64,000 nt of DNA from Mesorhizobium sp. (GTDB taxonomy: Bacteria > Pseudomonadota > Alphaproteobacteria > Rhizobiales > Rhizobiaceae): NCBI RefSeq assembly GCF_017306545.1, contig NZ_JAFKID010000006.1, positions 1 through 64,000 on the forward strand. The letters are read 5' to 3'. The position numbers were made by a program, and so were the translations under genes. Shown in pieces: positions 1 to 64,000 of the stretch. Positions within the stretch are counted from its first letter, which is position 1, and every line of letters begins with the position of its first letter. Below the pieces are notes generated by a model. That model did no database searches. It saw only the letters and a program-made list of their open reading frames with translations, and was not told where the DNA came from.

Positions 1-2
1 TG

Positions 3-359
3 ACGGAAGAAAACGGCTACCGCGCCGCTAGGCGGCTGCTCGAAAGCGGCGAGGCTCCGACCGCGATCCTGTGCTCCAGTCTCATCATGGCGCTCGGCGT
101 GGTGCGGGCGGTGCGCGATCTCGACCTTTCCATCCCCGGCGACCTCTCGTTGATCGCGCATGACGACGTCTTTTCCTGGCTGAAGCCGGAGAATTTCTCG
201 GTGCCGCTGTCGACGACGCGCTCGTCCATCCGCGCCGCCGGCGCGCGCGTTGCCGAGCGGCTGGCGGCACGCATCTCGGGCCTTGAAGACGGCGCGCGCG
301 GCGAAGTCTGGCCAGTCGACCTGGTCGTGCGCGGCTCGATCGCCGGGGCGCCGGCCTAA
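3..359 (+). CDS. LacI-family transcriptional regulator, C-terminal part (5' truncated)
   Basis: The frame is open from the window edge to a TAA at 357-359, so only the last ~118 residues are present. They look like the end of a periplasmic-binding-protein-type sensor domain of the LacI/GalR family: a segment reading ILCSSLIMALGVVRA (the 'nominated residue, second-subdomain helix'), then SLIAHDDVFSWLKP and a run ending VVRGSIAGAP, which is the usual '...L.(V/I)RGS' finish of these regulators. The DNA-binding helix-turn-helix lies outside the window, so the ligand and target genes cannot be inferred. The next gene, on the opposite strand, ends 9 bp away (convergent). Confidence 0.85.
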   Translation, partial: TEENGYRAARRLLESGEAPTAILCSSLIMALGVVRAVRDLDLSIPGDLSLIAHDDVFSWLKPENFSVPLSTTRSSIRAAGARVAERLAARISGLEDGARGEVWPVDLVVRGSIAGAPA

Positions 360-368
360 ACCCGGCCG

Positions 369-875
369 TCAGGGCTTTCGACGGGCAGGCGCCGGCCAGA
401 TGCCGGCGTGTAGCGTCGTCGTCGCCAGCCCGCGCGCCAACGTTTCCGCATCGTTCGCATGAGCGGCGATCGCCCGACGTTTCGGGATCAATAATCCCTG
501 CGCCAGCGCGGTCGGGCGAGCCATGAGCCGCGACAGGAACGGCGCGCGCGAGCCGGGCGCGCGGGAAAACCGTGCCGGTATGGCCGAACGGCCGACATGG
601 ACAGCGACTTCGTCAGTCCAGCCGTCTTCCAGACGCGCGCCCGGTTCGAGAACGAGCAGCCAGTCCGATCTGGCCCCGCCGATGGCGTCGGCTATTCCGT
701 CGGTGGCGACACGGCAACCGGCGTGCTCCGCCACCGCGAGCGTGCCGTCGCCGGAGCCGCCGTCGCAGACGATCACTTCGCGCACCGCTCCCTCCACCGC
801 CGCTCCGACGAGACAGGCAAGCGTGCGGGCAAGGCCTTCCTCGTCGTCAAGGGTCTGGATCAGCACGCTGAGCAT
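369..875 (-). CDS. small family-2-like glycosyltransferase
   Basis: A 168-residue protein starting MLSVLIQTLDDEEG, with the GT-A nucleotide-binding look of family 2 glycosyltransferases: LSVLIQT strand, then EVIVCDGGSGDGT (DGGS-x-DGT motif, residues ~38-50). The position where the DxD metal site is expected reads LLVLEPGARL, so the canonical acidic pair is missing. The protein is also shorter than typical family members (~220 aa or more). Donor and acceptor are unknown and catalytic activity is uncertain. The start is the ATG at 873-875; no clear Shine-Dalgarno is seen. It is divergent from the radical SAM gene at 975, with a 99-bp gap between them. Confidence 0.65.
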   Translation of the reverse strand: MLSVLIQTLDDEEGLARTLACLVGAAVEGAVREVIVCDGGSGDGTLAVAEHAGCRVATDGIADAIGGARSDWLLVLEPGARLEDGWTDEVAVHVGRSAIPARFSRAPGSRAPFLSRLMARPTALAQGLLIPKRRAIAAHANDAETLARGLATTTLHAGIWPAPARRKP

Positions 876-974
876 CGGCAAGCCGATAACGCAAAGCGCG
901 CGACGGCGCCAGCCGCCTCGTCGTTCCTCAAAAAGTTCTTGCTTTGTTCTTATGATCGAAATAGGAATAATTTC

Positions 975-2180
975 ATGAGACACGCGATTCGACAGAATGC
1001 GGACCGGCCCTGGGAGCGGGCGAAAATGGAACAGATTGTGAGCGCCGACATTGCAGCCTTTGGCGCGGGGCGCGCCGACATGGCCAATGCGATGATCGAG
1101 GAAAGCGGCATCCGCATCCGGCCCGACCGCAATCGCGGCCGCTCGGCCGGCATCAACCCGTCCGGCCGCTTCGAGCCGGTGACGCGGCATGTCTTCGACG
1201 ACGGCTGGAACTCCATCGAGGAGTTGCCGCCGTTCAGGACCGAGGTGCAGGTGGAGAGGCCGCGCACCATCATCACCCGCAACACGTCGCCCGACATTTC
1301 CTTCGACCGCTCGATCAACCCCTATCGCGGCTGCGAGCACGGCTGTGTCTACTGCTTCGCCAGGCCGACGCATGCCTTCATGGGCCTGTCGCCGGGGCTG
1401 GATTTCGAATCGAAGCTGTTCGCCAAGCCGGACGCCGCGAAACTGCTCGACCGGGAACTGTCGAAGGAAGGCTACCAGCCCCGCACCATCGCCATCGGCA
1501 CCAACACCGATCCTTATCAGCCGGTGGAACGGCAATGGCGCATCATGCGCGAGATTCTCGAGGTGCTGGAGGCGCGCGGCCATCCGGTCGGCATCGTCAC
1601 CAAGTCGGCGCTGGTGGTGCGCGACATCGACATATTGGCGCGCATGGCCGAGCGGGGGCTGGCCAAGGTGGCGCTGTCGGTGACGACGCTCGACCGCGCC
1701 CTGGCACGCACGATGGAGCCGCGCGCCTCGACTCCGGCGAAGCGGCTGGAGGCGATCCGCCAACTGGCCGAGGCCGGCATCCCGGCTTCCGTCATGGTGG
1801 CGCCGATCCTGCCGGGGCTGACCGATTCCGAGATCGAACGCATTCTCGATTCGGCCTGTGCGGCCGGCGCCCGCGAGGCCGGCTATGTGATGCTCAGGCT
1901 GCCGCTGGAGGTGGCGCCGATCTTCAAGGACTGGCTGCTTCGGCACTATCCCGACCGCTACCGGCACGTCATGGCGCTGGTGCGCTCGATGCGCGGCGGC
2001 AAGGATTACGATTCGGAATGGGGCAAGCGCATGAAGGGCGGCGGCCCCTATGCCTGGCAGATCGGCCGCCGCTTCGAGATCGCGGCAAAACGCCTCGGCC
2101 TGAACACCGAGCGGCGCGTGCTGCGTACCGACCTGTTCCGCCCGGCCGCCCGGCAGAACGAGCAATTGATGCTGTTGTAG
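975..2180 (+). CDS. PA0069-family radical SAM protein
   Basis: A 401-residue protein with the radical SAM [4Fe-4S] signature CEHGCVYC (C-x3-C-x2-C, in [17 protein letters not shown]) about 115 residues in, preceded by [16 protein letters not shown], the typical lead-in of the PA0069/COG1533 (SplB-like) family. Substrate is not established for this family; DNA-repair roles like spore photoproduct lyase are only inferred by distant similarity. The start at 975 is chosen because AGGA lies 8 bp upstream; in-frame ATGs at 1026 and 1080 are alternatives and would remove residues before the conserved core only. Confidence 0.85.
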
Positions 2181-2341
2181 AAGGTTTTCAACGGTTTGCC
2201 CGCGCTGGCGAGGGTCGGCGCATGGCGAAAGATCCCGTCCGGCCCTGTCCCCCGGTCCCGACGGTGCCCTCCCGTTCCGCCACCCCTGCGAGCGGGAGGG
2301 TCTTGCGGAGAATCGGAGCCGGTGCGAGCCTCGCCGCAACC

Positions 2342-3019
2342 ATGGCTCGCGCGCGTTCCGATTCTCCGCTTCTCTTCGAGATGGTCGAAAAGCCGGACTT
2401 CGCCATCGAGGCGAAGGCGGCGACGGATGGCCTGTGGCCGGTCGCCGGCATGGACGAAGCCGGGCGCGGTCCGCTGGCCGGCCCGGTGGTGGCCGCTGCC
2501 GTCGTGCTCGATCCCAACCGCATTCCCGAAGGACTGGACGATTCCAAACGGCTGACCTTTGCACAGCGCGAGGCGCTGTTCGAGGCCATCCTGGCCAGCG
2601 CGCAGGGCGTGGCGATGGCTTCCGTCTCGGCCGAGGGCATCGACCGCATCAACATCCTCAGAGCCAGCCTGGAGGCGATGCGCCGCGCCGTCTGCGGCCT
2701 GCCCGTCCGGCCGAAACTGGCGCTGGCGGACGGCCGCGACGTGCCGCCCGGCCTGCCCTGCGAAGGGCGCGCGCTGGTTAAGGGTGACCAGCGTTCGCAA
2801 TCCATCGCCGCCGCCTCGATCGTCGCCAAGGTGATGCGCGACCGCATGATGGCGCGCTGCGGAAGCGTCCACGTCCATTACGGCTTCGAGGTCCATATGG
2901 GCTATGCCACGGTGCGCCACCGCACGGCGATCGGCCTGCACGGACCGTTGCCCAGGCTGCATCGCATTTCCTTCGCGCCGTTCCGGCAGGACGCTGCGGC
3001 CATCGCCGTTGAGGAATGA
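2342..3019 (+). CDS. rnhB: ribonuclease HII
   Basis: A 225-residue RNase HII, which cuts the RNA strand of RNA/DNA hybrids and starts removal of misincorporated ribonucleotides. Visible motifs: [17 protein letters not shown] near residue 36 (catalytic Asp-Glu of the DEAGRG block), [15 protein letters not shown] (third acidic residue), [18 protein letters not shown] and the terminal [12 protein letters not shown] block. The open frame extends well upstream, but similarity begins only near [14 protein letters not shown], so the ATG at 2342 is taken. It runs convergent to the ABC transporter operon, whose last gene ends at 3104. Confidence 0.92.
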
Positions 3020-3103
3020 TCGACAGGCATCGGGAAAGACCGCGAAAGCGGGCTGGGGAATCGGGTGGCGTAGAATTGCTGCCGCCGGCCCGAGGAGCGT
3101 GGA

Positions 3104-4760
<1,657 letters not shown>

Positions 4761-4768
<8 letters not shown>

Positions 4769-5591
4769 TGCCGCGTCCTCCCTTGAGGTCGGTCGTGCGG
4801 TTCAGCACCCAGTCGGCGACGAGGTTGACGGAGATGGCGAGCACGGCGATCGCCGCCGCCGGGATCAGCGCGGCGGGAATGCCGAAGACGATGCCGTCCT
4901 TGTTTTCCTTGACCATGCCGCCCCAGTCCGAATCCGGCGGCTGGACGCCGAGGCCGAGGAAGGACAGCGCCGACAGGAAGAGCACCGCGAAGATGAAGCG
5001 CACGCCGAGCTCGGCGATCAGCGGCGACAGCGCGTTGGGCAGGATCTCGCGGAAGATGATCCAGCGCATGCCTTCGCCGCGCAGCTTGGCCGCCTCGACA
5101 TAGTCCATGACGTTGATGTCGACGGCCACCGCGCGCGACAGGCGGTAGACGCGGGTGGAATCGAGGATGCCCATGACGAGGATCAGGGTCAGCGTGTTGG
5201 TCGGCAGCACCGACAGCACGACGAGGCCGAAGATCAGCGTCGGGATCGACATCAGAAGGTCGACGAAGCGCGACATCAGCGTGTCGAACCAGCCGCCGAC
5301 GGCGGCTGCGGTGAAGCCGAGGATGGCGCCGAGCGAGAAGGACAGCGCGGTCGCCAGCACGGCGATCAGGATGGTGATGCGCGCGCCGTAGATCATGCGC
5401 GACAGGAGGTCGCGGCCGAGATTGTCGGTGCCCAGCCAGTGCGCCGCCGACATCGGCTCCCACACGTCGCCGACGATCTCGCCGTTGCCGTGCGGGGCGA
5501 TCCAGGGTGCGAAGACCGCGCAGATCAGGAACAGGCCGGTGAGGATCAGGCCGAGCCAGGCGCCGACGGGGATGCGTTTCAGGTCAAGCAT
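4761..5591 (-). CDS. ABC transporter permease, DppC/OppC type
   Basis: A 276-residue inner-membrane permease with the OppC-type N-terminal hydrophobic segment (LGLILTGLFLICAVFAPW), the ...WLGTDNLGRDLLSRMIYGAR block that is diagnostic of the DppC/OppC subfamily, and the EAA loop DYVEAAKLRGEG that docks onto the ATPase. It overlaps the downstream ATPase gene by 8 bp and follows the DppB-type permease by 9 bp, consistent with translational coupling within one operon. Confidence 0.92.
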
Positions 5592-5600
5592 CGGCGCTCC

Positions 5601-6560
5601 CTATTTCGGATGCCTGAGCCGCGGATTGGCGAGGATCGCGGCAATGTCGGCGATGATGTTCAAGGTGATGTAGACGGCGGCGAAGATCAGCCCCACCGCC
5701 TGCACCACCGGCACGTCGCGCTTGGCGACATGGTCGACCAGATATTGTCCCATGCCGGGATAGACGAAGATGACCTCGATGACGACGACGCCGACCACCA
5801 GATAGGCGAGGTTGAGCATGACGACGTTGACCACCGGCGCGATGGCGTTGGGGAAGGCGTGTTTGCGGATGATCGCCAGCGGCGCGAGGCCCTTCAATTC
5901 GGCTGTCTCGATATAGGCCGACTGCATGACGTTGAGGATCGCCGCGCGCGTCATGCGCATCATGTGGGCGAGCACCACCAGCGTCAGCGCCGTCGCCGGC
6001 AGCACCACCGCCTCCAGCCGTTGCAGGAACGGCATGCCGTCGAAGACGGTCGAGATGGCGGGGAACACCTGCCACTTCACGGCGAAGAAATAGACCAGCA
6101 GGTAGCCGATGAAGAATTCCGGGAACGAGGTCGAGGCGAGCGCGAAGGCCGAGATGAGCCGGTCGACCGGGCCGTTGCGGTAGCGCACGGCGATGAGGCC
6201 GAGCAGGATGGCGAGCGGCACGGCCACCACCGCGGCACAGCCGGCGAGGAACAGCGTGTTCTTCAGCCGCGGCCAGATCGAGGAGGCGATGTCCTGGCCG
6301 CTGGTCAGCGCGGTACCGAGATTGCCGGTCAGCACGCCGCCGAGCCAATGGAAATAGCGCACATAGGCGGGATCGTTGAGGCCGAGCTGCTCGCGCAGAT
6401 TGGCCAGCGCCTGCGGCGTGGCGGCCTGGCCGAGAATGGATTGCGCTACGTCGCCGGGCAAGATCTGTGTGCCAACGAAGATCAGGATCGACACGGCGAA
6501 CAAGAGCACGATGCCCAGCGCGATGCGCTGGGCGATCAGCTTGAGGATGGGAACTGACAT
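5601..6560 (-). CDS. ABC transporter permease, DppB/OppB type
   Basis: A 319-residue integral membrane permease beginning MSVPILKLIAQRIALGIVLL, the usual OppB-type start (a first transmembrane helix ending in a FVGTQILPGD-like stretch). It carries the EAA loop YIETAELKGLAPLAIIRKH towards the C-terminus. Partner of the DppC-type permease encoded immediately downstream; together they form the translocation pore. The gap to the upstream binding-protein gene is 91 bp, so the four genes look like one transcript. Confidence 0.92.
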   Translation of the reverse strand: MSVPILKLIAQRIALGIVLLFAVSILIFVGTQILPGDVAQSILGQAATPQALANLREQLGLNDPAYVRYFHWLGGVLTGNLGTALTSGQDIASSIWPRLKNTLFLAGCAAVVAVPLAILLGLIAVRYRNGPVDRLISAFALASTSFPEFFIGYLLVYFFAVKWQVFPAISTVFDGMPFLQRLEAVVLPATALTLVVLAHMMRMTRAAILNVMQSAYIETAELKGLAPLAIIRKHAFPNAIAPVVNVVMLNLAYLVVGVVVIEVIFVYPGMGQYLVDHVAKRDVPVVQAVGLIFAAVYITLNIIADIAAILANPRLRHPK

Positions 6561-6651
6561 AAGGTGCCTGCCACGGGGCCTCGGGAGTGGAGCGGATGCT
6601 GACGTGGAGGAGGATAGGGCCGGCGCAACGCGCCGGCCCCGCCGGTATCGG

Positions 6652-8241
6652 TCAGGCTTCGAGCCAGCACAGGGCCAGCGCGTAGCCGTCGCACATTTCT
6701 TGTGCCGGATTGGCGACCCAGCCCTGCACGCCCTTGCCGCTGGCGTCGATGTACTGGTTGAAGAACGGCACGATCAGGCCGCCTTCGTCGCGCATCATGA
6801 TGCCGATGTCGCGATACATTGTCTTGCGCTTGCCTTCGTTGAGCTCGCCGCGCGCGGCGACCACCATCTTGTCGAATTCCGGCCGCTTGAAGCGCGTGTC
6901 GTTCCAGTCTGCGCTGGAAATGTAGGCGGTGGAATACATCTGGTCCTGCGTCGGCCGCCCGCCCCAATAGGAGAGTGAGAAGGGCTGCTTGTTCCACACT
7001 TCCGACCAGTAGCCGTCGCCCGGCTCGCGCTTGATCTCGATCTTGATGCCGGCCTTGGCGCAGCTCTGCTGGTAGAGCTGGGCGGCGTCCACCGCGCCGG
7101 GGAAGGCGACGTCCGAGGTGCGCAGCAGGATCGAGCCGGAATGGCCGGACTTCTTGTAGAATTCGGCCGCCTTGTCGGGATCGAACTTGCGCTGCTCGAT
7201 GTCGGTCGAGAACAGCGGATAGGCCTTGTTGACCGGCATGTCGTTGCCGACCTCGCCGTAGCCGCGCAGGATCTTGGAAAGCAGTTCCTCGCGGTCCATG
7301 GCGAGCTTCAGCGCCATTCGGAGGTCGTTGTTGTCGAACGGCGCGGTGTCGCAGAACATGTTGAAGGGATAGAAGCCGCGGCCCGACACGGCCTGGATGG
7401 TGACGCCCGGCACGCGCTTGATCAGGTCGACGATCTTCGGCTCGACGCGGTTGATCATGTTGACCTGGCCGCCCTGCAAGGCCGCCGTGCGCGCCGTCGG
7501 ATCGTTGATGACGACGATTTCCACCTGCGCGGCATGGCCGAGCTTGTCGCCCTGCCAGTAGTTGGCGAACTTCTCGCCGCCGTAGCGGACGCCCGGCTCG
7601 TTGATCGTGACCTTGTAGGGACCGGCCGATATGCCGGCGTTGGGGTTGTCCTTGCCGCCGTTCGGCTGGATGACGAGGTGGTAGTCGGCCATCAGGTAGG
7701 GGAAGTCTGCATTGGCTTCCTTGAGGGAAACGACGACCGCGTCGCCGTCCACCTTCATCGTGTCGATGCCTTGCAGGATGCCGAGCGCGGCCGATTTCGA
7801 CTTGGCGTCGGCGTGGCGTTCGAGCGTCGCCATCACGTCCGCCGGCGCCACCGTCTTGCCGTCGTGGAACTCGATGCCCTTGCGGATTTTCATCGTCCAG
7901 GTCTTGGCGTCGGGGCTGGAACCGATCTCCTCGGCGATGCGGTTTTCCAGGCTGCCGTCGGGGTTCAACTCGACCAGCAACTCGCCCCAGCACTTGCCGA
8001 AGTTGAAATTCACCTGGGAAAGATTGAGAGCCGGATCGAGCACGTTGGAGGATTCGCCTCCTTGCAGGCCGGCCTTGAGCGTACCGCCCTTGACGGGGCC
8101 GGCAGCGCGGGCGGCGTCGGAAAGCAACGTGTTGGCGAAGGCGGCGCTGGCGCCGAGGGCGGCGGCGCGGCCAAGGAAGTCACGTCGGCTGAGCTTGCCG
8201 CGGGCGACGTGGCGGCTCAGGAATTCAAGTTCGTCTGACAT
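6652..8241 (-). CDS. ABC transporter substrate-binding protein (family 5), Tat-type signal
   Basis: A 529-residue extracellular solute-binding protein family 5 (DppA/OppA-like) that defines the substrate of the importer encoded downstream. The N-terminus has a twin-arginine signal: SRRDFLGRAAALGASAAFA (residues ~18-36), cleavage likely near DAARAAG. The ATG at 8239-8241 is used because GAGGAG lies 7 bp before it; a further in-frame ATG five codons upstream lacks such a site. Family 5 proteins bind peptides, opines, nickel or other small molecules, and the sequence alone does not decide which. It is the first gene of the operon. Confidence 0.9.
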   Translation of the reverse strand: MSDELEFLSRHVARGKLSRRDFLGRAAALGASAAFANTLLSDAARAAGPVKGGTLKAGLQGGESSNVLDPALNLSQVNFNFGKCWGELLVELNPDGSLENRIAEEIGSSPDAKTWTMKIRKGIEFHDGKTVAPADVMATLERHADAKSKSAALGILQGIDTMKVDGDAVVVSLKEANADFPYLMADYHLVIQPNGGKDNPNAGISAGPYKVTINEPGVRYGGEKFANYWQGDKLGHAAQVEIVVINDPTARTAALQGGQVNMINRVEPKIVDLIKRVPGVTIQAVSGRGFYPFNMFCDTAPFDNNDLRMALKLAMDREELLSKILRGYGEVGNDMPVNKAYPLFSTDIEQRKFDPDKAAEFYKKSGHSGSILLRTSDVAFPGAVDAAQLYQQSCAKAGIKIEIKREPGDGYWSEVWNKQPFSLSYWGGRPTQDQMYSTAYISSADWNDTRFKRPEFDKMVVAARGELNEGKRKTMYRDIGIMMRDEGGLIVPFFNQYIDASGKGVQGWVANPAQEMCDGYALALCWLEA

Positions 8242-8334
8242 TAGCGTTCTCCTCACTCCGGTGGTTCGGCCGGCATCGTTTTTGTTTTTTGTCAGGAGAA
8301 TAATGGCCGTAAGGGAAAGTCGGGCGCAAGGCCG

Positions 8335-8371
8335 AATGCGACATTAGCTGGCGTAAATGGCATGTCGTATT
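8335..8371. promoter_or_regulatory. imperfect inverted repeat upstream of the ABC importer operon
   Basis: AATGCGACAT (8335-8344) and ATGTCGTATT (8362-8371) are complementary in 9 of 10 positions, separated by 17 bp, and lie ~95-130 bp upstream of the binding-protein start. This could be an operator for the ABC operon or for the divergent toxin-antitoxin genes. No cognate regulator is identified. Confidence 0.3.
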
Positions 8372-8441
8372 TGGACCAATCAAGCGGTTGGCCGAGTCCG
8401 GATGTGAAGTGATCGGGTCTCGTCGCGATGAGTGTTTGGCC

Positions 8442-8469
8442 TTGAAAGGTTTTTTCAGAGTGCTAATTA
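8442..8469 (+). promoter_or_regulatory. putative sigma-70-type promoter of the toxin-antitoxin operon
   Basis: TTGAAA at 8442-8447 and TAATTA at 8464-8469 are separated by 16 bp in a locally A/T-rich patch, 26 bp before the antitoxin ATG at 8496. This is the best-looking -35/-10 pair in the gap. Assignment is by eye only. Confidence 0.45.
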
Positions 8470-8495
8470 AAGTACCAGAAATGGAGCGCTTATCG

Positions 8496-8744
8496 ATGCC
8501 GCATACGGTGCTTGCAGAAGTGACGGCCAGCGTGTCGGAGTTGAAGAAAAACCCGATGGGCACGGTCGCCGCCGGGGAAGGATTCCCGGTGGCCATCCTC
8601 AACCGCAACGAGCCGGCATTCTATTGCGTGCCCGCCAAGGCGTTCGAGGTCATGATGGATCGGCTGGAGGATATCGAACTCAATGCGATCGCGGATTCGC
8701 GGAGCGGCGAGAGGCGGCTGCGCGTGACGCTCGATGAGCTATGA
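8496..8744 (+). CDS. type II toxin-antitoxin antitoxin, Phd/YefM-StbD-like
   Basis: An 82-residue protein (MPHTVLAEVTASVSELKKNP...) with the N-terminal dimerisation/DNA-binding block TASVSELKKNPMGTV and the following GFPVAILNRNEPAFYCVP characteristic of StbD/RelB-like antitoxins in the Phd/YefM superfamily. It should neutralise the RelE-like toxin encoded next and repress their common promoter. The ATG at 8496 is chosen because GGAGCG sits 7 bp ahead; an in-frame ATG at 8481 is possible. Its 3' end overlaps the toxin gene by 11 bp, the classic coupled arrangement. Confidence 0.85.
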   Translation: MPHTVLAEVTASVSELKKNPMGTVAAGEGFPVAILNRNEPAFYCVPAKAFEVMMDRLEDIELNAIADSRSGERRLRVTLDEL

Positions 8745-9015
8745 ACTGGAATTCCTCGAATCCGCCCTGAAGGAATGGAAGAAGCTCGACGCCAACACGC
8801 GCGAGCAGTTTCGCAAGAAATTGAGGGAGCGCTGCGAGAGCCCGCACGTTCCTGCCGCGAAACTGCACGGCTCGAGCAATCGCTACAAGATCAAGCTGCG
8901 CAGCATCGGCTACCGGCTGGTCTATGCCGTCGAGGACGGCCGCATGGTGGTTCTGGTGATTGCCGTGGGGCGGCGTGACAGGTCGCAGGTCTATGAAACG
9001 GCTGGAAAGCGCTGA
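8734..9015 (+). CDS. type II toxin, RelE/ParE (StbE) family
   Basis: A 93-residue basic protein (MSYELEFLESALKEWKKLD...) with the RelE fold signature: the EWKKL helix, the RYKIKLRSIGYRLVYAVED beta-hairpin and the C-terminal VLVIAVGRRDRSQVYE strand. RelE-type toxins usually cleave mRNA on the ribosome; ParE relatives instead inhibit gyrase. The conserved GYRLVY and GRRDR pattern fits the RelE/StbE branch. The start overlaps the antitoxin end. The gene stops 3 bp before the convergent deaminase gene, leaving no room for a separate terminator. Confidence 0.87.
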   Translation: MSYELEFLESALKEWKKLDANTREQFRKKLRERCESPHVPAAKLHGSSNRYKIKLRSIGYRLVYAVEDGRMVVLVIAVGRRDRSQVYETAGKR

Positions 9016-9018
9016 CGC

Positions 9019-9612
9019 TCAGCTCAGCGGGATGTCGTTGTCGGCTTTGCCGGTCTGATAAGTTGTGGAAAGTGCGTCGTAGCGGTCGGAAATCGCGGCG
9101 ATGCGTGCCTCCAGCCGCTCGCGCTCGGCAACGGGCAGCACCCGCACCAGCCGCCGGATGGAGAAGCTTTTCCAGTAGGCGTTTTCAGCGTTGTAGCCGC
9201 CGGGATCGAGCGTGAAGACTTCCTTCAGGATCTTCAGGTCGTGCGGGATGGCGAAGGAATCGCGCGAATCCTCATGGCTGAACAGGTAGTAGAAATTGTC
9301 GAAGCCGGTCCAGGTGATGGCCGACAGGCACAGCGAACAGGGCTCGTGCGTGGCGAGGAAGATGGCGTCGCCGGTTTCGACGCGCTCCGCCTTCGGCATC
9401 TCGTAGAAGCGCTTCAGGCAATGCACCTCGCCGTGCCACAGCGGGTTCTCGATCTCGTTGTTGGTTTCGGCGATGACCAGCGAGCGGTCGCCCTTTCTTA
9501 AGATGGCGGCGCCGAACAGCTTGTTGCCATGGGCCACGCCTTCGGCGGTCTTCGGCACGATGTCGTTTTCGATGACGTCGAGCAGGCGGTCGATCAGCGA
9601 CACGTCGGTCAT
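9019..9612 (-). CDS. cytidine/guanine-deaminase-fold hydrolase
   Basis: A 197-residue protein of the CDA (zinc nucleoside/base deaminase) superfamily: LWHGEVHCLKRF carries the HxE zinc/proton-shuttle motif, and THEPCSLCLSAITW carries the PCxxC zinc-ligand motif. The start ATG (9610-9612) overlaps the end of the upstream allA gene by 4 bp, so the two are translationally coupled. Its place inside a purine-degradation cluster suggests action on a purine base, nucleoside or ureide. A separate amidohydrolase-type guanine deaminase is encoded at 21462, so this enzyme may have a different substrate. Confidence 0.8.
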   Translation of the reverse strand: MTDVSLIDRLLDVIENDIVPKTAEGVAHGNKLFGAAILRKGDRSLVIAETNNEIENPLWHGEVHCLKRFYEMPKAERVETGDAIFLATHEPCSLCLSAITWTGFDNFYYLFSHEDSRDSFAIPHDLKILKEVFTLDPGGYNAENAYWKSFSIRRLVRVLPVAERERLEARIAAISDRYDALSTTYQTGKADNDIPLS

Positions 9613-10118
9613 GGCGCGGAGCCTTCCGGCAGGCGAACTTCGTAAGGGTGCGAGAAATAGAATTCCTCGACGTTGGAACCGTCGCCGCCGCGATCGACGA
9701 CGACGAAATCCTGGGCCGCGCCGACCGGCGTCAGCACGCCGTGCCACAGGCCGCGCGGATAGTTCACGCCCTGTCCGGGTTTTGTCAGGAAAGCGGTCGG
9801 CTCGCCCGGCCCGTCAGTGCCGTTCGGGCACACCACCACGACGAAGGGACGCGGCGACAGCGGGATGAAGGCCTGGCTGCCGAACGGATGGCGCTCGACC
9901 ATCGAAAGCGCCAGCGGAAAGTCATAGGGCGTGCCGCGGAACAGGTTGACCAGTACATGCCCGTTCGGCCCCGCCGCCTCCGGCTTCACCAGCGCGTGAT
10001 AGCGCTCGCAGCGGCCGTTGTTGATCGGGTAATGGCTGTCGGTGTCGAAGTCGATCACCTCGCCGAACGGCGCGAAGCTCGCGCGGGTAAGGGGCCGGGC
10101 GGTGATGATGCGGGTCAT
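9609..10118 (-). CDS. allA: ureidoglycolate lyase
   Basis: A 169-residue AllA-family protein (MTRIITARPLTRASFAPFGEVI...). It cleaves (S)-ureidoglycolate to glyoxylate and urea, the last step of allantoin breakdown. Family features visible are the N-terminal PLTRASFAPFGEVI block, NNGRCERYHAL, VERHPFGSQAFIPL and LPRGLWHGVL-type cupin motif (here NYPRGLWHGVLTPVG). It overlaps the downstream deaminase gene by 4 bp. The repeat at 10150-10245 separates it from allE upstream on the same strand. Confidence 0.93.
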   Translation of the reverse strand: MTRIITARPLTRASFAPFGEVIDFDTDSHYPINNGRCERYHALVKPEAAGPNGHVLVNLFRGTPYDFPLALSMVERHPFGSQAFIPLSPRPFVVVVCPNGTDGPGEPTAFLTKPGQGVNYPRGLWHGVLTPVGAAQDFVVVDRGGDGSNVEEFYFSHPYEVRLPEGSAP

Positions 10119-10149
10119 GACCTGCTCTGACCGGGTTTCCTGCCGAAAT

Positions 10150-10245
10150 TACCCCCGCCCCTAACCCCTCCCCTCAAGGGGGAGGGGAAGCTGCCGCCAG
10201 CCAAGTCCCCCTCCCCCTTGAGGGGAGGGGTTAGGGGTGGGGGTA
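10150..10245. repeat. palindromic G/C-rich intergenic repeat, family B copy 1
   Basis: A near-perfect long inverted repeat: CCCCTAACCCCTCCCCTCAAG... on the left is matched by ...TTGAGGGGAGGGGTTAGGGG on the right, around a short unrelated centre. It lies between allE and allA on the same transcript. Related copies are at 55095 and 60565. Confidence 0.85.
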
Positions 10246-10270
10246 TGAGATGCTCGACGCTCATCGTTTG

Positions 10271-11119
10271 CTACCGCCCGTAACCGCGCAATCCGGCGTG
10301 GCGGTTGACGTCCTTGTAGAGCAGGTAGCGGAAATCGCTCGGTCCGCCGGCGTAGCAGGCCTGCGGGCAGAAGGCGCGCAGCCACATGAAGTCGCCGGCC
10401 TCCACCTCGACCCAGTCCTGGTTGAGCCGGTAGACGGCCTTGCCTTCCAGCACGTAGAGCCCGTGCTCCATGACGTGCGTCTCGGGGAAGGGGATGGTGC
10501 CGCCGGGCTTCAGGGTCACGATGGTGACGTGCATGTCGTGGCGAAGGTCGGCCGGATCGACGAAGCGCGTCGTCGCCCAGCGCCCGCCCGTATCGGGCAT
10601 CGGCGAGGGCGCAATGTCGTTCTCGTTGAGGAACAGCGGGTCGGGCGCGTCCAGCCCGTCGACGAATTCGTAAGCCTTGCGGACCCAGTGGAAACGAGCC
10701 GTTTCGCTGCCCTTGTTGCGAACGCTCCAGCCGCTCGCCGGCGGCAGGTAGGCGTAGCCGCCCGGCGTCAGGCGGTGGCTCTTGCCGGCCACCGTCACCG
10801 TCACTTCGCCTTCCACCACGAAGAACACGCCCTCGGCGCCCTTGTCGGGTTCGGGCCGTTCGCTGCCGCCGCCCGGCTGCACTTCCATGATGTATTGCGA
10901 AAAAGTCTCGGCGAAGCCGGAAAGCGGCCGCGCGATCACCCACAGCCGCGTCTTCTCCCAGAACGGCAGCAGGCTGGCGACGATGTCGGAAAACTCGCGC
11001 TTCGGGATCACCGCATAAGCTTCGGTGAACACGGCGCGGTCGCTGATCAGGTCGCTCTGCGGCGGCAGGCCGCCTTTCGGTGCGTAGTAGCTGCGCTGGG
11101 CCATCTTGGTCATGTCCAT
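10271..11119 (-). CDS. allE: (S)-ureidoglycine aminohydrolase
   Basis: A 282-residue bicupin of the AllE/YlbA family, which converts (S)-ureidoglycine to (S)-ureidoglycolate with release of ammonia. Seen: the N-terminal block YYAPKGGLPPQSDLISDRAV, the first cupin around GGGSERPEPDKGAEGVFFVV, and the second cupin with GGTIPFPETHVMEHGLYVLEG, whose Glu/His residues are the metal ligands, followed by GDFMWLRAFCPQACYAGG. The ATG at 11117-11119 is chosen; an ATG two codons later is equally plausible. It lies 13 bp downstream of the puuE-uraD fusion on the same strand. Confidence 0.93.
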   Translation of the reverse strand: MDMTKMAQRSYYAPKGGLPPQSDLISDRAVFTEAYAVIPKREFSDIVASLLPFWEKTRLWVIARPLSGFAETFSQYIMEVQPGGGSERPEPDKGAEGVFFVVEGEVTVTVAGKSHRLTPGGYAYLPPASGWSVRNKGSETARFHWVRKAYEFVDGLDAPDPLFLNENDIAPSPMPDTGGRWATTRFVDPADLRHDMHVTIVTLKPGGTIPFPETHVMEHGLYVLEGKAVYRLNQDWVEVEAGDFMWLRAFCPQACYAGGPSDFRYLLYKDVNRHAGLRGYGR

Positions 11120-11132
11120 GGGTGAAGACCTG

Positions 11133-12563
11133 TTAGGGGAGGATGTCCTTGAGGCGAAGCAGGGCAATGCGCTCGACCTGGCCGCAGGCCGTTGCGAACT
11201 CGGTGGCGCGGTCGTTGCCGATGCGGCGCTCGAATTCGCGCAGGATATCGCCCTTGTTCAGTCCCTTCACCGCGATGATGAAGGGGAAGCCGAAAGTGCC
11301 GACATATTGCGCGTTGAGCCTGGTGAACGTCTCGCGCTCGGCGTCCGTCAAGGCGTCGAGCCCGGCGGAAGCCTGCTCGCTGGTCGATTCAGGCGTCAGC
11401 CGCTTCGCCGCCGCCAGCTTGCCGGCGAGGTCCGGGTGCGCCTTCAGCACGCCAAGCTTCTCGGCCTCGCTGGCCGAGCGGAAGACACGGCAGAGCGCGT
11501 TGTGCAGGCCGGTCGCCGTGTCGTGGGCGCGGCCGAGTTCCAGTTCGTAGGCGCGCTCGGCAATCCACGGCGAATGTTCGAAGACGCCGCCGAAACGCTG
11601 CACGAACGGCTCGAATTCCATCGTCGAGGGGCGCAGCGCCGGCGCCTTGTAAGGGTGGGTGGCGCGCCAGTGGTCGGCGATGTCGATGCGGCGCGGCAGC
11701 CACACCTTGTCGTGGCTCTTGACGTATTCGATGAAGCGCTTGAGCGCGCCGAAGCGGCCGGGACGGCCGATCAGGCGGCAATGCAGGCCGACCGTCATCA
11801 TGCGCGGGCGCCCGTCCTTGCCCTCTTCGTAGAGCGTGTCGAACGTGTCCTTGAGGTAGGTGAAGAACTGCTCGCCGTTCGTGAAGCCGGCCTGGATGCC
11901 GAAGCGCATGTCGTTGAGATCGAGCGTATAGGGAATGATGAGCAGCGGCTCCATGGCATGGCCGTGGCCGTCATGGTCGAGCCAGTAGGGCAGTTCGTCG
12001 TCATAGGTGTCGGAGCAGTAGGCGAAGCCGCCCGCCGCAGCCACCAGAGGCACCGTGTTGTCGGAGTTGCGGCCGGTATACCAGCCGGTCGGGCGCTGTC
12101 CGGTCACTTCCGTGTGCAGCCGGATCGCTTCCTCGATGTCGCGTTTCTCGTCTTCCGGCGAATGGTCGCGGTAGTCGATCCATTTCAGGCCGTGCGAGGC
12201 GATCTCCCAGCCTGCGGCCTGCATCGCCGCCACCTGGTCGGGCGAGCGGGCCAGCGCGGAGGCGACGCCGTAGATCGTGACCGGTACGTTCTGCCCGGTG
12301 AACAGCCGGTGCAGCCGCCAGAAGCCGACGCGCGCACCATATTCGTAGATGGATTCCATGTTCCAGTGGCGCAGGCCCTGCCAGGGCTGGGCGCCGGTGA
12401 TTTCGGACAGGAAGGCTTCGGAAGCCTTGTCGCCGTGCAGGATGCAGTTTTCGCCGCCCTCTTCGAAGTTGACGACGAACTGCACCGCGACGTTGGCGCC
12501 GCCCGGCCATTTCGGGTCCGGCGGGTTGGCGCCGTAGCCGCGCATATCTCTGACGTAACGCAT
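11133..12563 (-). CDS. bifunctional allantoinase (PuuE) / OHCU decarboxylase (UraD) fusion
   Basis: A 476-residue two-domain protein. Residues ~1-300 are a PuuE-type allantoinase of the polysaccharide-deacetylase fold (MRYVRDMRGYGANPPDPKWP, NFEEGGEN, GWEIASHGLKWIDY, TGWYTGRNSDNTV). Residues ~310-476 are a UraD-type OHCU decarboxylase (MEFEPFVQRFGGVFEHSPWI, AHPDLAGKLAAAKRLTPEST, GFPFIIAVKGLNK). UraD makes S-allantoin from OHCU and PuuE opens allantoin to allantoate, so the fusion joins two consecutive steps. The start at 12563 has a clear GGAGG 5 bp upstream. It is divergent from uraH. Confidence 0.92.
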   Translation of the reverse strand: MRYVRDMRGYGANPPDPKWPGGANVAVQFVVNFEEGGENCILHGDKASEAFLSEITGAQPWQGLRHWNMESIYEYGARVGFWRLHRLFTGQNVPVTIYGVASALARSPDQVAAMQAAGWEIASHGLKWIDYRDHSPEDEKRDIEEAIRLHTEVTGQRPTGWYTGRNSDNTVPLVAAAGGFAYCSDTYDDELPYWLDHDGHGHAMEPLLIIPYTLDLNDMRFGIQAGFTNGEQFFTYLKDTFDTLYEEGKDGRPRMMTVGLHCRLIGRPGRFGALKRFIEYVKSHDKVWLPRRIDIADHWRATHPYKAPALRPSTMEFEPFVQRFGGVFEHSPWIAERAYELELGRAHDTATGLHNALCRVFRSASEAEKLGVLKAHPDLAGKLAAAKRLTPESTSEQASAGLDALTDAERETFTRLNAQYVGTFGFPFIIAVKGLNKGDILREFERRIGNDRATEFATACGQVERIALLRLKDILP

Positions 12564-12670
12564 GGTTCCTCCAAACTTCGGTCGAGAATAGGTCCAAACC
12601 ACAGGACGCCATTCCACTGAAATTTTTGAAAGTGTTTTTGTCGGCCTCCGCTCGACCGAACCTTTTCCTT

Positions 12671-12683
12671 GGCATTTAATGCC
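12671..12683. promoter_or_regulatory. short perfect palindrome in the puuE-uraD / uraH divergent region
   Basis: GGCATT-T-AATGCC is a perfect 13-bp palindrome between the two divergent purine genes (starts at 12563 and 12732). Its core GCATTTAA is shared with the palindrome at 31210. It is a candidate operator, but no regulator is assigned. Confidence 0.3.
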
Positions 12684-12731
12684 GGAGCATTACGTTACCA
12701 TGTTCGATTGTACCGTGAAGGGAGGCGGCAG

Positions 12732-13103
12732 TTGACAGGACATCATACGGCAGGTGGGCGGCTTACTACCCACGTGCTGGATACGGCCACGGGCAAGCCG
12801 GCGGCCGGCCTGTCCATAGAGCTGTACCGCATTTCCGGCAACGCCCGAACCCACCTGAAAAGCGTCGTCACCAATGACGACGGCCGTTGCGATGCGCCGC
12901 TTCTGGCCGGCGCCGAGTTCCGCAAGGGCGAATACGAGCTGGTTTTTGCCGCCGGCGCCTATCTGCGGGGCCAGGGAACCGCGCTGCCCGAGCCGGCCTT
13001 CCTCGATATCGTGCCGATCCGCTTCGGCATGGCGGAGGACAAGCACTATCACGTGCCGCTGCTGATCTCGCCCTACAGCTATTCCACCTACAGGGGGAGC
13101 TGA
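12732..13103 (+). CDS. uraH: 5-hydroxyisourate hydrolase (transthyretin-like)
   Basis: A 123-residue HIUase, which hydrolyses 5-hydroxyisourate, the product of urate oxidation, to OHCU. Seen: [16 protein letters not shown] (start of the family with its catalytic His), the GRCDAPLL block, [16 protein letters not shown] and the C-terminal tetrapeptide YRGS, the hallmark that separates HIUases from transthyretins. No ATG fits. The start is taken as TTG at 12732 because GGGAGG lies 7 bp ahead (12719-12724) and this gives the normal family length. A longer ATG-initiated frame from 12669 would add residues unlike the family. Confidence 0.9.
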
Positions 13104-13121
13104 CCATGGTCTGTCTGAATT

Positions 13122-13243
13122 GCCCCTCACCCTTACCCTGTCCCCATGAAGGACGGGGAGGGGGAGGCGCCGACGTCGCGGCTTCGTTCTTCTCCCCGTC
13201 TTTTACAGGGAGAGGTGCCCGGCAGGGCGCTGAGGGGCGGCGA
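13122..13243. repeat. palindromic intergenic repeat, family A copy 1
   Basis: It starts CCCCTCACCCTTACCCTGTCCCC and ends with the ...GGCAGG...CTGAGGGGCGGCG tail shared by the other family A copies. Two internal hairpins are built on CCCC(N)GGGGAG. It lies between uraH and xdhA. This copy is more diverged than those at 21315 and 29221. Confidence 0.8.
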
Positions 13244-13260
13244 AGCGGGTGGAATGTATA

Positions 13261-14742
13261 ATGGCCAAGTTGAAGATCCGCTCCGAACTGCGCTTCATCC
13301 TCAACGGCGAGGACGTGGCGCTGAAGGACGTCGCGCCGGACGAGACGCTGCTCGATTTCCTGCGCCTGCGTCGTTCGCTGAAGGGCACCAAGGAAGGCTG
13401 CGCCGAAGGCGACTGCGGCGCCTGCACCGTGCTGGTCGGCCGCCTTTCCGCAGGCCGCCTCGTCTACGAAAGCGTCAATGCCTGCATCCGCTTCCTCGGC
13501 TCGCTCGACGGCACCCATGTGGTGACGGTCGAGCATTTGGCGGGTGAGGGTGGCCACCTGCATCCGGTGCAGCAGGCGATGGTCGATTTCCACGGCTCGC
13601 AATGCGGCTTCTGCACGCCGGGCTTCGTCATGTCGCTCTACGGCCTGTGGATGAAGTCGCCCGATCCGTCCAACGCCGAGATCGAGAAGGCGCTGCAAGG
13701 CAACCTGTGCCGCTGCACCGGCTACGAGGCGATCATGCGCGCAGCGCACGCCATCTCCACCTACGGCAAGGCGTCGAAGGACCCGCTGCTGGCCGAGCGC
13801 AAGGCGATCATGCAGCGGCTCACCGCCCTGCATGACGGCGCTCGCGTCGAGATCGGCGATGGAAAACACCGGCTGATCGTGCCGGCAGACGTCGACGATT
13901 TCGCAAAACTGCGCGATGCGCTGCCCGAGGCCACCGTCGTCGCCGGCTCGACCGACGTCGGCCTGTGGGTGACCAAGCACATGCGCGACATCACGCCGGT
14001 CATCTTCATCGGCGGGCTGGAAGGCCTGCAGTCCATCACCGAGGACAAGGGCGTCGTCACCATCGGCGCCGGCGTCACCTACACCGAGGCGCTCGGATTG
14101 CTGTCGAAGCGCATTCCGGCGCTCGGGCCGCTGATCGAGCGCATCGGCGGCCAGCAGGTGCGCAACATGGGCACCATCGGCGGCAACATAGCCAACGGCT
14201 CGCCGATCGGCGACACGCCTCCGCCGCTGATCGCACTGGGTGCGACGCTGACGCTGCGCAAGGGCAGCCGTCGCCGCACGATTCCCTTGGAAAAATTCTT
14301 CATCGCCTACGGCAAGCAGGACCGCAGGCCGGGCGAGTTCGTCGAGAGCGTCCAGGTTCCGATGCCGGCGAAGGGCGAGAAATTCGCCGTCTACAAGATC
14401 ACCAAGCGGCGCGACGAGGATATCACCGCAAGCCTCGGCGCCTTCAAGCTGGCGCTGGCGAAGGACGGGACGGTGAAGGCTATCCGCATCGCCTATGGCG
14501 GCATGGCGGCGACGCCGAAGCGGGCCTTTGCGGTCGAGAAGGCGCTGATCGGCAAGCCGTGGACGGAAGAAACCGTGCTGGCGGCGATGGAAAAATACGC
14601 CGAGGATTTTGCGCCGCTGACCGACATGCGCGCCACCGCCGATTATCGCGCGCTGGCGGCCCGCAACCTGCTCCTGCGGTTCTATGTCGAGACCACCGGC
14701 GCAGGAACGCCGGTACAGGTGACACGGGAAAGGGCGGCTTAG
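13261..14742 (+). CDS. xdhA: xanthine dehydrogenase small subunit (2Fe-2S and FAD domains)
   Basis: A 493-residue XdhA. It carries the plant-type [2Fe-2S] motif GCAEGDCGACTV (Cys47, Cys52, Cys55), the second cluster SQCGFCTPGF...GNLCRCTGYEA, and the FAD-binding domain with NMGTIGGNIANGSPIGDTPP. Together with XdhB it oxidises hypoxanthine/xanthine to urate, passing electrons through two FeS clusters to FAD and NAD. The ATG at 13261 is taken; the frame opens slightly earlier at 13249. Family A repeats lie on both sides of the gene. Confidence 0.95.
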   Translation: MAKLKIRSELRFILNGEDVALKDVAPDETLLDFLRLRRSLKGTKEGCAEGDCGACTVLVGRLSAGRLVYESVNACIRFLGSLDGTHVVTVEHLAGEGGHLHPVQQAMVDFHGSQCGFCTPGFVMSLYGLWMKSPDPSNAEIEKALQGNLCRCTGYEAIMRAAHAISTYGKASKDPLLAERKAIMQRLTALHDGARVEIGDGKHRLIVPADVDDFAKLRDALPEATVVAGSTDVGLWVTKHMRDITPVIFIGGLEGLQSITEDKGVVTIGAGVTYTEALGLLSKRIPALGPLIERIGGQQVRNMGTIGGNIANGSPIGDTPPPLIALGATLTLRKGSRRRTIPLEKFFIAYGKQDRRPGEFVESVQVPMPAKGEKFAVYKITKRRDEDITASLGAFKLALAKDGTVKAIRIAYGGMAATPKRAFAVEKALIGKPWTEETVLAAMEKYAEDFAPLTDMRATADYRALAARNLLLRFYVETTGAGTPVQVTRERAA

Positions 14743-14744
14743 CT

Positions 14745-14897
14745 TCTTCTCCCCGTCTCTATACGGGGAGAAGAAGCCGGCAGGCAGATGAGGGGCGGCG
14801 CTGAGATGGAAATGTGGAGTGCGACATTACTGACGTCGGCTCTGCTCCTCATGCGCCCCATCGGGACACCTTCTCCCCGTGAACGGGGAGAAGGAAA
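14745..14897. repeat. palindromic intergenic repeat, family A copy 2 (two half-elements)
   Basis: 14745-14802 carries CTTCTCCCCGT...ACGGGGAGAAG followed by the CCGGCAGGCAGATGAGGGGC tail. 14851-14897 carries a second CACCTTCTCCCCGTGAACGGGGAGAAGG hairpin in inverse context. They fill nearly the whole xdhA-xdhB gap and end just before the xdhB ribosome-binding region. Confidence 0.82.
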
Positions 14898-14909
14898 GAA
14901 AGGCACACG

Positions 14910-17264
14910 ATGACCAAGCACACGCCCAACCTGAAAGCGGCCAGGATCGTCGGCGGCGTCCATGCCTCCAACCCCCACGATTCCGCCCACAAGCACGTTT
15001 CCGGCACGGCCGTCTATGTCGATGATATCACCGAGCCCGCCGGCACGCTGCATGCCGGCCTCGGCCTCGCCACCGTCGCGCACGGCAAGATCAAGTCGAT
15101 CGACCTTTCGGCGGTGAAGGCAGCACCAGGCGTCGTCGCCGTGCTGACTGCGAAGGACGTGCCGGGCGACAACGACATTTCGCCGTCGGGCATGCACGAC
15201 GACCCGATCCTCGCCGACGGCGAGGTGCTGTTCCACGGCCAGCCGGTGTTCTGCGTCGTCGCCGAGACACGCGACCAGGCGCGCCGCGCCGCAAGGCTGG
15301 CGAAGATCGAATACCGCGAACTCGATGCCGTCATCGACATCTGGAACCTCGACGCCGAAACGCACAAACAGGTGACCACGCCGCTGGTGCTCGACCGCGG
15401 CGACGCCAAGGCCAACCTGGAAAAAGCGCCGCGCCGCATCAAGGGTCGCATGCGCCTCGGCGGGCAGGACCATTTCTATCTCGAGGGCCAGGTCTCGCTG
15501 GCGGTGCCCGGCGAGGACGACGAGGTCACCGTCCACTGCTCGACGCAGGGGCCGAGCGAGACGCAGCACATGATCGCCCATGCGCTCGGCGTGCCGAGCC
15601 ATGCGGTGACGGTGGAGGTTCGCCGCATGGGCGGCGGCTTCGGCGGCAAGGAAACGCAGGCCAACCAGTGCGCCGTGCTGGCGGCAATCGCCGCCAAGAA
15701 GCTGAAGCGCGCCGTCAAGCTGAGGCTCGACCGCGACGAGGACATGACCGCCACCGGCAAGCGGCACGATTTCGCCATCGACTACGACGTCGGCTTCGAC
15801 GACGAGGGCCGCATCCTCGCCATCGACTACACCTTCGCGCTTCGAGCCGGCTTCTCGGCCGATCTTTCCGGCCCGGTCGGCGACCGCGCGCTGTTCCACT
15901 GCGACAACGCCTATTTCTTCCCGCACGTCCATGCGAAGTCGGCGCCGCTTTTCACCAACACCGTCTCCAACACCGCCTTCCGCGGCTTCGGCGGCCCGCA
16001 GGGCATGGTCGGCGCCGAGCGCGTCATCGACGAGATCGCCTTCGCGGTTGGCAAGGACCCGCTGGAAATCCGCAAGTTCAATTTCTACGACCCGATGGGC
16101 GCCAAGGGCAGCCGTAACGTCACGCCCTACCACCAGACCGTCGAGGACTGCATCATCCAGCGCATCGTCGCCGAGCTGGAGGAAAGTTCGGACTACGCCC
16201 GCCGTCGCCGCGAGATCGCCGCCTTCAACGCCAACAGCCGCTTCGTCAAGCGCGGCCTGGCGCTGACGCCGGTGAAGTTCGGCATCTCCTTCACCAAGAC
16301 GGAGTCCAACCAGGCCGGCGCGCTGGTGCATGTCTATACGGATGGCTCCGTGCACATGAACCATGGCGGCACCGAAATGGGCCAGGGCCTGCACATGAAG
16401 GTGGCGCAGGTGGTGGCCGAGGAATTCCAGATCGACATCGATCGGGTGAAGATCACCGCCACCACGACGGCCAAGGTGCCCAACACCTCGCCGACGGCCG
16501 CTTCCTCGGGCGCCGACCTGAACGGCATGGCGGCGCAGGACGCCGCCCGCCAGATCAAGGACCGGCTGATCGACTTCGCCGCCGAGACGCATCAGATTCC
16601 GCGCGACCAGGTGGTGTTCCTGCCCAACCGGGTGCGCATCGGCAATCAGGAGATTTCCTTCAACGAACTGGTGCGGCAGGCCTACATCGCCCGCGTGCAG
16701 CTTTCGGCGGCCGGTTTCTACAAGACGCCGAAGATTCATTGGGACCGCGCCAAGGGGCGCGGCCACGCCTTCTACTACTTCGCCTACGGCGCGGCCTGCT
16801 CGGAAGTCTCGGTCGATACGCTGACCGGCGAATATGTGGTCGAGCGCACCGATATCCTGCACGACGCCGGCCGCTCGCTGAACAAGGCCATCGACATCGG
16901 CCAGGTCGAGGGCGGCTTCATCCAGGGCATGGGCTGGCTGACCACCGAGGAGCTGTGGTGGGACGGCAAGGGCCGGCTCCGCACCCATGCGCCGTCCACC
17001 TACAAGATCCCGCTGGCCTCCGACCGGCCGAAGATCTTCAACGTCGCGCTGACCGACTGGAGCCAGGCCTACGAGCCGACCGTCCACCGGTCCAAGGCGG
17101 TGGGCGAGCCGCCGCTGCCGTTGGGGCTTTCGGTGCTGCATGCGCTGTCCGATGCCGTCGCCAGCGTCGCCGACCACAGGATCTGCCCGCGCCTCGACGC
17201 CCCGGCGACGCCCGAGCGCGTGCTGATGGCGGTCGAGCGGCTGAAGGCGGAAGCGGCGAAATAG
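14910..17264 (+). CDS. xdhB: xanthine dehydrogenase large (molybdopterin) subunit
   Basis: A 784-residue XdhB with the molybdenum-cofactor signature set: QGPSETQHMIAHALG, GGGFGGKE (about residue 241), FRGFGGPQGM, the HGGTEMGQGLHMK motif and AVGEPPLPLG with the catalytic Glu at about residue 733. It forms the heterotetramer with XdhA and needs the XdhC product for insertion of sulfurated cofactor. The start ATG at 14910 follows the repeat at 14745-14897. The gene order xdhA-xdhB-xdhC is standard. Confidence 0.96.
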   Translation: MTKHTPNLKAARIVGGVHASNPHDSAHKHVSGTAVYVDDITEPAGTLHAGLGLATVAHGKIKSIDLSAVKAAPGVVAVLTAKDVPGDNDISPSGMHDDPILADGEVLFHGQPVFCVVAETRDQARRAARLAKIEYRELDAVIDIWNLDAETHKQVTTPLVLDRGDAKANLEKAPRRIKGRMRLGGQDHFYLEGQVSLAVPGEDDEVTVHCSTQGPSETQHMIAHALGVPSHAVTVEVRRMGGGFGGKETQANQCAVLAAIAAKKLKRAVKLRLDRDEDMTATGKRHDFAIDYDVGFDDEGRILAIDYTFALRAGFSADLSGPVGDRALFHCDNAYFFPHVHAKSAPLFTNTVSNTAFRGFGGPQGMVGAERVIDEIAFAVGKDPLEIRKFNFYDPMGAKGSRNVTPYHQTVEDCIIQRIVAELEESSDYARRRREIAAFNANSRFVKRGLALTPVKFGISFTKTESNQAGALVHVYTDGSVHMNHGGTEMGQGLHMKVAQVVAEEFQIDIDRVKITATTTAKVPNTSPTAASSGADLNGMAAQDAARQIKDRLIDFAAETHQIPRDQVVFLPNRVRIGNQEISFNELVRQAYIARVQLSAAGFYKTPKIHWDRAKGRGHAFYYFAYGAACSEVSVDTLTGEYVVERTDILHDAGRSLNKAIDIGQVEGGFIQGMGWLTTEELWWDGKGRLRTHAPSTYKIPLASDRPKIFNVALTDWSQAYEPTVHRSKAVGEPPLPLGLSVLHALSDAVASVADHRICPRLDAPATPERVLMAVERLKAEAAK

Positions 17265-17326
17265 CGCCGCCTCCGATCCGGGCCTATATTGAGGAAACGT
17301 GCAGTCCTGGTCCGTGGAGGCCGGAT

Positions 17327-18331
17327 ATGACGACGAATGTGCAGGACCTGAAGGATTTTCTTGGCGGGGCCGGGCCGGTGGCGCTGGTCGAGGTCGCCGC
17401 CACCAAGGGCTCGACGCCGCGCGAGACGGGCGCCTACATGCTGGTGTCGTGCGCCGCCATCCATGGCACCATCGGCGGCGGCCAATTGGAATACATGGCC
17501 ATCGACAAAGCGAGGCAGGTGCTGCGTTCGCAGGCGGCGAAGGAGGCCGGCAATGCCGGTGCCGCCCCTAACCTGCCTGCCGGCATCCTCTCCCCGCAGG
17601 CGGGGAGAGGCGAGCTCGCGCGACCGTTGGTGTCCCCCTCGCCCCGTTTACGGGGAGAGGGTAAGGGTGAGGGGCAGCGCGAACGCTTCAACGCGGGCGC
17701 TATCCTCGACATTCCCCTCGGCCCGGAGATCGGCCAGTGCTGCGGCGGCCGCGTCGAGGTGGCGATCCGCCCGGTCGACGCCGCTGTTGCCGCCGGCCTG
17801 ATCGCGGCGGCCGATAGGCAGGAGCAATGCCTGCCGCATCTCTACATCTTCGGTGGCGGTCATGTCGGCAAGGCGCTGGCGGCTGCGGTCGCCCTGCTGC
17901 CGGTGCATGCCGTCGTTGTCGAGACGCGCGTCGAAGAGCTTGAAGGCATGCCGTCCGGCGTCGAAACGCGGCTGACGCCGATGCCGGAAGCGGCGGTGCG
18001 CGCCGCACCTCCCGGCTCGGCCTTCGCCGTGCTGACCCACGACCATGCGCTGGATTTCCTCATCGCCGCCGAGGCGCTGAAGCGCAGCGACACCGCCTAT
18101 GTCGGCATGATCGGTTCCAAGACCAAGAAGGCGACGTTCAGAAGCTGGTTCCTGAAGACCGCCGGCGGCACGGAAGCGGAATTTGCGCGGCTCGTTTCGC
18201 CCATCGGTGGCGACGCCGTGAAGGACAAGCGCCCGCCCGTCATCGCGGCGCTGGCCGCCGCCGAAATGATGACGGCGCTGGCGCTGCATGAGGTCAAGGC
18301 GGCTTCGGAGGTTGTAGAAGCCAAGCGTTGA
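17327..18331 (+). CDS. xdhC: xanthine dehydrogenase accessory protein XdhC with in-frame repeat insertion
   Basis: A 334-residue XdhC, which binds molybdenum cofactor and delivers it to xanthine dehydrogenase. Start: ATG at 17327, with TGGAGG 6 bp before. Family blocks are clear on both sides of an oddity: GSTPRETGAYMLV...GTIGGGQLEYMAI at the front; then DIPLGPEIGQCCGGRVEV, LYIFGGGHVGKALA and YVGMIGSKTKKATF behind. Between them, residues ~79-118 (LPAGILSPQAGRGE...RLRGEGKGEGQRE) are a translated copy of the family A intergenic repeat, with no stop and no frameshift. The insertion falls in the linker after QVLRSQAAKEAG and should leave both domains intact. Confidence 0.93.
   Translation: MTTNVQDLKDFLGGAGPVALVEVAATKGSTPRETGAYMLVSCAAIHGTIGGGQLEYMAIDKARQVLRSQAAKEAGNAGAAPNLPAGILSPQAGRGELARPLVSPSPRLRGEGKGEGQRERFNAGAILDIPLGPEIGQCCGGRVEVAIRPVDAAVAAGLIAAADRQEQCLPHLYIFGGGHVGKALAAAVALLPVHAVVVETRVEELEGMPSGVETRLTPMPEAAVRAAPPGSAFAVLTHDHALDFLIAAEALKRSDTAYVGMIGSKTKKATFRSWFLKTAGGTEAEFARLVSPIGGDAVKDKRPPVIAALAAAEMMTALALHEVKAASEVVEAKR
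17561..17680. repeat. palindromic repeat family A copy 3, inside the xdhC reading frame
   Basis: The DNA reads GCCGCCCCTAACCTGCCTGC...CATCCTCTCCCCG...CGGGGAGAGG, then ...CCCCGTTTACGGGGAGAGGG TAAGGGTGAGGGGC, i.e. the intergenic family A element in reverse orientation to the copy at 21315. It is translated in frame as part of XdhC (residues ~79-118). The exact ends cannot be fixed without an uninterrupted relative. Confidence 0.88.
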
Positions 18332-18371
18332 GTGCCGACACCCGGCTCCGATCTGCGGGTGTCGCTGCCTT

Positions 18372-18396
18372 TCAGAAGGTCCGGTGGACCTTCTGA
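18372..18396. terminator. hairpin between convergent xdhC and dps
   Basis: TCAGAAGGTCC (18372-18382), GGT loop, then GGACCTTCTGA (18386-18396): an 11-bp perfect stem between convergent genes. There is no strong U-tract on either side, so it may stop both transcripts weakly or be a residual repeat. Confidence 0.45.
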
Positions 18397-18421
18397 TCCA
18401 CCCTTCGGGCTGACCGGGCCG

Positions 18422-18910
18422 TCACTCCTTTTCCTGCGTGTGCGCCTCCAGGAACCACAACGCCTTGTCCAGCGAACGCGAGTAGCCTGTCAGGATATCG
18501 GCGGCATCCGCGTCGCCCGCCTCGTCGGTTTCGTCGATCGCCGAGCGGGCATTGTTGGCCGCCAGCGCATAACGCTCGATCAGCGCAGCCAGATGGTCCT
18601 TGGTCTTGTAGATGTCGGTCGGATAAGGCTTCAGCGGCGAAGCCTTGACCACCGCCTGCGAGGTGCCGATGGCGGTGCCGCCGATCTGCACGACGCGTTC
18701 GGCGATGGTGTCGACATGCACGTCGAGCTCGGTCCGAAAGCCGTCCAGCATCTCATGAACGGCGATGAACTGCGGCCCCTTGATGTTCCAGTGCGCCTGC
18801 TTGGTGATCAGCGCCAGGTCGATGGCATCGGCGAGGCGGGCGTTGAGGATTTCGATCGAAACCTTCTTGGCGTTGGACTTGAGGTCGTTGTGTGTCGGAT
18901 GAGACGGCAT
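18422..18910 (-). CDS. dps: DNA starvation/stationary-phase protection protein Dps
   Basis: A 162-residue ferritin-like protein that assembles into a dodecamer, stores iron and shields DNA from peroxide. Seen: THNDLKSNAKKVSIEILN at the front, KQAHWNIKGPQFIAVHEMLD and FRTELDVHVDTIAERV holding the His, Asp and Glu residues of the inter-subunit ferroxidase site. The ATG at 18908-18910 is preferred over a TTG two codons upstream, because AAGGAG sits 6 bp before it. The gene is a single unit, convergent with xdhC and divergent from nothing obvious. Confidence 0.94.
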   Translation of the reverse strand: MPSHPTHNDLKSNAKKVSIEILNARLADAIDLALITKQAHWNIKGPQFIAVHEMLDGFRTELDVHVDTIAERVVQIGGTAIGTSQAVVKASPLKPYPTDIYKTKDHLAALIERYALAANNARSAIDETDEAGDADAADILTGYSRSLDKALWFLEAHTQEKE

Positions 18911-19007
18911 CTGCAACTCCTTGGACTGATGGGCGGTGATGCGGCGCGACGCCGATCACCTCGCTTACAATGTGCGGGCGGTGCACCGGTTCCTCAAGAG
19001 GCTGCGG

Positions 19008-19928
19008 CTATCTGCCCGCCAGCAGGTCGCGGATCAGGCGCTGGCAGCGCTCGGCCATGAAGTCGAGCAGCAGCCGCACCTTCGGGTCCTGCAGTTTCTT
19101 GTGCGGATAGACGGCTGCGAACTGCACCGGCGTCGGCGGCGTCCCGGTCAGGATGACCTTGAGCCGGCCGTCGCGCAGATAGGGTTCGACCTCGAAACGC
19201 GGCTTGTTGATAATGCCGCGCCCGGCCAGCGCCCAGCCGGTCAGCACGTCGCCGTCGTCGCTGTCGAAGGGGCCGTGCACCTCCAATTTGTGCGGGCCTT
19301 GCGGCGTTTGCAGCATCCAGAAGAATTCCTTGCTGCCGGGATAACGCAGCATCAGGCAATCGTGCTTCTTCGAGATCAGTTCGCCGATGTCGGTCGGTTC
19401 GCCGCGCGCCTCCAGATATTTCGGCGCCGCCACCAGCACGCGCTCGCACTCCATGATGCCACGCATCCGAAGCGAGGAATCCTCGATGACGCCGAGCCTG
19501 AAGGCGACGTCGATGCCCTCTTTCAGGATATCGACATTGTGGTCGGAGAGTCTGAGCCGCACCTCGATGTCGGGATAGGTGTCGTGGAAATCGGGAATGC
19601 CTGAAGCGATCAGCCGCCGGCCGAGCCCCAGCGGCGCCGTCACCCTGATCGTGCCGCGCGGCTGGCCGGAAAGGGCCGCCACTGCCGCTTCCGCCTCGGT
19701 GATGGAGTCGAGCACCTGCTTGGCGCCGGTGTAGAAGACAGTGCCGTGCTCGGTCGGCATCAACTGCCGCGTCGTGCGGTTGAACAGCCGCACCCCGAGG
19801 TGCTTTTCCAGTTCCTTGATGCGGTTGGAGGCCACCGCCGGCGAAATGCGCATGTCGCGCCCGGCGGCAGACAGGTTGCCGAGTTCGACGACGCGGACGA
19901 AGACGGCGATGTTGTCGAGATAGGCCAT
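19008..19928 (-). CDS. LysR-family transcriptional regulator
   Basis: A 306-residue LTTR (N-terminal winged helix-turn-helix: FVRVVELGNLSAAGRDMRIS PAVASNRIKELE split around residues 10-42, then the LysR-substrate domain with GTIRVTAPLGLGRRLI). Divergently transcribed from puuD (start 20063), with 134 bp between. This placement suggests it controls puuD and perhaps the urate pathway, possibly with urate or a downstream product as inducer. The ligand is not known from sequence. Confidence 0.88.
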   Translation of the reverse strand: MAYLDNIAVFVRVVELGNLSAAGRDMRISPAVASNRIKELEKHLGVRLFNRTTRQLMPTEHGTVFYTGAKQVLDSITEAEAAVAALSGQPRGTIRVTAPLGLGRRLIASGIPDFHDTYPDIEVRLRLSDHNVDILKEGIDVAFRLGVIEDSSLRMRGIMECERVLVAAPKYLEARGEPTDIGELISKKHDCLMLRYPGSKEFFWMLQTPQGPHKLEVHGPFDSDDGDVLTGWALAGRGIINKPRFEVEPYLRDGRLKVILTGTPPTPVQFAAVYPHKKLQDPKVRLLLDFMAERCQRLIRDLLAGR

Positions 19929-19969
19929 GCAGCGGCTCCCTCCGCGCCGATTTGGAGTGAGCGTAGTAT

Positions 19970-19988
19970 TTTCTATCTTTTTTTGAAA
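19970..19988. promoter_or_regulatory. TTTC-N11-GAAA dyad, candidate LysR site
   Basis: TTTC at 19970-19973 and GAAA at 19985-19988 form a dyad with an 11-bp A/T-rich centre in the 134-bp gap between lysR and puuD, about 75 bp before the puuD start. The layout resembles the T-N11-A dyads of LysR regulators but is not a canonical match. Confidence 0.3.
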
Positions 19989-20062
19989 GTCATCGTGTGG
20001 CTTGCATCTTTCCGTTTGCGCGGCAGGCCGTAAAGTCGGCCTCTCGTTGAGGAGGACGGGGC

Positions 20063-21280
20063 ATGCTCGATTTCGCCATCTTCTGGGACTGGCTGGCTTT
20101 CGCCGTGCGCTGGCTGCATGTCATCACCGGCATCGCCTGGATCGGCTCGTCCTTCTATTTCGTCGCCCTCGACCTCGGCCTGCGCCAGCGGCCCGGCCTG
20201 CCCGCCGGCGCTTTCGGCGAGGAATGGCAGGTGCATGGCGGCGGCTTCTACCACATCCAGAAATACCTGGTGGCGCCGGCCGAGATGCCGGAACACCTGA
20301 CCTGGTTCAAATGGGAAAGCTACGCCACCTGGCTGTCGGGCTTCGCCATGCTGGCGGTCGTCTACTATGCCGGCGCCGACCTGTTCCTCATCGATCCCAA
20401 CGTGCTCGACGTTTCCGTGCCGGTCGGCATCCTCATCTCGCTTGGCTGCCTGGCCGGCGGCTGGATCGTCTACGATCTGCTGTGCCGCTGGCTGATCGGC
20501 AAGGCCGACACCGGGCTGATGATCCTGCTCTACGTCATCCTCGTCTTCATGGCCTGGGGGATGACCCACCTGTTCACCGGCCGCGCCGCCTTCCTGCATC
20601 TGGGCGCCATCACGGCCACCATCATGTCGGCCAATGTCTTCATGGTCATCATCCCGAACCAGAAGATCGTCGTCGCCGACCTGATCGCCGGCCGCAAGCC
20701 GGACCCGAAATACGGCAAGATCGCCAAGCAGCGCTCGCTGCACAACAACTACCTGACCCTGCCCGTCCTGTTCCTGATGCTGTCGAACCACTATCCGCTG
20801 GCGTTCGGCACCGAGTTCAACTGGATCATCGCCTCGCTGGTGTTCATGATGGGCGTGCTGATCCGCCACTATTTCAACTCGATGCACGCCCGGAAGGGCA
20901 ACCCGACCTGGACCTGGCTCGCCACCGCAATCCTGTTCATCATCATCATCTGGCTGTCCACCGTGCCGAAGGTGCTGACCGGCGAGCCGAAGGTGACGGC
21001 GAGCGCTGAGCCGCTGATCGCTTCGACGGAGTTTCCCAAGGTCCGCGACACGGTGCTGGGGCGCTGCGCCATGTGCCATGCCAAGGAGCCCTCCTATGAA
21101 GGCATCTACCATGCGCCGAAGGGTGTCATGCTCGACACCGACGCCGGCATTGCCAACAACGCCCGCGAAATCTACCTCCAGGCCGGCCGCAGCCACGCCA
21201 TGCCGCCGGCCAACGTCACGCAGATCTCCGACCAGGAGCGCGCTCTGCTGGTGACGTGGTACGAGGGGGCGGAGAAGTGA
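20063..21280 (+). CDS. puuD: membrane urate hydroxylase PuuD with C-terminal cytochrome c domain
   Basis: A 405-residue protein: an N-terminal membrane domain of about eight hydrophobic helices (family PF06181; FWDWLAFAVRWLHVITGIAW at the start), followed by a soluble cytochrome c tail with the heme motif CAMCH at residues 335-339 and MPPANV as the likely Met ligand. PuuD oxidises urate to 5-hydroxyisourate at the membrane and passes electrons to the respiratory chain, so unlike cofactor-free uricase it makes no hydrogen peroxide. It is divergent from the LysR gene. It supplies the substrate of UraH and of the PuuE-UraD fusion. Confidence 0.93.
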   Translation: MLDFAIFWDWLAFAVRWLHVITGIAWIGSSFYFVALDLGLRQRPGLPAGAFGEEWQVHGGGFYHIQKYLVAPAEMPEHLTWFKWESYATWLSGFAMLAVVYYAGADLFLIDPNVLDVSVPVGILISLGCLAGGWIVYDLLCRWLIGKADTGLMILLYVILVFMAWGMTHLFTGRAAFLHLGAITATIMSANVFMVIIPNQKIVVADLIAGRKPDPKYGKIAKQRSLHNNYLTLPVLFLMLSNHYPLAFGTEFNWIIASLVFMMGVLIRHYFNSMHARKGNPTWTWLATAILFIIIIWLSTVPKVLTGEPKVTASAEPLIASTEFPKVRDTVLGRCAMCHAKEPSYEGIYHAPKGVMLDTDAGIANNAREIYLQAGRSHAMPPANVTQISDQERALLVTWYEGAEK

Positions 21281-21314
21281 TGACTTCGGATGATGTGAAG
21301 ACCTTCCGGCCTTT

Positions 21315-21436
21315 GCGCTGCCCCTCACCCTTACCCTCTCCCCGTAAACGGGGAGAGGGGGGCGCCGACGTTGCAGCTTCTCTCCTCTCCCCGTTTACGG
21401 GGAGAGGATGCCGGCAGGCAGATGAGGGGCGGCGCG
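21315..21436. repeat. palindromic intergenic repeat, family A copy 4
   Basis: It contains CCCTCTCCCCGTAAACGGGG AGAGGG, then CCTCTCCCCGTTTACGGGGA GAGG, then the CCGGCAGGCAGATGAGGGGC tail. It is one of the best preserved copies, with two hairpins and complementary terminal halves (GCCCCTCACC and GATGAGGGGC). It lies between puuD and guaD. Confidence 0.9.
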
Positions 21437-21461
21437 ACGGGATAAAAAAAGGGAGCGGCCG

Positions 21462-22778
21462 ATGACCGGCACCCTCCTGCGCGGCCGCACGCTCTCCTTC
21501 CGCCGCTGGCCGGAAACCATCGACGACCATGCCGCCTACGCCTACGAGGAAGACGGCGCGCTTTTGATCCGCAGTGGCAAGATCGTCGCTGCCGGTCCGT
21601 ATGCCGAGGTCGCGAAGAAGGCCGGCGAGGGGGTGAAGACGGTCGATCATCGCCCGCATCTCATCCTGCCGGGCTTCATCGACACGCATGTACACTTCCC
21701 GCAGATGCAGGTCATCGCCAGCTACGGCGCCGAACTGCTCGACTGGCTGAACACCTACACTTTCCCCGAGGAGAAAAAATTCCGCGACGCCCAGCACGGC
21801 CGCCGCATCGCGCGCCTGTTCCTCGACGAGATGGTGCGCCACGGCACCACCTCCACCGTCGCCTACTGCTCTGTGCACAAGGCATCCGCCGAAGCCTTCT
21901 TCGAGGAGAGCCACGCCCGCGATATGCTCAACATCGCCGGCAAGGTGATGATGGACCGCAATGCGCCGGACGGCGTGCTCGACACGCCGCAGTCCGGTTA
22001 CGACGACACGAAGGCGCTGATTTCGGAATGGCACGGCAAGGGTCGCCAGCATGTCGCCATCACCCCGCGCTTCGCCATAACCTCGAGCCCTGAGCAGATG
22101 GAAATGGCCGGCGCGCTGGTGAAGGAATTCCCCGACCTGCATATGCAGACGCACCTGTCGGAAAACCACGCCGAGATCGCCTATACCTGCGAGCTCTACC
22201 CCGAGGCCAAGGACTATACCGACGTCTACGCCCGCTACGGCCTGCTGGGGAAGAAGAGCCTGTTCGGCCATTCGATCCATCTGTCGGAGCGCGAGGCGGA
22301 CGCCCTATCCGACAGCGGCTCGGTCGCCGTCTTCTGCCCGACCTCGAACCTGTTCCTCGGTTCGGGCCTGTTCGACTACCAGCGCTATCGCAGCCGCGAA
22401 AAGCCGCTGCGCATCGCCGCCGCCACCGATGTCGGCGGCGGCACCAACTATTCCATGCTGCGCACCATGGACGAGGCCTACAAGGTGATCGCCCTGCAGG
22501 GCGAGAAGCTGAACCCGTTCCAGTCCTTCTGGCAGATCACCCGCGGCAACGCCGAGGCGCTGTCGCTGGTAGACCGCATCGGCACGCTGGAAGAGGGCAC
22601 CGAGGCCGACATCGTCGTGCTCGACGCCGGCGCCATCCCGGCCATGCGGCTCAGGATGGAAACGGTGGCAACGCTGGCCGAGGAACTGTTTCTCCTGCAG
22701 ACGCTGGGCGACGACCGCGCCGTGCGCGAGGTCTATGTGTCGGGCCGACCGGCCAAGAGCGACATGGCGAGTGTCTGA
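21462..22778 (+). CDS. guaD: guanine deaminase (amidohydrolase superfamily)
   Basis: A 438-residue guanine deaminase, which converts guanine to xanthine and feeds xanthine dehydrogenase. Seen: GFIDTHVHFPQMQVIASYG with the metal-binding HxH (His76, His78), the LDWLNTYTFPEE block characteristic of GuaD, QTHLSENHAEI, CPTSNLFLGSGLF and AATDVGGGTNYSMLRTMDEA with the metal Asp. The ATG at 21462 follows a purine-rich GGGAGCGG site. The family A repeat at 21315-21436 separates it from puuD. Confidence 0.95.
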   Translation: MTGTLLRGRTLSFRRWPETIDDHAAYAYEEDGALLIRSGKIVAAGPYAEVAKKAGEGVKTVDHRPHLILPGFIDTHVHFPQMQVIASYGAELLDWLNTYTFPEEKKFRDAQHGRRIARLFLDEMVRHGTTSTVAYCSVHKASAEAFFEESHARDMLNIAGKVMMDRNAPDGVLDTPQSGYDDTKALISEWHGKGRQHVAITPRFAITSSPEQMEMAGALVKEFPDLHMQTHLSENHAEIAYTCELYPEAKDYTDVYARYGLLGKKSLFGHSIHLSEREADALSDSGSVAVFCPTSNLFLGSGLFDYQRYRSREKPLRIAAATDVGGGTNYSMLRTMDEAYKVIALQGEKLNPFQSFWQITRGNAEALSLVDRIGTLEEGTEADIVVLDAGAIPAMRLRMETVATLAEELFLLQTLGDDRAVREVYVSGRPAKSDMASV

Positions 22779-22792
22779 CAGGACGGCGACGA

Positions 22793-23194
22793 TCAGCCGT
22801 CGAGCTTCCTGGTCGCTTCCGCGGTGACAGGGGCGAAGAAATTGACGAGATTGCCGTCGGGGTCGCGAAACAGCAGCGAGCGGTTGCCCCACGGCATGGT
22901 GGTCGGCTCCTGAACCAACGTGGATTTTACGATGTCCTCGATGATGCCGAACGTTTCGTCCACATCGTTCACCCGGAATTCGATGATGGCCGACTGGTTG
23001 GCCGCCGGCCGGGCGATGTCGCCACCGAACAGCATCAGGGTGCGCGTGCTGCCGATAGCCAGCGTGCAGCCCGGCGTGACGAACTCGGCGAAGTCCTCCG
23101 TGTACCAGGTCGGCGCAATGCCAGTTACCTGTTCGTAGAAACAGACGAGCCTTTTAATGTCGTCGGTGATCAATCGGATCGAAGCGAAATTCAT
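22793..23194 (-). CDS. VOC-superfamily (glyoxalase-like) protein
   Basis: A 133-residue single VOC unit (MNFASIRLITDDIKRLVCFY ...). It has paired beta-alpha-beta-beta-beta modules, including the RVNDVDETFG and SLLFRDPDGNLVNFF segments usual for dioxygenase/glyoxalase-like proteins. Substrate unknown. The ATG at 23192-23194 is used, with AGGAG 8 bp upstream; a GTG three codons earlier has no such site. It is convergent with guaD (14-bp gap). Confidence 0.8.
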   Translation of the reverse strand: MNFASIRLITDDIKRLVCFYEQVTGIAPTWYTEDFAEFVTPGCTLAIGSTRTLMLFGGDIARPAANQSAIIEFRVNDVDETFGIIEDIVKSTLVQEPTTMPWGNRSLLFRDPDGNLVNFFAPVTAEATRKLDG

Positions 23195-23377
23195 GATACG
23201 CACTCCTGGGCATGCAGCGAATGTGGAAACCTATGACGCAGGCCTCCTGACAGCTTTCCGTCAGCAGCGAGGCCAGGGACACGGAACTGCTGTCGATCTG
23301 GTTGGAAAAAGCTCCAGCCTCTTGACGCGCCGGCAGCCTCGCGTACACGCAAGCCATCGCGCTACGGGAGGATGACC

Positions 23378-23881
23378 ATGGCAAGCGAACACGATATCCA
23401 GACCATCAAGCGGCAGGAAGCCGAACTTGTCTTCGACCTTTTCGACGAGGCCGCCGCCTTCGACATCGGAGCGGCGATCCGCAAACGGGCGCTCAAGGAA
23501 AACCTGCCGATCATCGTCGATATCCGCACCTTCGACCGGCCGCTGTTCTACGCCGCCATGCCGGGCTCGAACGCCTCCAATCCGGACTGGGCGCGCCGCA
23601 AGATCAACGTGGTGAAGCGCTTCCTGAAAAGCACCTACCGCATGGTGTTGGAACAGCAGCGGCCCGACCGCACCTTCAAGCCGGGCGAGGGGCTGGACAT
23701 TGCCGACTACGTTCTGGCCGGCGGCGGTTTTCCGATAACGGTGAAGAATGCCGGGGTCGTCGGCGTCATCGCCGTGTCCGGCCTGCCGGAGCGCGACGAC
23801 CATGGCGTGGTGGTTCAGGCGCTGTGCGCGCATCTCGGCAAGGATGCTGAAGCGCTGGCGCTGCCGGCAAGCGATGCCTGA
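23378..23881 (+). CDS. UPF0303 / heme-degrading-domain (GlcG-HbpS-like) protein
   Basis: A 167-residue protein of the UPF0303 group within the GlcG/HbpS fold (PF03928). Seen: EAAAFDIGAAIRKRALKENL, PIIVDIRTFDRPLFYAAMPG, and GGGFPITVKNAGVVGVIAVSG LPERDD, the loop that ends the fold. Function is unknown for the family. It commonly sits beside purine or glycolate genes. The ATG at 23378 is preferred over the one at 23372 because GGGAGG lies 6 bp ahead. Confidence 0.83.
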   Translation: MASEHDIQTIKRQEAELVFDLFDEAAAFDIGAAIRKRALKENLPIIVDIRTFDRPLFYAAMPGSNASNPDWARRKINVVKRFLKSTYRMVLEQQRPDRTFKPGEGLDIADYVLAGGGFPITVKNAGVVGVIAVSGLPERDDHGVVVQALCAHLGKDAEALALPASDA

Positions 23882-23886
23882 AATGC

Positions 23887-24022
23887 CGCGCCGCCCCTCA
23901 TCCGCCTGCCGGCGCCTTCTCCCCGTGAACGGGGAGAAGGTGATTGGCCGCGCCGGCGCAGCCTCCTTCCTCGCCCCGTTTACGGGGAGAGGATGCCGGC
24001 AGGCAGGTGAGGGGCGGCGCCG
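23887..24022. repeat. palindromic intergenic repeat, family A copy 5
   Basis: Two hairpins again: CCTTCTCCCCGTGAACGGGG AGAAGG and CGCCCCGTTTACGGGGAGAGG. Ends are CGCCGCCCCTCATCCGCCTG and CAGGCAGGTGAGGGGCGGCG, which are complementary over most of their length. It lies between the UPF0303 gene and gckA. Confidence 0.88.
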
Positions 24023-24058
24023 GCCGGCGGCCGGTTTGCGAAGCGAGGATTTTTCGGC

Positions 24059-25336
24059 GTGACCTTCAATCCACAATCCTTCCTGACGTCCGTCTTCGAG
24101 GCCGCCGTCGCCGCCGCCGATCCGCAAAAGACCATCCGCGCCCATCTGCCGGCGAGGCCGAAAGGCAAGACCGTCGTCGTCGGCGCCGGCAAGGGGGCGG
24201 CGCAGATGGCCGCCGCCTTCGAGAAGGCATGGGACGGTCCGCTGCAAGGCGTCGTCGTCACCCGCTACGGCTATGGTGCCGCGACCTCCCGCATCGAGGT
24301 GATCGAGGCGGCGCATCCGGTGCCGGACGAGAACGGCCTGAAGGCAGCGCGCCGACTACTCGACACCGTCTCGGGCCTCAGCGAAGACGACCTTGTCGTG
24401 GCGCTGGTCTGCGGCGGCGGTTCGGCCCTGCTGCCGGCGCCGGCCGACGGCCTGACGCTGGCCGACGAGATCGCCGTCAACGAGGCGTTGCTGGCCTCCG
24501 GTGCGCCGATTTCGGCCATGAACGCCATCCGCAAGCACGTCTCGACCATCAAGGGCGGGCGGCTGGCCGCCGCCGCCTGGCCGGCGAAGGTGGTGTCGCT
24601 GATCGTCTCCGATATCCCAGGCGACATTCCCGCCCTCGTCGCCTCCGGCCCCACCGTGCCGGACGACGCCGGCCGCGCCGAAGCGCTGGCCGCGATCGCA
24701 GCCTACGGCATGAAACTGCCGGCCGCCGTCATGGCGCATATCGAAACGCCGGCGTCCGAGGCGCCGAAGCCGGCTGACAAGAAATTCGCCCGCAACGAGG
24801 TGCATCTGATCGCCTCCGCCGCCGTATCGCTGGAGGCGGCCGCCGCAGAGGCGAAGCGGCAGGGTATCGAGGCGGTCATCCTGTCGGACGCCATCGAGGG
24901 CGAGGCGCGCGAGGTCGGCGCCGTTCACGCCGCCATCGCTCGCGAGGTCGCGGCGCGCAACCGGCCGTTCGAGAAGCCGGTGCTGATCCTCTCCGGCGGC
25001 GAGACGACGGTGACGCTGAAGGCCCCCGTTGGCGGAACGAGGGGCAAGGGCGGCCGCAATTCGGAATTCTTGCTTGCCTTCGCCATCGGCATCGACGGCG
25101 TGGAGGGTATCCACGCGCTCGCCGCCGACACCGACGGCATCGACGGGTCCGAGGACAATGCCGGAGCCTTCTGCGACGGCGCGACGGTTGCCCGCATGCG
25201 CGCGGCCGGCGTCGACGCGAAAGCCATGCTTGCCGGAAATAACGCCTGGACAGCGTTCAACGCCGTCGGCGACCTGTTCGTGCCTGGCCCGACGGGCACG
25301 AACGTGAATGATCTAAGAGCGATCCTGGTGCGGTAG
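24059..25336 (+). CDS. gckA: glycerate 2-kinase (GckA/TtuD, MOFRL family)
   Basis: A 425-residue protein of the DUF4147/MOFRL glycerate-kinase family: KTVVVGAGKGAAQMAAAFEK at the front, VALVCGGGSALLPAPADGL and a C-terminal MOFRL block GGTRGKGGRNSEFLLAFA. It phosphorylates D-glycerate to 2-phosphoglycerate, so it would carry glyoxylate-derived carbon from the ureidoglycolate step into glycolysis. The start is a GTG at 24059, with GAGGA ~9 bp ahead. Older annotations call the family hydroxypyruvate reductase (TtuD). A family A repeat immediately precedes it. Confidence 0.9.
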   Translation: MTFNPQSFLTSVFEAAVAAADPQKTIRAHLPARPKGKTVVVGAGKGAAQMAAAFEKAWDGPLQGVVVTRYGYGAATSRIEVIEAAHPVPDENGLKAARRLLDTVSGLSEDDLVVALVCGGGSALLPAPADGLTLADEIAVNEALLASGAPISAMNAIRKHVSTIKGGRLAAAAWPAKVVSLIVSDIPGDIPALVASGPTVPDDAGRAEALAAIAAYGMKLPAAVMAHIETPASEAPKPADKKFARNEVHLIASAAVSLEAAAAEAKRQGIEAVILSDAIEGEAREVGAVHAAIAREVAARNRPFEKPVLILSGGETTVTLKAPVGGTRGKGGRNSEFLLAFAIGIDGVEGIHALAADTDGIDGSEDNAGAFCDGATVARMRAAGVDAKAMLAGNNAWTAFNAVGDLFVPGPTGTNVNDLRAILVR

Positions 25337-25341
25337 GCGCC

Positions 25342-26730
25342 TCAAACTTCGTGCAGATAGAGGTGATAGTCCAGTTCGCTCACCGTGCGCGCCACGCGCA
25401 GATACTCCGCATGCTTGATCTCGGTAAACGTCCTGTGCAAATCCGGGCCGAGCGCATCCTTGAGAAATTCTGACGCCTTGGCCGCCTCGATCGCCGCGCG
25501 CCAGTCAACCGGCATTGCCTTGCCGGCATCGCTGGCCGCCTCGTAGCCGTTGCCGCTGGTTTCAGGGCCGGGATCAAGCTTCTCGTCCAAGCCCTTTGAG
25601 ATGCCGGCCAGCACCGTGGCGGCGACCAGATAAGGGTTGGCGTCGACGCCGGAGGGGCGGTGCTCGATGCGCCGCGCCTTGACCTCGCCGGCCGGCACGC
25701 GCAGCGCCACCGAGCGGTTGTTGACGCCCCAGGTCGGCGCCACCGGCGCATAGGATTGCGAAACGAAGCGCCGCCAGGAGTTGGCGTGCGGGGCGAACAC
25801 CAGCATTGATTCGGCCATCGTGTCGGCCAGTCCGCCAAGCGCATGCAGCAGCTCCGGCTTCCAGCCTTCGCCGTCCTTCTCGGCGAAGACGTTACGGCCG
25901 CTGCCGTCCACGAGCGAGACATGGAAATGCATGCCCGAGCCGGCGTATTTCTCGATCGGCTTGGCCATGAAGCAGGCGGTGACGCCGTGCCGGCGCGCCT
26001 GCGCCCGCACGATCCTTTTCAGCATGACGAGATCGTCCGCGGCGTGCAGCACGTCGGTGCGGTAGTTCAGCGTCAGTTCGTACTGGCCCGGCGCATATTC
26101 CGAAATCACCGTCTCGGCCGGGATTCCTTGTGCCTTCGCAGCCGCATAGACGGCGGAAAACAGCGGCTCCATACCGTGCAGGTGGTCGACCGAATAGACC
26201 TCGGTCTTGCCGCTCGCCCTGCCGTCGAGCACGGCGCGCGCCGGCTGCACCTTGCCGTCGGCGTCGCGCTCGTTGGCGAGGAGAAAGAATTCCAGTTCGA
26301 AGGCGCCGGCCGGGTGCAGGCCCTTCGCCGCCAGCCGCTCCACCTGCCTTGCCAGAGCGCGGCGCGGATCGGAGGTCATGGCCTGGCCGTCGAGATGGTG
26401 CATGGCCATCAGCACCTGGCCGCGCGCGGGGCTGGTTCCATGAAGCGGCACCAGCGTGCCGGGAATCGGCCAGGCGCGCAGGTCGCCGTCGCCGGAATCC
26501 CAGATCAGTCCCGTCTCGTGCACGTCCTCGCCGGTGATGTCGAGGCCGAGGATGGAGATCGGCATGTGCCGGCCGTTTTTGTATATGGCCTCCAGCTCGT
26601 GCCGGCGCACGATCTTGCCGCGGCCGACGCCGTTGGCGTCGGTCAGCACGATGTCGATGGCCTCGATGTCGGGGTGGGCTTCGAGGAAGGCTTGCGCCTC
26701 GGCGGGCGTCGAGCCGGAAGGGGAAGTCAT
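25342..26730 (-). CDS. glutamine synthetase family ligase (PuuA-like gamma-glutamyl-amine synthetase)
   Basis: A 462-residue member of the glutamine synthetase family, with GIDVVLTDANGVGRGKIV-like N-terminus (here AIDIVLTDANGVGRGKIVRR), the ATP site around AGSGMHFHVSLVDGSG and SYAPVAPTWGVNNRSVALRV. Such rhizobial proteins are usually annotated as gamma-glutamylpolyamine synthetase rather than assimilatory GlnA. The substrate amine cannot be read from sequence. Starts at the ATG 26728-26730. It follows the class III aminotransferase gene with 31 bp between, so the two likely form one transcript. Confidence 0.85.
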   Translation of the reverse strand: MTSPSGSTPAEAQAFLEAHPDIEAIDIVLTDANGVGRGKIVRRHELEAIYKNGRHMPISILGLDITGEDVHETGLIWDSGDGDLRAWPIPGTLVPLHGTSPARGQVLMAMHHLDGQAMTSDPRRALARQVERLAAKGLHPAGAFELEFFLLANERDADGKVQPARAVLDGRASGKTEVYSVDHLHGMEPLFSAVYAAAKAQGIPAETVISEYAPGQYELTLNYRTDVLHAADDLVMLKRIVRAQARRHGVTACFMAKPIEKYAGSGMHFHVSLVDGSGRNVFAEKDGEGWKPELLHALGGLADTMAESMLVFAPHANSWRRFVSQSYAPVAPTWGVNNRSVALRVPAGEVKARRIEHRPSGVDANPYLVAATVLAGISKGLDEKLDPGPETSGNGYEAASDAGKAMPVDWRAAIEAAKASEFLKDALGPDLHRTFTEIKHAEYLRVARTVSELDYHLYLHEV

Positions 26731-26761
26731 GATCGCTCTCGGTTGGTCTCGCCCGCTTGTC

Positions 26762-28144
26762 TCACGCCGCCAGCTTCGCCGCAACGTCGGCGAAGGCTGA
26801 GATCAGCCGGTCTACCTGCCGCGCCTTGGTGGCGGGTGAAACCAGCATCATGTTGTGGAAGGGCGCGATCAAGACACCGCGGTTGACCAGCGCGACATGG
26901 ATGGCCGCCTCCAGCTCCGGTGCGTGCGCGCCTTCTGCCTCGCCGCCGTTCTTCAGCGGACCGGGGGCGCAGATGAACTCAACCCGCGCGCCGACACGCG
27001 CGACATGCCAGGGTAGCCTAAAACGGTCGATGACGGCGGTCAGCCCGGCATCCAGTCGCGTCGCCAGCCGCGCCATATGGGCGTAGTTTGCCTCCGTCAT
27101 CACCTCCTCCAGCGTCGCCCGCATGGCGGCGAACTGCAACGGATTGGCCGACAGCGTCGTGCCCATGCCGGAATAGCCGGCCTCCTTGGTGCGGCTGTAG
27201 GCGGCGTAGCGGTCGGCCACCGCGCCGCTCATGCCCCACACGCTCGCCGGCACGCCGCCGGCCACCGGCTTGCCCAGCACGAACAGGTCCGGCTCCAGCC
27301 CGAAGACTTTCGTGTAGCCGCCGGGACCGGAGGAGATGGTGTGAGTCTCGTCGATCAAAAGCAGCGTGCCGGCCTTGCGCGTCAGGTCGCGCAGCGCTGC
27401 GTGGAACCCCGGTTCGGGCAGCACCATGCAGGAGTTGGTCAGCACCGGCTCGGTGATGACGCAGGCGACGCTTTTGTCGGCAAGTGCCGCTTCCAGCGCG
27501 GGAATGTCGTTGAACTCGACGATCTTCGTGCGCGTCGTCAGGTCACGGAATTCGCCGGCCAGTCCCGGCCGGTTGATCGGTTTGCCGTCCTTCAGCCGCA
27601 CCATCGTCTCGTCCGCCGCGCCGTGGTAGCAGCCGTTGAAGACGAGGATTTTATCGCGGCCGGTGACGGCGCGCGCCACGCGCAGCGCGAAGCGGTTGGC
27701 GTCGGTGGCGGTGGTGGCGATCTGCCAGAACGGCAGGCCGAAATGTGCCTCCAGAAGCCGCCCGAGCCCCAGCGCGTCTTCCGATGGCAGCATGTAGGTC
27801 AAGCCGTGCGCGGCCTGCTTGCGGATGGCGCGTGCGACCGGCGGCGGCGAATGGCCGAACATCGAGCCGGTGTCGCCGAGGCAGAAATCGTCCAGCGCAT
27901 TGCCGTCGATGTCGGTGATGCGCGCGCCTTTCGCGCTTTCGACGAGGATGGGAAAAGGCGTCGGCCAGTCGTTCATCCAGTGCATCGGCACGCCGCCGAA
28001 AAAGCCCTCGATGCCGTTGCCTAGCCTAGCCTCGCTGTTCGGCCGCGCCTTGCGGAAGACGGCGGCCTCGGTGTTGCGAAGCTTCGCAATGCGCGCGGCG
28101 TCTATGCCGCCCTGACTTGTCGATGCCGCCCTTGCCGAATCCAA
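26762..28144 (-). CDS. class III PLP-dependent aminotransferase (aspartate aminotransferase family annotation)
   Basis: A 460-residue fold-type I aminotransferase related to glutamate-1-semialdehyde aminomutase: NGCYHGAADETMV, LLIDETHTISSGPGGYTK (Asp binding the PLP nitrogen) and LFVLGKPVAGGVPASVWG with the likely Schiff-base Lys. A start could be the TTG at 28142-28144, without a good ribosome site; the conserved region begins a few residues on, so the exact N-terminus is uncertain. It precedes the glutamine-synthetase-like ligase. Pairing of an amine ligase with an aminotransferase suggests amine or amino-acid turnover. Confidence 0.85.
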   Translation of the reverse strand: MDSARAASTSQGGIDAARIAKLRNTEAAVFRKARPNSEARLGNGIEGFFGGVPMHWMNDWPTPFPILVESAKGARITDIDGNALDDFCLGDTGSMFGHSPPPVARAIRKQAAHGLTYMLPSEDALGLGRLLEAHFGLPFWQIATTATDANRFALRVARAVTGRDKILVFNGCYHGAADETMVRLKDGKPINRPGLAGEFRDLTTRTKIVEFNDIPALEAALADKSVACVITEPVLTNSCMVLPEPGFHAALRDLTRKAGTLLLIDETHTISSGPGGYTKVFGLEPDLFVLGKPVAGGVPASVWGMSGAVADRYAAYSRTKEAGYSGMGTTLSANPLQFAAMRATLEEVMTEANYAHMARLATRLDAGLTAVIDRFRLPWHVARVGARVEFICAPGPLKNGGEAEGAHAPELEAAIHVALVNRGVLIAPFHNMMLVSPATKARQVDRLISAFADVAAKLAA

Positions 28145-28220
28145 GATAAACCCGTCGCGTTGCCCGTGGTGGCGGTTTTGTAGCGTCCGGCCCGCGGGCA
28201 GGCAATGGCGGCCGCTGCCA

Positions 28221-29195
28221 TCACCCCGCTATGTCGATCACCCCGCAGTCGCCGACGGCGGTACCGAAAGCGATGCGGCGGCCTTCGCCGTCCCACATCA
28301 GCGCCGTGACGGCGCCCTTGCCGGGGCGGCGCAGCAACACTTCCTTCGCATCGGCGAAGCGCGAGGCCAGCACCATGCCGTCGTCGTAGCCGATCGCCAC
28401 CACCTCCTCGGAGGGATGGCATGACACGCAGGTCACCATCGCGTCGCCGCGCGTGCCGAGTTCCAGCGGCGCCTTGCCCATCGGCCCGTCCTTGCCCTGG
28501 AAGGGCCAGACGATCGCCGCCGGCGCGCCGGAGCTTGCCAGCCACTTGCCCTTGGCCGCCCACGACAGGCTTTTGACCTTGGCCGGATAGCCCGACATGC
28601 GCATGTGCTTGCAGTCGGCGAGCTTCCAGCCATGCAGGGCGTTCTCCTGCATGGCGGTGACGAGGAAGGCGCCGTCCGGCGAGAAGGTGGCTCCGGTGTG
28701 CGCGCCGGCCCATTCCAGCTCGGTCGGCTTGCCGTCGGCGGCGGGAAAATGCAGCGTCGCGCCGTTGTAGCGGGCGACCGCGATGCGCATGCCCTTCGGC
28801 GCGAAGGCGATGCCTTCCACCGAGCGGGGATGGGAAAACTCTTTCACCTTGCCGTCGGCGAAACGCACGAAGGCATTGCGTCCCGCGCCGTAGGCGACCG
28901 CGCCCTGCGGGCCGGCGGCCACGCAGGTGATCCACTTCTTGCCGGCGCTTGCCAGCTCTTCGGCCGTGCCGTCCGCCTTGGCGGCAAAAACCTTGCCGTC
29001 CTCGCCGGCGGTGACGAGCCGGTTTGCCGCCGTGTCGAGGGCGGTGCAAAGCAGGCCGTCATTGGCCTGCACGGTCTTATGGCCATGGTCGAGCCGGTGC
29101 ACCGCGCCGTCGGCGAAGGCGAAGAAGGGAATGTCGTTCAGGAAGACGGCGGCGAGGCAATGGCCGTCGATGTCAAGCGGGGCGACTGTGGGCAC
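28221..29195 (-). CDS. WD40-repeat beta-propeller protein
   Basis: A 324-residue protein that reads as repeated short beta-propeller blades: LVTAGEDGKVFAA, VEGIAFAPKGMRIAVARYNG, TGATFSPDGAFLVTAMQENA, VTALMWDGEGRRIAFGTAVG. No catalytic motif or signal peptide is seen, so it is likely a cytoplasmic interaction scaffold. It follows the COG0523 GTPase gene on the same strand, across 161 bp that holds a family A repeat. WD40 proteins are unusual in small bacterial operons; its partner may be the GTPase. Confidence 0.82.
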   Translation of the reverse strand: MPTVAPLDIDGHCLAAVFLNDIPFFAFADGAVHRLDHGHKTVQANDGLLCTALDTAANRLVTAGEDGKVFAAKADGTAEELASAGKKWITCVAAGPQGAVAYGAGRNAFVRFADGKVKEFSHPRSVEGIAFAPKGMRIAVARYNGATLHFPAADGKPTELEWAGAHTGATFSPDGAFLVTAMQENALHGWKLADCKHMRMSGYPAKVKSLSWAAKGKWLASSGAPAAIVWPFQGKDGPMGKAPLELGTRGDAMVTCVSCHPSEEVVAIGYDDGMVLASRFADAKEVLLRRPGKGAVTALMWDGEGRRIAFGTAVGDCGVIDIAG

Positions 29196-29220
29196 GAAAG
29201 ATATTCCATCCGATGTTGGC

Positions 29221-29346
29221 GCTGCGCCTCACCCTTACCCTCTCCCCGCAAGGACGGGGAGAGGGGAATCGCCGATGGCGCAACTGCTCTCCTCTCCCCG
29301 TTCTCACGGGGAGAGGATGCCGGCAGGCAGGTGAGGGGCGGCGCTG
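29221..29346. repeat. palindromic intergenic repeat, family A copy 6
   Basis: It begins GCTGCGCCTCACCCTTACCC TCTCCCCG and ends GAGGATGCCGGCAGGCAGGT GAGGGGCGGCGC, with two CCCC...GGGGAGAGG hairpins. It lies between the COG0523 GTPase gene and the WD40 gene, on the transcribed strand of both. Confidence 0.9.
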
Positions 29347-29356
29347 ATGGTGAAAA

Positions 29357-30376
29357 TTAAGCCGCCTGGCACGCCTCGAAGCTCTTGCGCAGTCGCTCGG
29401 CGTCGAGGTCGCGGCCGATGAAGACCAGCCGGCTCTCGTGTTTCTCGCCGTCCTTCCAGGCGCGCTGGTGGTCGCCCTCGATGATCATATGGACACCCTG
29501 CAAGACGTAGCGGTCGGGGTCGTCCTTGAAGGCGATGATGCCCTTGAGCCTGAGGATGTTCGGGCCTTCGAGCTGCGTCACCTTCTCGATCCAGGGGAAG
29601 AATTTCTTCGAATCCATCTCGCCGGCGCGCAGCGACACCGACTGCACCGTCACGTCGTGGATGGCGGACGGATGCGCATGGTCGTGGTGGTCATGATCGT
29701 GATGATCGTGGTCGTGCTCCTCGTCGTCGAGGAAATGCGGGTCGTTTTCCAGCGCCCGCTTGAGGTCGAAGGCGCCGCGATCGAGAACGTTGGCAAGATC
29801 GACGCCGGACCGCTGGGTGCGGTGGATCTTCGCCGTCGGGTTGATGGCACGCACCGTGGCCTCGACGGCGGCGAGTTCCTCCGGCGTGACGAGGTCGGTC
29901 TTGTTCAGCACCACCACATCGGCGAACGCGATCTGGTCTTCCGCCTCTTTCGAATCCTTCAGGCGCAAGGGCAAGTGCTTGGCGTCGACCAGCGCCACAA
30001 CCGCGTCGAGCCTGGTCTTGGAGCGCACGTCCTCGTCCATGAAGAAGGTTTGCGCGACGGGCGCGGGGTCTGCCAGTCCCGTCGTCTCCACAAGAATGGC
30101 GTCGAAACGGCCGGGGCGCCGCATCAGGCCTTCGACGACGCGCACGAGGTCGCCGCGCACCGTGCAGCACACGCAGCCATTGTTCATCTCGTAGATTTCC
30201 TCGTCGGATTCCACGATCAGGTCGTTGTCGATGCCGATCTCGCCGAACTCGTTGACGATGACGGCATAGCGCCGGCCGTGGTTTTCCGACAGGATGCGGT
30301 TGAGCAGCGTCGTCTTGCCGGAACCGAGATAGCCGGTCAGCACTGTGACGGGGATCTGCGCCTGGGCTTCGCTCAT
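29357..30376 (-). CDS. COG0523/CobW-family GTPase, putative zinc metallochaperone
   Basis: A 339-residue G3E GTPase. Walker A GYLGSGKTT is at residues 15-23; the metal-binding GCVCC motif is at 67-71; VVLNKTDLV is the guanine-specificity motif. A His/Asp-rich stretch (DHDHHDHDHHDHAHP, about residue 235) is typical of the zinc subgroup (ZigA/YeiR-like). The C-terminal CobW_C domain follows. It likely hands zinc to target proteins under starvation. Start ATG 30374-30376. No Zur-type dyad was found in the 258 bp upstream, so zinc control is inferred from the family only. Confidence 0.9.
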   Translation of the reverse strand: MSEAQAQIPVTVLTGYLGSGKTTLLNRILSENHGRRYAVIVNEFGEIGIDNDLIVESDEEIYEMNNGCVCCTVRGDLVRVVEGLMRRPGRFDAILVETTGLADPAPVAQTFFMDEDVRSKTRLDAVVALVDAKHLPLRLKDSKEAEDQIAFADVVVLNKTDLVTPEELAAVEATVRAINPTAKIHRTQRSGVDLANVLDRGAFDLKRALENDPHFLDDEEHDHDHHDHDHHDHAHPSAIHDVTVQSVSLRAGEMDSKKFFPWIEKVTQLEGPNILRLKGIIAFKDDPDRYVLQGVHMIIEGDHQRAWKDGEKHESRLVFIGRDLDAERLRKSFEACQAA

Positions 30377-30634
30377 GATGGGGCCTCTGAGATGGGAAAG
30401 GATTGCGCTCCATATAGGAGGTCGCTGCCGTTTTTGCACGGCACAAGCTGTGATCCAGCGAGACGGAGCCTCCTGTCGGATTCCTTTGTCATCTAACTGA
30501 AATAATCATCTGTCATGAGCGCTGCGGATGATGCGCCTTGCCGGCAAAGCGTTTGTTTGCGGCGGGCGAGGATCGCCGGTTGCCAACACGTCCGTCGCGG
30601 CTATCGTGGCCGGGCGGCTCCGAGGAGAACGATC

Positions 30635-31129
30635 ATGGCCAAGGCAGACAGGGCGGCGACGATGAGCCGGCTGCATTCGGCCGCCAGGCTGGCGCGCACG
30701 GCGCTCGCCGCGCGGCTTCTCGCGCACGGCTTCTATGCCGGGCAGGACCAGATCATGCTGGCGCTCGACCGCGAGGACGGCCAGACGCCGGGCGCCCTTG
30801 CGGAACGCCTCGGCGTGCGCCCGCCCACCATCACCAAGACCATCAACCGTTTGCAGGCACAGGGTTTTCTCGACAAGCGCGCCTCCAATTCGGACGCCCG
30901 CCAGGCGCACATCTTTTTGACCGACGTCGGCCGCGAGGCCATCCAGGCCATCGAGAAGTCGGTGAAGAAGACCGAGAAGCAGGCGTTGAAGGGCCTGGAC
31001 AAGAAGGAACAGAAAGCGCTGTTCAAGCTGCTTGCCCGCATCGAGGCCAACCTGTCCGGTGGTGAGCCGGCGCCGGCGGAAGACGAGGCCGAGGAGATCG
31101 CGGAGCCGGTCGCCGAGACGTCGGCCTAA
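30635..31129 (+). CDS. MarR-family transcriptional regulator
   Basis: A 164-residue winged-helix regulator: QDQIMLALDREDGQTPGALA, ERLGVRPPTITKTINRLQAQ (recognition helix), GFLDKRASNSDARQAHIFL (wing) and a long C-terminal helix with Lys/Glu coiled-coil character. The acidic tail PAEDEAEEIAEPVAETSA is unusual but not unprecedented. ATG at 30635 is chosen because CGAGGAG precedes it by 7 bp. Divergent from the COG0523 gene; target and ligand are unknown. Confidence 0.85.
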   Translation: MAKADRAATMSRLHSAARLARTALAARLLAHGFYAGQDQIMLALDREDGQTPGALAERLGVRPPTITKTINRLQAQGFLDKRASNSDARQAHIFLTDVGREAIQAIEKSVKKTEKQALKGLDKKEQKALFKLLARIEANLSGGEPAPAEDEAEEIAEPVAETSA

Positions 31130-31209
31130 GAGCCGTCGCTGCATTCCACGTCGGTAAAATCCACAAGCCGGCGAAAAAGCTTTGATTTGCCCCGGATCGA
31201 TGGCATAAG

Positions 31210-31234
31210 CCGCATTTAAACAGTTTAAATGCGG
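31210..31234. promoter_or_regulatory. perfect 25-bp palindromic operator upstream of a LacI-type gene
   Basis: CCGCATTTAAAC (31210-31221), central A, then GTTTAAATGCGG (31223-31234): a perfect palindrome of 12-bp arms. It lies directly at the 5' end of the LacI-type gene and likely is its autoregulatory operator. It even includes the first base of the GTG at 31234, which makes that GTG a doubtful start. Confidence 0.75.
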
Positions 31235-32274
31235 TGCGGGGAGAGTGCGCGCTGGCACAGAAGATCAAGCTTTCGACCATTGCCGACGCGCTCGGCGTTT
31301 CCACCGCCACCGTTTCGCTGGCGTTGCGCGACAGCCCGCTGGTGGCGGGCGCGACACGTGAAAAGATCAAGGAACACGCGCGCGAGATCGGCTACATCTA
31401 CAACCGCCGCGCCGCCTCGCTGCGCACCTCGCGTTCCGGCATCGTCGGCGTCGTCGTGCACGACATCATGAACCCCTTCTACGCCGAGATCCTGCGCTCC
31501 ATCGAGCATGAGCTCGATCGCAGCCGGCAGACGTTCCTGCTTTCCAACCATTACGACCAATTGGAAAAGCAGCGCACCTTCATCGACACGCTGCTGCAAC
31601 TCGGCGCCGACGGTGTCATCATGTCGCCGGCCATCGACACGCCGGCCGCCGACATCCTCATGGCGGAAGAGAACGGCCTGCCTGCGGTGCTGATCGCGCG
31701 TGACGTCGACGGCGCGCATGTGCCGGTATTCCGCGGCGACGACGCCTATGGGACGGCGCTCGCCACCAACCATCTCATCTCGCTCGGCCACACCCGCATC
31801 GCCATGGTCGGCGGCACCGACCAGACCTCCACCGGCCGCGACCGCTACCAGGGCTACGTCAACGCCATGCGGGCGGCCGGGCTGGAGATCAGGCCGTCGT
31901 GGCGCATTCCCGGCCCGCGTACCAAGCAGGCCGGTTTCGAGGCAGCGAGCCAGTTCCTGGCGCTGAAGGACCGGCCGACCGCCGCCTGCTGCTGGAACGA
32001 TCTCGTCGCCATCGGACTGATGAACGGCATCGCCCGCGCCGGGCTGGTGCCGGGCATCGACATTTCCGTCACAGGCTACGACGACCTGGAGGAAGCGGCG
32101 ATCGCCACGCCGGCGCTGACGACGGTCTGGAACGGCCAGCGCGAGGTCGGCCGCCGCGCCGCCAGCGCACTGCTCGACAAGCTGGCCGGCGAACCGGTGC
32201 ATATCTCGCAGGACCTCATCAAACCGGAACTGCATGTGCGCCAGTCCACCGGCCGGCCGGTCGAGCGACGCTGA
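31234..32274 (+). CDS. LacI-family transcriptional regulator
   Basis: A ~346-residue LacI regulator: helix-turn-helix KLSTIADALGVSTATVSLAL, hinge EIGYIYNRRAASLRTSRSG, and a sugar-type ligand domain with GVVVHDIMNPFYAEILRSIE, GADGVIMSPAIDTP and SVTGYDDLEEAAIATPALTT. The listed start is the GTG at 31234, but the palindromic operator ends there; a CTG at 31252, preceded by GGGGAGAG, would start at the conserved LAQKIKLSTIAD region. It is followed 52 bp later by a 2-hydroxyacid dehydrogenase gene, its probable target or partner. Confidence 0.87.
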   Translation: MRGECALAQKIKLSTIADALGVSTATVSLALRDSPLVAGATREKIKEHAREIGYIYNRRAASLRTSRSGIVGVVVHDIMNPFYAEILRSIEHELDRSRQTFLLSNHYDQLEKQRTFIDTLLQLGADGVIMSPAIDTPAADILMAEENGLPAVLIARDVDGAHVPVFRGDDAYGTALATNHLISLGHTRIAMVGGTDQTSTGRDRYQGYVNAMRAAGLEIRPSWRIPGPRTKQAGFEAASQFLALKDRPTAACCWNDLVAIGLMNGIARAGLVPGIDISVTGYDDLEEAAIATPALTTVWNGQREVGRRAASALLDKLAGEPVHISQDLIKPELHVRQSTGRPVERR

Positions 32275-32326
32275 AAGCACGGCCGTCTCGCATCGCGCCT
32301 CGTCACATACCGCAGGAGAACCCGCC

Positions 32327-33316
32327 ATGGGTGCCGATCTTCGTTCCGTCGCCGTCCTCATTCCCGGCAAACTGCACGAGCAGTCCGTCAAGCGCATCGG
32401 CGAGACGTTCCGGCTGGTCGCCATCGACACCATCGATCCCGCCCTTTTGACCGACGAGCTGAAGGCGACGGTGCGCGGCATCGCCGCCTCGCCGGCCATC
32501 GCCGGCGGTCTTGTCGGGCCGGAGTTTATGCGAGCGCTGCCGAAGCTGGAGATCGTCGCTAATTTCGGCGTCGGCTACGACGGCGTCGATGCCCGCCATG
32601 CCGGCGCCAACGGCATCATGGTTACGAACACGCCCGATGTGTTGACCGAGGAGGTGGCCGACACGGCGCTCGGCCTGCTGATTGCGACCGTGCGCGAACT
32701 GCCGAAGGCGGAAGCCTGGCTGCGCGCCGGCAACTGGGCGGGCAAGGGCAACTATCGCCTGAGCCCGCTGTCGCTGCGCGGCCGCAGCGTCGGCATCTTC
32801 GGCATGGGCCGCATCGGCCTGGCGATCGCGCGCCGGCTGGAGGCGTTCGGCCTGCCGGTCGCCTACCATAATCGTCGCCCGGTCGAGGGCGTGGCTTATC
32901 CATACCACGCCACGTTGAAGGGATTGGCCGAGGCGGTCGACACGCTGATTTCGGTGGCGCCCGGCACGCCGCAGACGGCGAAGGCCGTGAATGCGGATAT
33001 CCTCAAGGCGCTCGGGCCGAACGGCGTCTTCGTCAACATCGGCCGCGGCTCGACTGTGGACGAGGCAGCGCTTGCCGCCGCCCTTGCCGGCGGCACCATC
33101 GCCGCCGCCGGCCTCGACGTCTTCGCCGATGAGCCGAACGTGCCGCAGGCGCTGCTTGATGCGCCCAACACCGTGCTTCTGCCGCATGTCGGCTCGGCCT
33201 CGGTCCACACACGCCGCGCCATGGCGGACCTCGTGGTCGACAACCTGATCGCCTGGTTTTCGGACGGCAAGGCGATCACGCCGGTTCCGGAAACGGCGGG
33301 CGTGAAGGCCCGCTGA
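32327..33316 (+). CDS. D-2-hydroxyacid dehydrogenase (glyoxylate/hydroxypyruvate reductase type)
   Basis: A 329-residue NAD(P)-dependent enzyme with the GMGRIGLAIARRLEAFG nucleotide fold, NIGRGSTVDEAAL (catalytic Arg), DVFADEPNVP (Glu) and LLPHVGSASVHTRR (His). Members reduce glyoxylate, hydroxypyruvate or related 2-ketoacids. Start ATG 32327, AGGAGA 7 bp upstream. Lies just behind a LacI regulator, so likely controlled by it. Glyoxylate from the ureidoglycolate step, or 2-ketoacids from the nearby TRAP system, are reasonable substrates, but the sequence does not decide. Confidence 0.88.
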   Translation: MGADLRSVAVLIPGKLHEQSVKRIGETFRLVAIDTIDPALLTDELKATVRGIAASPAIAGGLVGPEFMRALPKLEIVANFGVGYDGVDARHAGANGIMVTNTPDVLTEEVADTALGLLIATVRELPKAEAWLRAGNWAGKGNYRLSPLSLRGRSVGIFGMGRIGLAIARRLEAFGLPVAYHNRRPVEGVAYPYHATLKGLAEAVDTLISVAPGTPQTAKAVNADILKALGPNGVFVNIGRGSTVDEAALAAALAGGTIAAAGLDVFADEPNVPQALLDAPNTVLLPHVGSASVHTRRAMADLVVDNLIAWFSDGKAITPVPETAGVKAR

Positions 33317-33329
33317 GGCGAGAGGCCTC

Positions 33330-34103
33330 TTATTCGGCAGCCGTCCGCGCGCCGGTCTTCGCCGCTGCATGGGCGCGCACGGCGTCGCCGAAGGCCTTGA
33401 AAATGCGCTGCGAGACGCTGTCGGATTTCACCCAGTATTCCGGGTGCCATTGCACGCCGACGGCGAAGGCGCGTGAATCCCGCACCGACACGGCTTCCAC
33501 CGTGCCGTCATCGGCCACAGCCTCGATTTGAAGCTTCGGCCCGAGCCGGTCCACCGCCTGCCGGTGCACGGAGTTGACCTTGACCGCGCCGGCACCGAAG
33601 ACACCCGCCAGGCAGCTTCCCGGCTTGATCGACACGGTCTGGTGGATGGCGAAGCGTTCGTCCTGGTTGTCGCTCACCGGCGCGCGATGGTCGAGCGAGC
33701 CCGGCCGTTCCTGGATTTCGCTGGCGAGCGTCCCGCCCAGCGCCACGTTCATTTCCTGGATGCCGCGGCAGATGGCGAGCAGCGGCACGCCGCGCTCCAC
33801 CGCCTTGCGGATCAGCGGCAGCGTGGTGGCGTCGCGCGCCTCGTCGTAAGGCCCGTCGCGCTCGGTCGCCTCCTTGCCGTAGAGCGAGGGATGCACGTTG
33901 GATTTCGCCCCCGTCAGCATCACCCCGTCCACCGCCGAAAGCAGTTCGTCGAGGTCGAGCCGGTCGCCGAAAGACGGCACCAGCAGCGGCAGCACGCCGG
34001 CGCCCGAGAGCGCGGCCTCGAGATATTGCTGGGGCGCTGCGTGCCAGGTGTAGTTCTCGAACTGTTTGACGTCGGTGGAGACGGCGACGAGCGGCTGAAG
34101 CAT
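33330..34103 (-). CDS. gamma-glutamyl-gamma-aminobutyrate hydrolase family protein (peptidase C26)
   Basis: A 257-residue class I glutamine-amidotransferase-like hydrolase. The catalytic Cys lies in LLAICRGIQEMNVALGG and the His-Glu pair in QWHPEYWVKSD. The group hydrolyses gamma-glutamyl amides, such as gamma-Glu-GABA in putrescine breakdown. This fits the PuuA-like ligase encoded at 25342, although they are 6.6 kb apart and not in one operon. ATG at 34101-34103. Convergent with the 2-hydroxyacid dehydrogenase gene (13-bp gap). Confidence 0.87.
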   Translation of the reverse strand: MLQPLVAVSTDVKQFENYTWHAAPQQYLEAALSGAGVLPLLVPSFGDRLDLDELLSAVDGVMLTGAKSNVHPSLYGKEATERDGPYDEARDATTLPLIRKAVERGVPLLAICRGIQEMNVALGGTLASEIQERPGSLDHRAPVSDNQDERFAIHQTVSIKPGSCLAGVFGAGAVKVNSVHRQAVDRLGPKLQIEAVADDGTVEAVSVRDSRAFAVGVQWHPEYWVKSDSVSQRIFKAFGDAVRAHAAAKTGARTAAE

Positions 34104-35524
<1,421 letters not shown>

Positions 35525-35546
35525 GCCGAGCGTATCGCCTGAATTT

Positions 35547-35577
35547 AAAACCCCGGAGCGCCGCTCCGGGGTTTTTT
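35547..35577 (+). terminator. rho-independent terminator of the takP-like gene
   Basis: AAAACCCCGGAGCG (35547-35560) pairs with CGCTCCGGGGTTTT (35562-35575), giving a strong G/C stem closed by a T6 run, 22 bp after the takP-like stop. The A-run on the left makes it able to act for the convergent gene at 35581 as well. Confidence 0.92.
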
Positions 35578-35580
35578 CGT

Positions 35581-35955
35581 TTAGTTGGCGCTGGCGCAGA
35601 CCTCTACCAGCAGGCCGCCAGGCGCGCGGCAGTAGAAGGTGACTGTCGCGGTGTCCCCGCGAGCCAACCGCTGCACGGCGCCGGGCGCATAGCCGGCCGT
35701 CTCCAGCTCGGCATGCTTGGCCCGGACCTCGTCGGGGTTCGTCACCACGAAGCCGACGTGCCAGCCCTCGGGATAGGCTGCCGCCTCGCCCTTTCCCGGC
35801 TTCATCAGGTTGAGATCGAAGCCGTCAGCGCCGCGCAGAATCGCGAAGGCGTCCTTTCCGCGCATGGCGACCTGCTCGAAGGCGAAATGGCGGATGAAGA
35901 AACGGGCGAGGGCGGCGACGTCGCCGGTGACGATGTTGGCATGGTTCAGGCGCAT
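35581..35955 (-). CDS. VOC-superfamily protein
   Basis: A 124-residue glyoxalase/bleomycin-resistance-fold protein: MRLNHANIVTGDVAALARFF at the front and GDTATVTFYCRAPGGLLVEV at the end, with metal-ligand-type His and Glu. Substrate unknown. Located between the terminator of the takP-like gene and the dctM gene; could be co-transcribed with dctQ-dctM upstream after a 226-bp gap. Confidence 0.8.
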   Translation of the reverse strand: MRLNHANIVTGDVAALARFFIRHFAFEQVAMRGKDAFAILRGADGFDLNLMKPGKGEAAAYPEGWHVGFVVTNPDEVRAKHAELETAGYAPGAVQRLARGDTATVTFYCRAPGGLLVEVCASAN

Positions 35956-36181
35956 GGCGATATCCTGTGCGGTGCGAGGATGGACCGTCCAAGGCAGAAG
36001 AGAACGTCGAAGACAAACCAGCCAGCCTCGCGGACTTTGGTCCGCGCGGTCCAGCCGCGGGTCGCGCCGCAGGCGGCGAACAGGCTTGCCTTGCAGGCAA
36101 AGGCCGGACTACCGAACCGGCCATGTCTTTTTCGGCGCACCACTCTTAGCCGAATTGGGCCCTATCCGACAACCGCCGAGA

Positions 36182-37966
36182 TCAATTGAAGCTCGGCGGT
36201 TGCGAAAGATCGGGCGTTGCCGGTGCGGCAGGCTGCTGCGCCGGAGCGTCGCCGAAGCTCGGCGGCTGGGAAAGGTCCGGCGCTGCCGGAGCGGCCGGTG
36301 CTGTTCCGCCTTGCGGGGCGGCGGGCGCGCCGAGCGGCGGCAGTGACAGGCCCGGCAGTTCCGGCACCTTGATCTCGATCGTGCCGGGATCGACCACCTT
36401 GCCCTTGTAGTGCATGACCATCTGCGGGAACAGGATGGTCAGCGCGATCATCAAGACCTGAATCAGCACGAAGGGCACCGCGCCCCAGTAGATCTGGCCG
36501 GTCGTCACCGGCGCGATCTGCTTGCCGGTGATGCGGTCGAGATAGGGTACGCGCGCCGCCACCGAGCGGAGATAGAACAGCGCGAAGCCGAAGGGCGGGT
36601 GCATGAACGACGTCTGCATGTTGACGCCGAGCAGCACGCCGAACCAGATCAGGTCGATGCCGAGCTTTTCCGCCGCCGGCGCCAGCAGCGGCACGATGAT
36701 GAAGGCCAGCTCGAAGAAATCGAGGAAGAAGGCGAGGAAGAACACCAGGAGGTTGACGACGATGAGGAAGCCGAGCTCGCCGCCGGGCAGAGAGACGAGC
36801 AGGTGCTCCACCCACAGGTGCCCGTTGACGCCGTAGAAGGTCAGCGAAAAGACGCGCGAGCCGATCAGGATGAACAATACGAAGGACGACAGCCGTGTCG
36901 TCGAGGCGAGCGCCTGCCGGACCACGTCGAGCGTCAGCCGCCGCTTGGCGGCGGCCATGACGAGCGCGCCGACGGCGCCCATGGCACCGCCTTCCGTCGG
37001 CGTGGCGATGCCGAGGAAGATGGTGCCGAGCACCAGGAACACCAGCGCCAGCGGCGGGATCAGCACGATGACGACCTGCTGGGCCAGCCGCGACATCATG
37101 TTGAGGTTGAGCGCCTTGTCGGCGATGGCGACGATGTAGATGAAAACGACGCCGACCGTGGCGGCGAGGATGTCGGCGTTTTCGCCATGCGTCGGCTCGA
37201 GATAGCGATAGGCGCCGCAGGCGACCGCCACCGTCGCCAGCAGCGCGAAGAGCAGCGAGGTGACGCCGTGGCCGAGCGTGCGCGCCTCCGCCGGCAAGGC
37301 GGGCGCCCAGTTCGGCCGCACGATCGATACGACCAGTACGTAGCTCATATAGAGGCCGGTCAGCACCAGACCGGGGATCAGCGCGCCGCTGTACATGTCG
37401 CCGACCGAACGGCCGAGCTGGTCGGCCAGCACGATCAGCACCAGCGAGGGCGGAATGATCTGCGCCAGCGTGCCGGAGGCGGCGATGACGCCCGACGCCA
37501 GCCGCCGGTCGTAACCGTAGCGCAGCATGATCGGCAGCGAGATCAGCCCCATGGCGATGACTGAGGCGGCGACGACGCCGGTGGTGGCGGCAAGCAGGGC
37601 GCCCACGAGAATGACCGCATAGGCGAGCCCGCCGCGGATCGGGCCGAACAGCTGGCCGATCGTGTCGAGCAGGTCCTCGGCCATGCCCGAGCGTTCGAGC
37701 ACGATGCCCATGAAGGTGAAGAACGGGATGGCGAGCAGCGTGTCGTTGGCCATGACGCCGCCGTAGAAGCGGTCGGGCAGGGCGTAGAGCAGCGGCCAGG
37801 ACAGGTTGATGGAGCCCGAGGAGTAGGGGGCGAGTTCGACGCCGATGAAGAAGAAGAGCAGGCCGTTGGCGGCGAGCGAGAAGGCGACGGGATAGCCGAT
37901 CAGGAGAAAGACGATCAGCGAAACGAACATGATCGGCGCCATGTTCTGCGCGATGAGCTCGATCAC
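36182..37966 (-). CDS. TRAP transporter large permease (DctM type) with Pro/Ala-rich C-terminal repeats
   Basis: A 594-residue multi-pass membrane protein with DctM/TRAP-T features: SLIVFLLIGYPVAFSLAANG, IPFFTFMGIVLERSGMAEDL, GGLAYAVILVGALLAATTG, GIATPTEGGAMGAVGAL. It forms the sodium-driven pore with DctQ and the TakP-like protein. At the C-terminus there is a soluble tail with two copies of a PDLSQPPSF unit in a Pro/Ala-rich context (last ~40 residues). The long form of DctM is usual for 2-oxo acid systems; the repeated tail is not. The start overlaps the dctQ stop by 4 bp. Confidence 0.9.
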   Translation of the reverse strand: MIELIAQNMAPIMFVSLIVFLLIGYPVAFSLAANGLLFFFIGVELAPYSSGSINLSWPLLYALPDRFYGGVMANDTLLAIPFFTFMGIVLERSGMAEDLLDTIGQLFGPIRGGLAYAVILVGALLAATTGVVAASVIAMGLISLPIMLRYGYDRRLASGVIAASGTLAQIIPPSLVLIVLADQLGRSVGDMYSGALIPGLVLTGLYMSYVLVVSIVRPNWAPALPAEARTLGHGVTSLLFALLATVAVACGAYRYLEPTHGENADILAATVGVVFIYIVAIADKALNLNMMSRLAQQVVIVLIPPLALVFLVLGTIFLGIATPTEGGAMGAVGALVMAAAKRRLTLDVVRQALASTTRLSSFVLFILIGSRVFSLTFYGVNGHLWVEHLLVSLPGGELGFLIVVNLLVFFLAFFLDFFELAFIIVPLLAPAAEKLGIDLIWFGVLLGVNMQTSFMHPPFGFALFYLRSVAARVPYLDRITGKQIAPVTTGQIYWGAVPFVLIQVLMIALTILFPQMVMHYKGKVVDPGTIEIKVPELPGLSLPPLGAPAAPQGGTAPAAPAAPDLSQPPSFGDAPAQQPAAPATPDLSQPPSFN

Positions 37967-38667
37967 GACTTGAGCTCCTCGACCAGCGCTTCGCCTTCGA
38001 GTTCGGCTTGCTCATGGTGCGAGACGTAGGGATTCGGGTCGTCCATGTTGCCGGTTATGACGGCGATTTTCTTGATGATTTCCGACACGCCCTGCCAGGC
38101 CAGAAGGAAGAAGCCGGCGAGAAGCATCGCCTTGGCCGGCCAGATGATGAGGCCGCCGGCATTGGTCGACATTTCGCCGCTGCGATAGGAAATCGACACA
38201 TAGGGGACGAGGTAGAAGACCATCAGCACGGCGAACGGCATCAGGAACAGGGCATGGCCGACGAGGTCGATCCAGTGCTGCACGCGCCGCGGCCACATGC
38301 CGTAGATGATGTCGATGCGGATGTGCTCGTTCTGCTTCAGCGTATAGGCGGCCGCCGCCAGGAAAGCGGCGCCGAACAGATACCATTGCAACTCCAGCCA
38401 GGCGTTGGAGGAGACGTCGAAGACCTTGCGGATGACGGCATTGCCGGCGCTGACCAGGATGGAGGCCAGGATCAGCCAGGAAATCCATTTGCCGATGAAT
38501 TCGTTGACCGTGTCGATGACCGACGAGATGGCGATCAGCACGCGCATGCGGCGGTCGAACAGGAGCGTCAGCACGATGGCCGCGAGCACGATCGCGAAGA
38601 TGGCGAGCAGCGCGCGTCCGCCCTGCGTCTGGCTCATGACGCGGGCGGCAGCCGAAATCAGATCCAT
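37963..38667 (-). CDS. TRAP transporter small permease (DctQ type)
   Basis: A 234-residue membrane protein, four main hydrophobic segments, with the VNEFIGKWISWLILASILVS and NEHIRIDIIYGMWPRRVQHW blocks seen in the DctQ family. It precedes dctM with a 4-bp overlap and forms a complex with it. The operon is transcribed from about 38670 towards 36182, convergent to the takP-like gene, an unusual split of one transporter over two transcripts. Confidence 0.88.
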   Translation of the reverse strand: MDLISAAARVMSQTQGGRALLAIFAIVLAAIVLTLLFDRRMRVLIAISSVIDTVNEFIGKWISWLILASILVSAGNAVIRKVFDVSSNAWLELQWYLFGAAFLAAAAYTLKQNEHIRIDIIYGMWPRRVQHWIDLVGHALFLMPFAVLMVFYLVPYVSISYRSGEMSTNAGGLIIWPAKAMLLAGFFLLAWQGVSEIIKKIAVITGNMDDPNPYVSHHEQAELEGEALVEELKS

Positions 38668-38830
38668 GCAAGGTCCTCCCCTGGGCGGGCGCTGTCGCTT
38701 TCTGCGCGCGACGCGCCTTCGTGGCCCAAGCCTATGCCGCGTGTGGCCGCATCGGTCAACCGGGAGGCAAAAGACGGTGGGGAGGCCGCCCGCCGACGGC
38801 CGGCGGTTCCGGCGGCAGGCTGCAACGAAA

Positions 38831-38847
38831 GTCTGACGATGTCAGAC
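38831..38847. promoter_or_regulatory. perfect palindrome GTCTGAC-GAT-GTCAGAC at the livH stop
   Basis: Seven-base arms with a 3-base loop; the right arm covers the stop codon of the livH gene (38842-38844, minus strand). It lies 164 bp upstream of the dctQ start, so it could be an operator for dctQ-dctM or a hairpin ending livH. No T-run follows. Confidence 0.35.
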
Positions 38848-39747
38848 GGCTTGCCGGCTGTCGCGGCCGGCGCCGACCAGCACCAGCATGGCGACGAGGA
38901 ACAGGAACATCCAGCCGTCGCGCCACTCGCCGGGGAAGTAGCCGGCCCACAGCGATTCGGCCATGCCGAAAGCGGCGCCCCCCAGGGCGGCGCGCACCGG
39001 CGAGAGATAGCCGCCGACGGCGGTGACGAACAGCACCTTGAGGCCGTAGGTGAGGCCGGTGCCGAAGGAGACGTTGCCGTAATAGAGCGCGGCCAGCACG
39101 CCGGCGAGCGCGGCGGCCAGCCCGCCGCCCAGCACCGCCTGCCGGAAGGTGGCGCGCGGGTCCACGCCGCACAGCGCCGCGGCCAGCGGATCGTCGGAGA
39201 CGGCGCGCCAGCGGCGCCCGAAGCGCGAGCGCGCCAGCGTCCATCCGCCGGCCGCGATCGCCGCCGCGATCACCGCCAGGTCGATGAGCTGGATCGCCGT
39301 CAGCGTCGCCCGGAAGCCCGGCCGCTCGGCGAAGACGACCGGCCACGCCAGCATCGGCGGCAGCCACAAGTCCTTGGTGTCGGCGGCGATGCGCGAGACC
39401 TCCGTCAGTACCAGAAGCACGCCGAGCGTCGCGGCCGCGATGGTGTTGGGCGAGCGGTCGGCCAGCGGCTCGAAGACGCCGCGTGACAGAAGCAGGCTGA
39501 GCAGCGCCGCATAGGCGAAAGCGAGCACGATGCCGAAGGCGACGGTGGCCGGCAGCGTCAGCCACAGCACCTGCCAACCATAGACAGCGGCCAGGATCGC
39601 CGTCTGGCCTGAGAAGGCGAAGACGCCGCCATAGGCGAGGTTGGTGCGGTGCAGGATGCCGTTGGTCAGCGCATAGCCGAAGGCGAGCAGCGCATAGAGC
39701 GCGCCCGAATGCAGCCCGTTCAGCACCTGCTGGAAGAGGTAGAGCAT
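38842..39747 (-). CDS. orphan branched-chain amino acid ABC permease (LivH type)
   Basis: A 301-residue integral membrane protein of the LivH/LivM family, with the typical QVLNGLHSGALYALLAFGYA start, GRRWRAVSDDPLAAALCGVD (ATPase contact loop) and LKVLFVTAVGGYLSP...GGAAFGMAESLWAGYFP end. Partner genes (livM, livF/G, binding protein) are absent from both sides, so it is orphaned or works with distant genes. The ATG at 39745-39747 is used in preference to an ATG eight codons upstream, since it fits the family start. Confidence 0.85.
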   Translation of the reverse strand: MLYLFQQVLNGLHSGALYALLAFGYALTNGILHRTNLAYGGVFAFSGQTAILAAVYGWQVLWLTLPATVAFGIVLAFAYAALLSLLLSRGVFEPLADRSPNTIAAATLGVLLVLTEVSRIAADTKDLWLPPMLAWPVVFAERPGFRATLTAIQLIDLAVIAAAIAAGGWTLARSRFGRRWRAVSDDPLAAALCGVDPRATFRQAVLGGGLAAALAGVLAALYYGNVSFGTGLTYGLKVLFVTAVGGYLSPVRAALGGAAFGMAESLWAGYFPGEWRDGWMFLFLVAMLVLVGAGRDSRQAV

Positions 39748-39839
39748 CGCCCGTCCGGCCGCCCGGACCATCCGGGCCGTTGAAACGTGCGCTCCGAAAT
39801 ATAACTTGTCAAATGGCTTTTACTGGTTAGTATTGGCGC

Positions 39840-40451
39840 ATGACGGTTTCCTGGACACCGCATCGCTTCCAAGGCGGCGTGCTCGCGCTCGACGTCGCCA
39901 ACACCGTCGTGCTGCGCGGCGATCCCGAGCGCAGTTTCGACCGTTTCGCCGACCCCGCCGAGATCGCCCGCTTCGCAGAAGCGGCCAGCTCTTTCCGCTC
40001 CGACGAACTGGGCGGCGCGCACCTTGCTGCGCCGCGGCCCGAAACCATCGCGCCGGTGGTGCTGGCGATCCGCGAGACAGCCGACAGGCTCTTTCGCAAC
40101 GCCGCGCGGGCGGGCGGCGCGCTGGCGGCGGCCGACATGGCGCCGTTCCTGCGCGCTTGCGCGGACGGCCTCGCCGGCGCCGATGCGACGGTCGGCCCGC
40201 CCGGCAAGCCGTTCGGCGATGCCGGTGGGCCGGTCGCCTTTGAGGCGGCGTTGGCGGTGTCCGCCCTGTCGCTGCTGTCCGGTGGTTCGCTGCCGCGGCT
40301 CAAGGTCTGTCTCAACTGCAACTGGCTGTTTCTCGACCGCAGCCGCAACGCTAGCCGCATGTGGTGCGACATGGCGGTGTGCGGCAACCGGCAAAAGGCC
40401 AGCCGCCACTACCGCCGCCGCAAGGCCGGAAGGGAGGCCGAAAATGCCTAG
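39840..40451 (+). CDS. CGNR zinc-finger (ABATE-type) putative transcriptional regulator
   Basis: A 203-residue protein whose C-terminal LKVCLNCNWLFLDRSRN plus MWCDMAVCGNRQKASRHYRR is the CGNR zinc-finger with four Cys ligands and basic tail. The N-terminal ~130 residues are the stress-associated ABATE domain. The family is thought to bind DNA in response to stress or ligands; targets are unknown. Divergent from livH, with 92 bp between. It overlaps the following gene by 8 bp, indicating coupled translation. Confidence 0.87.
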   Translation: MTVSWTPHRFQGGVLALDVANTVVLRGDPERSFDRFADPAEIARFAEAASSFRSDELGGAHLAAPRPETIAPVVLAIRETADRLFRNAARAGGALAAADMAPFLRACADGLAGADATVGPPGKPFGDAGGPVAFEAALAVSALSLLSGGSLPRLKVCLNCNWLFLDRSRNASRMWCDMAVCGNRQKASRHYRRRKAGREAENA

Positions 40452-40968
40452 CCTGCGTTCGCGCGCCGTTGTCGCGGCCTCGGTCTTTTCCGTCGCCCTG
40501 GCGCTCGGCGCCTGCCGCGACACCGGCAAGGGCGCGCTCTACGAGGTTTCGGGCCGGCTGTTCGAATTCAACTACCGGCTGGCGCGGGCCACCTACGTCG
40601 TCACGCTCAATCCGCTGAGGCCGGTGGATGAGGGCAACGTCGCGGTGGTGGATTTCGAGAATCCGGCCGGCGGCCCCCCACTGGTGGTGGAGCAGAAGAT
40701 CTGGCCGAAGCTGCCGCATGTGACGCTGACCAGCCCGCCGCTCACCTGCGTCGTCAAGGACAGGCCCTATGCGGTGGCCATCCACATCAAGGACCGGAAC
40801 GGCGCCGTGTTGCAGGAATTGAAGACGACGCTGGTGTCGACCCAGGACCAGAGCGACCTGCCGGACGCGCCGCTGGTGCTGGGCACGGTCTATACGCTCA
40901 ATCCCGCTCTTGCCGGCCATCCCGACGGCAGGTTGCCGGGCAACCCGAAGCCCGATTGTCCCAAATGA
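40444..40968 (+). CDS. putative lipoprotein of unknown function
   Basis: A 174-residue exported protein: MPSLRSRAVVAASVFSVALA LGAC has a lipobox with Cys24, so it is likely a lipoprotein. The rest (YVVTLNPLRPVDEGNVAVVD, HVTLTSPPLTCVVKDRPYAV) is beta-rich with no recognised domain. The gene overlaps the CGNR gene by 8 bp. I do not recognise the family. Confidence 0.72.
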   Translation: MPSLRSRAVVAASVFSVALALGACRDTGKGALYEVSGRLFEFNYRLARATYVVTLNPLRPVDEGNVAVVDFENPAGGPPLVVEQKIWPKLPHVTLTSPPLTCVVKDRPYAVAIHIKDRNGAVLQELKTTLVSTQDQSDLPDAPLVLGTVYTLNPALAGHPDGRLPGNPKPDCPK

Positions 40969-41149
40969 CGGGATGAAGCGATCGCCGGCGACCGTGCGGA
41001 CTGATCCGCGCGGCACGCTGCCGCGCCGGCAGCGGATCGGGCACCGCGCAGCCGAATTCGTTTGACCTCTTTGCCAAGGGGGGAAAGACTGCGCGCCGAT
41101 CTCGACGCAGGTGGCTGCTTCGGGCGCCGCCCCCGCAGAGGATTGGTTG

Positions 41150-44100
41150 ATGACGCTCTACGACGTCGCGCTCGCCGACAAGTTCGATCTTGGCAAGGAG
41201 CGCGTCTTCCTCACCGGCGCGCAAGCCGTCGTGCGCATGCTTCTGATGCAGCGCGAGCGCGACCGGCGTGCCGGCCTTGCCACGGCGGGCTTCGTCTCCG
41301 GCTATCGCGGCTCGCCGCTGGGCGGGCTGGACTTGCAGCTTTGGAAGGCCAGGGAGCAGCTTTCCGCCGCCGACATCGTCTTCCAGCCGGGCTTGAACGA
41401 GGAACTCGCGGCCACCGCCTGCTGGGGCTCGCAGCAGGCCGAACTGCTGGGCGAGGGCCGCTATGACGGCGTCTTTTCGGTCTGGTACGGCAAGGGGCCG
41501 GGCGTCGATCGTTCCGGCGACGTCTTCCGCCACGCCAACCTCGCCGGCTCTTCCAGGCATGGCGGCGTGCTCGCCCTGATGGGCGACGACCACATGGCCG
41601 AATCATCGACCAACGCGCATGCGACGGAATTTCATTTCGTCGACGCGATGATCCCCGTTCTCAACCCGGCCGGCGTGCAGGAGATCATCGACTACGGCCT
41701 CTACGGTTTCGCCCTGTCGCGGTTCGCCGGCACCTGGGGCGCCATCAAATGCGTCAAGGACAACATCGAATCGACCGCCAGCGTCGATGCCTCGCTGGAG
41801 CGGTTGCCGATCGTCGTGCCCGAATTCGACATGCCGCCGGGCGGGCTCAACATCCGCAACGAGCTGGACATGCTGGGCCAGGAGGCGCGGCTGCACGAGC
41901 ACAAGCGCGCCGCGGCAAGCGCGTTCATCCGCGCCAACGGGCTGAACCGCATCGTCTATTCGGGCGGACGGGAGGCGAAGCTCGGCATCGTCACCGTCGG
42001 CAAGAGCTATCTCGACGTGCGCCAGGCGCTGGGCGACATCGGCATCGACGAGGCGGTTGCCAACCGCATCGGCGTGCGGCTGTTCAAGGTCGGCTGTCCG
42101 TGGCCGCTCGACTACCAGCACATCGCCGACTTCGCCCACGGCCTCGACACCATCGTGGTGGTGGAGGAGAAGCGCTCGCTGATCGAGGTGCAACTGCGCG
42201 AAAACCTCTACGGCAGCGCCATGCAGCCCGCCATCGTCGGCAAGAAGGACGAGCGCGGCGACTGGCTGTTCCCGGCCAAGGGCGCGCTCGATCCCAACGA
42301 CATCGCCATCGCGCTCGGCGAGCGCATCCTGAAGACGATCGGCCCTTCGGAAGAGATCGCGGCCCGCGTCGCCGGGCTGAGGCAATTCCAGGCCATGCTT
42401 GCCGAGACGAAGGACGTCGGCGCCCGCACACCCTATTTCTGCTCGGGCTGTCCGCACAACACCTCCACCAACGTGCCGGAAGGCTCGCTGGCCGCCGCCG
42501 GCATCGGCTGTCACTTCATGGCGCTGTGGATGGACCGCTCGACCGTCGGCTTCACCGCCATGGGCGGCGAGGGCGCGCAATGGGTCGGCCAGGCGCCGTT
42601 CTCCAAACGCGGCCACCTCTTCCAGAATCTCGGCGACGGCACCTATAATCATTCCGGCTCGCTGGCGATCCGCTTCGCCATCGCCAGCGGCGCCAACATC
42701 ACCTACAAGATCCTTTACAACGATGCGGTGGCCATGACCGGCGGCCAGCCGCACGAAGGCGGCCTGACGGTCGACATGATCGCCCGCCAGATCCGCGCCG
42801 AAGGCGTCGAGCGCATCGCCGTCGTCACCGACGAGCCGGGCAAATATGCCGGTCGCGTCACCTTCCCGGCCGGCGTCAGCGTCGATCATCGCGAAGACCT
42901 CGACCGCATCCAGCGCGAGTTGCGCGAGGTTCCGGGCGTCTCGGTGCTGCTCTACGACCAGACCTGCGCGGCCGAGAAGCGCCGGCGCCGCAAGCGCGGC
43001 ACCTTCCCCGACCCCGACAGGCGCGTCCTCATCAACGAACTGGTCTGCGAGGGCTGCGGCGACTGCGGCGTGAAGTCGAACTGCGTGTCGATCCAGCCCG
43101 TCGAAACCGAGTTCGGTCGCAAGCGGCGCATCGACCAGTCGTCCTGCAACAAGGATTTCTCCTGCCAGGACGGCTTCTGTCCCTCCTTCGTCACCGTGCA
43201 CGGCGCGAAGATCAGGAAGGCCGAAGGCATTGCCGGCGGCACCGATCCGCTCGACGGCGTGCCGGAGCCTGCAATCTTCGCGCTGGGCAGCGAAGGCTGG
43301 GCCGGCGTCATCGACGGCGTCGGCGGCACGGGCGTCGTCACCATCGGCGCGATCCTCGGCATGGCGGCCCATCTGGAAGGCAAGGGTTGCGGCATGATCG
43401 ACATGGCCGGCCTCGCCCAGAAGGGCGGCTCGGTCTTCAGCCATGTCCGTATCGCCAAAACGCCGGTCGATATCCACGCCATCCGCGTCTCGGCCGGCAA
43501 GGCCGACCTGGTGCTCGGCTGCGACCTCGTCGTCTCGGGCGCCCGCAAGGTTCTGGCGGCCGTGCGTGAGAACCACACGTTGTTCCTCGTCAACACTGCG
43601 GAAGTGATGCCGGGCGAATTCACCCGCACGGCCGATTTCTCGTTGCCGACCGAGCGCCTGAAACGGGCGATCCGCGCCGCGGCCGGCGACGGCCACGCGC
43701 ATTTCTTCGACGCCACCCGCACCGCCACCGCGCTGTTCGGCAATTCGCTCGGCGCCAACATGTTCCTGCTCGGTTTCGCCTATCAGCATGGCGGCCTGCC
43801 GCTGTCGGCCGAAGCGGTGGAGAAGGCGATCGAGTTGAACGGCGAGGCGGTCGCCATGAACGTCGCCGCCTTCCGCTGGGGCCGCCGCGCCGCGCACGAG
43901 CCGGGCGCCGTGCGCAGCCTGGTCGAGCGGGCATCGGCGCCGCCGCGCCGGCTGGCCGAGACGCTGGACGAGGTGGTCGTGCGCCGCGTCGCCTTCCTGA
44001 CGGCCTACCAGAACGCCGCCTACGCCCGCCGCTATGCCGACCGCATCGCGGCGCTGCGGGCCGCCGAGGCAAAGGCCGCGCCCGGTTCGACGGTGGTGAG

Positions 44101-44623
44101 CGAAGCGGCCGCGAAAAGCCTGTTCAGGCTGATGGCGACGAAGGACGAGTACGAAGTCGCCCGCCTCTACACCGACGGCAGCTTCGCCCGCCAGCTCGCC
44201 GGCCAGTTCCAGAGCTACGACAGGCTGGAATTTCATCTCGCTCCGCCGATCCTCGGTCGCCGCGACGCCGACGGCCGGCCGCGCAAATCCAGCTTTGGGC
44301 CGTGGATGATGAAGGGTTTTCGCCTGCTTTCGGCCCTGAAAGGGTTGCGCGGCACCGCCTTCGACGTCTTCGGCTACAGCGCGGAGCGGCGTGCCGAACG
44401 GGCGCTGCTGGCGCAGTACCGGGACGATCTCGACCTGATCGAGCGCATGCTGGAGCCGGCCCGGATCGAGGCCGCGACGGCGCTCGCCTCGGTGCCGGCG
44501 CTGGTGCGCGGCTACGGCCATGTGCGGCAGGCGGCGGCCGAAAAGGCCGCCGGCGAAAGGGCCCGTTTGCTGGAGCGCCTCACCGGCCCGCTGCCGGAAC
44601 CCGCATTGCGCGCGGCGGAGTAG
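41150..44623 (+). CDS. fused indolepyruvate ferredoxin oxidoreductase (IorAB type)
   Basis: A 1157-residue protein joining the thiamine-diphosphate-binding alpha half (AGFVSGYRGSPLGGLDLQLW, FCSGCPHNTSTNVPEGS, GDGTYNHSGSLAIRFAIASG), a Cys-rich ferredoxin-like insertion (VCEGCGDCGVKSNCVSIQP, CNKDFSCQDGFCPS) and the beta half (GTGVVTIGAILGMAAHLEGK, MIDMAGLAQKGGSVFSHVR). It decarboxylates aryl- or other 2-oxo acids to acyl-CoA in Proteobacteria. Start: ATG 41150 with AGAGGA upstream. The gene stands alone; the TakP-type 2-oxo acid importer nearby may supply substrates. Confidence 0.9.
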   Translation: MTLYDVALADKFDLGKERVFLTGAQAVVRMLLMQRERDRRAGLATAGFVSGYRGSPLGGLDLQLWKAREQLSAADIVFQPGLNEELAATACWGSQQAELLGEGRYDGVFSVWYGKGPGVDRSGDVFRHANLAGSSRHGGVLALMGDDHMAESSTNAHATEFHFVDAMIPVLNPAGVQEIIDYGLYGFALSRFAGTWGAIKCVKDNIESTASVDASLERLPIVVPEFDMPPGGLNIRNELDMLGQEARLHEHKRAAASAFIRANGLNRIVYSGGREAKLGIVTVGKSYLDVRQALGDIGIDEAVANRIGVRLFKVGCPWPLDYQHIADFAHGLDTIVVVEEKRSLIEVQLRENLYGSAMQPAIVGKKDERGDWLFPAKGALDPNDIAIALGERILKTIGPSEEIAARVAGLRQFQAMLAETKDVGARTPYFCSGCPHNTSTNVPEGSLAAAGIGCHFMALWMDRSTVGFTAMGGEGAQWVGQAPFSKRGHLFQNLGDGTYNHSGSLAIRFAIASGANITYKILYNDAVAMTGGQPHEGGLTVDMIARQIRAEGVERIAVVTDEPGKYAGRVTFPAGVSVDHREDLDRIQRELREVPGVSVLLYDQTCAAEKRRRRKRGTFPDPDRRVLINELVCEGCGDCGVKSNCVSIQPVETEFGRKRRIDQSSCNKDFSCQDGFCPSFVTVHGAKIRKAEGIAGGTDPLDGVPEPAIFALGSEGWAGVIDGVGGTGVVTIGAILGMAAHLEGKGCGMIDMAGLAQKGGSVFSHVRIAKTPVDIHAIRVSAGKADLVLGCDLVVSGARKVLAAVRENHTLFLVNTAEVMPGEFTRTADFSLPTERLKRAIRAAAGDGHAHFFDATRTATALFGNSLGANMFLLGFAYQHGGLPLSAEAVEKAIELNGEAVAMNVAAFRWGRRAAHEPGAVRSLVERASAPPRRLAETLDEVVVRRVAFLTAYQNAAYARRYADRIAALRAAEAKAAPGSTVVSEAAAKSLFRLMATKDEYEVARLYTDGSFARQLAGQFQSYDRLEFHLAPPILGRRDADGRPRKSSFGPWMMKGFRLLSALKGLRGTAFDVFGYSAERRAERALLAQYRDDLDLIERMLEPARIEAATALASVPALVRGYGHVRQAAAEKAAGERARLLERLTGPLPEPALRAAE

Positions 44624-44730
44624 CGATACGAACTGTTTACCTGAAGTTTGGTTTTCCGCCCTTCTTGTACCTTTGGACAACATCCGAAAACGGCGCGAAG
44701 GCGCGGGTCTAAGCCTTTCTTAAGGCGGTT

Positions 44731-47079
44731 GTGGCACGACTGGGGTTCGTGCGGCGCCGCAAGAGAATGTACCAGGACAAGAACGAGGACATAGCCGGAG
44801 ACGTTTACGCAGGATTCGTGCGGTCGCTGTTCAACGACCCCGGCATCCTGCTGATCGGCGCGCTATGCCATGGCCTGATCGGCCTGCTCGTCTATCTTAC
44901 CTCCCGCGACACGATCTATCTCGCCCTCGCCGTGACCATGCTGGCGGCCGGGCTCTACCGCTATTACGGCATCCGCAAGGGGCAACGCGAAGGCTGCTTC
45001 GACGACGTCCAGTCGGCGCGCAAATGGGAGCGCTACTATCTCGTCGGCGGCACCTTGCAGGCTTTCTTCATGGGCCTGTTCTGTTTCGTCAGCATCTATG
45101 TCCGGCCCGACGCTTTCGGCGAAAGCGCGGCCATCGCCGTCATCATGGGCTCCACCGTGACCATCGTCGGCCGCAACTACGGCTCCAAGACGATGGTGGC
45201 GGTGCAGGCCCTGGCTGTGGTGTCGCCCATCGCCGTCGGCCTGATGCTGAAAGGCGACGTCAGCAATTTCGTCCTCGGCCTCTACGTCTTTCCTTTCATC
45301 TTCATCATCACCCGCATGGCCGGCCATGTCCGCACCGTGCTCTTCAACGCCATTTCCGAGCGCAAGGTCTCGATGAAGCTGGCGCAGCGCTTCAACCGCG
45401 CGCTCAACACCATGTCGCATGGTCTCGTCATGCTGGGGCCGGAAGGCAAGGTCGTGGTCGCCAATGCCGAAGCCGCGGCCCTGATGTCGCTGAAGTCGCC
45501 CGACGCGCTGCTCGGCCGCTCCATTCATTCGCTGCTGTTGCGCGGCGTCGCCGGCGGCATGCTGGCGCCCAAGGACTGCCGCTACATCGAGGCGCAACTG
45601 ACCCGCGCGCTGCGCGAAGGGCGCGACCGCAAGGTCCTGGTGCCCTTCTCCAACGGCCAGCATTATGAATTTTCCGCCCGCGAGGGCAGCCAGGAACTCG
45701 GCGTCATTACCTTCGAGGACGTCACCGCCCGCGTCGAGGCTGAAGAGAAGATCCGCACCATGGCGCGCTACGACAGCCTGACCGGGCTGGTCAACCGCGC
45801 CTATTTCCACGAATTGGTGGGCGAGGCGATGGCCAGCGGTGACCGCGAGCGGTTGTGCGGCGTCGCCATCGTCGACCTCGACGATTTCAAGAGCGTCAAC
45901 GACACGCTCGGCCATCCCGTCGGCGACGGGCTGATCTATGCCGTGGCCGAGCGGCTGGCGACCTTCTCCACCGAAGGCCTCACCGTCAGCCGCTTCGGCG
46001 GCGACGAGTTCATCCTGTTCTTCGACCGCATCGAGGACGAAAGCCATCTGGCGGCCCAGCTCGACCGCATCTTCGCGGACCTGCAAGGGGAAGTGGACGT
46101 CGCCGGCCATGCCCTGCGCATCCAGGCCAGCGCCGGTGCCGTCATCTCGCGCGTCGCCGGCACCGACGTCGACGAGATGATCGTCAAGGCCGACCTTGCG
46201 CTCTACAAGGCCAAGGAACTCGGCAAGAACGGCTGGCGCCTGTTCGAAGCGGCGATGGACGCGGCCTTCCGCAACAAGCAGCTCATGAAGGCGGACCTGC
46301 GCAGCGCCGTCGACGCCAAGGCCTTGCGCGTCGTCTACCAGCCGATCGTGGCGCTCGACACCATGCGCATCGCCAGCTGCGAGGCGCTCTGCCGCTGGGA
46401 CCATCCCGACCTCGGCCCGGTTTCGCCGGCCATCTTCATCCCGCTGGCCGAGGAAATGGGCATCATCGCCGACATCAGCACCTTCGTGCTGGGGGCGGCC
46501 TGCGCCGAATGCGCCAAGTGGCCGCCGCACACCAGCGTCTCGGTCAACCTGTCGGCCAACGATTTCCGCAGCCGCACCGTCGTGCAGAAGGTGCGCGACG
46601 CGCTCGCCACCTCGGGGCTGGAGCCGCAGCGGCTGGAAATCGAGGTGACGGAAACGGCCCTGCTCGACGACAAGTCGGCGACGCGCGAGCTGATCGAGGA
46701 AATCCGCGCGCTCGGCGTACGCATCGCGCTGGACGACTTCGGCACCGGCTATTCGAGCCTCAGCTACCTGCACAAGCTGCCGCTCGACAAGGTCAAGATC
46801 GACCGCTCCTTCCTGATCGACGTGACCCAGAACGCCCGTTCGCTGGAACTGCTGAAGGGCATCGTCAACCTGTCGCGCCCGCTCGGCCTGTCGATCACGG
46901 TCGAAGGCGTCGAAACGTTCGAGCAGCTCAAGATTCTCGCCCTCCAGGTCCATCCCGATCTCGTTCAGGGCTTCCTGTTCGGCGCCGCGCTCAGCGCATC
47001 CGGCATCGAGACGATGTCGAGCATGACGTGGCCGTTCGCTGCCGAACTCGACACGCTCCCCCGCAAGGCTTCACGCTGA
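44731..47079 (+). CDS. membrane-anchored GGDEF-EAL protein (cyclic-di-GMP synthesis/hydrolysis)
   Basis: A ~782-residue protein. Residues ~35-215 hold five or six hydrophobic segments (GILLIGALCHGLIGLLVYLT, AVVSPIAVGLMLKG). A PAS-like region follows at ~225-340. The GGDEF domain (~345-510) has intact RFGGDEFILFF (GGDEF at 423-427), but the RxxD inhibitory site expected five residues upstream reads TEGL and is lost. The EAL domain (~530-765) has CEALCRW and IALDDFGTGYSSLSYL, all active-site type residues. The start is a GTG at 44731; an ATG at 44767 is an alternative with a poorer ribosome site. Confidence 0.9.
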   Translation: MARLGFVRRRKRMYQDKNEDIAGDVYAGFVRSLFNDPGILLIGALCHGLIGLLVYLTSRDTIYLALAVTMLAAGLYRYYGIRKGQREGCFDDVQSARKWERYYLVGGTLQAFFMGLFCFVSIYVRPDAFGESAAIAVIMGSTVTIVGRNYGSKTMVAVQALAVVSPIAVGLMLKGDVSNFVLGLYVFPFIFIITRMAGHVRTVLFNAISERKVSMKLAQRFNRALNTMSHGLVMLGPEGKVVVANAEAAALMSLKSPDALLGRSIHSLLLRGVAGGMLAPKDCRYIEAQLTRALREGRDRKVLVPFSNGQHYEFSAREGSQELGVITFEDVTARVEAEEKIRTMARYDSLTGLVNRAYFHELVGEAMASGDRERLCGVAIVDLDDFKSVNDTLGHPVGDGLIYAVAERLATFSTEGLTVSRFGGDEFILFFDRIEDESHLAAQLDRIFADLQGEVDVAGHALRIQASAGAVISRVAGTDVDEMIVKADLALYKAKELGKNGWRLFEAAMDAAFRNKQLMKADLRSAVDAKALRVVYQPIVALDTMRIASCEALCRWDHPDLGPVSPAIFIPLAEEMGIIADISTFVLGAACAECAKWPPHTSVSVNLSANDFRSRTVVQKVRDALATSGLEPQRLEIEVTETALLDDKSATRELIEEIRALGVRIALDDFGTGYSSLSYLHKLPLDKVKIDRSFLIDVTQNARSLELLKGIVNLSRPLGLSITVEGVETFEQLKILALQVHPDLVQGFLFGAALSASGIETMSSMTWPFAAELDTLPRKASR

Positions 47080-47119
47080 TTTTTGTCTCTTGAAAGGGCC
47101 GTTGCGGCCGTCTTTGCGC

Positions 47120-47134
47120 TTAACGGTTCATTAA
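47120..47134. promoter_or_regulatory. CtrA-type box TTAA-N7-TTAA
   Basis: TTAA at 47120-47123 and TTAA at 47131-47134, spaced by 7 bases, with a third TTAA at 47137-47140. It is the full recognition pattern of the alphaproteobacterial cell-cycle regulator CtrA, 98 bp before the LuxI/FeeM-like gene. Confidence 0.65.
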
Positions 47135-47231
47135 GGTTAACCGTAGGTAAACGGAACCTTTCGCAGTTTTATCTTCGTGTCGCATGCACCCTCGGTTAGT
47201 GTCGGGTTGCGGTGGAACTGCGAGGACTGAC

Positions 47232-47993
47232 ATGGCTATCCAGAAGTCCGGCTTGTCTGTTGGGGCACAGACGCGACCGGTTTCTTCTTTTGCCCGTAAC
47301 GTCATGGAACTGTTGGAAAAGGTCGAGTACCGGCGCTGCGAGAGCGGCGAGGACCTCGAGGCCGTCTACAGGCTGCGCTACGAGGCTTTCCACACCCACG
47401 GCCTGCTCGACACCATCGTCGAGCAGAAGCTGGTCGATCACCTGGACCAAGCCAGCAACTGCTATTGCTTCGGCGTTTTCATCGACGGCGAACTGGCGAG
47501 CACCGTCAGGGTTCACTACCTTTCGCACGAAACGCCCCGGGCGCCGATCATGACCGTGTTCGGCGACCGACTGCTGCCGCGCCTCGCTCGCGGCGAGACG
47601 TTCATCGATCCGAGCCGGCTGGCCATCGATCCGTCGCTTTCGGGTTCGATGCGGGCGCTGCCTTATGTGACGCTGCGGCTGGCCGTGGTCGCCAACACCT
47701 TCTTCGACGCCACGAGCTGCATTTCGATGATCCGGGGCGAGCATACGGCCTTCTACAACCGCATTTTCGGCTCCGTTCAGGTCGGCGATCCGCGGCTCTA
47801 TCCGCCCTTCACCATGCCGATCTATTTTTACGAATCCAATTGCAGCCGCAACATGGAGCCGACGCTCGAGCGCTTTCCCTTCTTCCGCTCGACGGCGCTG
47901 GAACGGCGCATGCTGTTCGCCAAGACGCCGCAGGGCGAACTTTCACCGCTCACCATCCTGCCGACGGCCAAATATTTCCTCGACGCTGCCTGA
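47232..47993 (+). CDS. LuxI/FeeM-like N-acyltransferase (putative N-acyl amino acid or acyl-HSL synthase)
   Basis: A 253-residue protein of the GNAT-like autoinducer-synthase/N-acyl amino acid synthase (FeeM) superfamily. The usual LuxI landmarks are recognisable: LRYEAF (Arg49, Phe53) for the first Arg-Phe pair, STVRVHY (Arg93), and IDPSRLAIDP (Asp126, Arg129), where LuxI has Glu-x-x-Arg. No luxR partner gene is nearby, so acyl-HSL making is only one possibility. ATG at 47232, with GCGAGGA upstream. A CtrA box lies 98 bp before. A small membrane-protein gene follows at 48110. Confidence 0.75.
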   Translation: MAIQKSGLSVGAQTRPVSSFARNVMELLEKVEYRRCESGEDLEAVYRLRYEAFHTHGLLDTIVEQKLVDHLDQASNCYCFGVFIDGELASTVRVHYLSHETPRAPIMTVFGDRLLPRLARGETFIDPSRLAIDPSLSGSMRALPYVTLRLAVVANTFFDATSCISMIRGEHTAFYNRIFGSVQVGDPRLYPPFTMPIYFYESNCSRNMEPTLERFPFFRSTALERRMLFAKTPQGELSPLTILPTAKYFLDAA

Positions 47994-48109
47994 ACACACG
48001 GCCATGGAGCCTTTTGCCGGCCGCGCCGTTATGGTGCGGCGGGCAGGTTCGGCGCCTGCCGCGTCAGTCGCTCGCCGGGATTCCGGCGGAACCTGAAAGG
48101 ATGCTCCCG

Positions 48110-48259
48110 ATGACCATGTCCACCATTGCGCTGACACCGCTGATCTCGCTGATCGCCGGCGTGCTCATCCTCGTCATGCCGCGGCTGCTTAACTACATCG
48201 TGGCGATCTATCTCATCATCGCCGGCCTGCTCGGCCTGTTCCCGCATCTCGCGGGATAA
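48110..48259 (+). CDS. DUF3096-type small membrane protein
   Basis: A 49-residue, almost wholly hydrophobic protein (MTMSTIALTPLISLIAGVLI... LLGLFPHLAG) with two predicted membrane segments. It fits the DUF3096 family of unknown function, common in Alphaproteobacteria. ATG at 48110; an in-frame ATG at 48101 is possible and has GAAAGG directly before. Confidence 0.7.
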   Translation: MTMSTIALTPLISLIAGVLILVMPRLLNYIVAIYLIIAGLLGLFPHLAG

Positions 48260-48392
48260 GTTGCGGCGCCCGGCAGGGCGATTCTTCAACTTTTCCTTGA
48301 TGGACTTGTGCGGCGGTGCGGCAACAGCGCCATTGCCCTCGGCGCGGCTTTTCGCTATCAGCGCAGAAAGCCGTTTTAGGAGGGGTATTTCC

Positions 48393-48620
48393 ATGGCAGA
48401 TCATACGCCGGCCGGACCGGTCGAACTGGGCGCCGACATGGACTATGCCGAGCACGACCGGACCTACCATGGTTTCGTGGCGCTGGCCAAATACGGCGCG
48501 CTCACCTGCGCGGCCATCCTCATCTCGATGGCGTTCGGCTTCTTCGCCGGCGGCGGCTTCTTCTCCTCTCTGATCCTGTTCGTCATCATCGTCGCGGTCG
48601 GCGGCTACCTGCTGCGCTAG
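48393..48620 (+). CDS. aa3-type cytochrome c oxidase subunit IV
   Basis: A 75-residue protein of the bacterial aa3 oxidase subunit IV family (PF07835): a polar front with DMDYAEHDRTYHGFVALAKY, then two hydrophobic runs ending AVGGYLLR. ATG at 48393, with TAGGAGG upstream. It precedes pntAA, a conserved arrangement in the order. The main oxidase genes are elsewhere. Confidence 0.85.
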   Translation: MADHTPAGPVELGADMDYAEHDRTYHGFVALAKYGALTCAAILISMAFGFFAGGGFFSSLILFVIIVAVGGYLLR

Positions 48621-48706
48621 ACCGTCGCCGACCTGTCTTCCGGATGCCGTCGCGTTGGCGGGCGGCACCGTGCCGAAAATAAAGTTCCAGCCGAAAGGAT
48701 TGCGCG

Positions 48707-49975
48707 GTGGGACAGACGGTTTTCATCCCTCGTGAGGTTGACCCGACGGAAGGCCGCGTCGCTGCCTCGCCGGACACGGTAAAGCGGCTCGCCGCCCTCG
48801 GCTTCGACGTGATCGTCGAAAAGGGCGCCGGCACCGCCTCGCGCATTCCCGACGAGGAATTCGCCAAGGCCGGCGCCGCGATCGGCAAGGCGGCCGACGC
48901 GGGCAAGGCCGACGTGGTGCTCAAGGTGCGCCGCCCGACCGACGCCGAACTGAAAGGCTATAAGAAGGGTGCCGCGGTGCTCGCCACCATGGACCCCTAC
49001 GGCAACGACGCAGCGGTCGCCGCCATGGCCAAGGCCGGCGTCACCGCCTTCGCCATGGAGTTCATGCCGCGCATCACCCGCGCGCAGGTGATGGACGTGC
49101 TGTCCTCGCAGGCCAACCTCGCCGGCTACCAGGCGGTGATCGATGCCGCCGCCGAATACGATCGCGCGCTGCCGATGATGATGACGGCGGCCGGCACCGT
49201 TCCGGCGGCGAAAACCTTCATCATGGGCGTCGGCGTCGCCGGCTTGCAAGCCATCGCCACGGCGCGCCGCCTCGGCGCCGTCGTTACCGCAACGGACGTG
49301 CGTCCGGCGGTGAAGGAGCAGGTGCAGTCGCTCGGAGCGAAATTCCTCGCCGTCGAGGACGAGGAGTTCAAGGCGGCCGAGACGGCGGGCGGCTATGCCA
49401 AGGAAATGTCCAAGGAATACCAGGCCAAGCAGGCTGCGCTCACGGCCGACCACATCGCCAAGCAGGACATCGTCATCACCACGGCGCTGATTCCCGGCCG
49501 CCCGGCGCCGAAGCTGGTGTCGGCCGCCATGGTCGCCTCGATGAAGCCGGGCTCGGTGATCATCGACCTCGCCGTCGAACGCGGCGGCAACGTCGAGGGC
49601 GCGGTTCCGGGCAAGGTCGTGACCACTGCCAACGGCGTCAAGATCGTCGGCCATCTCAACGTTGCGGGCCGCATCGCCGCGTCCGCATCGCTGCTCTACG
49701 CGAAAAACCTGTTCGCCTTCCTCGAAACGATGGTGGACAAGGCCTCGAAAAGCCTCGCCGTCAACCGCGACGACGAACTGGTCAAGGCGACCATGCTGAC
49801 CGACGGCGGCAAGGTCGTGCATCCGAATTTCGCCAAGGCGGCCGAATCCTACCAGGAGCCGGCGGCCGTTCCGGCCAGGACGATGGTGGCCGACGCGTCC
49901 GCCACGCCCAAGAAGCCTGCCGCGAAGAAGCCGGCGGCGGCGAAAAAGTCTTCAACCGGTAAGGGGACCGCGTGA
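48707..49975 (+). CDS. pntAA: NAD(P) transhydrogenase alpha subunit, soluble part (PntAA)
   Basis: A 422-residue NAD(H)-binding subunit (dI) of the proton-pumping transhydrogenase: [60 protein letters not shown] (Rossmann) and [20 protein letters not shown]. Proton import drives transfer of hydride from NADH to NADP. Start: GTG at 48707, AAAGGA 7 bp before. The last ~45 residues are an added low-complexity Lys/Ala/Pro tail ([13 protein letters not shown]) not part of the domain. The alpha chain is split, with pntAB next. Confidence 0.95.
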
Positions 49976-50400
49976 TGGACGCCCTTCAGAAAGCCCTCGA
50001 CCAGCTCGACCAGGCGAGCGCCGCGGTACGGCTCGCCGTGCAGGACCTCGCCCATGCGCCGGGCGGCGCGGCCGATGCGGCCGGTGCTGCAGCGCATACG
50101 CTGTCGGGCGGTGCCATCGACCCCTTCGTCTTCCGCTTCGCCATCTTCGTGCTGGCGATCTTCGTCGGCTACTACGTCGTGTGGTCGGTGACGCCGGCGC
50201 TGCACACGCCGCTGATGGCCGTCACCAACGCCATTTCCTCGGTCATCGTGGTGGGCGCGCTGCTGGCCGTCGGCGCCTCGGCAGCTGGGGCTGCGACCGG
50301 CTTCGGCTTCGTCGCGCTGTGCCTCGTCTCGGTCAACATCTTCGGCGGCTTCCTGGTGACGCAGCGCATGCTCGCCATGTACAAGAAGAAGGACAAGTGA
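49975..50400 (+). CDS. pntAB: NAD(P) transhydrogenase alpha subunit, membrane part (PntAB)
   Basis: A 141-residue protein: a soluble N-terminal ~45 residues, then four membrane segments ([37 protein letters not shown]). Together with PntB it forms the dII proton channel. The ATG shares its A with the pntAA stop (TGATG); a GTG one codon earlier overlaps by 4 bp and is an alternative. Confidence 0.93.
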
Positions 50401-50401
50401 C

Positions 50402-51802
50402 GTGAACGTCAATCTCGCTTCCTTCCTCTATCTCGTCTCCGGCATCCTGTTCATCCTGGCGCTGCGCGGCCTGTCGCATCCGACGACCAGCCGCCAGGGC
50501 AACATTTACGGCATGATCGGCATGGCGATCGCCATCGTCACCACGCTGGCCCTGGCGCTGCCTTCGGCCGGCGGCTTCGGCCTGATCGTGCTGGGGCTCG
50601 CCATCGGCGGTGGCGTCGGCGCGGTCATCGCGCGCCGCATCGCCATGACGGCGATGCCGCAACTGATCGCCGCCTTCCACTCCCTTGTCGGCCTCGCCGC
50701 CGTCATGGTGGCGGCCGGCGCCATCTATGCACCGCACAGCTTCGGCATCGGCGAGATCGGCTCCATCCACGCACAGGCGCTGGTGGAAATGTCGCTCGGC
50801 GTCGCCATCGGCGCCATCACTTTCACCGGCTCGGTCATCGCCTTCCTGAAGCTGGATGGGCGCATGTCGGGCAAGCCGATCATGCTGCCGGCCCGCCATC
50901 TCATCAACCTCGCGCTGGGTGCTGCGCTCATCGTCCTCATTGTGATGCTGGTCGGCACAGAATCGAAGTTCGTCTTCTGGCTGATCGTCGCGGCCTCGCT
51001 GGTGCTCGGCGTGCTGCTCATCGTGCCGATCGGCGGCGCCGACATGCCCGTCGTCATCTCGATGCTCAATTCCTATTCCGGCTGGGCGGCGGCCGCGCTC
51101 GGCTTTACGCTGGGCAACCTGGCGCTCATCATCACCGGCGCGCTGGTGGGCTCTAGCGGAGCGATCCTGTCCTACATCATGTGCAAGGGCATGAACCGCT
51201 CCTTCATCTCCGTCATCCTCGGCGGCTTCGGCGGCGACACCGCGGCGGCCAGCGCCGACGACGGCATCGAGCGCACCGTCAAGCAGGGCTCGGCGGACGA
51301 CGCCGCCTACCTGATGATGAACGCGCAGAAGGTCATCATCGTGCCCGGCTACGGCATGGCGGTGGCGCAGGCCCAGCACGCGCTGCGCGAAATGGCCGAC
51401 AAGCTCAAGGCCAACGGCGTCGAAGTGAAGTACGCCATCCATCCGGTCGCCGGCCGCATGCCGGGCCACATGAACGTGCTTCTGGCCGAGGCCAACGTGC
51501 CTTACGACGAGGTGTTCGAGCTGGAGGACATCAACTCCGAGTTCGCGCAGGCCGACGTCGCCTATGTCATCGGCGCCAACGACGTCACCAACCCGTCCGC
51601 GCGCGACGACAAGTCCTCGCCGATCTACGGCATGCCGATCCTCGAGGTCGACAAGGCGCGCACCTGCCTGTTCGTCAAGCGCTCGCTCGGCTCCGGTTAC
51701 GCCGGCATCGACAACACGCTGTTCTACAAGGACGGCACCATGATGCTGCTTGGCGACGCCAAGAAGATGACCGAGGAAATCGTCAAGGCGATGGACCACT
51801 GA
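50402..51802 (+). CDS. pntB: NAD(P) transhydrogenase beta subunit
   Basis: A 466-residue protein: nine or so membrane helices (domain II, e.g. YGMIGMAIAIVTTLALALPS), then the NADP-binding domain III with VIIVPGYGMAVAQAQHAL, VKYAIHPVAGRMPGHMNVLL, YVIGANDVTNPSARDD and SLGSGYAGIDN. GTG start at 50402, one base after the pntAB stop. A strong terminator follows at 51834. Confidence 0.96.
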   Translation: MNVNLASFLYLVSGILFILALRGLSHPTTSRQGNIYGMIGMAIAIVTTLALALPSAGGFGLIVLGLAIGGGVGAVIARRIAMTAMPQLIAAFHSLVGLAAVMVAAGAIYAPHSFGIGEIGSIHAQALVEMSLGVAIGAITFTGSVIAFLKLDGRMSGKPIMLPARHLINLALGAALIVLIVMLVGTESKFVFWLIVAASLVLGVLLIVPIGGADMPVVISMLNSYSGWAAAALGFTLGNLALIITGALVGSSGAILSYIMCKGMNRSFISVILGGFGGDTAAASADDGIERTVKQGSADDAAYLMMNAQKVIIVPGYGMAVAQAQHALREMADKLKANGVEVKYAIHPVAGRMPGHMNVLLAEANVPYDEVFELEDINSEFAQADVAYVIGANDVTNPSARDDKSSPIYGMPILEVDKARTCLFVKRSLGSGYAGIDNTLFYKDGTMMLLGDAKKMTEEIVKAMDH

Positions 51803-51833
51803 TCGCCGGATCATCTCCAATCGAACGCATGAG

Positions 51834-51860
51834 AAAGCCCGGTCAAGTGCCGGGCTTTTT
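51834..51860 (+). terminator. rho-independent terminator of the pnt operon
   Basis: AAAGCCCGG (51834-51842) pairs with CCGGGCTTT (51850-51858) around a 7-base loop and runs into TTTTT. It lies ~30 bp after the pntB stop. Confidence 0.9.
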
Positions 51861-51872
51861 GCTGGCCTGTTG

Positions 51873-51975
51873 GAGCATTTCCAGCAGAAGTGTGAAACGG
51901 TTTTGCGTCCGGAAATGCGCCCAAATCAAAGAGATAGAGCGGTGCCGACGACTCCGTTCAAACAGGAACCGCTCT
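51873..51975. repeat. dispersed ~100-bp repeat, family C copy 1
   Basis: Begins GAGCATTTCCAGCAGAAGTG, continues TGAAACGGTTTTGCGTCCGG and ends GGAACCGCTCT. A second copy at 58595-58696 is nearly identical for the first ~65 bp. Terminal parts are inversely related (GAGC.../...GCTC). The last bases overlap the stop codon of the small minus-strand gene at 51974. Confidence 0.88.
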
Positions 51976-52051
51976 AGCGCCAGAACAGCAGGATCAGGAT
52001 GACGATCGGGATTGGAATGCCGAGCAACCACAACAGGATACCGCGACCCAT
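51974..52051 (-). CDS. 25-residue single-span membrane peptide
   Basis: The minus strand reads MGRGILLWLLGIPIPIVILI LLFWR, then TAG: a basic start and one hydrophobic span. GGAGG lies 6 bp before the ATG (52049-52051). Peptides like this are common but poorly annotated in Rhizobiales. The stop codon lies in the last bases of the family C repeat at 51873, so the repeat defines its end. Confidence 0.6.
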   Translation of the reverse strand: MGRGILLWLLGIPIPIVILILLFWR

Positions 52052-52162
52052 GAAATCCTCCGCCTTTTGACATTGTTCGTGCAGGACAATGCCCGGAGGC
52101 GACTTCCGTTCCTTTCCGGCGACGGCTTTCCGCCGGCGCCGCTTTGCATCAGGACCTCCGGC

Positions 52163-53299
52163 TCAGCCGCAGAAATCGAGCGCCGTGTCGGTCAGGATGT
52201 CGGCCAGCCGGTTGACCGAATCCACCGTCGCCCATTCGCTCGCCGCATGTGCGCCGCCGCCGTCGGCGCCGAACATGACGCAGGACATGCCTGCTTCCTG
52301 CAAGATGGCGCAGTCGGTCCAGAACGGCTCGCCGCGCCGCGCCGGCGGATGGCCGAGGTTGCGTGTCGCCGCCGCGTCGAGCGCTTTCACGATCGCGGCG
52401 CTTTCCGGCTCCTCGAAGGGCGAGCGCGCCAGCCCCTGTTTCAGCGCCGCCTTGAAATCGGGATCGGCGCGGGAAACGGCGTCGAGCAGCGCCTGCAACT
52501 CGGCGCGCACGCTTTCCGGCGTCTCGCCGGGCACCGTGCGCCGCTCCAATGAAATGCGGCACACGGCCGGATAGCTCGACACCTCCTCGCCGCCTGAAAT
52601 CAGCGAGGCGTGGACCGAGCCGGATTTCAGCCTTGCATGCGTCGGCTTCGCCAGAAGGTCGCGCCCGTAGTCCTCCAGTGCGGTCAGGAAGCGGCCTGCC
52701 TTGGCGATGGCGTCGATGCCGAGTTCCGGCCGCGAGCCATGCGCGGCGCGGCCCTGCACGGTCACGTCGAACCAGACGAAGCCCTTGTGGGCGATGGTGA
52801 GTTCCAGATGGCTGGGCTCGGTGACGATGGCCGCATCCGCCTTGAAGCGCAGCACGACCTGCTCGGTGCCGAAGGAGGCGTATTCCTCGTCGGCCACGCA
52901 GGCGACGAGAATGTCGCCGCGCACGCCCTTCGCTTTCGCCCGCGCCGCCGCCACCATCATCGCGGCGACGCCGCTCTTCATGTCAAAGGAACCGCGGCCG
53001 AAAAGCTTGCCGTCGCGGATCACCGGCGAAAGCGCGTCGCCGTCATAGGAGGCGGTTGAGACGGTGTCGATATGGCCGTTGAACATCAGCGAGCGGCCGC
53101 CTCCGGACCCGCGCGCGATGCCGACGATGGAAGGGCGCCCGGCCACCTCCTCAACGCGATGCACCTCGAAGCCGCGCGCCGCCAGCCAGTCGGCGCAAAA
53201 GGCCGCGACCTCGGCTTCGCCGGCGCCGCCGGGCACAAGGTCGGGATTGACCGAATCGATCGAGACGAGGCTTTTCAGGAGTTCGACGGGATCGTCCAT
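52163..53299 (-). CDS. M20-family metallohydrolase (ArgE/DapE/YgeY-like)
   Basis: A 378-residue di-zinc deacylase: FNGHIDTVS (metal His and Asp), GRGSFDMKSGVAAMMVAA (bridging Asp), VADEEYASFGTEQVVL (catalytic and metal Glu) and a lid domain with GRAAHGSRPELGIDAIAKAG. Annotated commonly as acetylornithine deacetylase-like. The ATG at 53297-53299 lies 2 bp after the dpaL stop, so the pair is one operon (dpaL first). Partnership with dpaL recalls ygeY-ygeX of E. coli. The true substrate is unknown. Confidence 0.87.
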   Translation of the reverse strand: MDDPVELLKSLVSIDSVNPDLVPGGAGEAEVAAFCADWLAARGFEVHRVEEVAGRPSIVGIARGSGGGRSLMFNGHIDTVSTASYDGDALSPVIRDGKLFGRGSFDMKSGVAAMMVAAARAKAKGVRGDILVACVADEEYASFGTEQVVLRFKADAAIVTEPSHLELTIAHKGFVWFDVTVQGRAAHGSRPELGIDAIAKAGRFLTALEDYGRDLLAKPTHARLKSGSVHASLISGGEEVSSYPAVCRISLERRTVPGETPESVRAELQALLDAVSRADPDFKAALKQGLARSPFEEPESAAIVKALDAAATRNLGHPPARRGEPFWTDCAILQEAGMSCVMFGADGGGAHAASEWATVDSVNRLADILTDTALDFCG

Positions 53300-53301
53300 A
53301 T

Positions 53302-54486
53302 CTATCGTCCTTCGACTTCTTGCGGCGTCTTGCCGACGATCGCGGCGTAGATGGCCGCGTCGGTGGCGCCTTCGCTGTTGATGACAAGGATGCGGGAAGC
53401 CTTGCCGAGCCCGAGGTGCGCGCGCGCCGCCAGATCGTTCAGGCATTGCAAAGCGCCGGCGAGCCCGGTGCAGCCGCTTTCGCCGGCGACGATCGCCGTA
53501 TCGCCGGGCAGGGGATTTGCCAGCAGGCGCATCGCCGTCACGGCTTCGTCCTCGGCCAGCGTGACGTAGCCGTCCGCGAGGTGGTGCAGCACTTCCCACG
53601 CCAGCGGCGAGGGGGTGGCGCATTCCAGCATCGCCATCACCGTCGCCTCGCCGTGCGGGATCGTCACCGCATGGCCGGCTTCGGCGCTGGCATAGAGGCA
53701 GGCGGCGCGCGCCGGCTCCACCACGACGATCTTCGGCGCCTCGGCGCCGAGCCGCTGCTGCGCATAGGCCGCGACGGCGGCGGCGATGCCGCCGACGCCG
53801 GCCTGCACGAAGATATGCGTCGGCGGTGTGTCCAGCGCGTCGAGCGCCTCGCCGATGGTGGCGGTGTAGCCCTGCATGACGGTGAGCGGGATGGCCTCAT
53901 AGCCGTCCCAGGCGGTGTCGGAAACGACTGTCCAGCCTTCGCGCGCCGCCGTTTCGGCGGCGATGCGGATGGAATCGTCGTAGGAGCCGTCGACGCGGTT
54001 GATCGTCGCGCCGAACGCCGCCATCGCCGCCGCACGCGCTTCGGAGACCCCCTTGTGGATGAAGATCTGGCAGGCAGCCCCGGTAAGCTCGGCGCCCCAG
54101 GCGACGGAGCGGCCATGGTTGCCGTCGGTGGCGCAGGCGAAGGTCATGTGAGCCGCGAGCCCCCGCACGTCAGGCGCGGTCAGGTCGGCGAAGGCGAGCG
54201 GCCGGCCGAGCCTGGCTTCGGCCTGTTGCAGCACCAGCGAGGCCACCGCATAGGCGCCGCCGAGTGCCTTGAAGCTGGTGAGGTGGAACCGCTTGCCCTC
54301 GTCCTTGACATGGAGCGCCGCCATGCCTTGCGCGGACGCCATCGCCGGCAGCGCGACCAGCGGCGTCGGCCTGTGCTCAGGTTGGCTTTCGAGGAAGGCG
54401 CCGATCTTCGCGCGGCCATCCGCACCAAGCGCTGCCATGACATGCGGTCGCGGCGGCGGACCCATCTTGATTGTCGGCAAAAACAT
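53302..54486 (-). CDS. dpaL: diaminopropionate ammonia-lyase
   Basis: A 394-residue PLP enzyme that converts 2,3-diaminopropionate to pyruvate and ammonia. Seen: HLTSFKALGGAYAVASLVLQ with the Schiff-base Lys, ACATDGNHGRSVAWGAELTG (phosphate/carboxylate loop), TAWDGYEAIPLTVMQGYTA and VAGESGCTGLAGAL. The ATG at 54484-54486 is chosen because AAGGAG sits 6 bp before it; the earlier ATG at 54492 would abut the site. Divergent from an Lrp-type regulator (119 bp between). Confidence 0.9.
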   Translation of the reverse strand: MFLPTIKMGPPPRPHVMAALGADGRAKIGAFLESQPEHRPTPLVALPAMASAQGMAALHVKDEGKRFHLTSFKALGGAYAVASLVLQQAEARLGRPLAFADLTAPDVRGLAAHMTFACATDGNHGRSVAWGAELTGAACQIFIHKGVSEARAAAMAAFGATINRVDGSYDDSIRIAAETAAREGWTVVSDTAWDGYEAIPLTVMQGYTATIGEALDALDTPPTHIFVQAGVGGIAAAVAAYAQQRLGAEAPKIVVVEPARAACLYASAEAGHAVTIPHGEATVMAMLECATPSPLAWEVLHHLADGYVTLAEDEAVTAMRLLANPLPGDTAIVAGESGCTGLAGALQCLNDLAARAHLGLGKASRILVINSEGATDAAIYAAIVGKTPQEVEGR

Positions 54487-54605
54487 CGGCATCTCCTTAG
54501 AATGCGGAACAATAATCTCTGCGGTGCAGGATTTTCGTGCTGAATTTATCGATTGGTGGGACAAATATGCGAAGATGGGCGTAAGTCGGCACGAAAGGCC
54601 CGCCC

Positions 54606-55073
54606 ATGGAACTCGACGCATTCGACCGCCGCATCCTGACCCTGCTGCAAAAGGACAACCACATGCCGCAGCGCGACATCGCTGAGGCGGTCGGCCTATC
54701 GTCGTCGGCGGTCAACCGCCGTATTGCCGCGCTGGAGGCCGCCGGCGTCATCCGGGCCAATGTGGCGGTGGTCGATCCCGCCAAGGTCGGACGGCCGATC
54801 AGCATCATCGTCGAGGTGGCGGTGGAGAGCGAGCGGCTGGACCTGCTCGATCAGGTGCGGCGGCGCTTCGAGCAGAGCGCGGCCGTGCAGCAGGTCTATT
54901 ACGTCACCGGCGACGTCGATTTCGTCCTCGTCGTCACCGTCGCCGACATGGCCGAATACGAACGCCTGACGCGCGACCTGTTCTTCGCCGAGGGCAATGT
55001 GAAGAGTTTTCGTACGCTGGTCGCGATGGGCCGCTCGAAAGTGTCGCTGGCGGTGCGGACGGAGGCGGGGTGA
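54606..55073 (+). CDS. Lrp/AsnC-family transcriptional regulator
   Basis: A 155-residue protein with the N-terminal AsnC helix-turn-helix (DAFDRRILTLLQKDNHMPQR DIAEAV...SSSAVNRRIAALE) and the RAM ligand domain (YYVTGDVDFVLVVTVADMAEY). Divergently placed beside dpaL, so it is the probable regulator of dpaL-M20, with an amino acid such as diaminopropionate as effector. The 119-bp gap is A/T-rich near 54533-54572, fitting an Lrp site, but no clear dyad was found. Confidence 0.9.
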   Translation: MELDAFDRRILTLLQKDNHMPQRDIAEAVGLSSSAVNRRIAALEAAGVIRANVAVVDPAKVGRPISIIVEVAVESERLDLLDQVRRRFEQSAAVQQVYYVTGDVDFVLVVTVADMAEYERLTRDLFFAEGNVKSFRTLVAMGRSKVSLAVRTEAG

Positions 55074-55094
55074 AAAGGCGGCTTCCAAGGCGGT

Positions 55095-55291
55095 GGACCC
55101 CCACCCCTAACCCCTCCCCTCAAGGGGGAGGGGGACTTCGGGGCATTGCCACGCCACGCCGACGCAGACAATTTTGAACGAAACGGCGGCGTCGGCGTCT
55201 CCCTCCCCCTTGAGGGGAGGGAACAAGGGTGGGGGTACTGCGCCATATGCGATAGCCCTCCCCCTTGCGGGGAGGGGACAGGGGTGGGGGT
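55095..55291. repeat. palindromic G/C-rich intergenic repeat, family B copy 2 (one and a half units)
   Basis: 55095-55236 has CACCCCTAACCCCTCCCCTC at the left and CCCTTGAGGGGAGGGAACAA GGGTGGGGG at the right; 55255-55291 is a further half (CCCTCCCCCTTGCGGGGAGG). The interior GACGGCG-like stretch (GAACGAAACGGCGGCGTCGG CGTC) is shared with copy 3 at 60565. It fills the Lrp-gyrB gap. Confidence 0.87.
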
Positions 55292-55318
55292 GCGTCGCCG
55301 GTAAGGGGACGACGCCCC

Positions 55319-57901
<2,583 letters not shown>

Positions 57902-57995
57902 TTAACGGTCGTTCCCCGGCTTTTCCAAAGCCTGTTGGCTGGGCTTCGGCGGAACATGACGCCCGGTGGACGGCACCGGCGGCGAAAGGAGCAGG

Positions 57996-58568
57996 CTAGG
58001 CGGCCTGCCGCATCGGCTTCAGCGCCTCGCTCCAGTGGTAGAGCTCGTTCAGCATCGTCGTCGCGCTGGCGGTGACCTGCTCACTCGGGGCGAAATTGCC
58101 CTGCTTGTCGAGATGCGCGGCATAGGTCGGCAACGCCACGGCCTCGGGGATCGGCATGACCTTGACCGTGGTGAGCAGCGGCTTCAGCGCCTGCACGGCG
58201 CGCATGCCGCCAGAAACCCCGCCATAGCTCAGGAAGCCGGCCGGCTTGTAGTTCCATTCGCGCGCCAGGTAGTCCACCGCGTTCACGATCGCCGGTGCGG
58301 CGAAGTAGTTGTATTCGGGCGTCACGAAGACGAAGGCGTCGGCGCCGTCGACCATTCTCGCCCACGATTTGGTGTGCGTCTTCTCGTACATGCCGAGGCG
58401 CGGATGGTGCGGCTCGTCGAGCAGCGGCAGGTCGAAAGCGGCGAGGTCGGCCATCACCGGCTCGAACTTGCCGTGCTCGCGCGCAAAGGCTTCCAGCCAT
58501 TCGGCAAAGACCGGGCCGACGCGGCCGGGACGGGTAGAGCCGACGACGACGGCGAGACGGTGTTTCAA
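57996..58568 (-). CDS. NADPH-dependent FMN reductase-like flavoprotein
   Basis: A 190-residue flavodoxin-fold reductase: LAVVVGSTRPGRVGPVFAEW (FMN phosphate loop), FDLPLLDEPHHP, FVFVTPEYNYFAAPAIVNAV and FLSYGGVSGGMRAVQAL. It belongs to the NADPH:FMN/quinone reductase group. The start is a TTG at 58566-58568, set by AGGAG 7 bp upstream and matching the family N-terminus (MKHRLAVVVGSTRPG). No ATG fits. The family C repeat begins 26 bp upstream. Confidence 0.87.
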   Translation of the reverse strand: MKHRLAVVVGSTRPGRVGPVFAEWLEAFAREHGKFEPVMADLAAFDLPLLDEPHHPRLGMYEKTHTKSWARMVDGADAFVFVTPEYNYFAAPAIVNAVDYLAREWNYKPAGFLSYGGVSGGMRAVQALKPLLTTVKVMPIPEAVALPTYAAHLDKQGNFAPSEQVTASATTMLNELYHWSEALKPMRQAA

Positions 58569-58594
58569 GGCGGTTCTCCTGGCGGTTTCCGCAA

Positions 58595-58696
58595 GAGCAT
58601 TTCCAGCAAAAGTGTGAAACGGTTTTGCGTCCGGAAATGCGGCCAAATCAAAGGAACGGAGCGGTTCGCAGGTTCTGTAAAAATCAGAACCGCTCT
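58595..58696. repeat. dispersed ~100-bp repeat, family C copy 2
   Basis: GAGCATTTCCAGCAAAAGTG TGAAACGGTTTTGCGTCCGG continues into CAAATCAAAGGAACGGAGCG and ends CAGAACCGCTCT. The first 60 bases differ from copy 1 at 51873 at only a few positions. It occupies a third of the 298-bp gap before the P450 gene. Confidence 0.88.
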
Positions 58697-58866
58697 CGTG
58701 ACCATCAGCTATGGCAAGCGTTCGCGGGCGACAAGACCATTTGTCAGAGAAAAGGCTATTCAACCATGAACAGTCCGTTCTCTGCCCGGCAACGCCGTTT
58801 CGCCACATGGACGCCCGCTTTGGCCGCCATTACTATGAGCAAGCACGGAGGTTCTGACCGCCAAGC

Positions 58867-60258
58867 ATGGACAGCAAGCCCGCTCCCTTTGTCCCGCCCG
58901 CGCCGAAGCCACGCACCGTGCCGCCGTCGACGCTGGAGATGATCCGCATCGTCTACCGCAATCCGCTCGAACTGTGGGGCGAGCCTTCCTACAACGAGCC
59001 CTGGATTTCGGTAACGGGCGTCGGCGGGCCGCTGGTCATTGCCAACGACCCGGAACTGATCCGCCATGTGCTGGTCGACAACGCCAAGAACTATAAGATG
59101 GCGACGGTGCGCCAGAAGATTCTCAGGCCCATTCTGCGCGACGGCCTGCTGACGGCGGAAGGCGACGTGTGGCGGCGCTCGCGCAAGGCGATGGCGCCGG
59201 TGTTCACACCGCGCAACATCTTCGGCTTCGCGCCGGCCATGCTGAAACGGACCCTCGATTTTGCCGGCCGCTACCAGGACGGAACCGTCTCCGACATCGC
59301 TCACGACATGACGATGTTGACCTACGAGATTCTCGCCGAGACGCTGTTCTCGGGCGAGATAGCCGGCAGCAAGGACACGTTCGCGCAGGATATCGACCGG
59401 CTTCTGGAAACCATGGGCCGCGTCGATCCGCTCGACCTCTTGCGCGCCCCCGACTGGCTGCCGCGCCTCACCCGCATCCGCGGCCGCAAGGTCATGGCCT
59501 ATTTCCGAGGCATCGTCTCCGATACGATGGCCTTGCGCGAGGACAGGCTGAAACGCGACCCGGCCGGCGCGCCGCAGGACTTCCTCACTCTGCTTCTGCA
59601 GGCGGAAGGCCCAGGCGGCCTGACGCGCGACGAGATCGAGGACAACATCATCACCTTCATCGGTGCCGGCCACGAAACGACGGCGCGCGCGCTCGGCTGG
59701 ACGCTGTTTTGCCTCGCCGAAGCGCCGTGGGAACGCGAGCCGGTGGAGCGCGAGATCGACGCCGTGCTGGCGGCCGAGCCGGACCCGGCGAAATGGCTCG
59801 ACCTCATGCCGCTCACCCGCGCCGTCTTCGACGAGGCGTTGCGCCTCTATCCGCCGGCGCCTTCGATCAACCGCGAGCCGATCATGCCCGAAACCTTCCG
59901 GTCGAAATCGGGGCAGGAGCTTTACATTCCGCCCAAGGCGGCCGTTCTGGTGATGCCCTGGGTCGTCCACCGCCATCGCAGGCTGTGGAAAGACCCGGAG
60001 GCTTTCATCCCGTCGCGCTTCCATCCCGGCAACCGCGAGGCGATCGACCGTTTCCAGTACCTGCCCTTCGGCGCCGGGCCGCGCGTGTGCATCGGCGCCG
60101 CCTTCGCCATGCAGGAGGCGATCATCGCGCTCGCCGTGCTGATGGCGCGCTTCCGCTTTGATACGGTGGCCGAGACGAAACCGTGGCCGGTGCAGAAGCT
60201 GACCACCCAGCCGCAGGGCGGCCTGCCGATGCGGATCACCAGGAGAACAAGGCGATGA
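58867..60258 (+). CDS. cytochrome P450
   Basis: A 463-residue P450, a heme monooxygenase. I-helix oxygen-binding motif [12 protein letters not shown] (about residues 266-276), ExxR helix [12 protein letters not shown], and heme loop [17 protein letters not shown] with the iron-ligand Cys at residue 408. No membrane anchor is seen, so it is a soluble type. The substrate is unknown (fatty acids or alkanes are typical guesses). It overlaps the downstream acylphosphatase gene by 4 bp (ATGA). The nearest upstream GGAGG lies 14 bp from the ATG, so the start is moderately sure. Confidence 0.9.
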
Positions 60259-60536
60259 CCGCCGACCGGCATTGCGTGGCGGTGCGCGTGACCGGCCGCG
60301 TCCAGGGCGTCGGTTTTCGCGACTGGACGGTCGGCGAGGCGCGCCGGCTCGGCCTGGAAGGCTGGGTGCGCAACCAGCCCGACGGCTCCGTCAAGGCGGT
60401 GATCGCCGGCAGCGAGGCCGCGATTGCTTCCATGCTGAACGCCTTCCGGCACGGCCCGCCCGGCGCCCGTGTCATCGACGTCATGCAGGAACACGGCGAC
60501 GACGTCGGCCTGTCGGGGTTCGTGATCGCGCCGTGA
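60255..60536 (+). CDS. acyP: acylphosphatase
   Basis: A 93-residue acylphosphatase: [20 protein letters not shown] (catalytic Arg) and [20 protein letters not shown] (catalytic Asn). It hydrolyses acyl-phosphates such as 1,3-bisphosphoglycerate or carbamoyl phosphate. Starts in the ATGA overlap with the P450 gene, so translation is coupled. A family B repeat follows. Confidence 0.93.
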
Positions 60537-60564
60537 CGCGGTGAGCAGGTGCACGGGAAGGCGC

Positions 60565-60706
60565 ACCCCCCCCCCGCCCCTAACCCCTCCCTACAAGGGG
60601 GAGGGAGACTTTACGGCAACGATGCCATCCATCGCGGTGACGATCTTGGATGAGACGGCGGCGCCGGCGTCTCCCTCCCCCTTGAGGGGAAGGGACAGGG
60701 GGGTAT
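60565..60706. repeat. palindromic G/C-rich intergenic repeat, family B copy 3
   Basis: It begins with a C10 run and CGCCCCTAACCCCTCCCTAC, then has GACGGCGGCGCCGGCGTCTC CCTCCCCCTTGAGG near its end, matching copy 2 at 55095. Downstream of acyP and just before the yraN stop on the opposite strand. Confidence 0.87.
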
Positions 60707-60737
60707 GCGACGGAGCAGCTCCGACAGACCAACCTCT

Positions 60738-61115
60738 TCAACCACGTCCCTGAAAGATATTCTCCACATGCACCGGCCAGCGCCAGGGCAGCACGGCCAT
60801 CATGTCGAAGCGCACCGACAGCCGGCCATAGTCCGGCTGTCTGGCCAGCCAAAGGTCGGCGGCCCGTTCGATACGATGCTCCGATTCGGAGACGATCGCT
60901 TGCATCGCCTCGATTAGCGTGGGCCGCGCCTTCACCTCAACGATCAGCACGAGGTCGCCGCGCCGGGCGATCAGGTCGATCTCGCCGAGCTTCGTGCGGT
61001 ATCGGCGGGCGAGGATGCGATACCCTTTCGCCATCAGCGCCGCCGCCGCCAGCCACTCGCCGCGATGGCCGCGCCGATAGGATTTGCGCCGTTTCAGGGT
61101 GGCGGCGTCAGCCAC
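60738..61115 (-). CDS. yraN: YraN-family (UPF0102) putative endonuclease
   Basis: A 125-residue protein of the UPF0102/YraN family: [40 protein letters not shown] and [16 protein letters not shown] are typical blocks with the E-(x)-K-like nuclease core (GEIDLI...VEVKAR). Related to Holliday-junction-resolvase-like nucleases; biochemical role not established. Its start overlaps the rsmI stop by 8 bp, a widely kept arrangement (rsmI-yraN). Confidence 0.92.
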
Positions 61116-62007
61116 CGGCGGCCTCCTTCAACTCCAGCAGCCGGCGATAGAGCGCCTGCTTCGGCTGGCCGGTCATCTTCGCCGCTTCCGCCGCCGCTTT
61201 CGAGGCCGGCATGTCGCGGGCGAGCGACGCGAGCAACGCATCGACGTCGCCGGCGCTTTGCTCGACAGGCAGGGGCGGGCCGACGCACACGACGATCTCG
61301 CCCTTCGGCGTATCGGCCGCCGCATAGTGGGCCGCAAGCTCGGCCAGCGTGCCGCGCCTCACCTCCTCGAACGCCTTGGTGAGTTCGCGTCCCACCGCCG
61401 CCGCGCGGCCGCCGCCCAGCGCCTCGGCCATCGCACCCAGCGCCTCGGTGAGCCGGCGCGGCGATTCGTAAAAAATCAGCGTTGCCGGCACGGCGCGCAG
61501 TTCCTCCAGCCGCGCCTTGCGCTGCCCTGTCTTCACCGGCAAAAAACCGGCGAACAGGAAGGTGTCGGACGGCAGGCCGGAGGCCGTCAGCGCCGCCAGC
61601 ACCGCCGAAGCACCGGGCACCGGCACGACGCGGATACCCTTTCCCAGCGCTTCGCCGACCAGCCGGTAGCCGGGGTCGGACACCAGCGGCGTGCCGGCGT
61701 CGGAAATCAGCGCGACGCTCTTGCCCGCTTCCAGCGCCGCGATCAGTTTCGGCCCGGCCTCGACCGCATTGTGCTCGTGATAGGCGGTGGTGCGCCGGCG
61801 GATGCCGTAGCGCTCCAAAAGCACGCGGCTCACCCGCGTGTCCTCGCAGGCGAGGATGTCGGCCGCCGCCAGCGTCTCCAGCGCCCGCAAGGTGATGTCG
61901 GCGAGGTTGCCGATCGGCGTCGCAACCAGGTAAAGCGCGCCTGCAAGCGGCCGCGCCGCGATCTCGGCCTGGCCGATCAGGTAGCTGTGTTTCCCGCCGC
62001 TCTCCAT
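61108..62007 (-). CDS. rsmI: 16S rRNA (cytidine-1402-2'-O)-methyltransferase
   Basis: A 299-residue SAM-dependent tetrapyrrole-methylase-fold enzyme: [75 protein letters not shown] and [14 protein letters not shown]. It methylates the 2'-OH of C1402 in 16S rRNA. The ATG at 62005-62007 is used; a GTG five codons earlier is possible. Followed by yraN with an 8-bp overlap. Confidence 0.95.
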
Positions 62008-62178
62008 GGCCCTGTCTCGCACGGATTAACGGCGCTTGCAAAAGCGTGAACCGTGCCGCCTTCGCTTTGCCACAGTCGGGCAGGACAAAGCGGCGCGGGC
62101 CAGAGGAGCGCCATGCCGAACCGATTCGATATTTTCCTGCCGCGCATCACCGAAATGCGGACGAGCCGCGAAGGTGGC

Positions 62179-62610
62179 TCAGCCGCGCCAGGCGATCAGC
62201 ACCGCGCCGCCGGCAATCAGGCCGACGCCAAGCCAGTTCGCCGGGCCAAGCCGCTCGCCGAGAAACAGCGCGCCGAACACCGCCACCAGCACGACGCTTA
62301 ACTTGTCGATCGGCGCCACCCGCGCCGCGTCGCCGAGCTTGAGGGCGCGGAAGTAGCACAGCCACGACGCCCCGGTGGCGAGACCGGACAGGATCAGGAA
62401 CAGCCAGGTCCGGCCGGAAATGGCGTTCGGCGCCTGGAACTTGCCCATCATGGCCAGGATCGCCGCCAGCACCGCGACGATGACCAGCGTGCGGATGAAG
62501 GTCGCCAGATCGGAATCGATCGCCTCCACGCCCACCTTGGCGAAGATCGCCGTCAGCGCCGCGAACGCGGCCGACAGAACGGCCCAGAATTGCCAGGAGG
62601 AGAGGGTCAA
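62179..62610 (-). CDS. small EamA-family (four-helix DMT) transporter
   Basis: A 143-residue EamA protein with four or five hydrophobic helices (WQFWAVLSAAFAALTAIFAK, TFIRTLVIVAVLAAILAMM, LFLILSGLATGASWLCYFRA, WLGVGLIAGGAVLIAWRG). It is the short DMT form that needs to dimerise. The TTG at 62608-62610 is taken as start: GGGAG lies 6 bp before and the family usually begins at this point. An ATG at 62628 would overlap the preceding gene. One base separates it from the DUF2442 stop. Substrate unknown. Confidence 0.78.
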   Translation of the reverse strand: MTLSSWQFWAVLSAAFAALTAIFAKVGVEAIDSDLATFIRTLVIVAVLAAILAMMGKFQAPNAISGRTWLFLILSGLATGASWLCYFRALKLGDAARVAPIDKLSVVLVAVFGALFLGERLGPANWLGVGLIAGGAVLIAWRG

Positions 62611-62611
62611 T

Positions 62612-63019
62612 TCACGCTCCCGACGCATTCTTCGGCCGCCCGCCTTTGGCGCCGTTGGTTCGGGCCGCTGCCGCCTTCGCACTCGATTTTACCTGCCCGG
62701 CCCGGCGGGCCATGTAGCTTCGAGTGCCGAACAGACCGGCCATCAGCCCCGGCACCGAAATGTCGACGTCGAGGTCTTCCCAATGCAGGCCGTAGCCTGC
62801 ACCGAGAATCTCGACATTCGACAACTGCCGGTCGTCGGCCCGTTCGAGCCCCTGGACCAGTCTTGGGGGGAAGGCGAGCGAACATTGATTGGTCAGTTCG
62901 ACCACCATGCGGTCGCGTTGCCGGTCATAACGGGCGGACGCGGCCCGCGGCTCGGCACTCCGCAGAAGCCGACCCCGTTCGGCAGCGGCGTCGATTTCAG
63001 CATCGGTCAGTTCAGCCAT
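62612..63019 (-). CDS. DUF2442 domain protein
   Basis: A 135-residue protein with an N-terminal acidic segment (MAELTDAEIDAAAERGR), then the DUF2442 core RYDRQRDRMVVELTNQCSLA, FPPRLVQGLERADD and ILGAGYGLHWEDLDVDISVP and a basic, Ala/Lys-rich tail. The family has no defined function. It overlaps the upstream DUF4160 gene by 8 bp. DUF2442-DUF4160 pairs recur and have been suggested to be toxin-antitoxin-like. Confidence 0.82.
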   Translation of the reverse strand: MAELTDAEIDAAAERGRLLRSAEPRAASARYDRQRDRMVVELTNQCSLAFPPRLVQGLERADDRQLSNVEILGAGYGLHWEDLDVDISVPGLMAGLFGTRSYMARRAGQVKSSAKAAAARTNGAKGGRPKNASGA

Positions 63020-63251
63020 GGATTTCCTCCCATCGCCGCAGAAAGGATGACTGATTCTCGACTACGACCTGCATTGCGCTTCTCGCCTCGGCGTGAGCCA
63101 TGCCGTCCGTCCAGATCAGCTTCGGCCTGTCGCTTAGGTCCGCCAGATTGATCTTGGCCTGCCCGTCTCCGAAGACGTGGACATGCGCCGGCTCATGGTC
63201 ATCGACGGAGATGACGACACGCAGTCCGTATTGACGGTGGATCGTCACCAT
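63012..63251 (-). CDS. DUF4160 domain protein
   Basis: A 79-residue protein: MVTIHRQYGLRVVISVDDHE PAHVHVFGDGQAKINL is the DUF4160 signature (HxPxHVHV-type), ending ENQSSFLRRWEEIHG. Paired by overlapping translation (8 bp) with the DUF2442 gene. Toxin or metal-dependent role is only suspected. It starts 52 bp from the end of the hemW gene on the same strand. Confidence 0.83.
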   Translation of the reverse strand: MVTIHRQYGLRVVISVDDHEPAHVHVFGDGQAKINLADLSDRPKLIWTDGMAHAEARSAMQVVVENQSSFLRRWEEIHG

Positions 63252-63303
63252 GGTTGGAAATAACCCATCGGGATGGGTTTTTCAAGGATGTCGTCAGAAG
63301 CGC

Positions 63304-64000
63304 CTACCGCGCCAGGTCCGCCACGACGGCGTCCAGAACGATCATCCCGGCGGGCGTGGCGCGCAGGCGCGAATTGCCGACCGGCGCCACGAGGCCCTCC
63401 TCCTGGAGAATAGACAGTCGCGCCGCCGGCAGGCCTCGCCCGGCATATTGCTCGTAGCGGGCAAGGTCGATGCCTTCGGCCAGCCTGAGGCCCATCAGAA
63501 GGAATTCGTCGGCCTCCTCGGAGCGCGTCAGCACCTCGCCGCCGGCGACGCCGTCGCCTTTCGCCTCGACCAGCGAAAGCCATGTCTCCGGCATTTTTTC
63601 GGTAAAAGTCACGATGCGCCGTCCGTCCTCGACGAAACGGCCGTGCGCGCCGGGGCCGACGCCGACATACTCGCCGTAGCGCCAATAGGTCAGGTTGTGC
63701 CGGCTTTCGGCGCCCGGCCTGGCGTGGTTGGAGATCTCGTAGGCCGGCAGGCCTCGGGCCGCCGTCACCTCTTGCGTGAGCTGGTAGAGGTCGGCCGCCA
63801 GATCGGGGTCGGGGATGGCGAATTTCCTCGCCTTGTGCAGGGCGTAGAAGGGCGTGCCTTCCTCGATGGTGAGCTGGTAGAGCGACAGGTGGTCGGCGGC
63901 GTGGCTGATCGCCTCCTCCAGTTCCGCCCGCCATGCCTCCAATGTCTGGCCGGGCCGGGCATAGATCAGGTCGAAAGACAAACGCGGAAAGGTTTCGCGC
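63304..64000 (-). CDS. hemW: HemW-type radical SAM protein, C-terminal part (runs off the window end)
   Basis: The open frame enters at the window end and stops at 63304, so ~231 C-terminal residues are present. They carry the end of the radical SAM barrel (SFDLIYARPGQTLEAWRAEL, HLSLYQLTIEEGTPFY) and the HemW-specific YEISNHARPGAESRHNLTYW and GEYVGVGPGAHGRF blocks. HemW is a heme chaperone, formerly called coproporphyrinogen oxidase-like. The CxxxCxxC cluster site lies outside the window. Confidence 0.93.
   Translation of the reverse strand, partial: RETFPRLSFDLIYARPGQTLEAWRAELEEAISHAADHLSLYQLTIEEGTPFYALHKARKFAIPDPDLAADLYQLTQEVTAARGLPAYEISNHARPGAESRHNLTYWRYGEYVGVGPGAHGRFVEDGRRIVTFTEKMPETWLSLVEAKGDGVAGGEVLTRSEEADEFLLMGLRLAEGIDLARYEQYAGRGLPAARLSILQEEGLVAPVGNSRLRATPAGMIVLDAVVADLAR

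Follow-up and report, generated by a model that had tools for sequence, protein, structure and literature searches.

How a palindromic repeat can lie inside xdhC and leave the reading frame open is the question raised by a 64,000-nucleotide stretch of Mesorhizobium sp. DNA (contig NZ_JAFKID010000006.1; hereafter the window). A preliminary description, made from the letters alone, had placed a repeat seen between genes elsewhere (family A) in frame at positions 17561-17680, where it would add some 40 residues between intact XdhC blocks, with no stop and no shift. It likened the case to the Rickettsia palindromic elements and proposed that such a palindrome is tolerated in a linker.

The family A element in xdhC

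The in-frame repeat is real, and only its start moves slightly, giving 17559-17680 (Table 1). In an alignment of 26 nearly complete copies from this genome, inspected by eye, family A elements run from G(C/T)GCYGCCCCTC to GAGGGGCRGCGC and carry imperfect terminal inverted repeats (GCGCYGCCCCTCA / TGAGGGGCRGCGC), as MITEs do. Their architecture is bipartite, with two hairpins and a short spacer between the terminal inverted repeats. Folded as RNA, the xdhC element beats 200 of 200 dinucleotide shuffles (z -3.3), and folded as DNA it has a z of -2.2, with 5 of 200 shuffles equally good.

The insert accounts for about 41 residues (78-118) of the 334-residue product. Both Pfam domains, XdhC_CoxI (residues 16-70) and the Rossmann domain XdhC_C (172-314), lie outside it, and the gene is otherwise intact. 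The protein scores 274.8 bits against the equivalog model TIGR02964 (cut-off 161.6), its nearest named relatives are Mesorhizobium XdhC proteins with up to 70% identity, and the XdhC-type structures 3on5 and 2we7/2we8 take the top ranks in Foldseek. In the AlphaFold model, residues 81-120 have a mean pLDDT of 41-51 per ten-residue block, and the flanking domains are mostly above 90.

Table 1. Features of xdhC and family A copies in the window.
Feature	Position	Strand	Basis
xdhC with insert, 334 codons plus stop	17327-18331	+	Stop-free translation; TIGR02964; Pfam XdhC_CoxI and XdhC_C
Family A palindromic element, 122 bp, in frame	17559-17680	+	Alignment of 26 near full-length own-genome copies
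Left hairpin of xdhC element (CCTCTCCCCGC AG GCGGGGAGAGG)	17587-17610	+	Sequence; DNA fold
Right hairpin of xdhC element (CCCTCGCCCCGTTTACGGGGAGAGGG)	17635-17662	+	Sequence; DNA fold (centroid)
Family A copy	21309-21433	-	85% over query 6-131; repeat pairs I1, I4
Family A copy	29215-29342	-	83% over query 6-129
Family A copy made of two inverted left-type halves	23887-24020		Repeat pairs I5, I6, D1
Family A copy, diverged	13121-13243		Repeat pairs D1, D3
Family A halves directly upstream of ORF 14910-17264	14727-14897		Repeat pairs D1, D2

The insert belongs to a repeat family found elsewhere, as had been proposed. A 135-bp query (17556-17690) gave at least 65 matches in its own genome (E <= 0.001; 40 of 118 first-look candidates scored), some places being matched on both strands. 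Parts of the xdhC element pair at 90% with 21309-21370 and at 89% with 23969-24024 elsewhere in the window. Family A is a palindromic repeat dispersed in coding and other DNA alike, as Rickettsia palindromic elements are.

No target-site duplication is evident by eye in filled/empty alignments or in the 26-copy alignment, none of which contains a closely related empty site for comparison. The RAYT transposase domain Y1_Tnp (PF01797) has no match in the window's genome and is found in 5 of 14 control genomes, and RAYT was rejected as the mover. The GTAG/CGTC tag of 20-40 bp REPs is absent from the family A ends in the 26-copy alignment, as judged by inspection and for this family only. Rfam matches near the palindromes (microRNA families and one sRNA family) all fall below the gathering score and were taken as chance. 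The window also holds a second palindromic repeat family (CCCCCACCCCTAACCCCTCCCCTCAAGGGGGAGGGG type), with inverted pairs at 10150-10245, 55089-55299 and 60571-60716, and a 71-nt direct repeat, 92% alike, at 51873-51943 and 58595-58665.

Occupants of the XdhC linker in relatives

We compared the XdhC linker across 110 loci, 30 from a genome search and 80 from named genomes; the two sets partly overlap and comprise 98 different core sequences. Two loci in which the N-terminal part is missing (L056 and L131) were dropped, and in all 108 that remain the two XdhC parts stand in one frame with no stop between them. At the equivalents of residues 70 to 122, 55 loci have 17 residues or fewer, and the other 53 carry a long insert of 25 to 75 residues, in frame and stop-free in every case. 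Assigned from patterns in the translated linker and by eye, the classes comprise 4 loci with family A oriented as in the window, 1 with A reversed (L107), 31 with B, 15 with C, 2 others and 55 with none. Class C is mixed (L114, L115 and L119 are its least sure members), and L113 and L120 fit no class. Relatives have either no insert or another insert at the same place, which supports the proposal of an RPE-like palindrome tolerated in a linker; the use of this linker by several families and in both orientations goes beyond that proposal. The pattern that would speak against it, the same residues common to relatives without DNA likeness to intergenic copies, is not seen.

The other families are dispersed repeats as well. 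With up to 40 candidates scored per genome, B is dispersed in all 11 genomes searched (at least 31-100 matches each), C in five of five searched that carry it in XdhC (at least 17-79) and E in five of five (at least 24-162). Searched with the C query, the window's own genome yields at least 40 matches, and those listed cover no more than 62 of its 146 bases. Folding of representative inserts is likewise better than that of shuffles with the same dinucleotides: z is -2.6 for B (1 of 200 as good), -8.3 for C and -10.6 for E.

On a tree of the flanking XdhC parts, with the linker excluded, no fewer than 31 changes of linker state are required; the tree was made by a quick method and 42 of its 95 inner branches are open, and the starred branches alone force only at least three changes for B and at least five for C. 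A single four-row clade (support 99; three Aminobacter genomes and one named Mesorhizobium) holds A reversed, B, C and an unassigned insert. Not all of this turnover is new insertion. The B inserts of XdhC are 81-88% alike across species and 70-85% alike to the one to three copies sampled from their own genomes (seven genomes), although in G016 the cross-species excess is only slight (86.1 vs 85.0). Because they are closer across species than within a genome, many B cases are inherited or exchanged genes rather than new insertions, and part of the linker turnover is therefore inheritance, gene exchange or loss. The short linkers of L078 (SPLEGGREARIEV), L090 and L098 are possible deletion scars.

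In-frame copies in other proteins

The preliminary description had also suggested looking for other proteins of the genome with the same peptide, and further in-frame copies of the repeat were found. In the window's genome (G000) we examined the sequence around 30 family A places and then another 20 stretches, of which 15 were chosen for A (some re-covering earlier places) and 5 for B. With Pfam or NCBIfam support, family A lies in frame in XdhC, a PcrA/UvrD-type helicase, a biotin carboxylase of the MccA type (with the element reversed), FtsY and CobN, and family B in IleRS and a ligase-associated DEXH (Lhr-type) helicase. For FtsY (L030) the domain support is on the C-terminal side and the N-terminal anchor comes from likeness to other FtsY; by likeness to L030, family A is also present in FtsY of six same-genus genomes (G001, G002, G003, G008, G010 and G019). 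The N-terminal region of L030 seems to contain both A-type and B-like stretches. Elsewhere in the genus, a fused Mo-hydroxylase carries family A in the linker that joins its iron-sulphur and molybdenum parts (L142-L148, L184 and L192, the domain scan covering L144 only), and B-type peptides are in frame in Pfam-supported hydantoinase-type (L336, G020) and GlyS proteins (L346 in G003, L347 in G020).

Many frames across elements were rejected. In a first scan, 9 of 10 long ORFs had no Pfam match and were put down to antisense or chance frames, and in a second set of 17, ten were scanned and six had no match. L280 (plus strand) was not counted, as Pfam tRNA-synt_His matches only downstream of the element, nor was L019, an ABC transporter in which the element precedes the domains and probably the start. 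Outside the domain scan were the other seven frames of the second set and, from around the family A places examined first, those of L024, L027 (contig end) and L028 plus another two frames from each of L001 and L030.

PcrA has a comparable linker. Between LLAQRP and NICCVGDDDQ, each of the 23 same-genus genomes searched contains additional sequence, in the loop before GDDDQSIYGWRGA, which we take to lie between helicase motifs II and III and which falls between residues 237 and 240 of DNA helicase II (3lfu_A). In 22 of the 23 this linker keeps the frame, contains no stop and measures 39-196 residues, the longest being suspect; in G018 (L227) it has an undetermined base and a frame break, and in G001, G007 and G013 there are stops in the matched stretch, outside the linker. 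The 196-residue linker of G001 (L228) has a long poly-proline run and a poly-glycine run and is possibly an assembly artefact. Among 14 outgroup genomes searched, the five loci examined have one residue at this loop. By peptide, the PcrA linkers include one A, seven B and three E, and 11 fit no family. DNA matches back B in five (G002, G011, G012, G016 and G022) and E in G014, G015 and G001, the query being the G014 copy itself.

CobN has A in the window's genome, and among the 14 other same-genus genomes in which both sides were found, six have an E peptide in two halves and two a partial one; the CobN stretches of G001, G003 and G015 match E at the DNA level. The IleRS loop has 51 residues (B) in the window's genome versus 5 in 22 of 22 other same-genus genomes; two outgroups have 16 and 7, and G037 (L288), from another family of the order, has 40 residues at the same loop, with a GC-rich CTCTCCCCGCGCGCGGGGAGAG hairpin. 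The biotin carboxylase insert was seen only in the window's genome, the other 22 same-genus loci having 22-26 residues (L256 appears off frame in the script).

Origin of the inserts and related systems

The xdhC insert is best explained as a non-autonomous palindromic element of MITE type, with two hairpins between short terminal inverted repeats. More generally, we consider it highly probable (roughly 0.87) that MITE-like palindromes insert repeatedly and that copies without a stop which happen to keep the frame of a tolerant loop are retained as neutral spacers. Elements would insert throughout the genome, and insertions into genes would persist only in a tolerant loop, in frame and with no stop in that frame. 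The insert would be translated as a flexible, nearly neutral spacer whose sequence hardly matters, and later be removed by in-frame deletion or replaced. Both the translation of the inserts and the mobility of the elements are inferred here, the latter from copy number and patchy occurrence. The XdhC linker and the loops of PcrA, CobN and perhaps IleRS would be used again and again because few sites in conserved proteins tolerate some 40 extra residues. This suggests that certain protein loops in these rhizobia are safe landing sites for selfish DNA.

An improbable alternative is that the linkers are true target sites, through a transposase or replication-linked preference or through exchange of one family for another when similar arms recombine. 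At the XdhC linker we do find more than one family, and both orientations, and at one PcrA loop A, B and E; runs of the type CCCTCCCC..GGGGAGGG are common to the families. However, the same picture is expected from selection acting on random insertions, the entry points of family A in XdhC seem to lie several codons from those of B and C, and no target-site signature was found. A related and broader idea, conceivable but rather unlikely, is that the loops of XdhC, PcrA, CobN and perhaps IleRS or FtsY are standing docking sites, where unrelated families succeed one another in frame by directed insertion or arm-to-arm replacement; core enzymes of Mesorhizobium and its relatives would thus carry a rapidly exchanged cassette of selfish DNA.

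It is highly improbable that the inserts have been recruited for a function, such as tuning the activity or partner binding of XdhC or PcrA. The long retention in XdhC and the contrast between the 39 to 196 residues of the PcrA loop in 22 of 23 same-genus genomes and the single residue of the five outgroup loci might be read in this way, but sequence, length and family are freely exchanged, and 55 of 108 XdhC genes do without a long insert. Moreover, the B inserts of XdhC (24 different rows) diverge evenly over the three codon positions (0.161, 0.155 and 0.170), whereas the XdhC parts that flank them have a third-position excess (0.10, 0.10, 0.335 and 0.12, 0.07, 0.35). Class C inserts (13 rows) have a mild one (0.326, 0.347, 0.412). 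From these divergences, xdhC seems to need the frame more than the peptide.

That the insert is transcribed and not translated, being skipped by ribosome bypass or excised as a cryptic intervening element with the aid of its strong hairpin, is barely credible. The element folds well as RNA, and in the B inserts of XdhC (19 of 31 rows) the arms diverge by 0.084 and 0.060 versus 0.283 for the spacer, at all codon positions. However, 13 other B copies, one of them from IleRS, have arms at 0.119 and 0.165 versus 0.348 for the spacer, so that arm conservation is a property of the family and we make no special claim of selection on the arms in XdhC. RNAalifold gave double changes in 2 of 37 pairs and a covariation term of +0.37. 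Skipping would also make frame and stops irrelevant, yet all 53 long XdhC inserts keep both, even though the frame used by xdhC (+0) is stop-free in only 5 of the 26 aligned family A copies and closed in 21. This open-frame filter is marked for xdhC only, because the frames used by pcrA (+2) and biotin carboxylase (-2) are stop-free in 16 and 17 of the 26; given these three different frames, a shared frame pair or frame preference among coding family A copies was rejected. Finally, the suspect PcrA linkers L228, with its poly-proline run, and L227, with its undetermined base and frame break, may look like an assembly artefact, but as a general account this has practically negligible probability, since inserts recur across many assemblies, including the single-contig genomes G003, G011, G021 and G033 and a record titled complete genome (L062).

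Repetitive elements of related kinds are well documented. Protein-coding palindromes are best known from the reduced genomes of Rickettsia and Wolbachia and are often ascribed to weak selection in those genomes, and the Rhizobium-specific intergenic mosaic elements (RIME), which the present families resemble by description, are large palindromes dispersed in rhizobia and described as intergenic. Rickettsia palindromic elements are reported to form several families that are dispersed and also stand in frame within conserved proteins (PMC3733652, PMC2229807, PMC10969869). The elements described here likewise form several palindromic families that are dispersed and add residues in frame to conserved proteins, a likeness of description. 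They differ in occurring in large, GC-rich rhizobial genomes and in that homologous loops of one protein are occupied by different families across species. GTAG/CGTC REPs also lie within ORFs of several species, where they occur in UvrD/REP helicase and tRNA synthetases among others, and recB of two Xanthomonas species has different REPs at about the same site (PMC3733652). Those REPs are tagged and 20-40 bp long, whereas the bipartite family A element measures 122 bp and has different ends, in a genome with no RAYT match. ERIC, Correia, the Yersinia palindrome and the Coxiella QMITE are short and non-autonomous, with terminal inverted repeats, open frames and sometimes in-frame fusions (PMC2229807, PMC10969869, PMC5896051). 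Our elements resemble them in these features and differ in lying in the interior of several core enzymes, with turnover of families at one site.

The kind of event is therefore already known from Rickettsia elements and intragenic REPs. A literature search returned no account of in-frame palindromes for Mesorhizobium, nor of a genus in which different families occupy the same loops; multi-family occupation of such loops in rhizobia was likewise absent from the papers searched. Core proteins of large-genome rhizobia with different families at the same loops make the entry of selfish DNA into proteins testable in culturable, engineerable bacteria. The inserts also mark natural insertion-tolerant sites in XdhC, PcrA, CobN and IleRS, and explain odd low-complexity linkers of predicted proteins.
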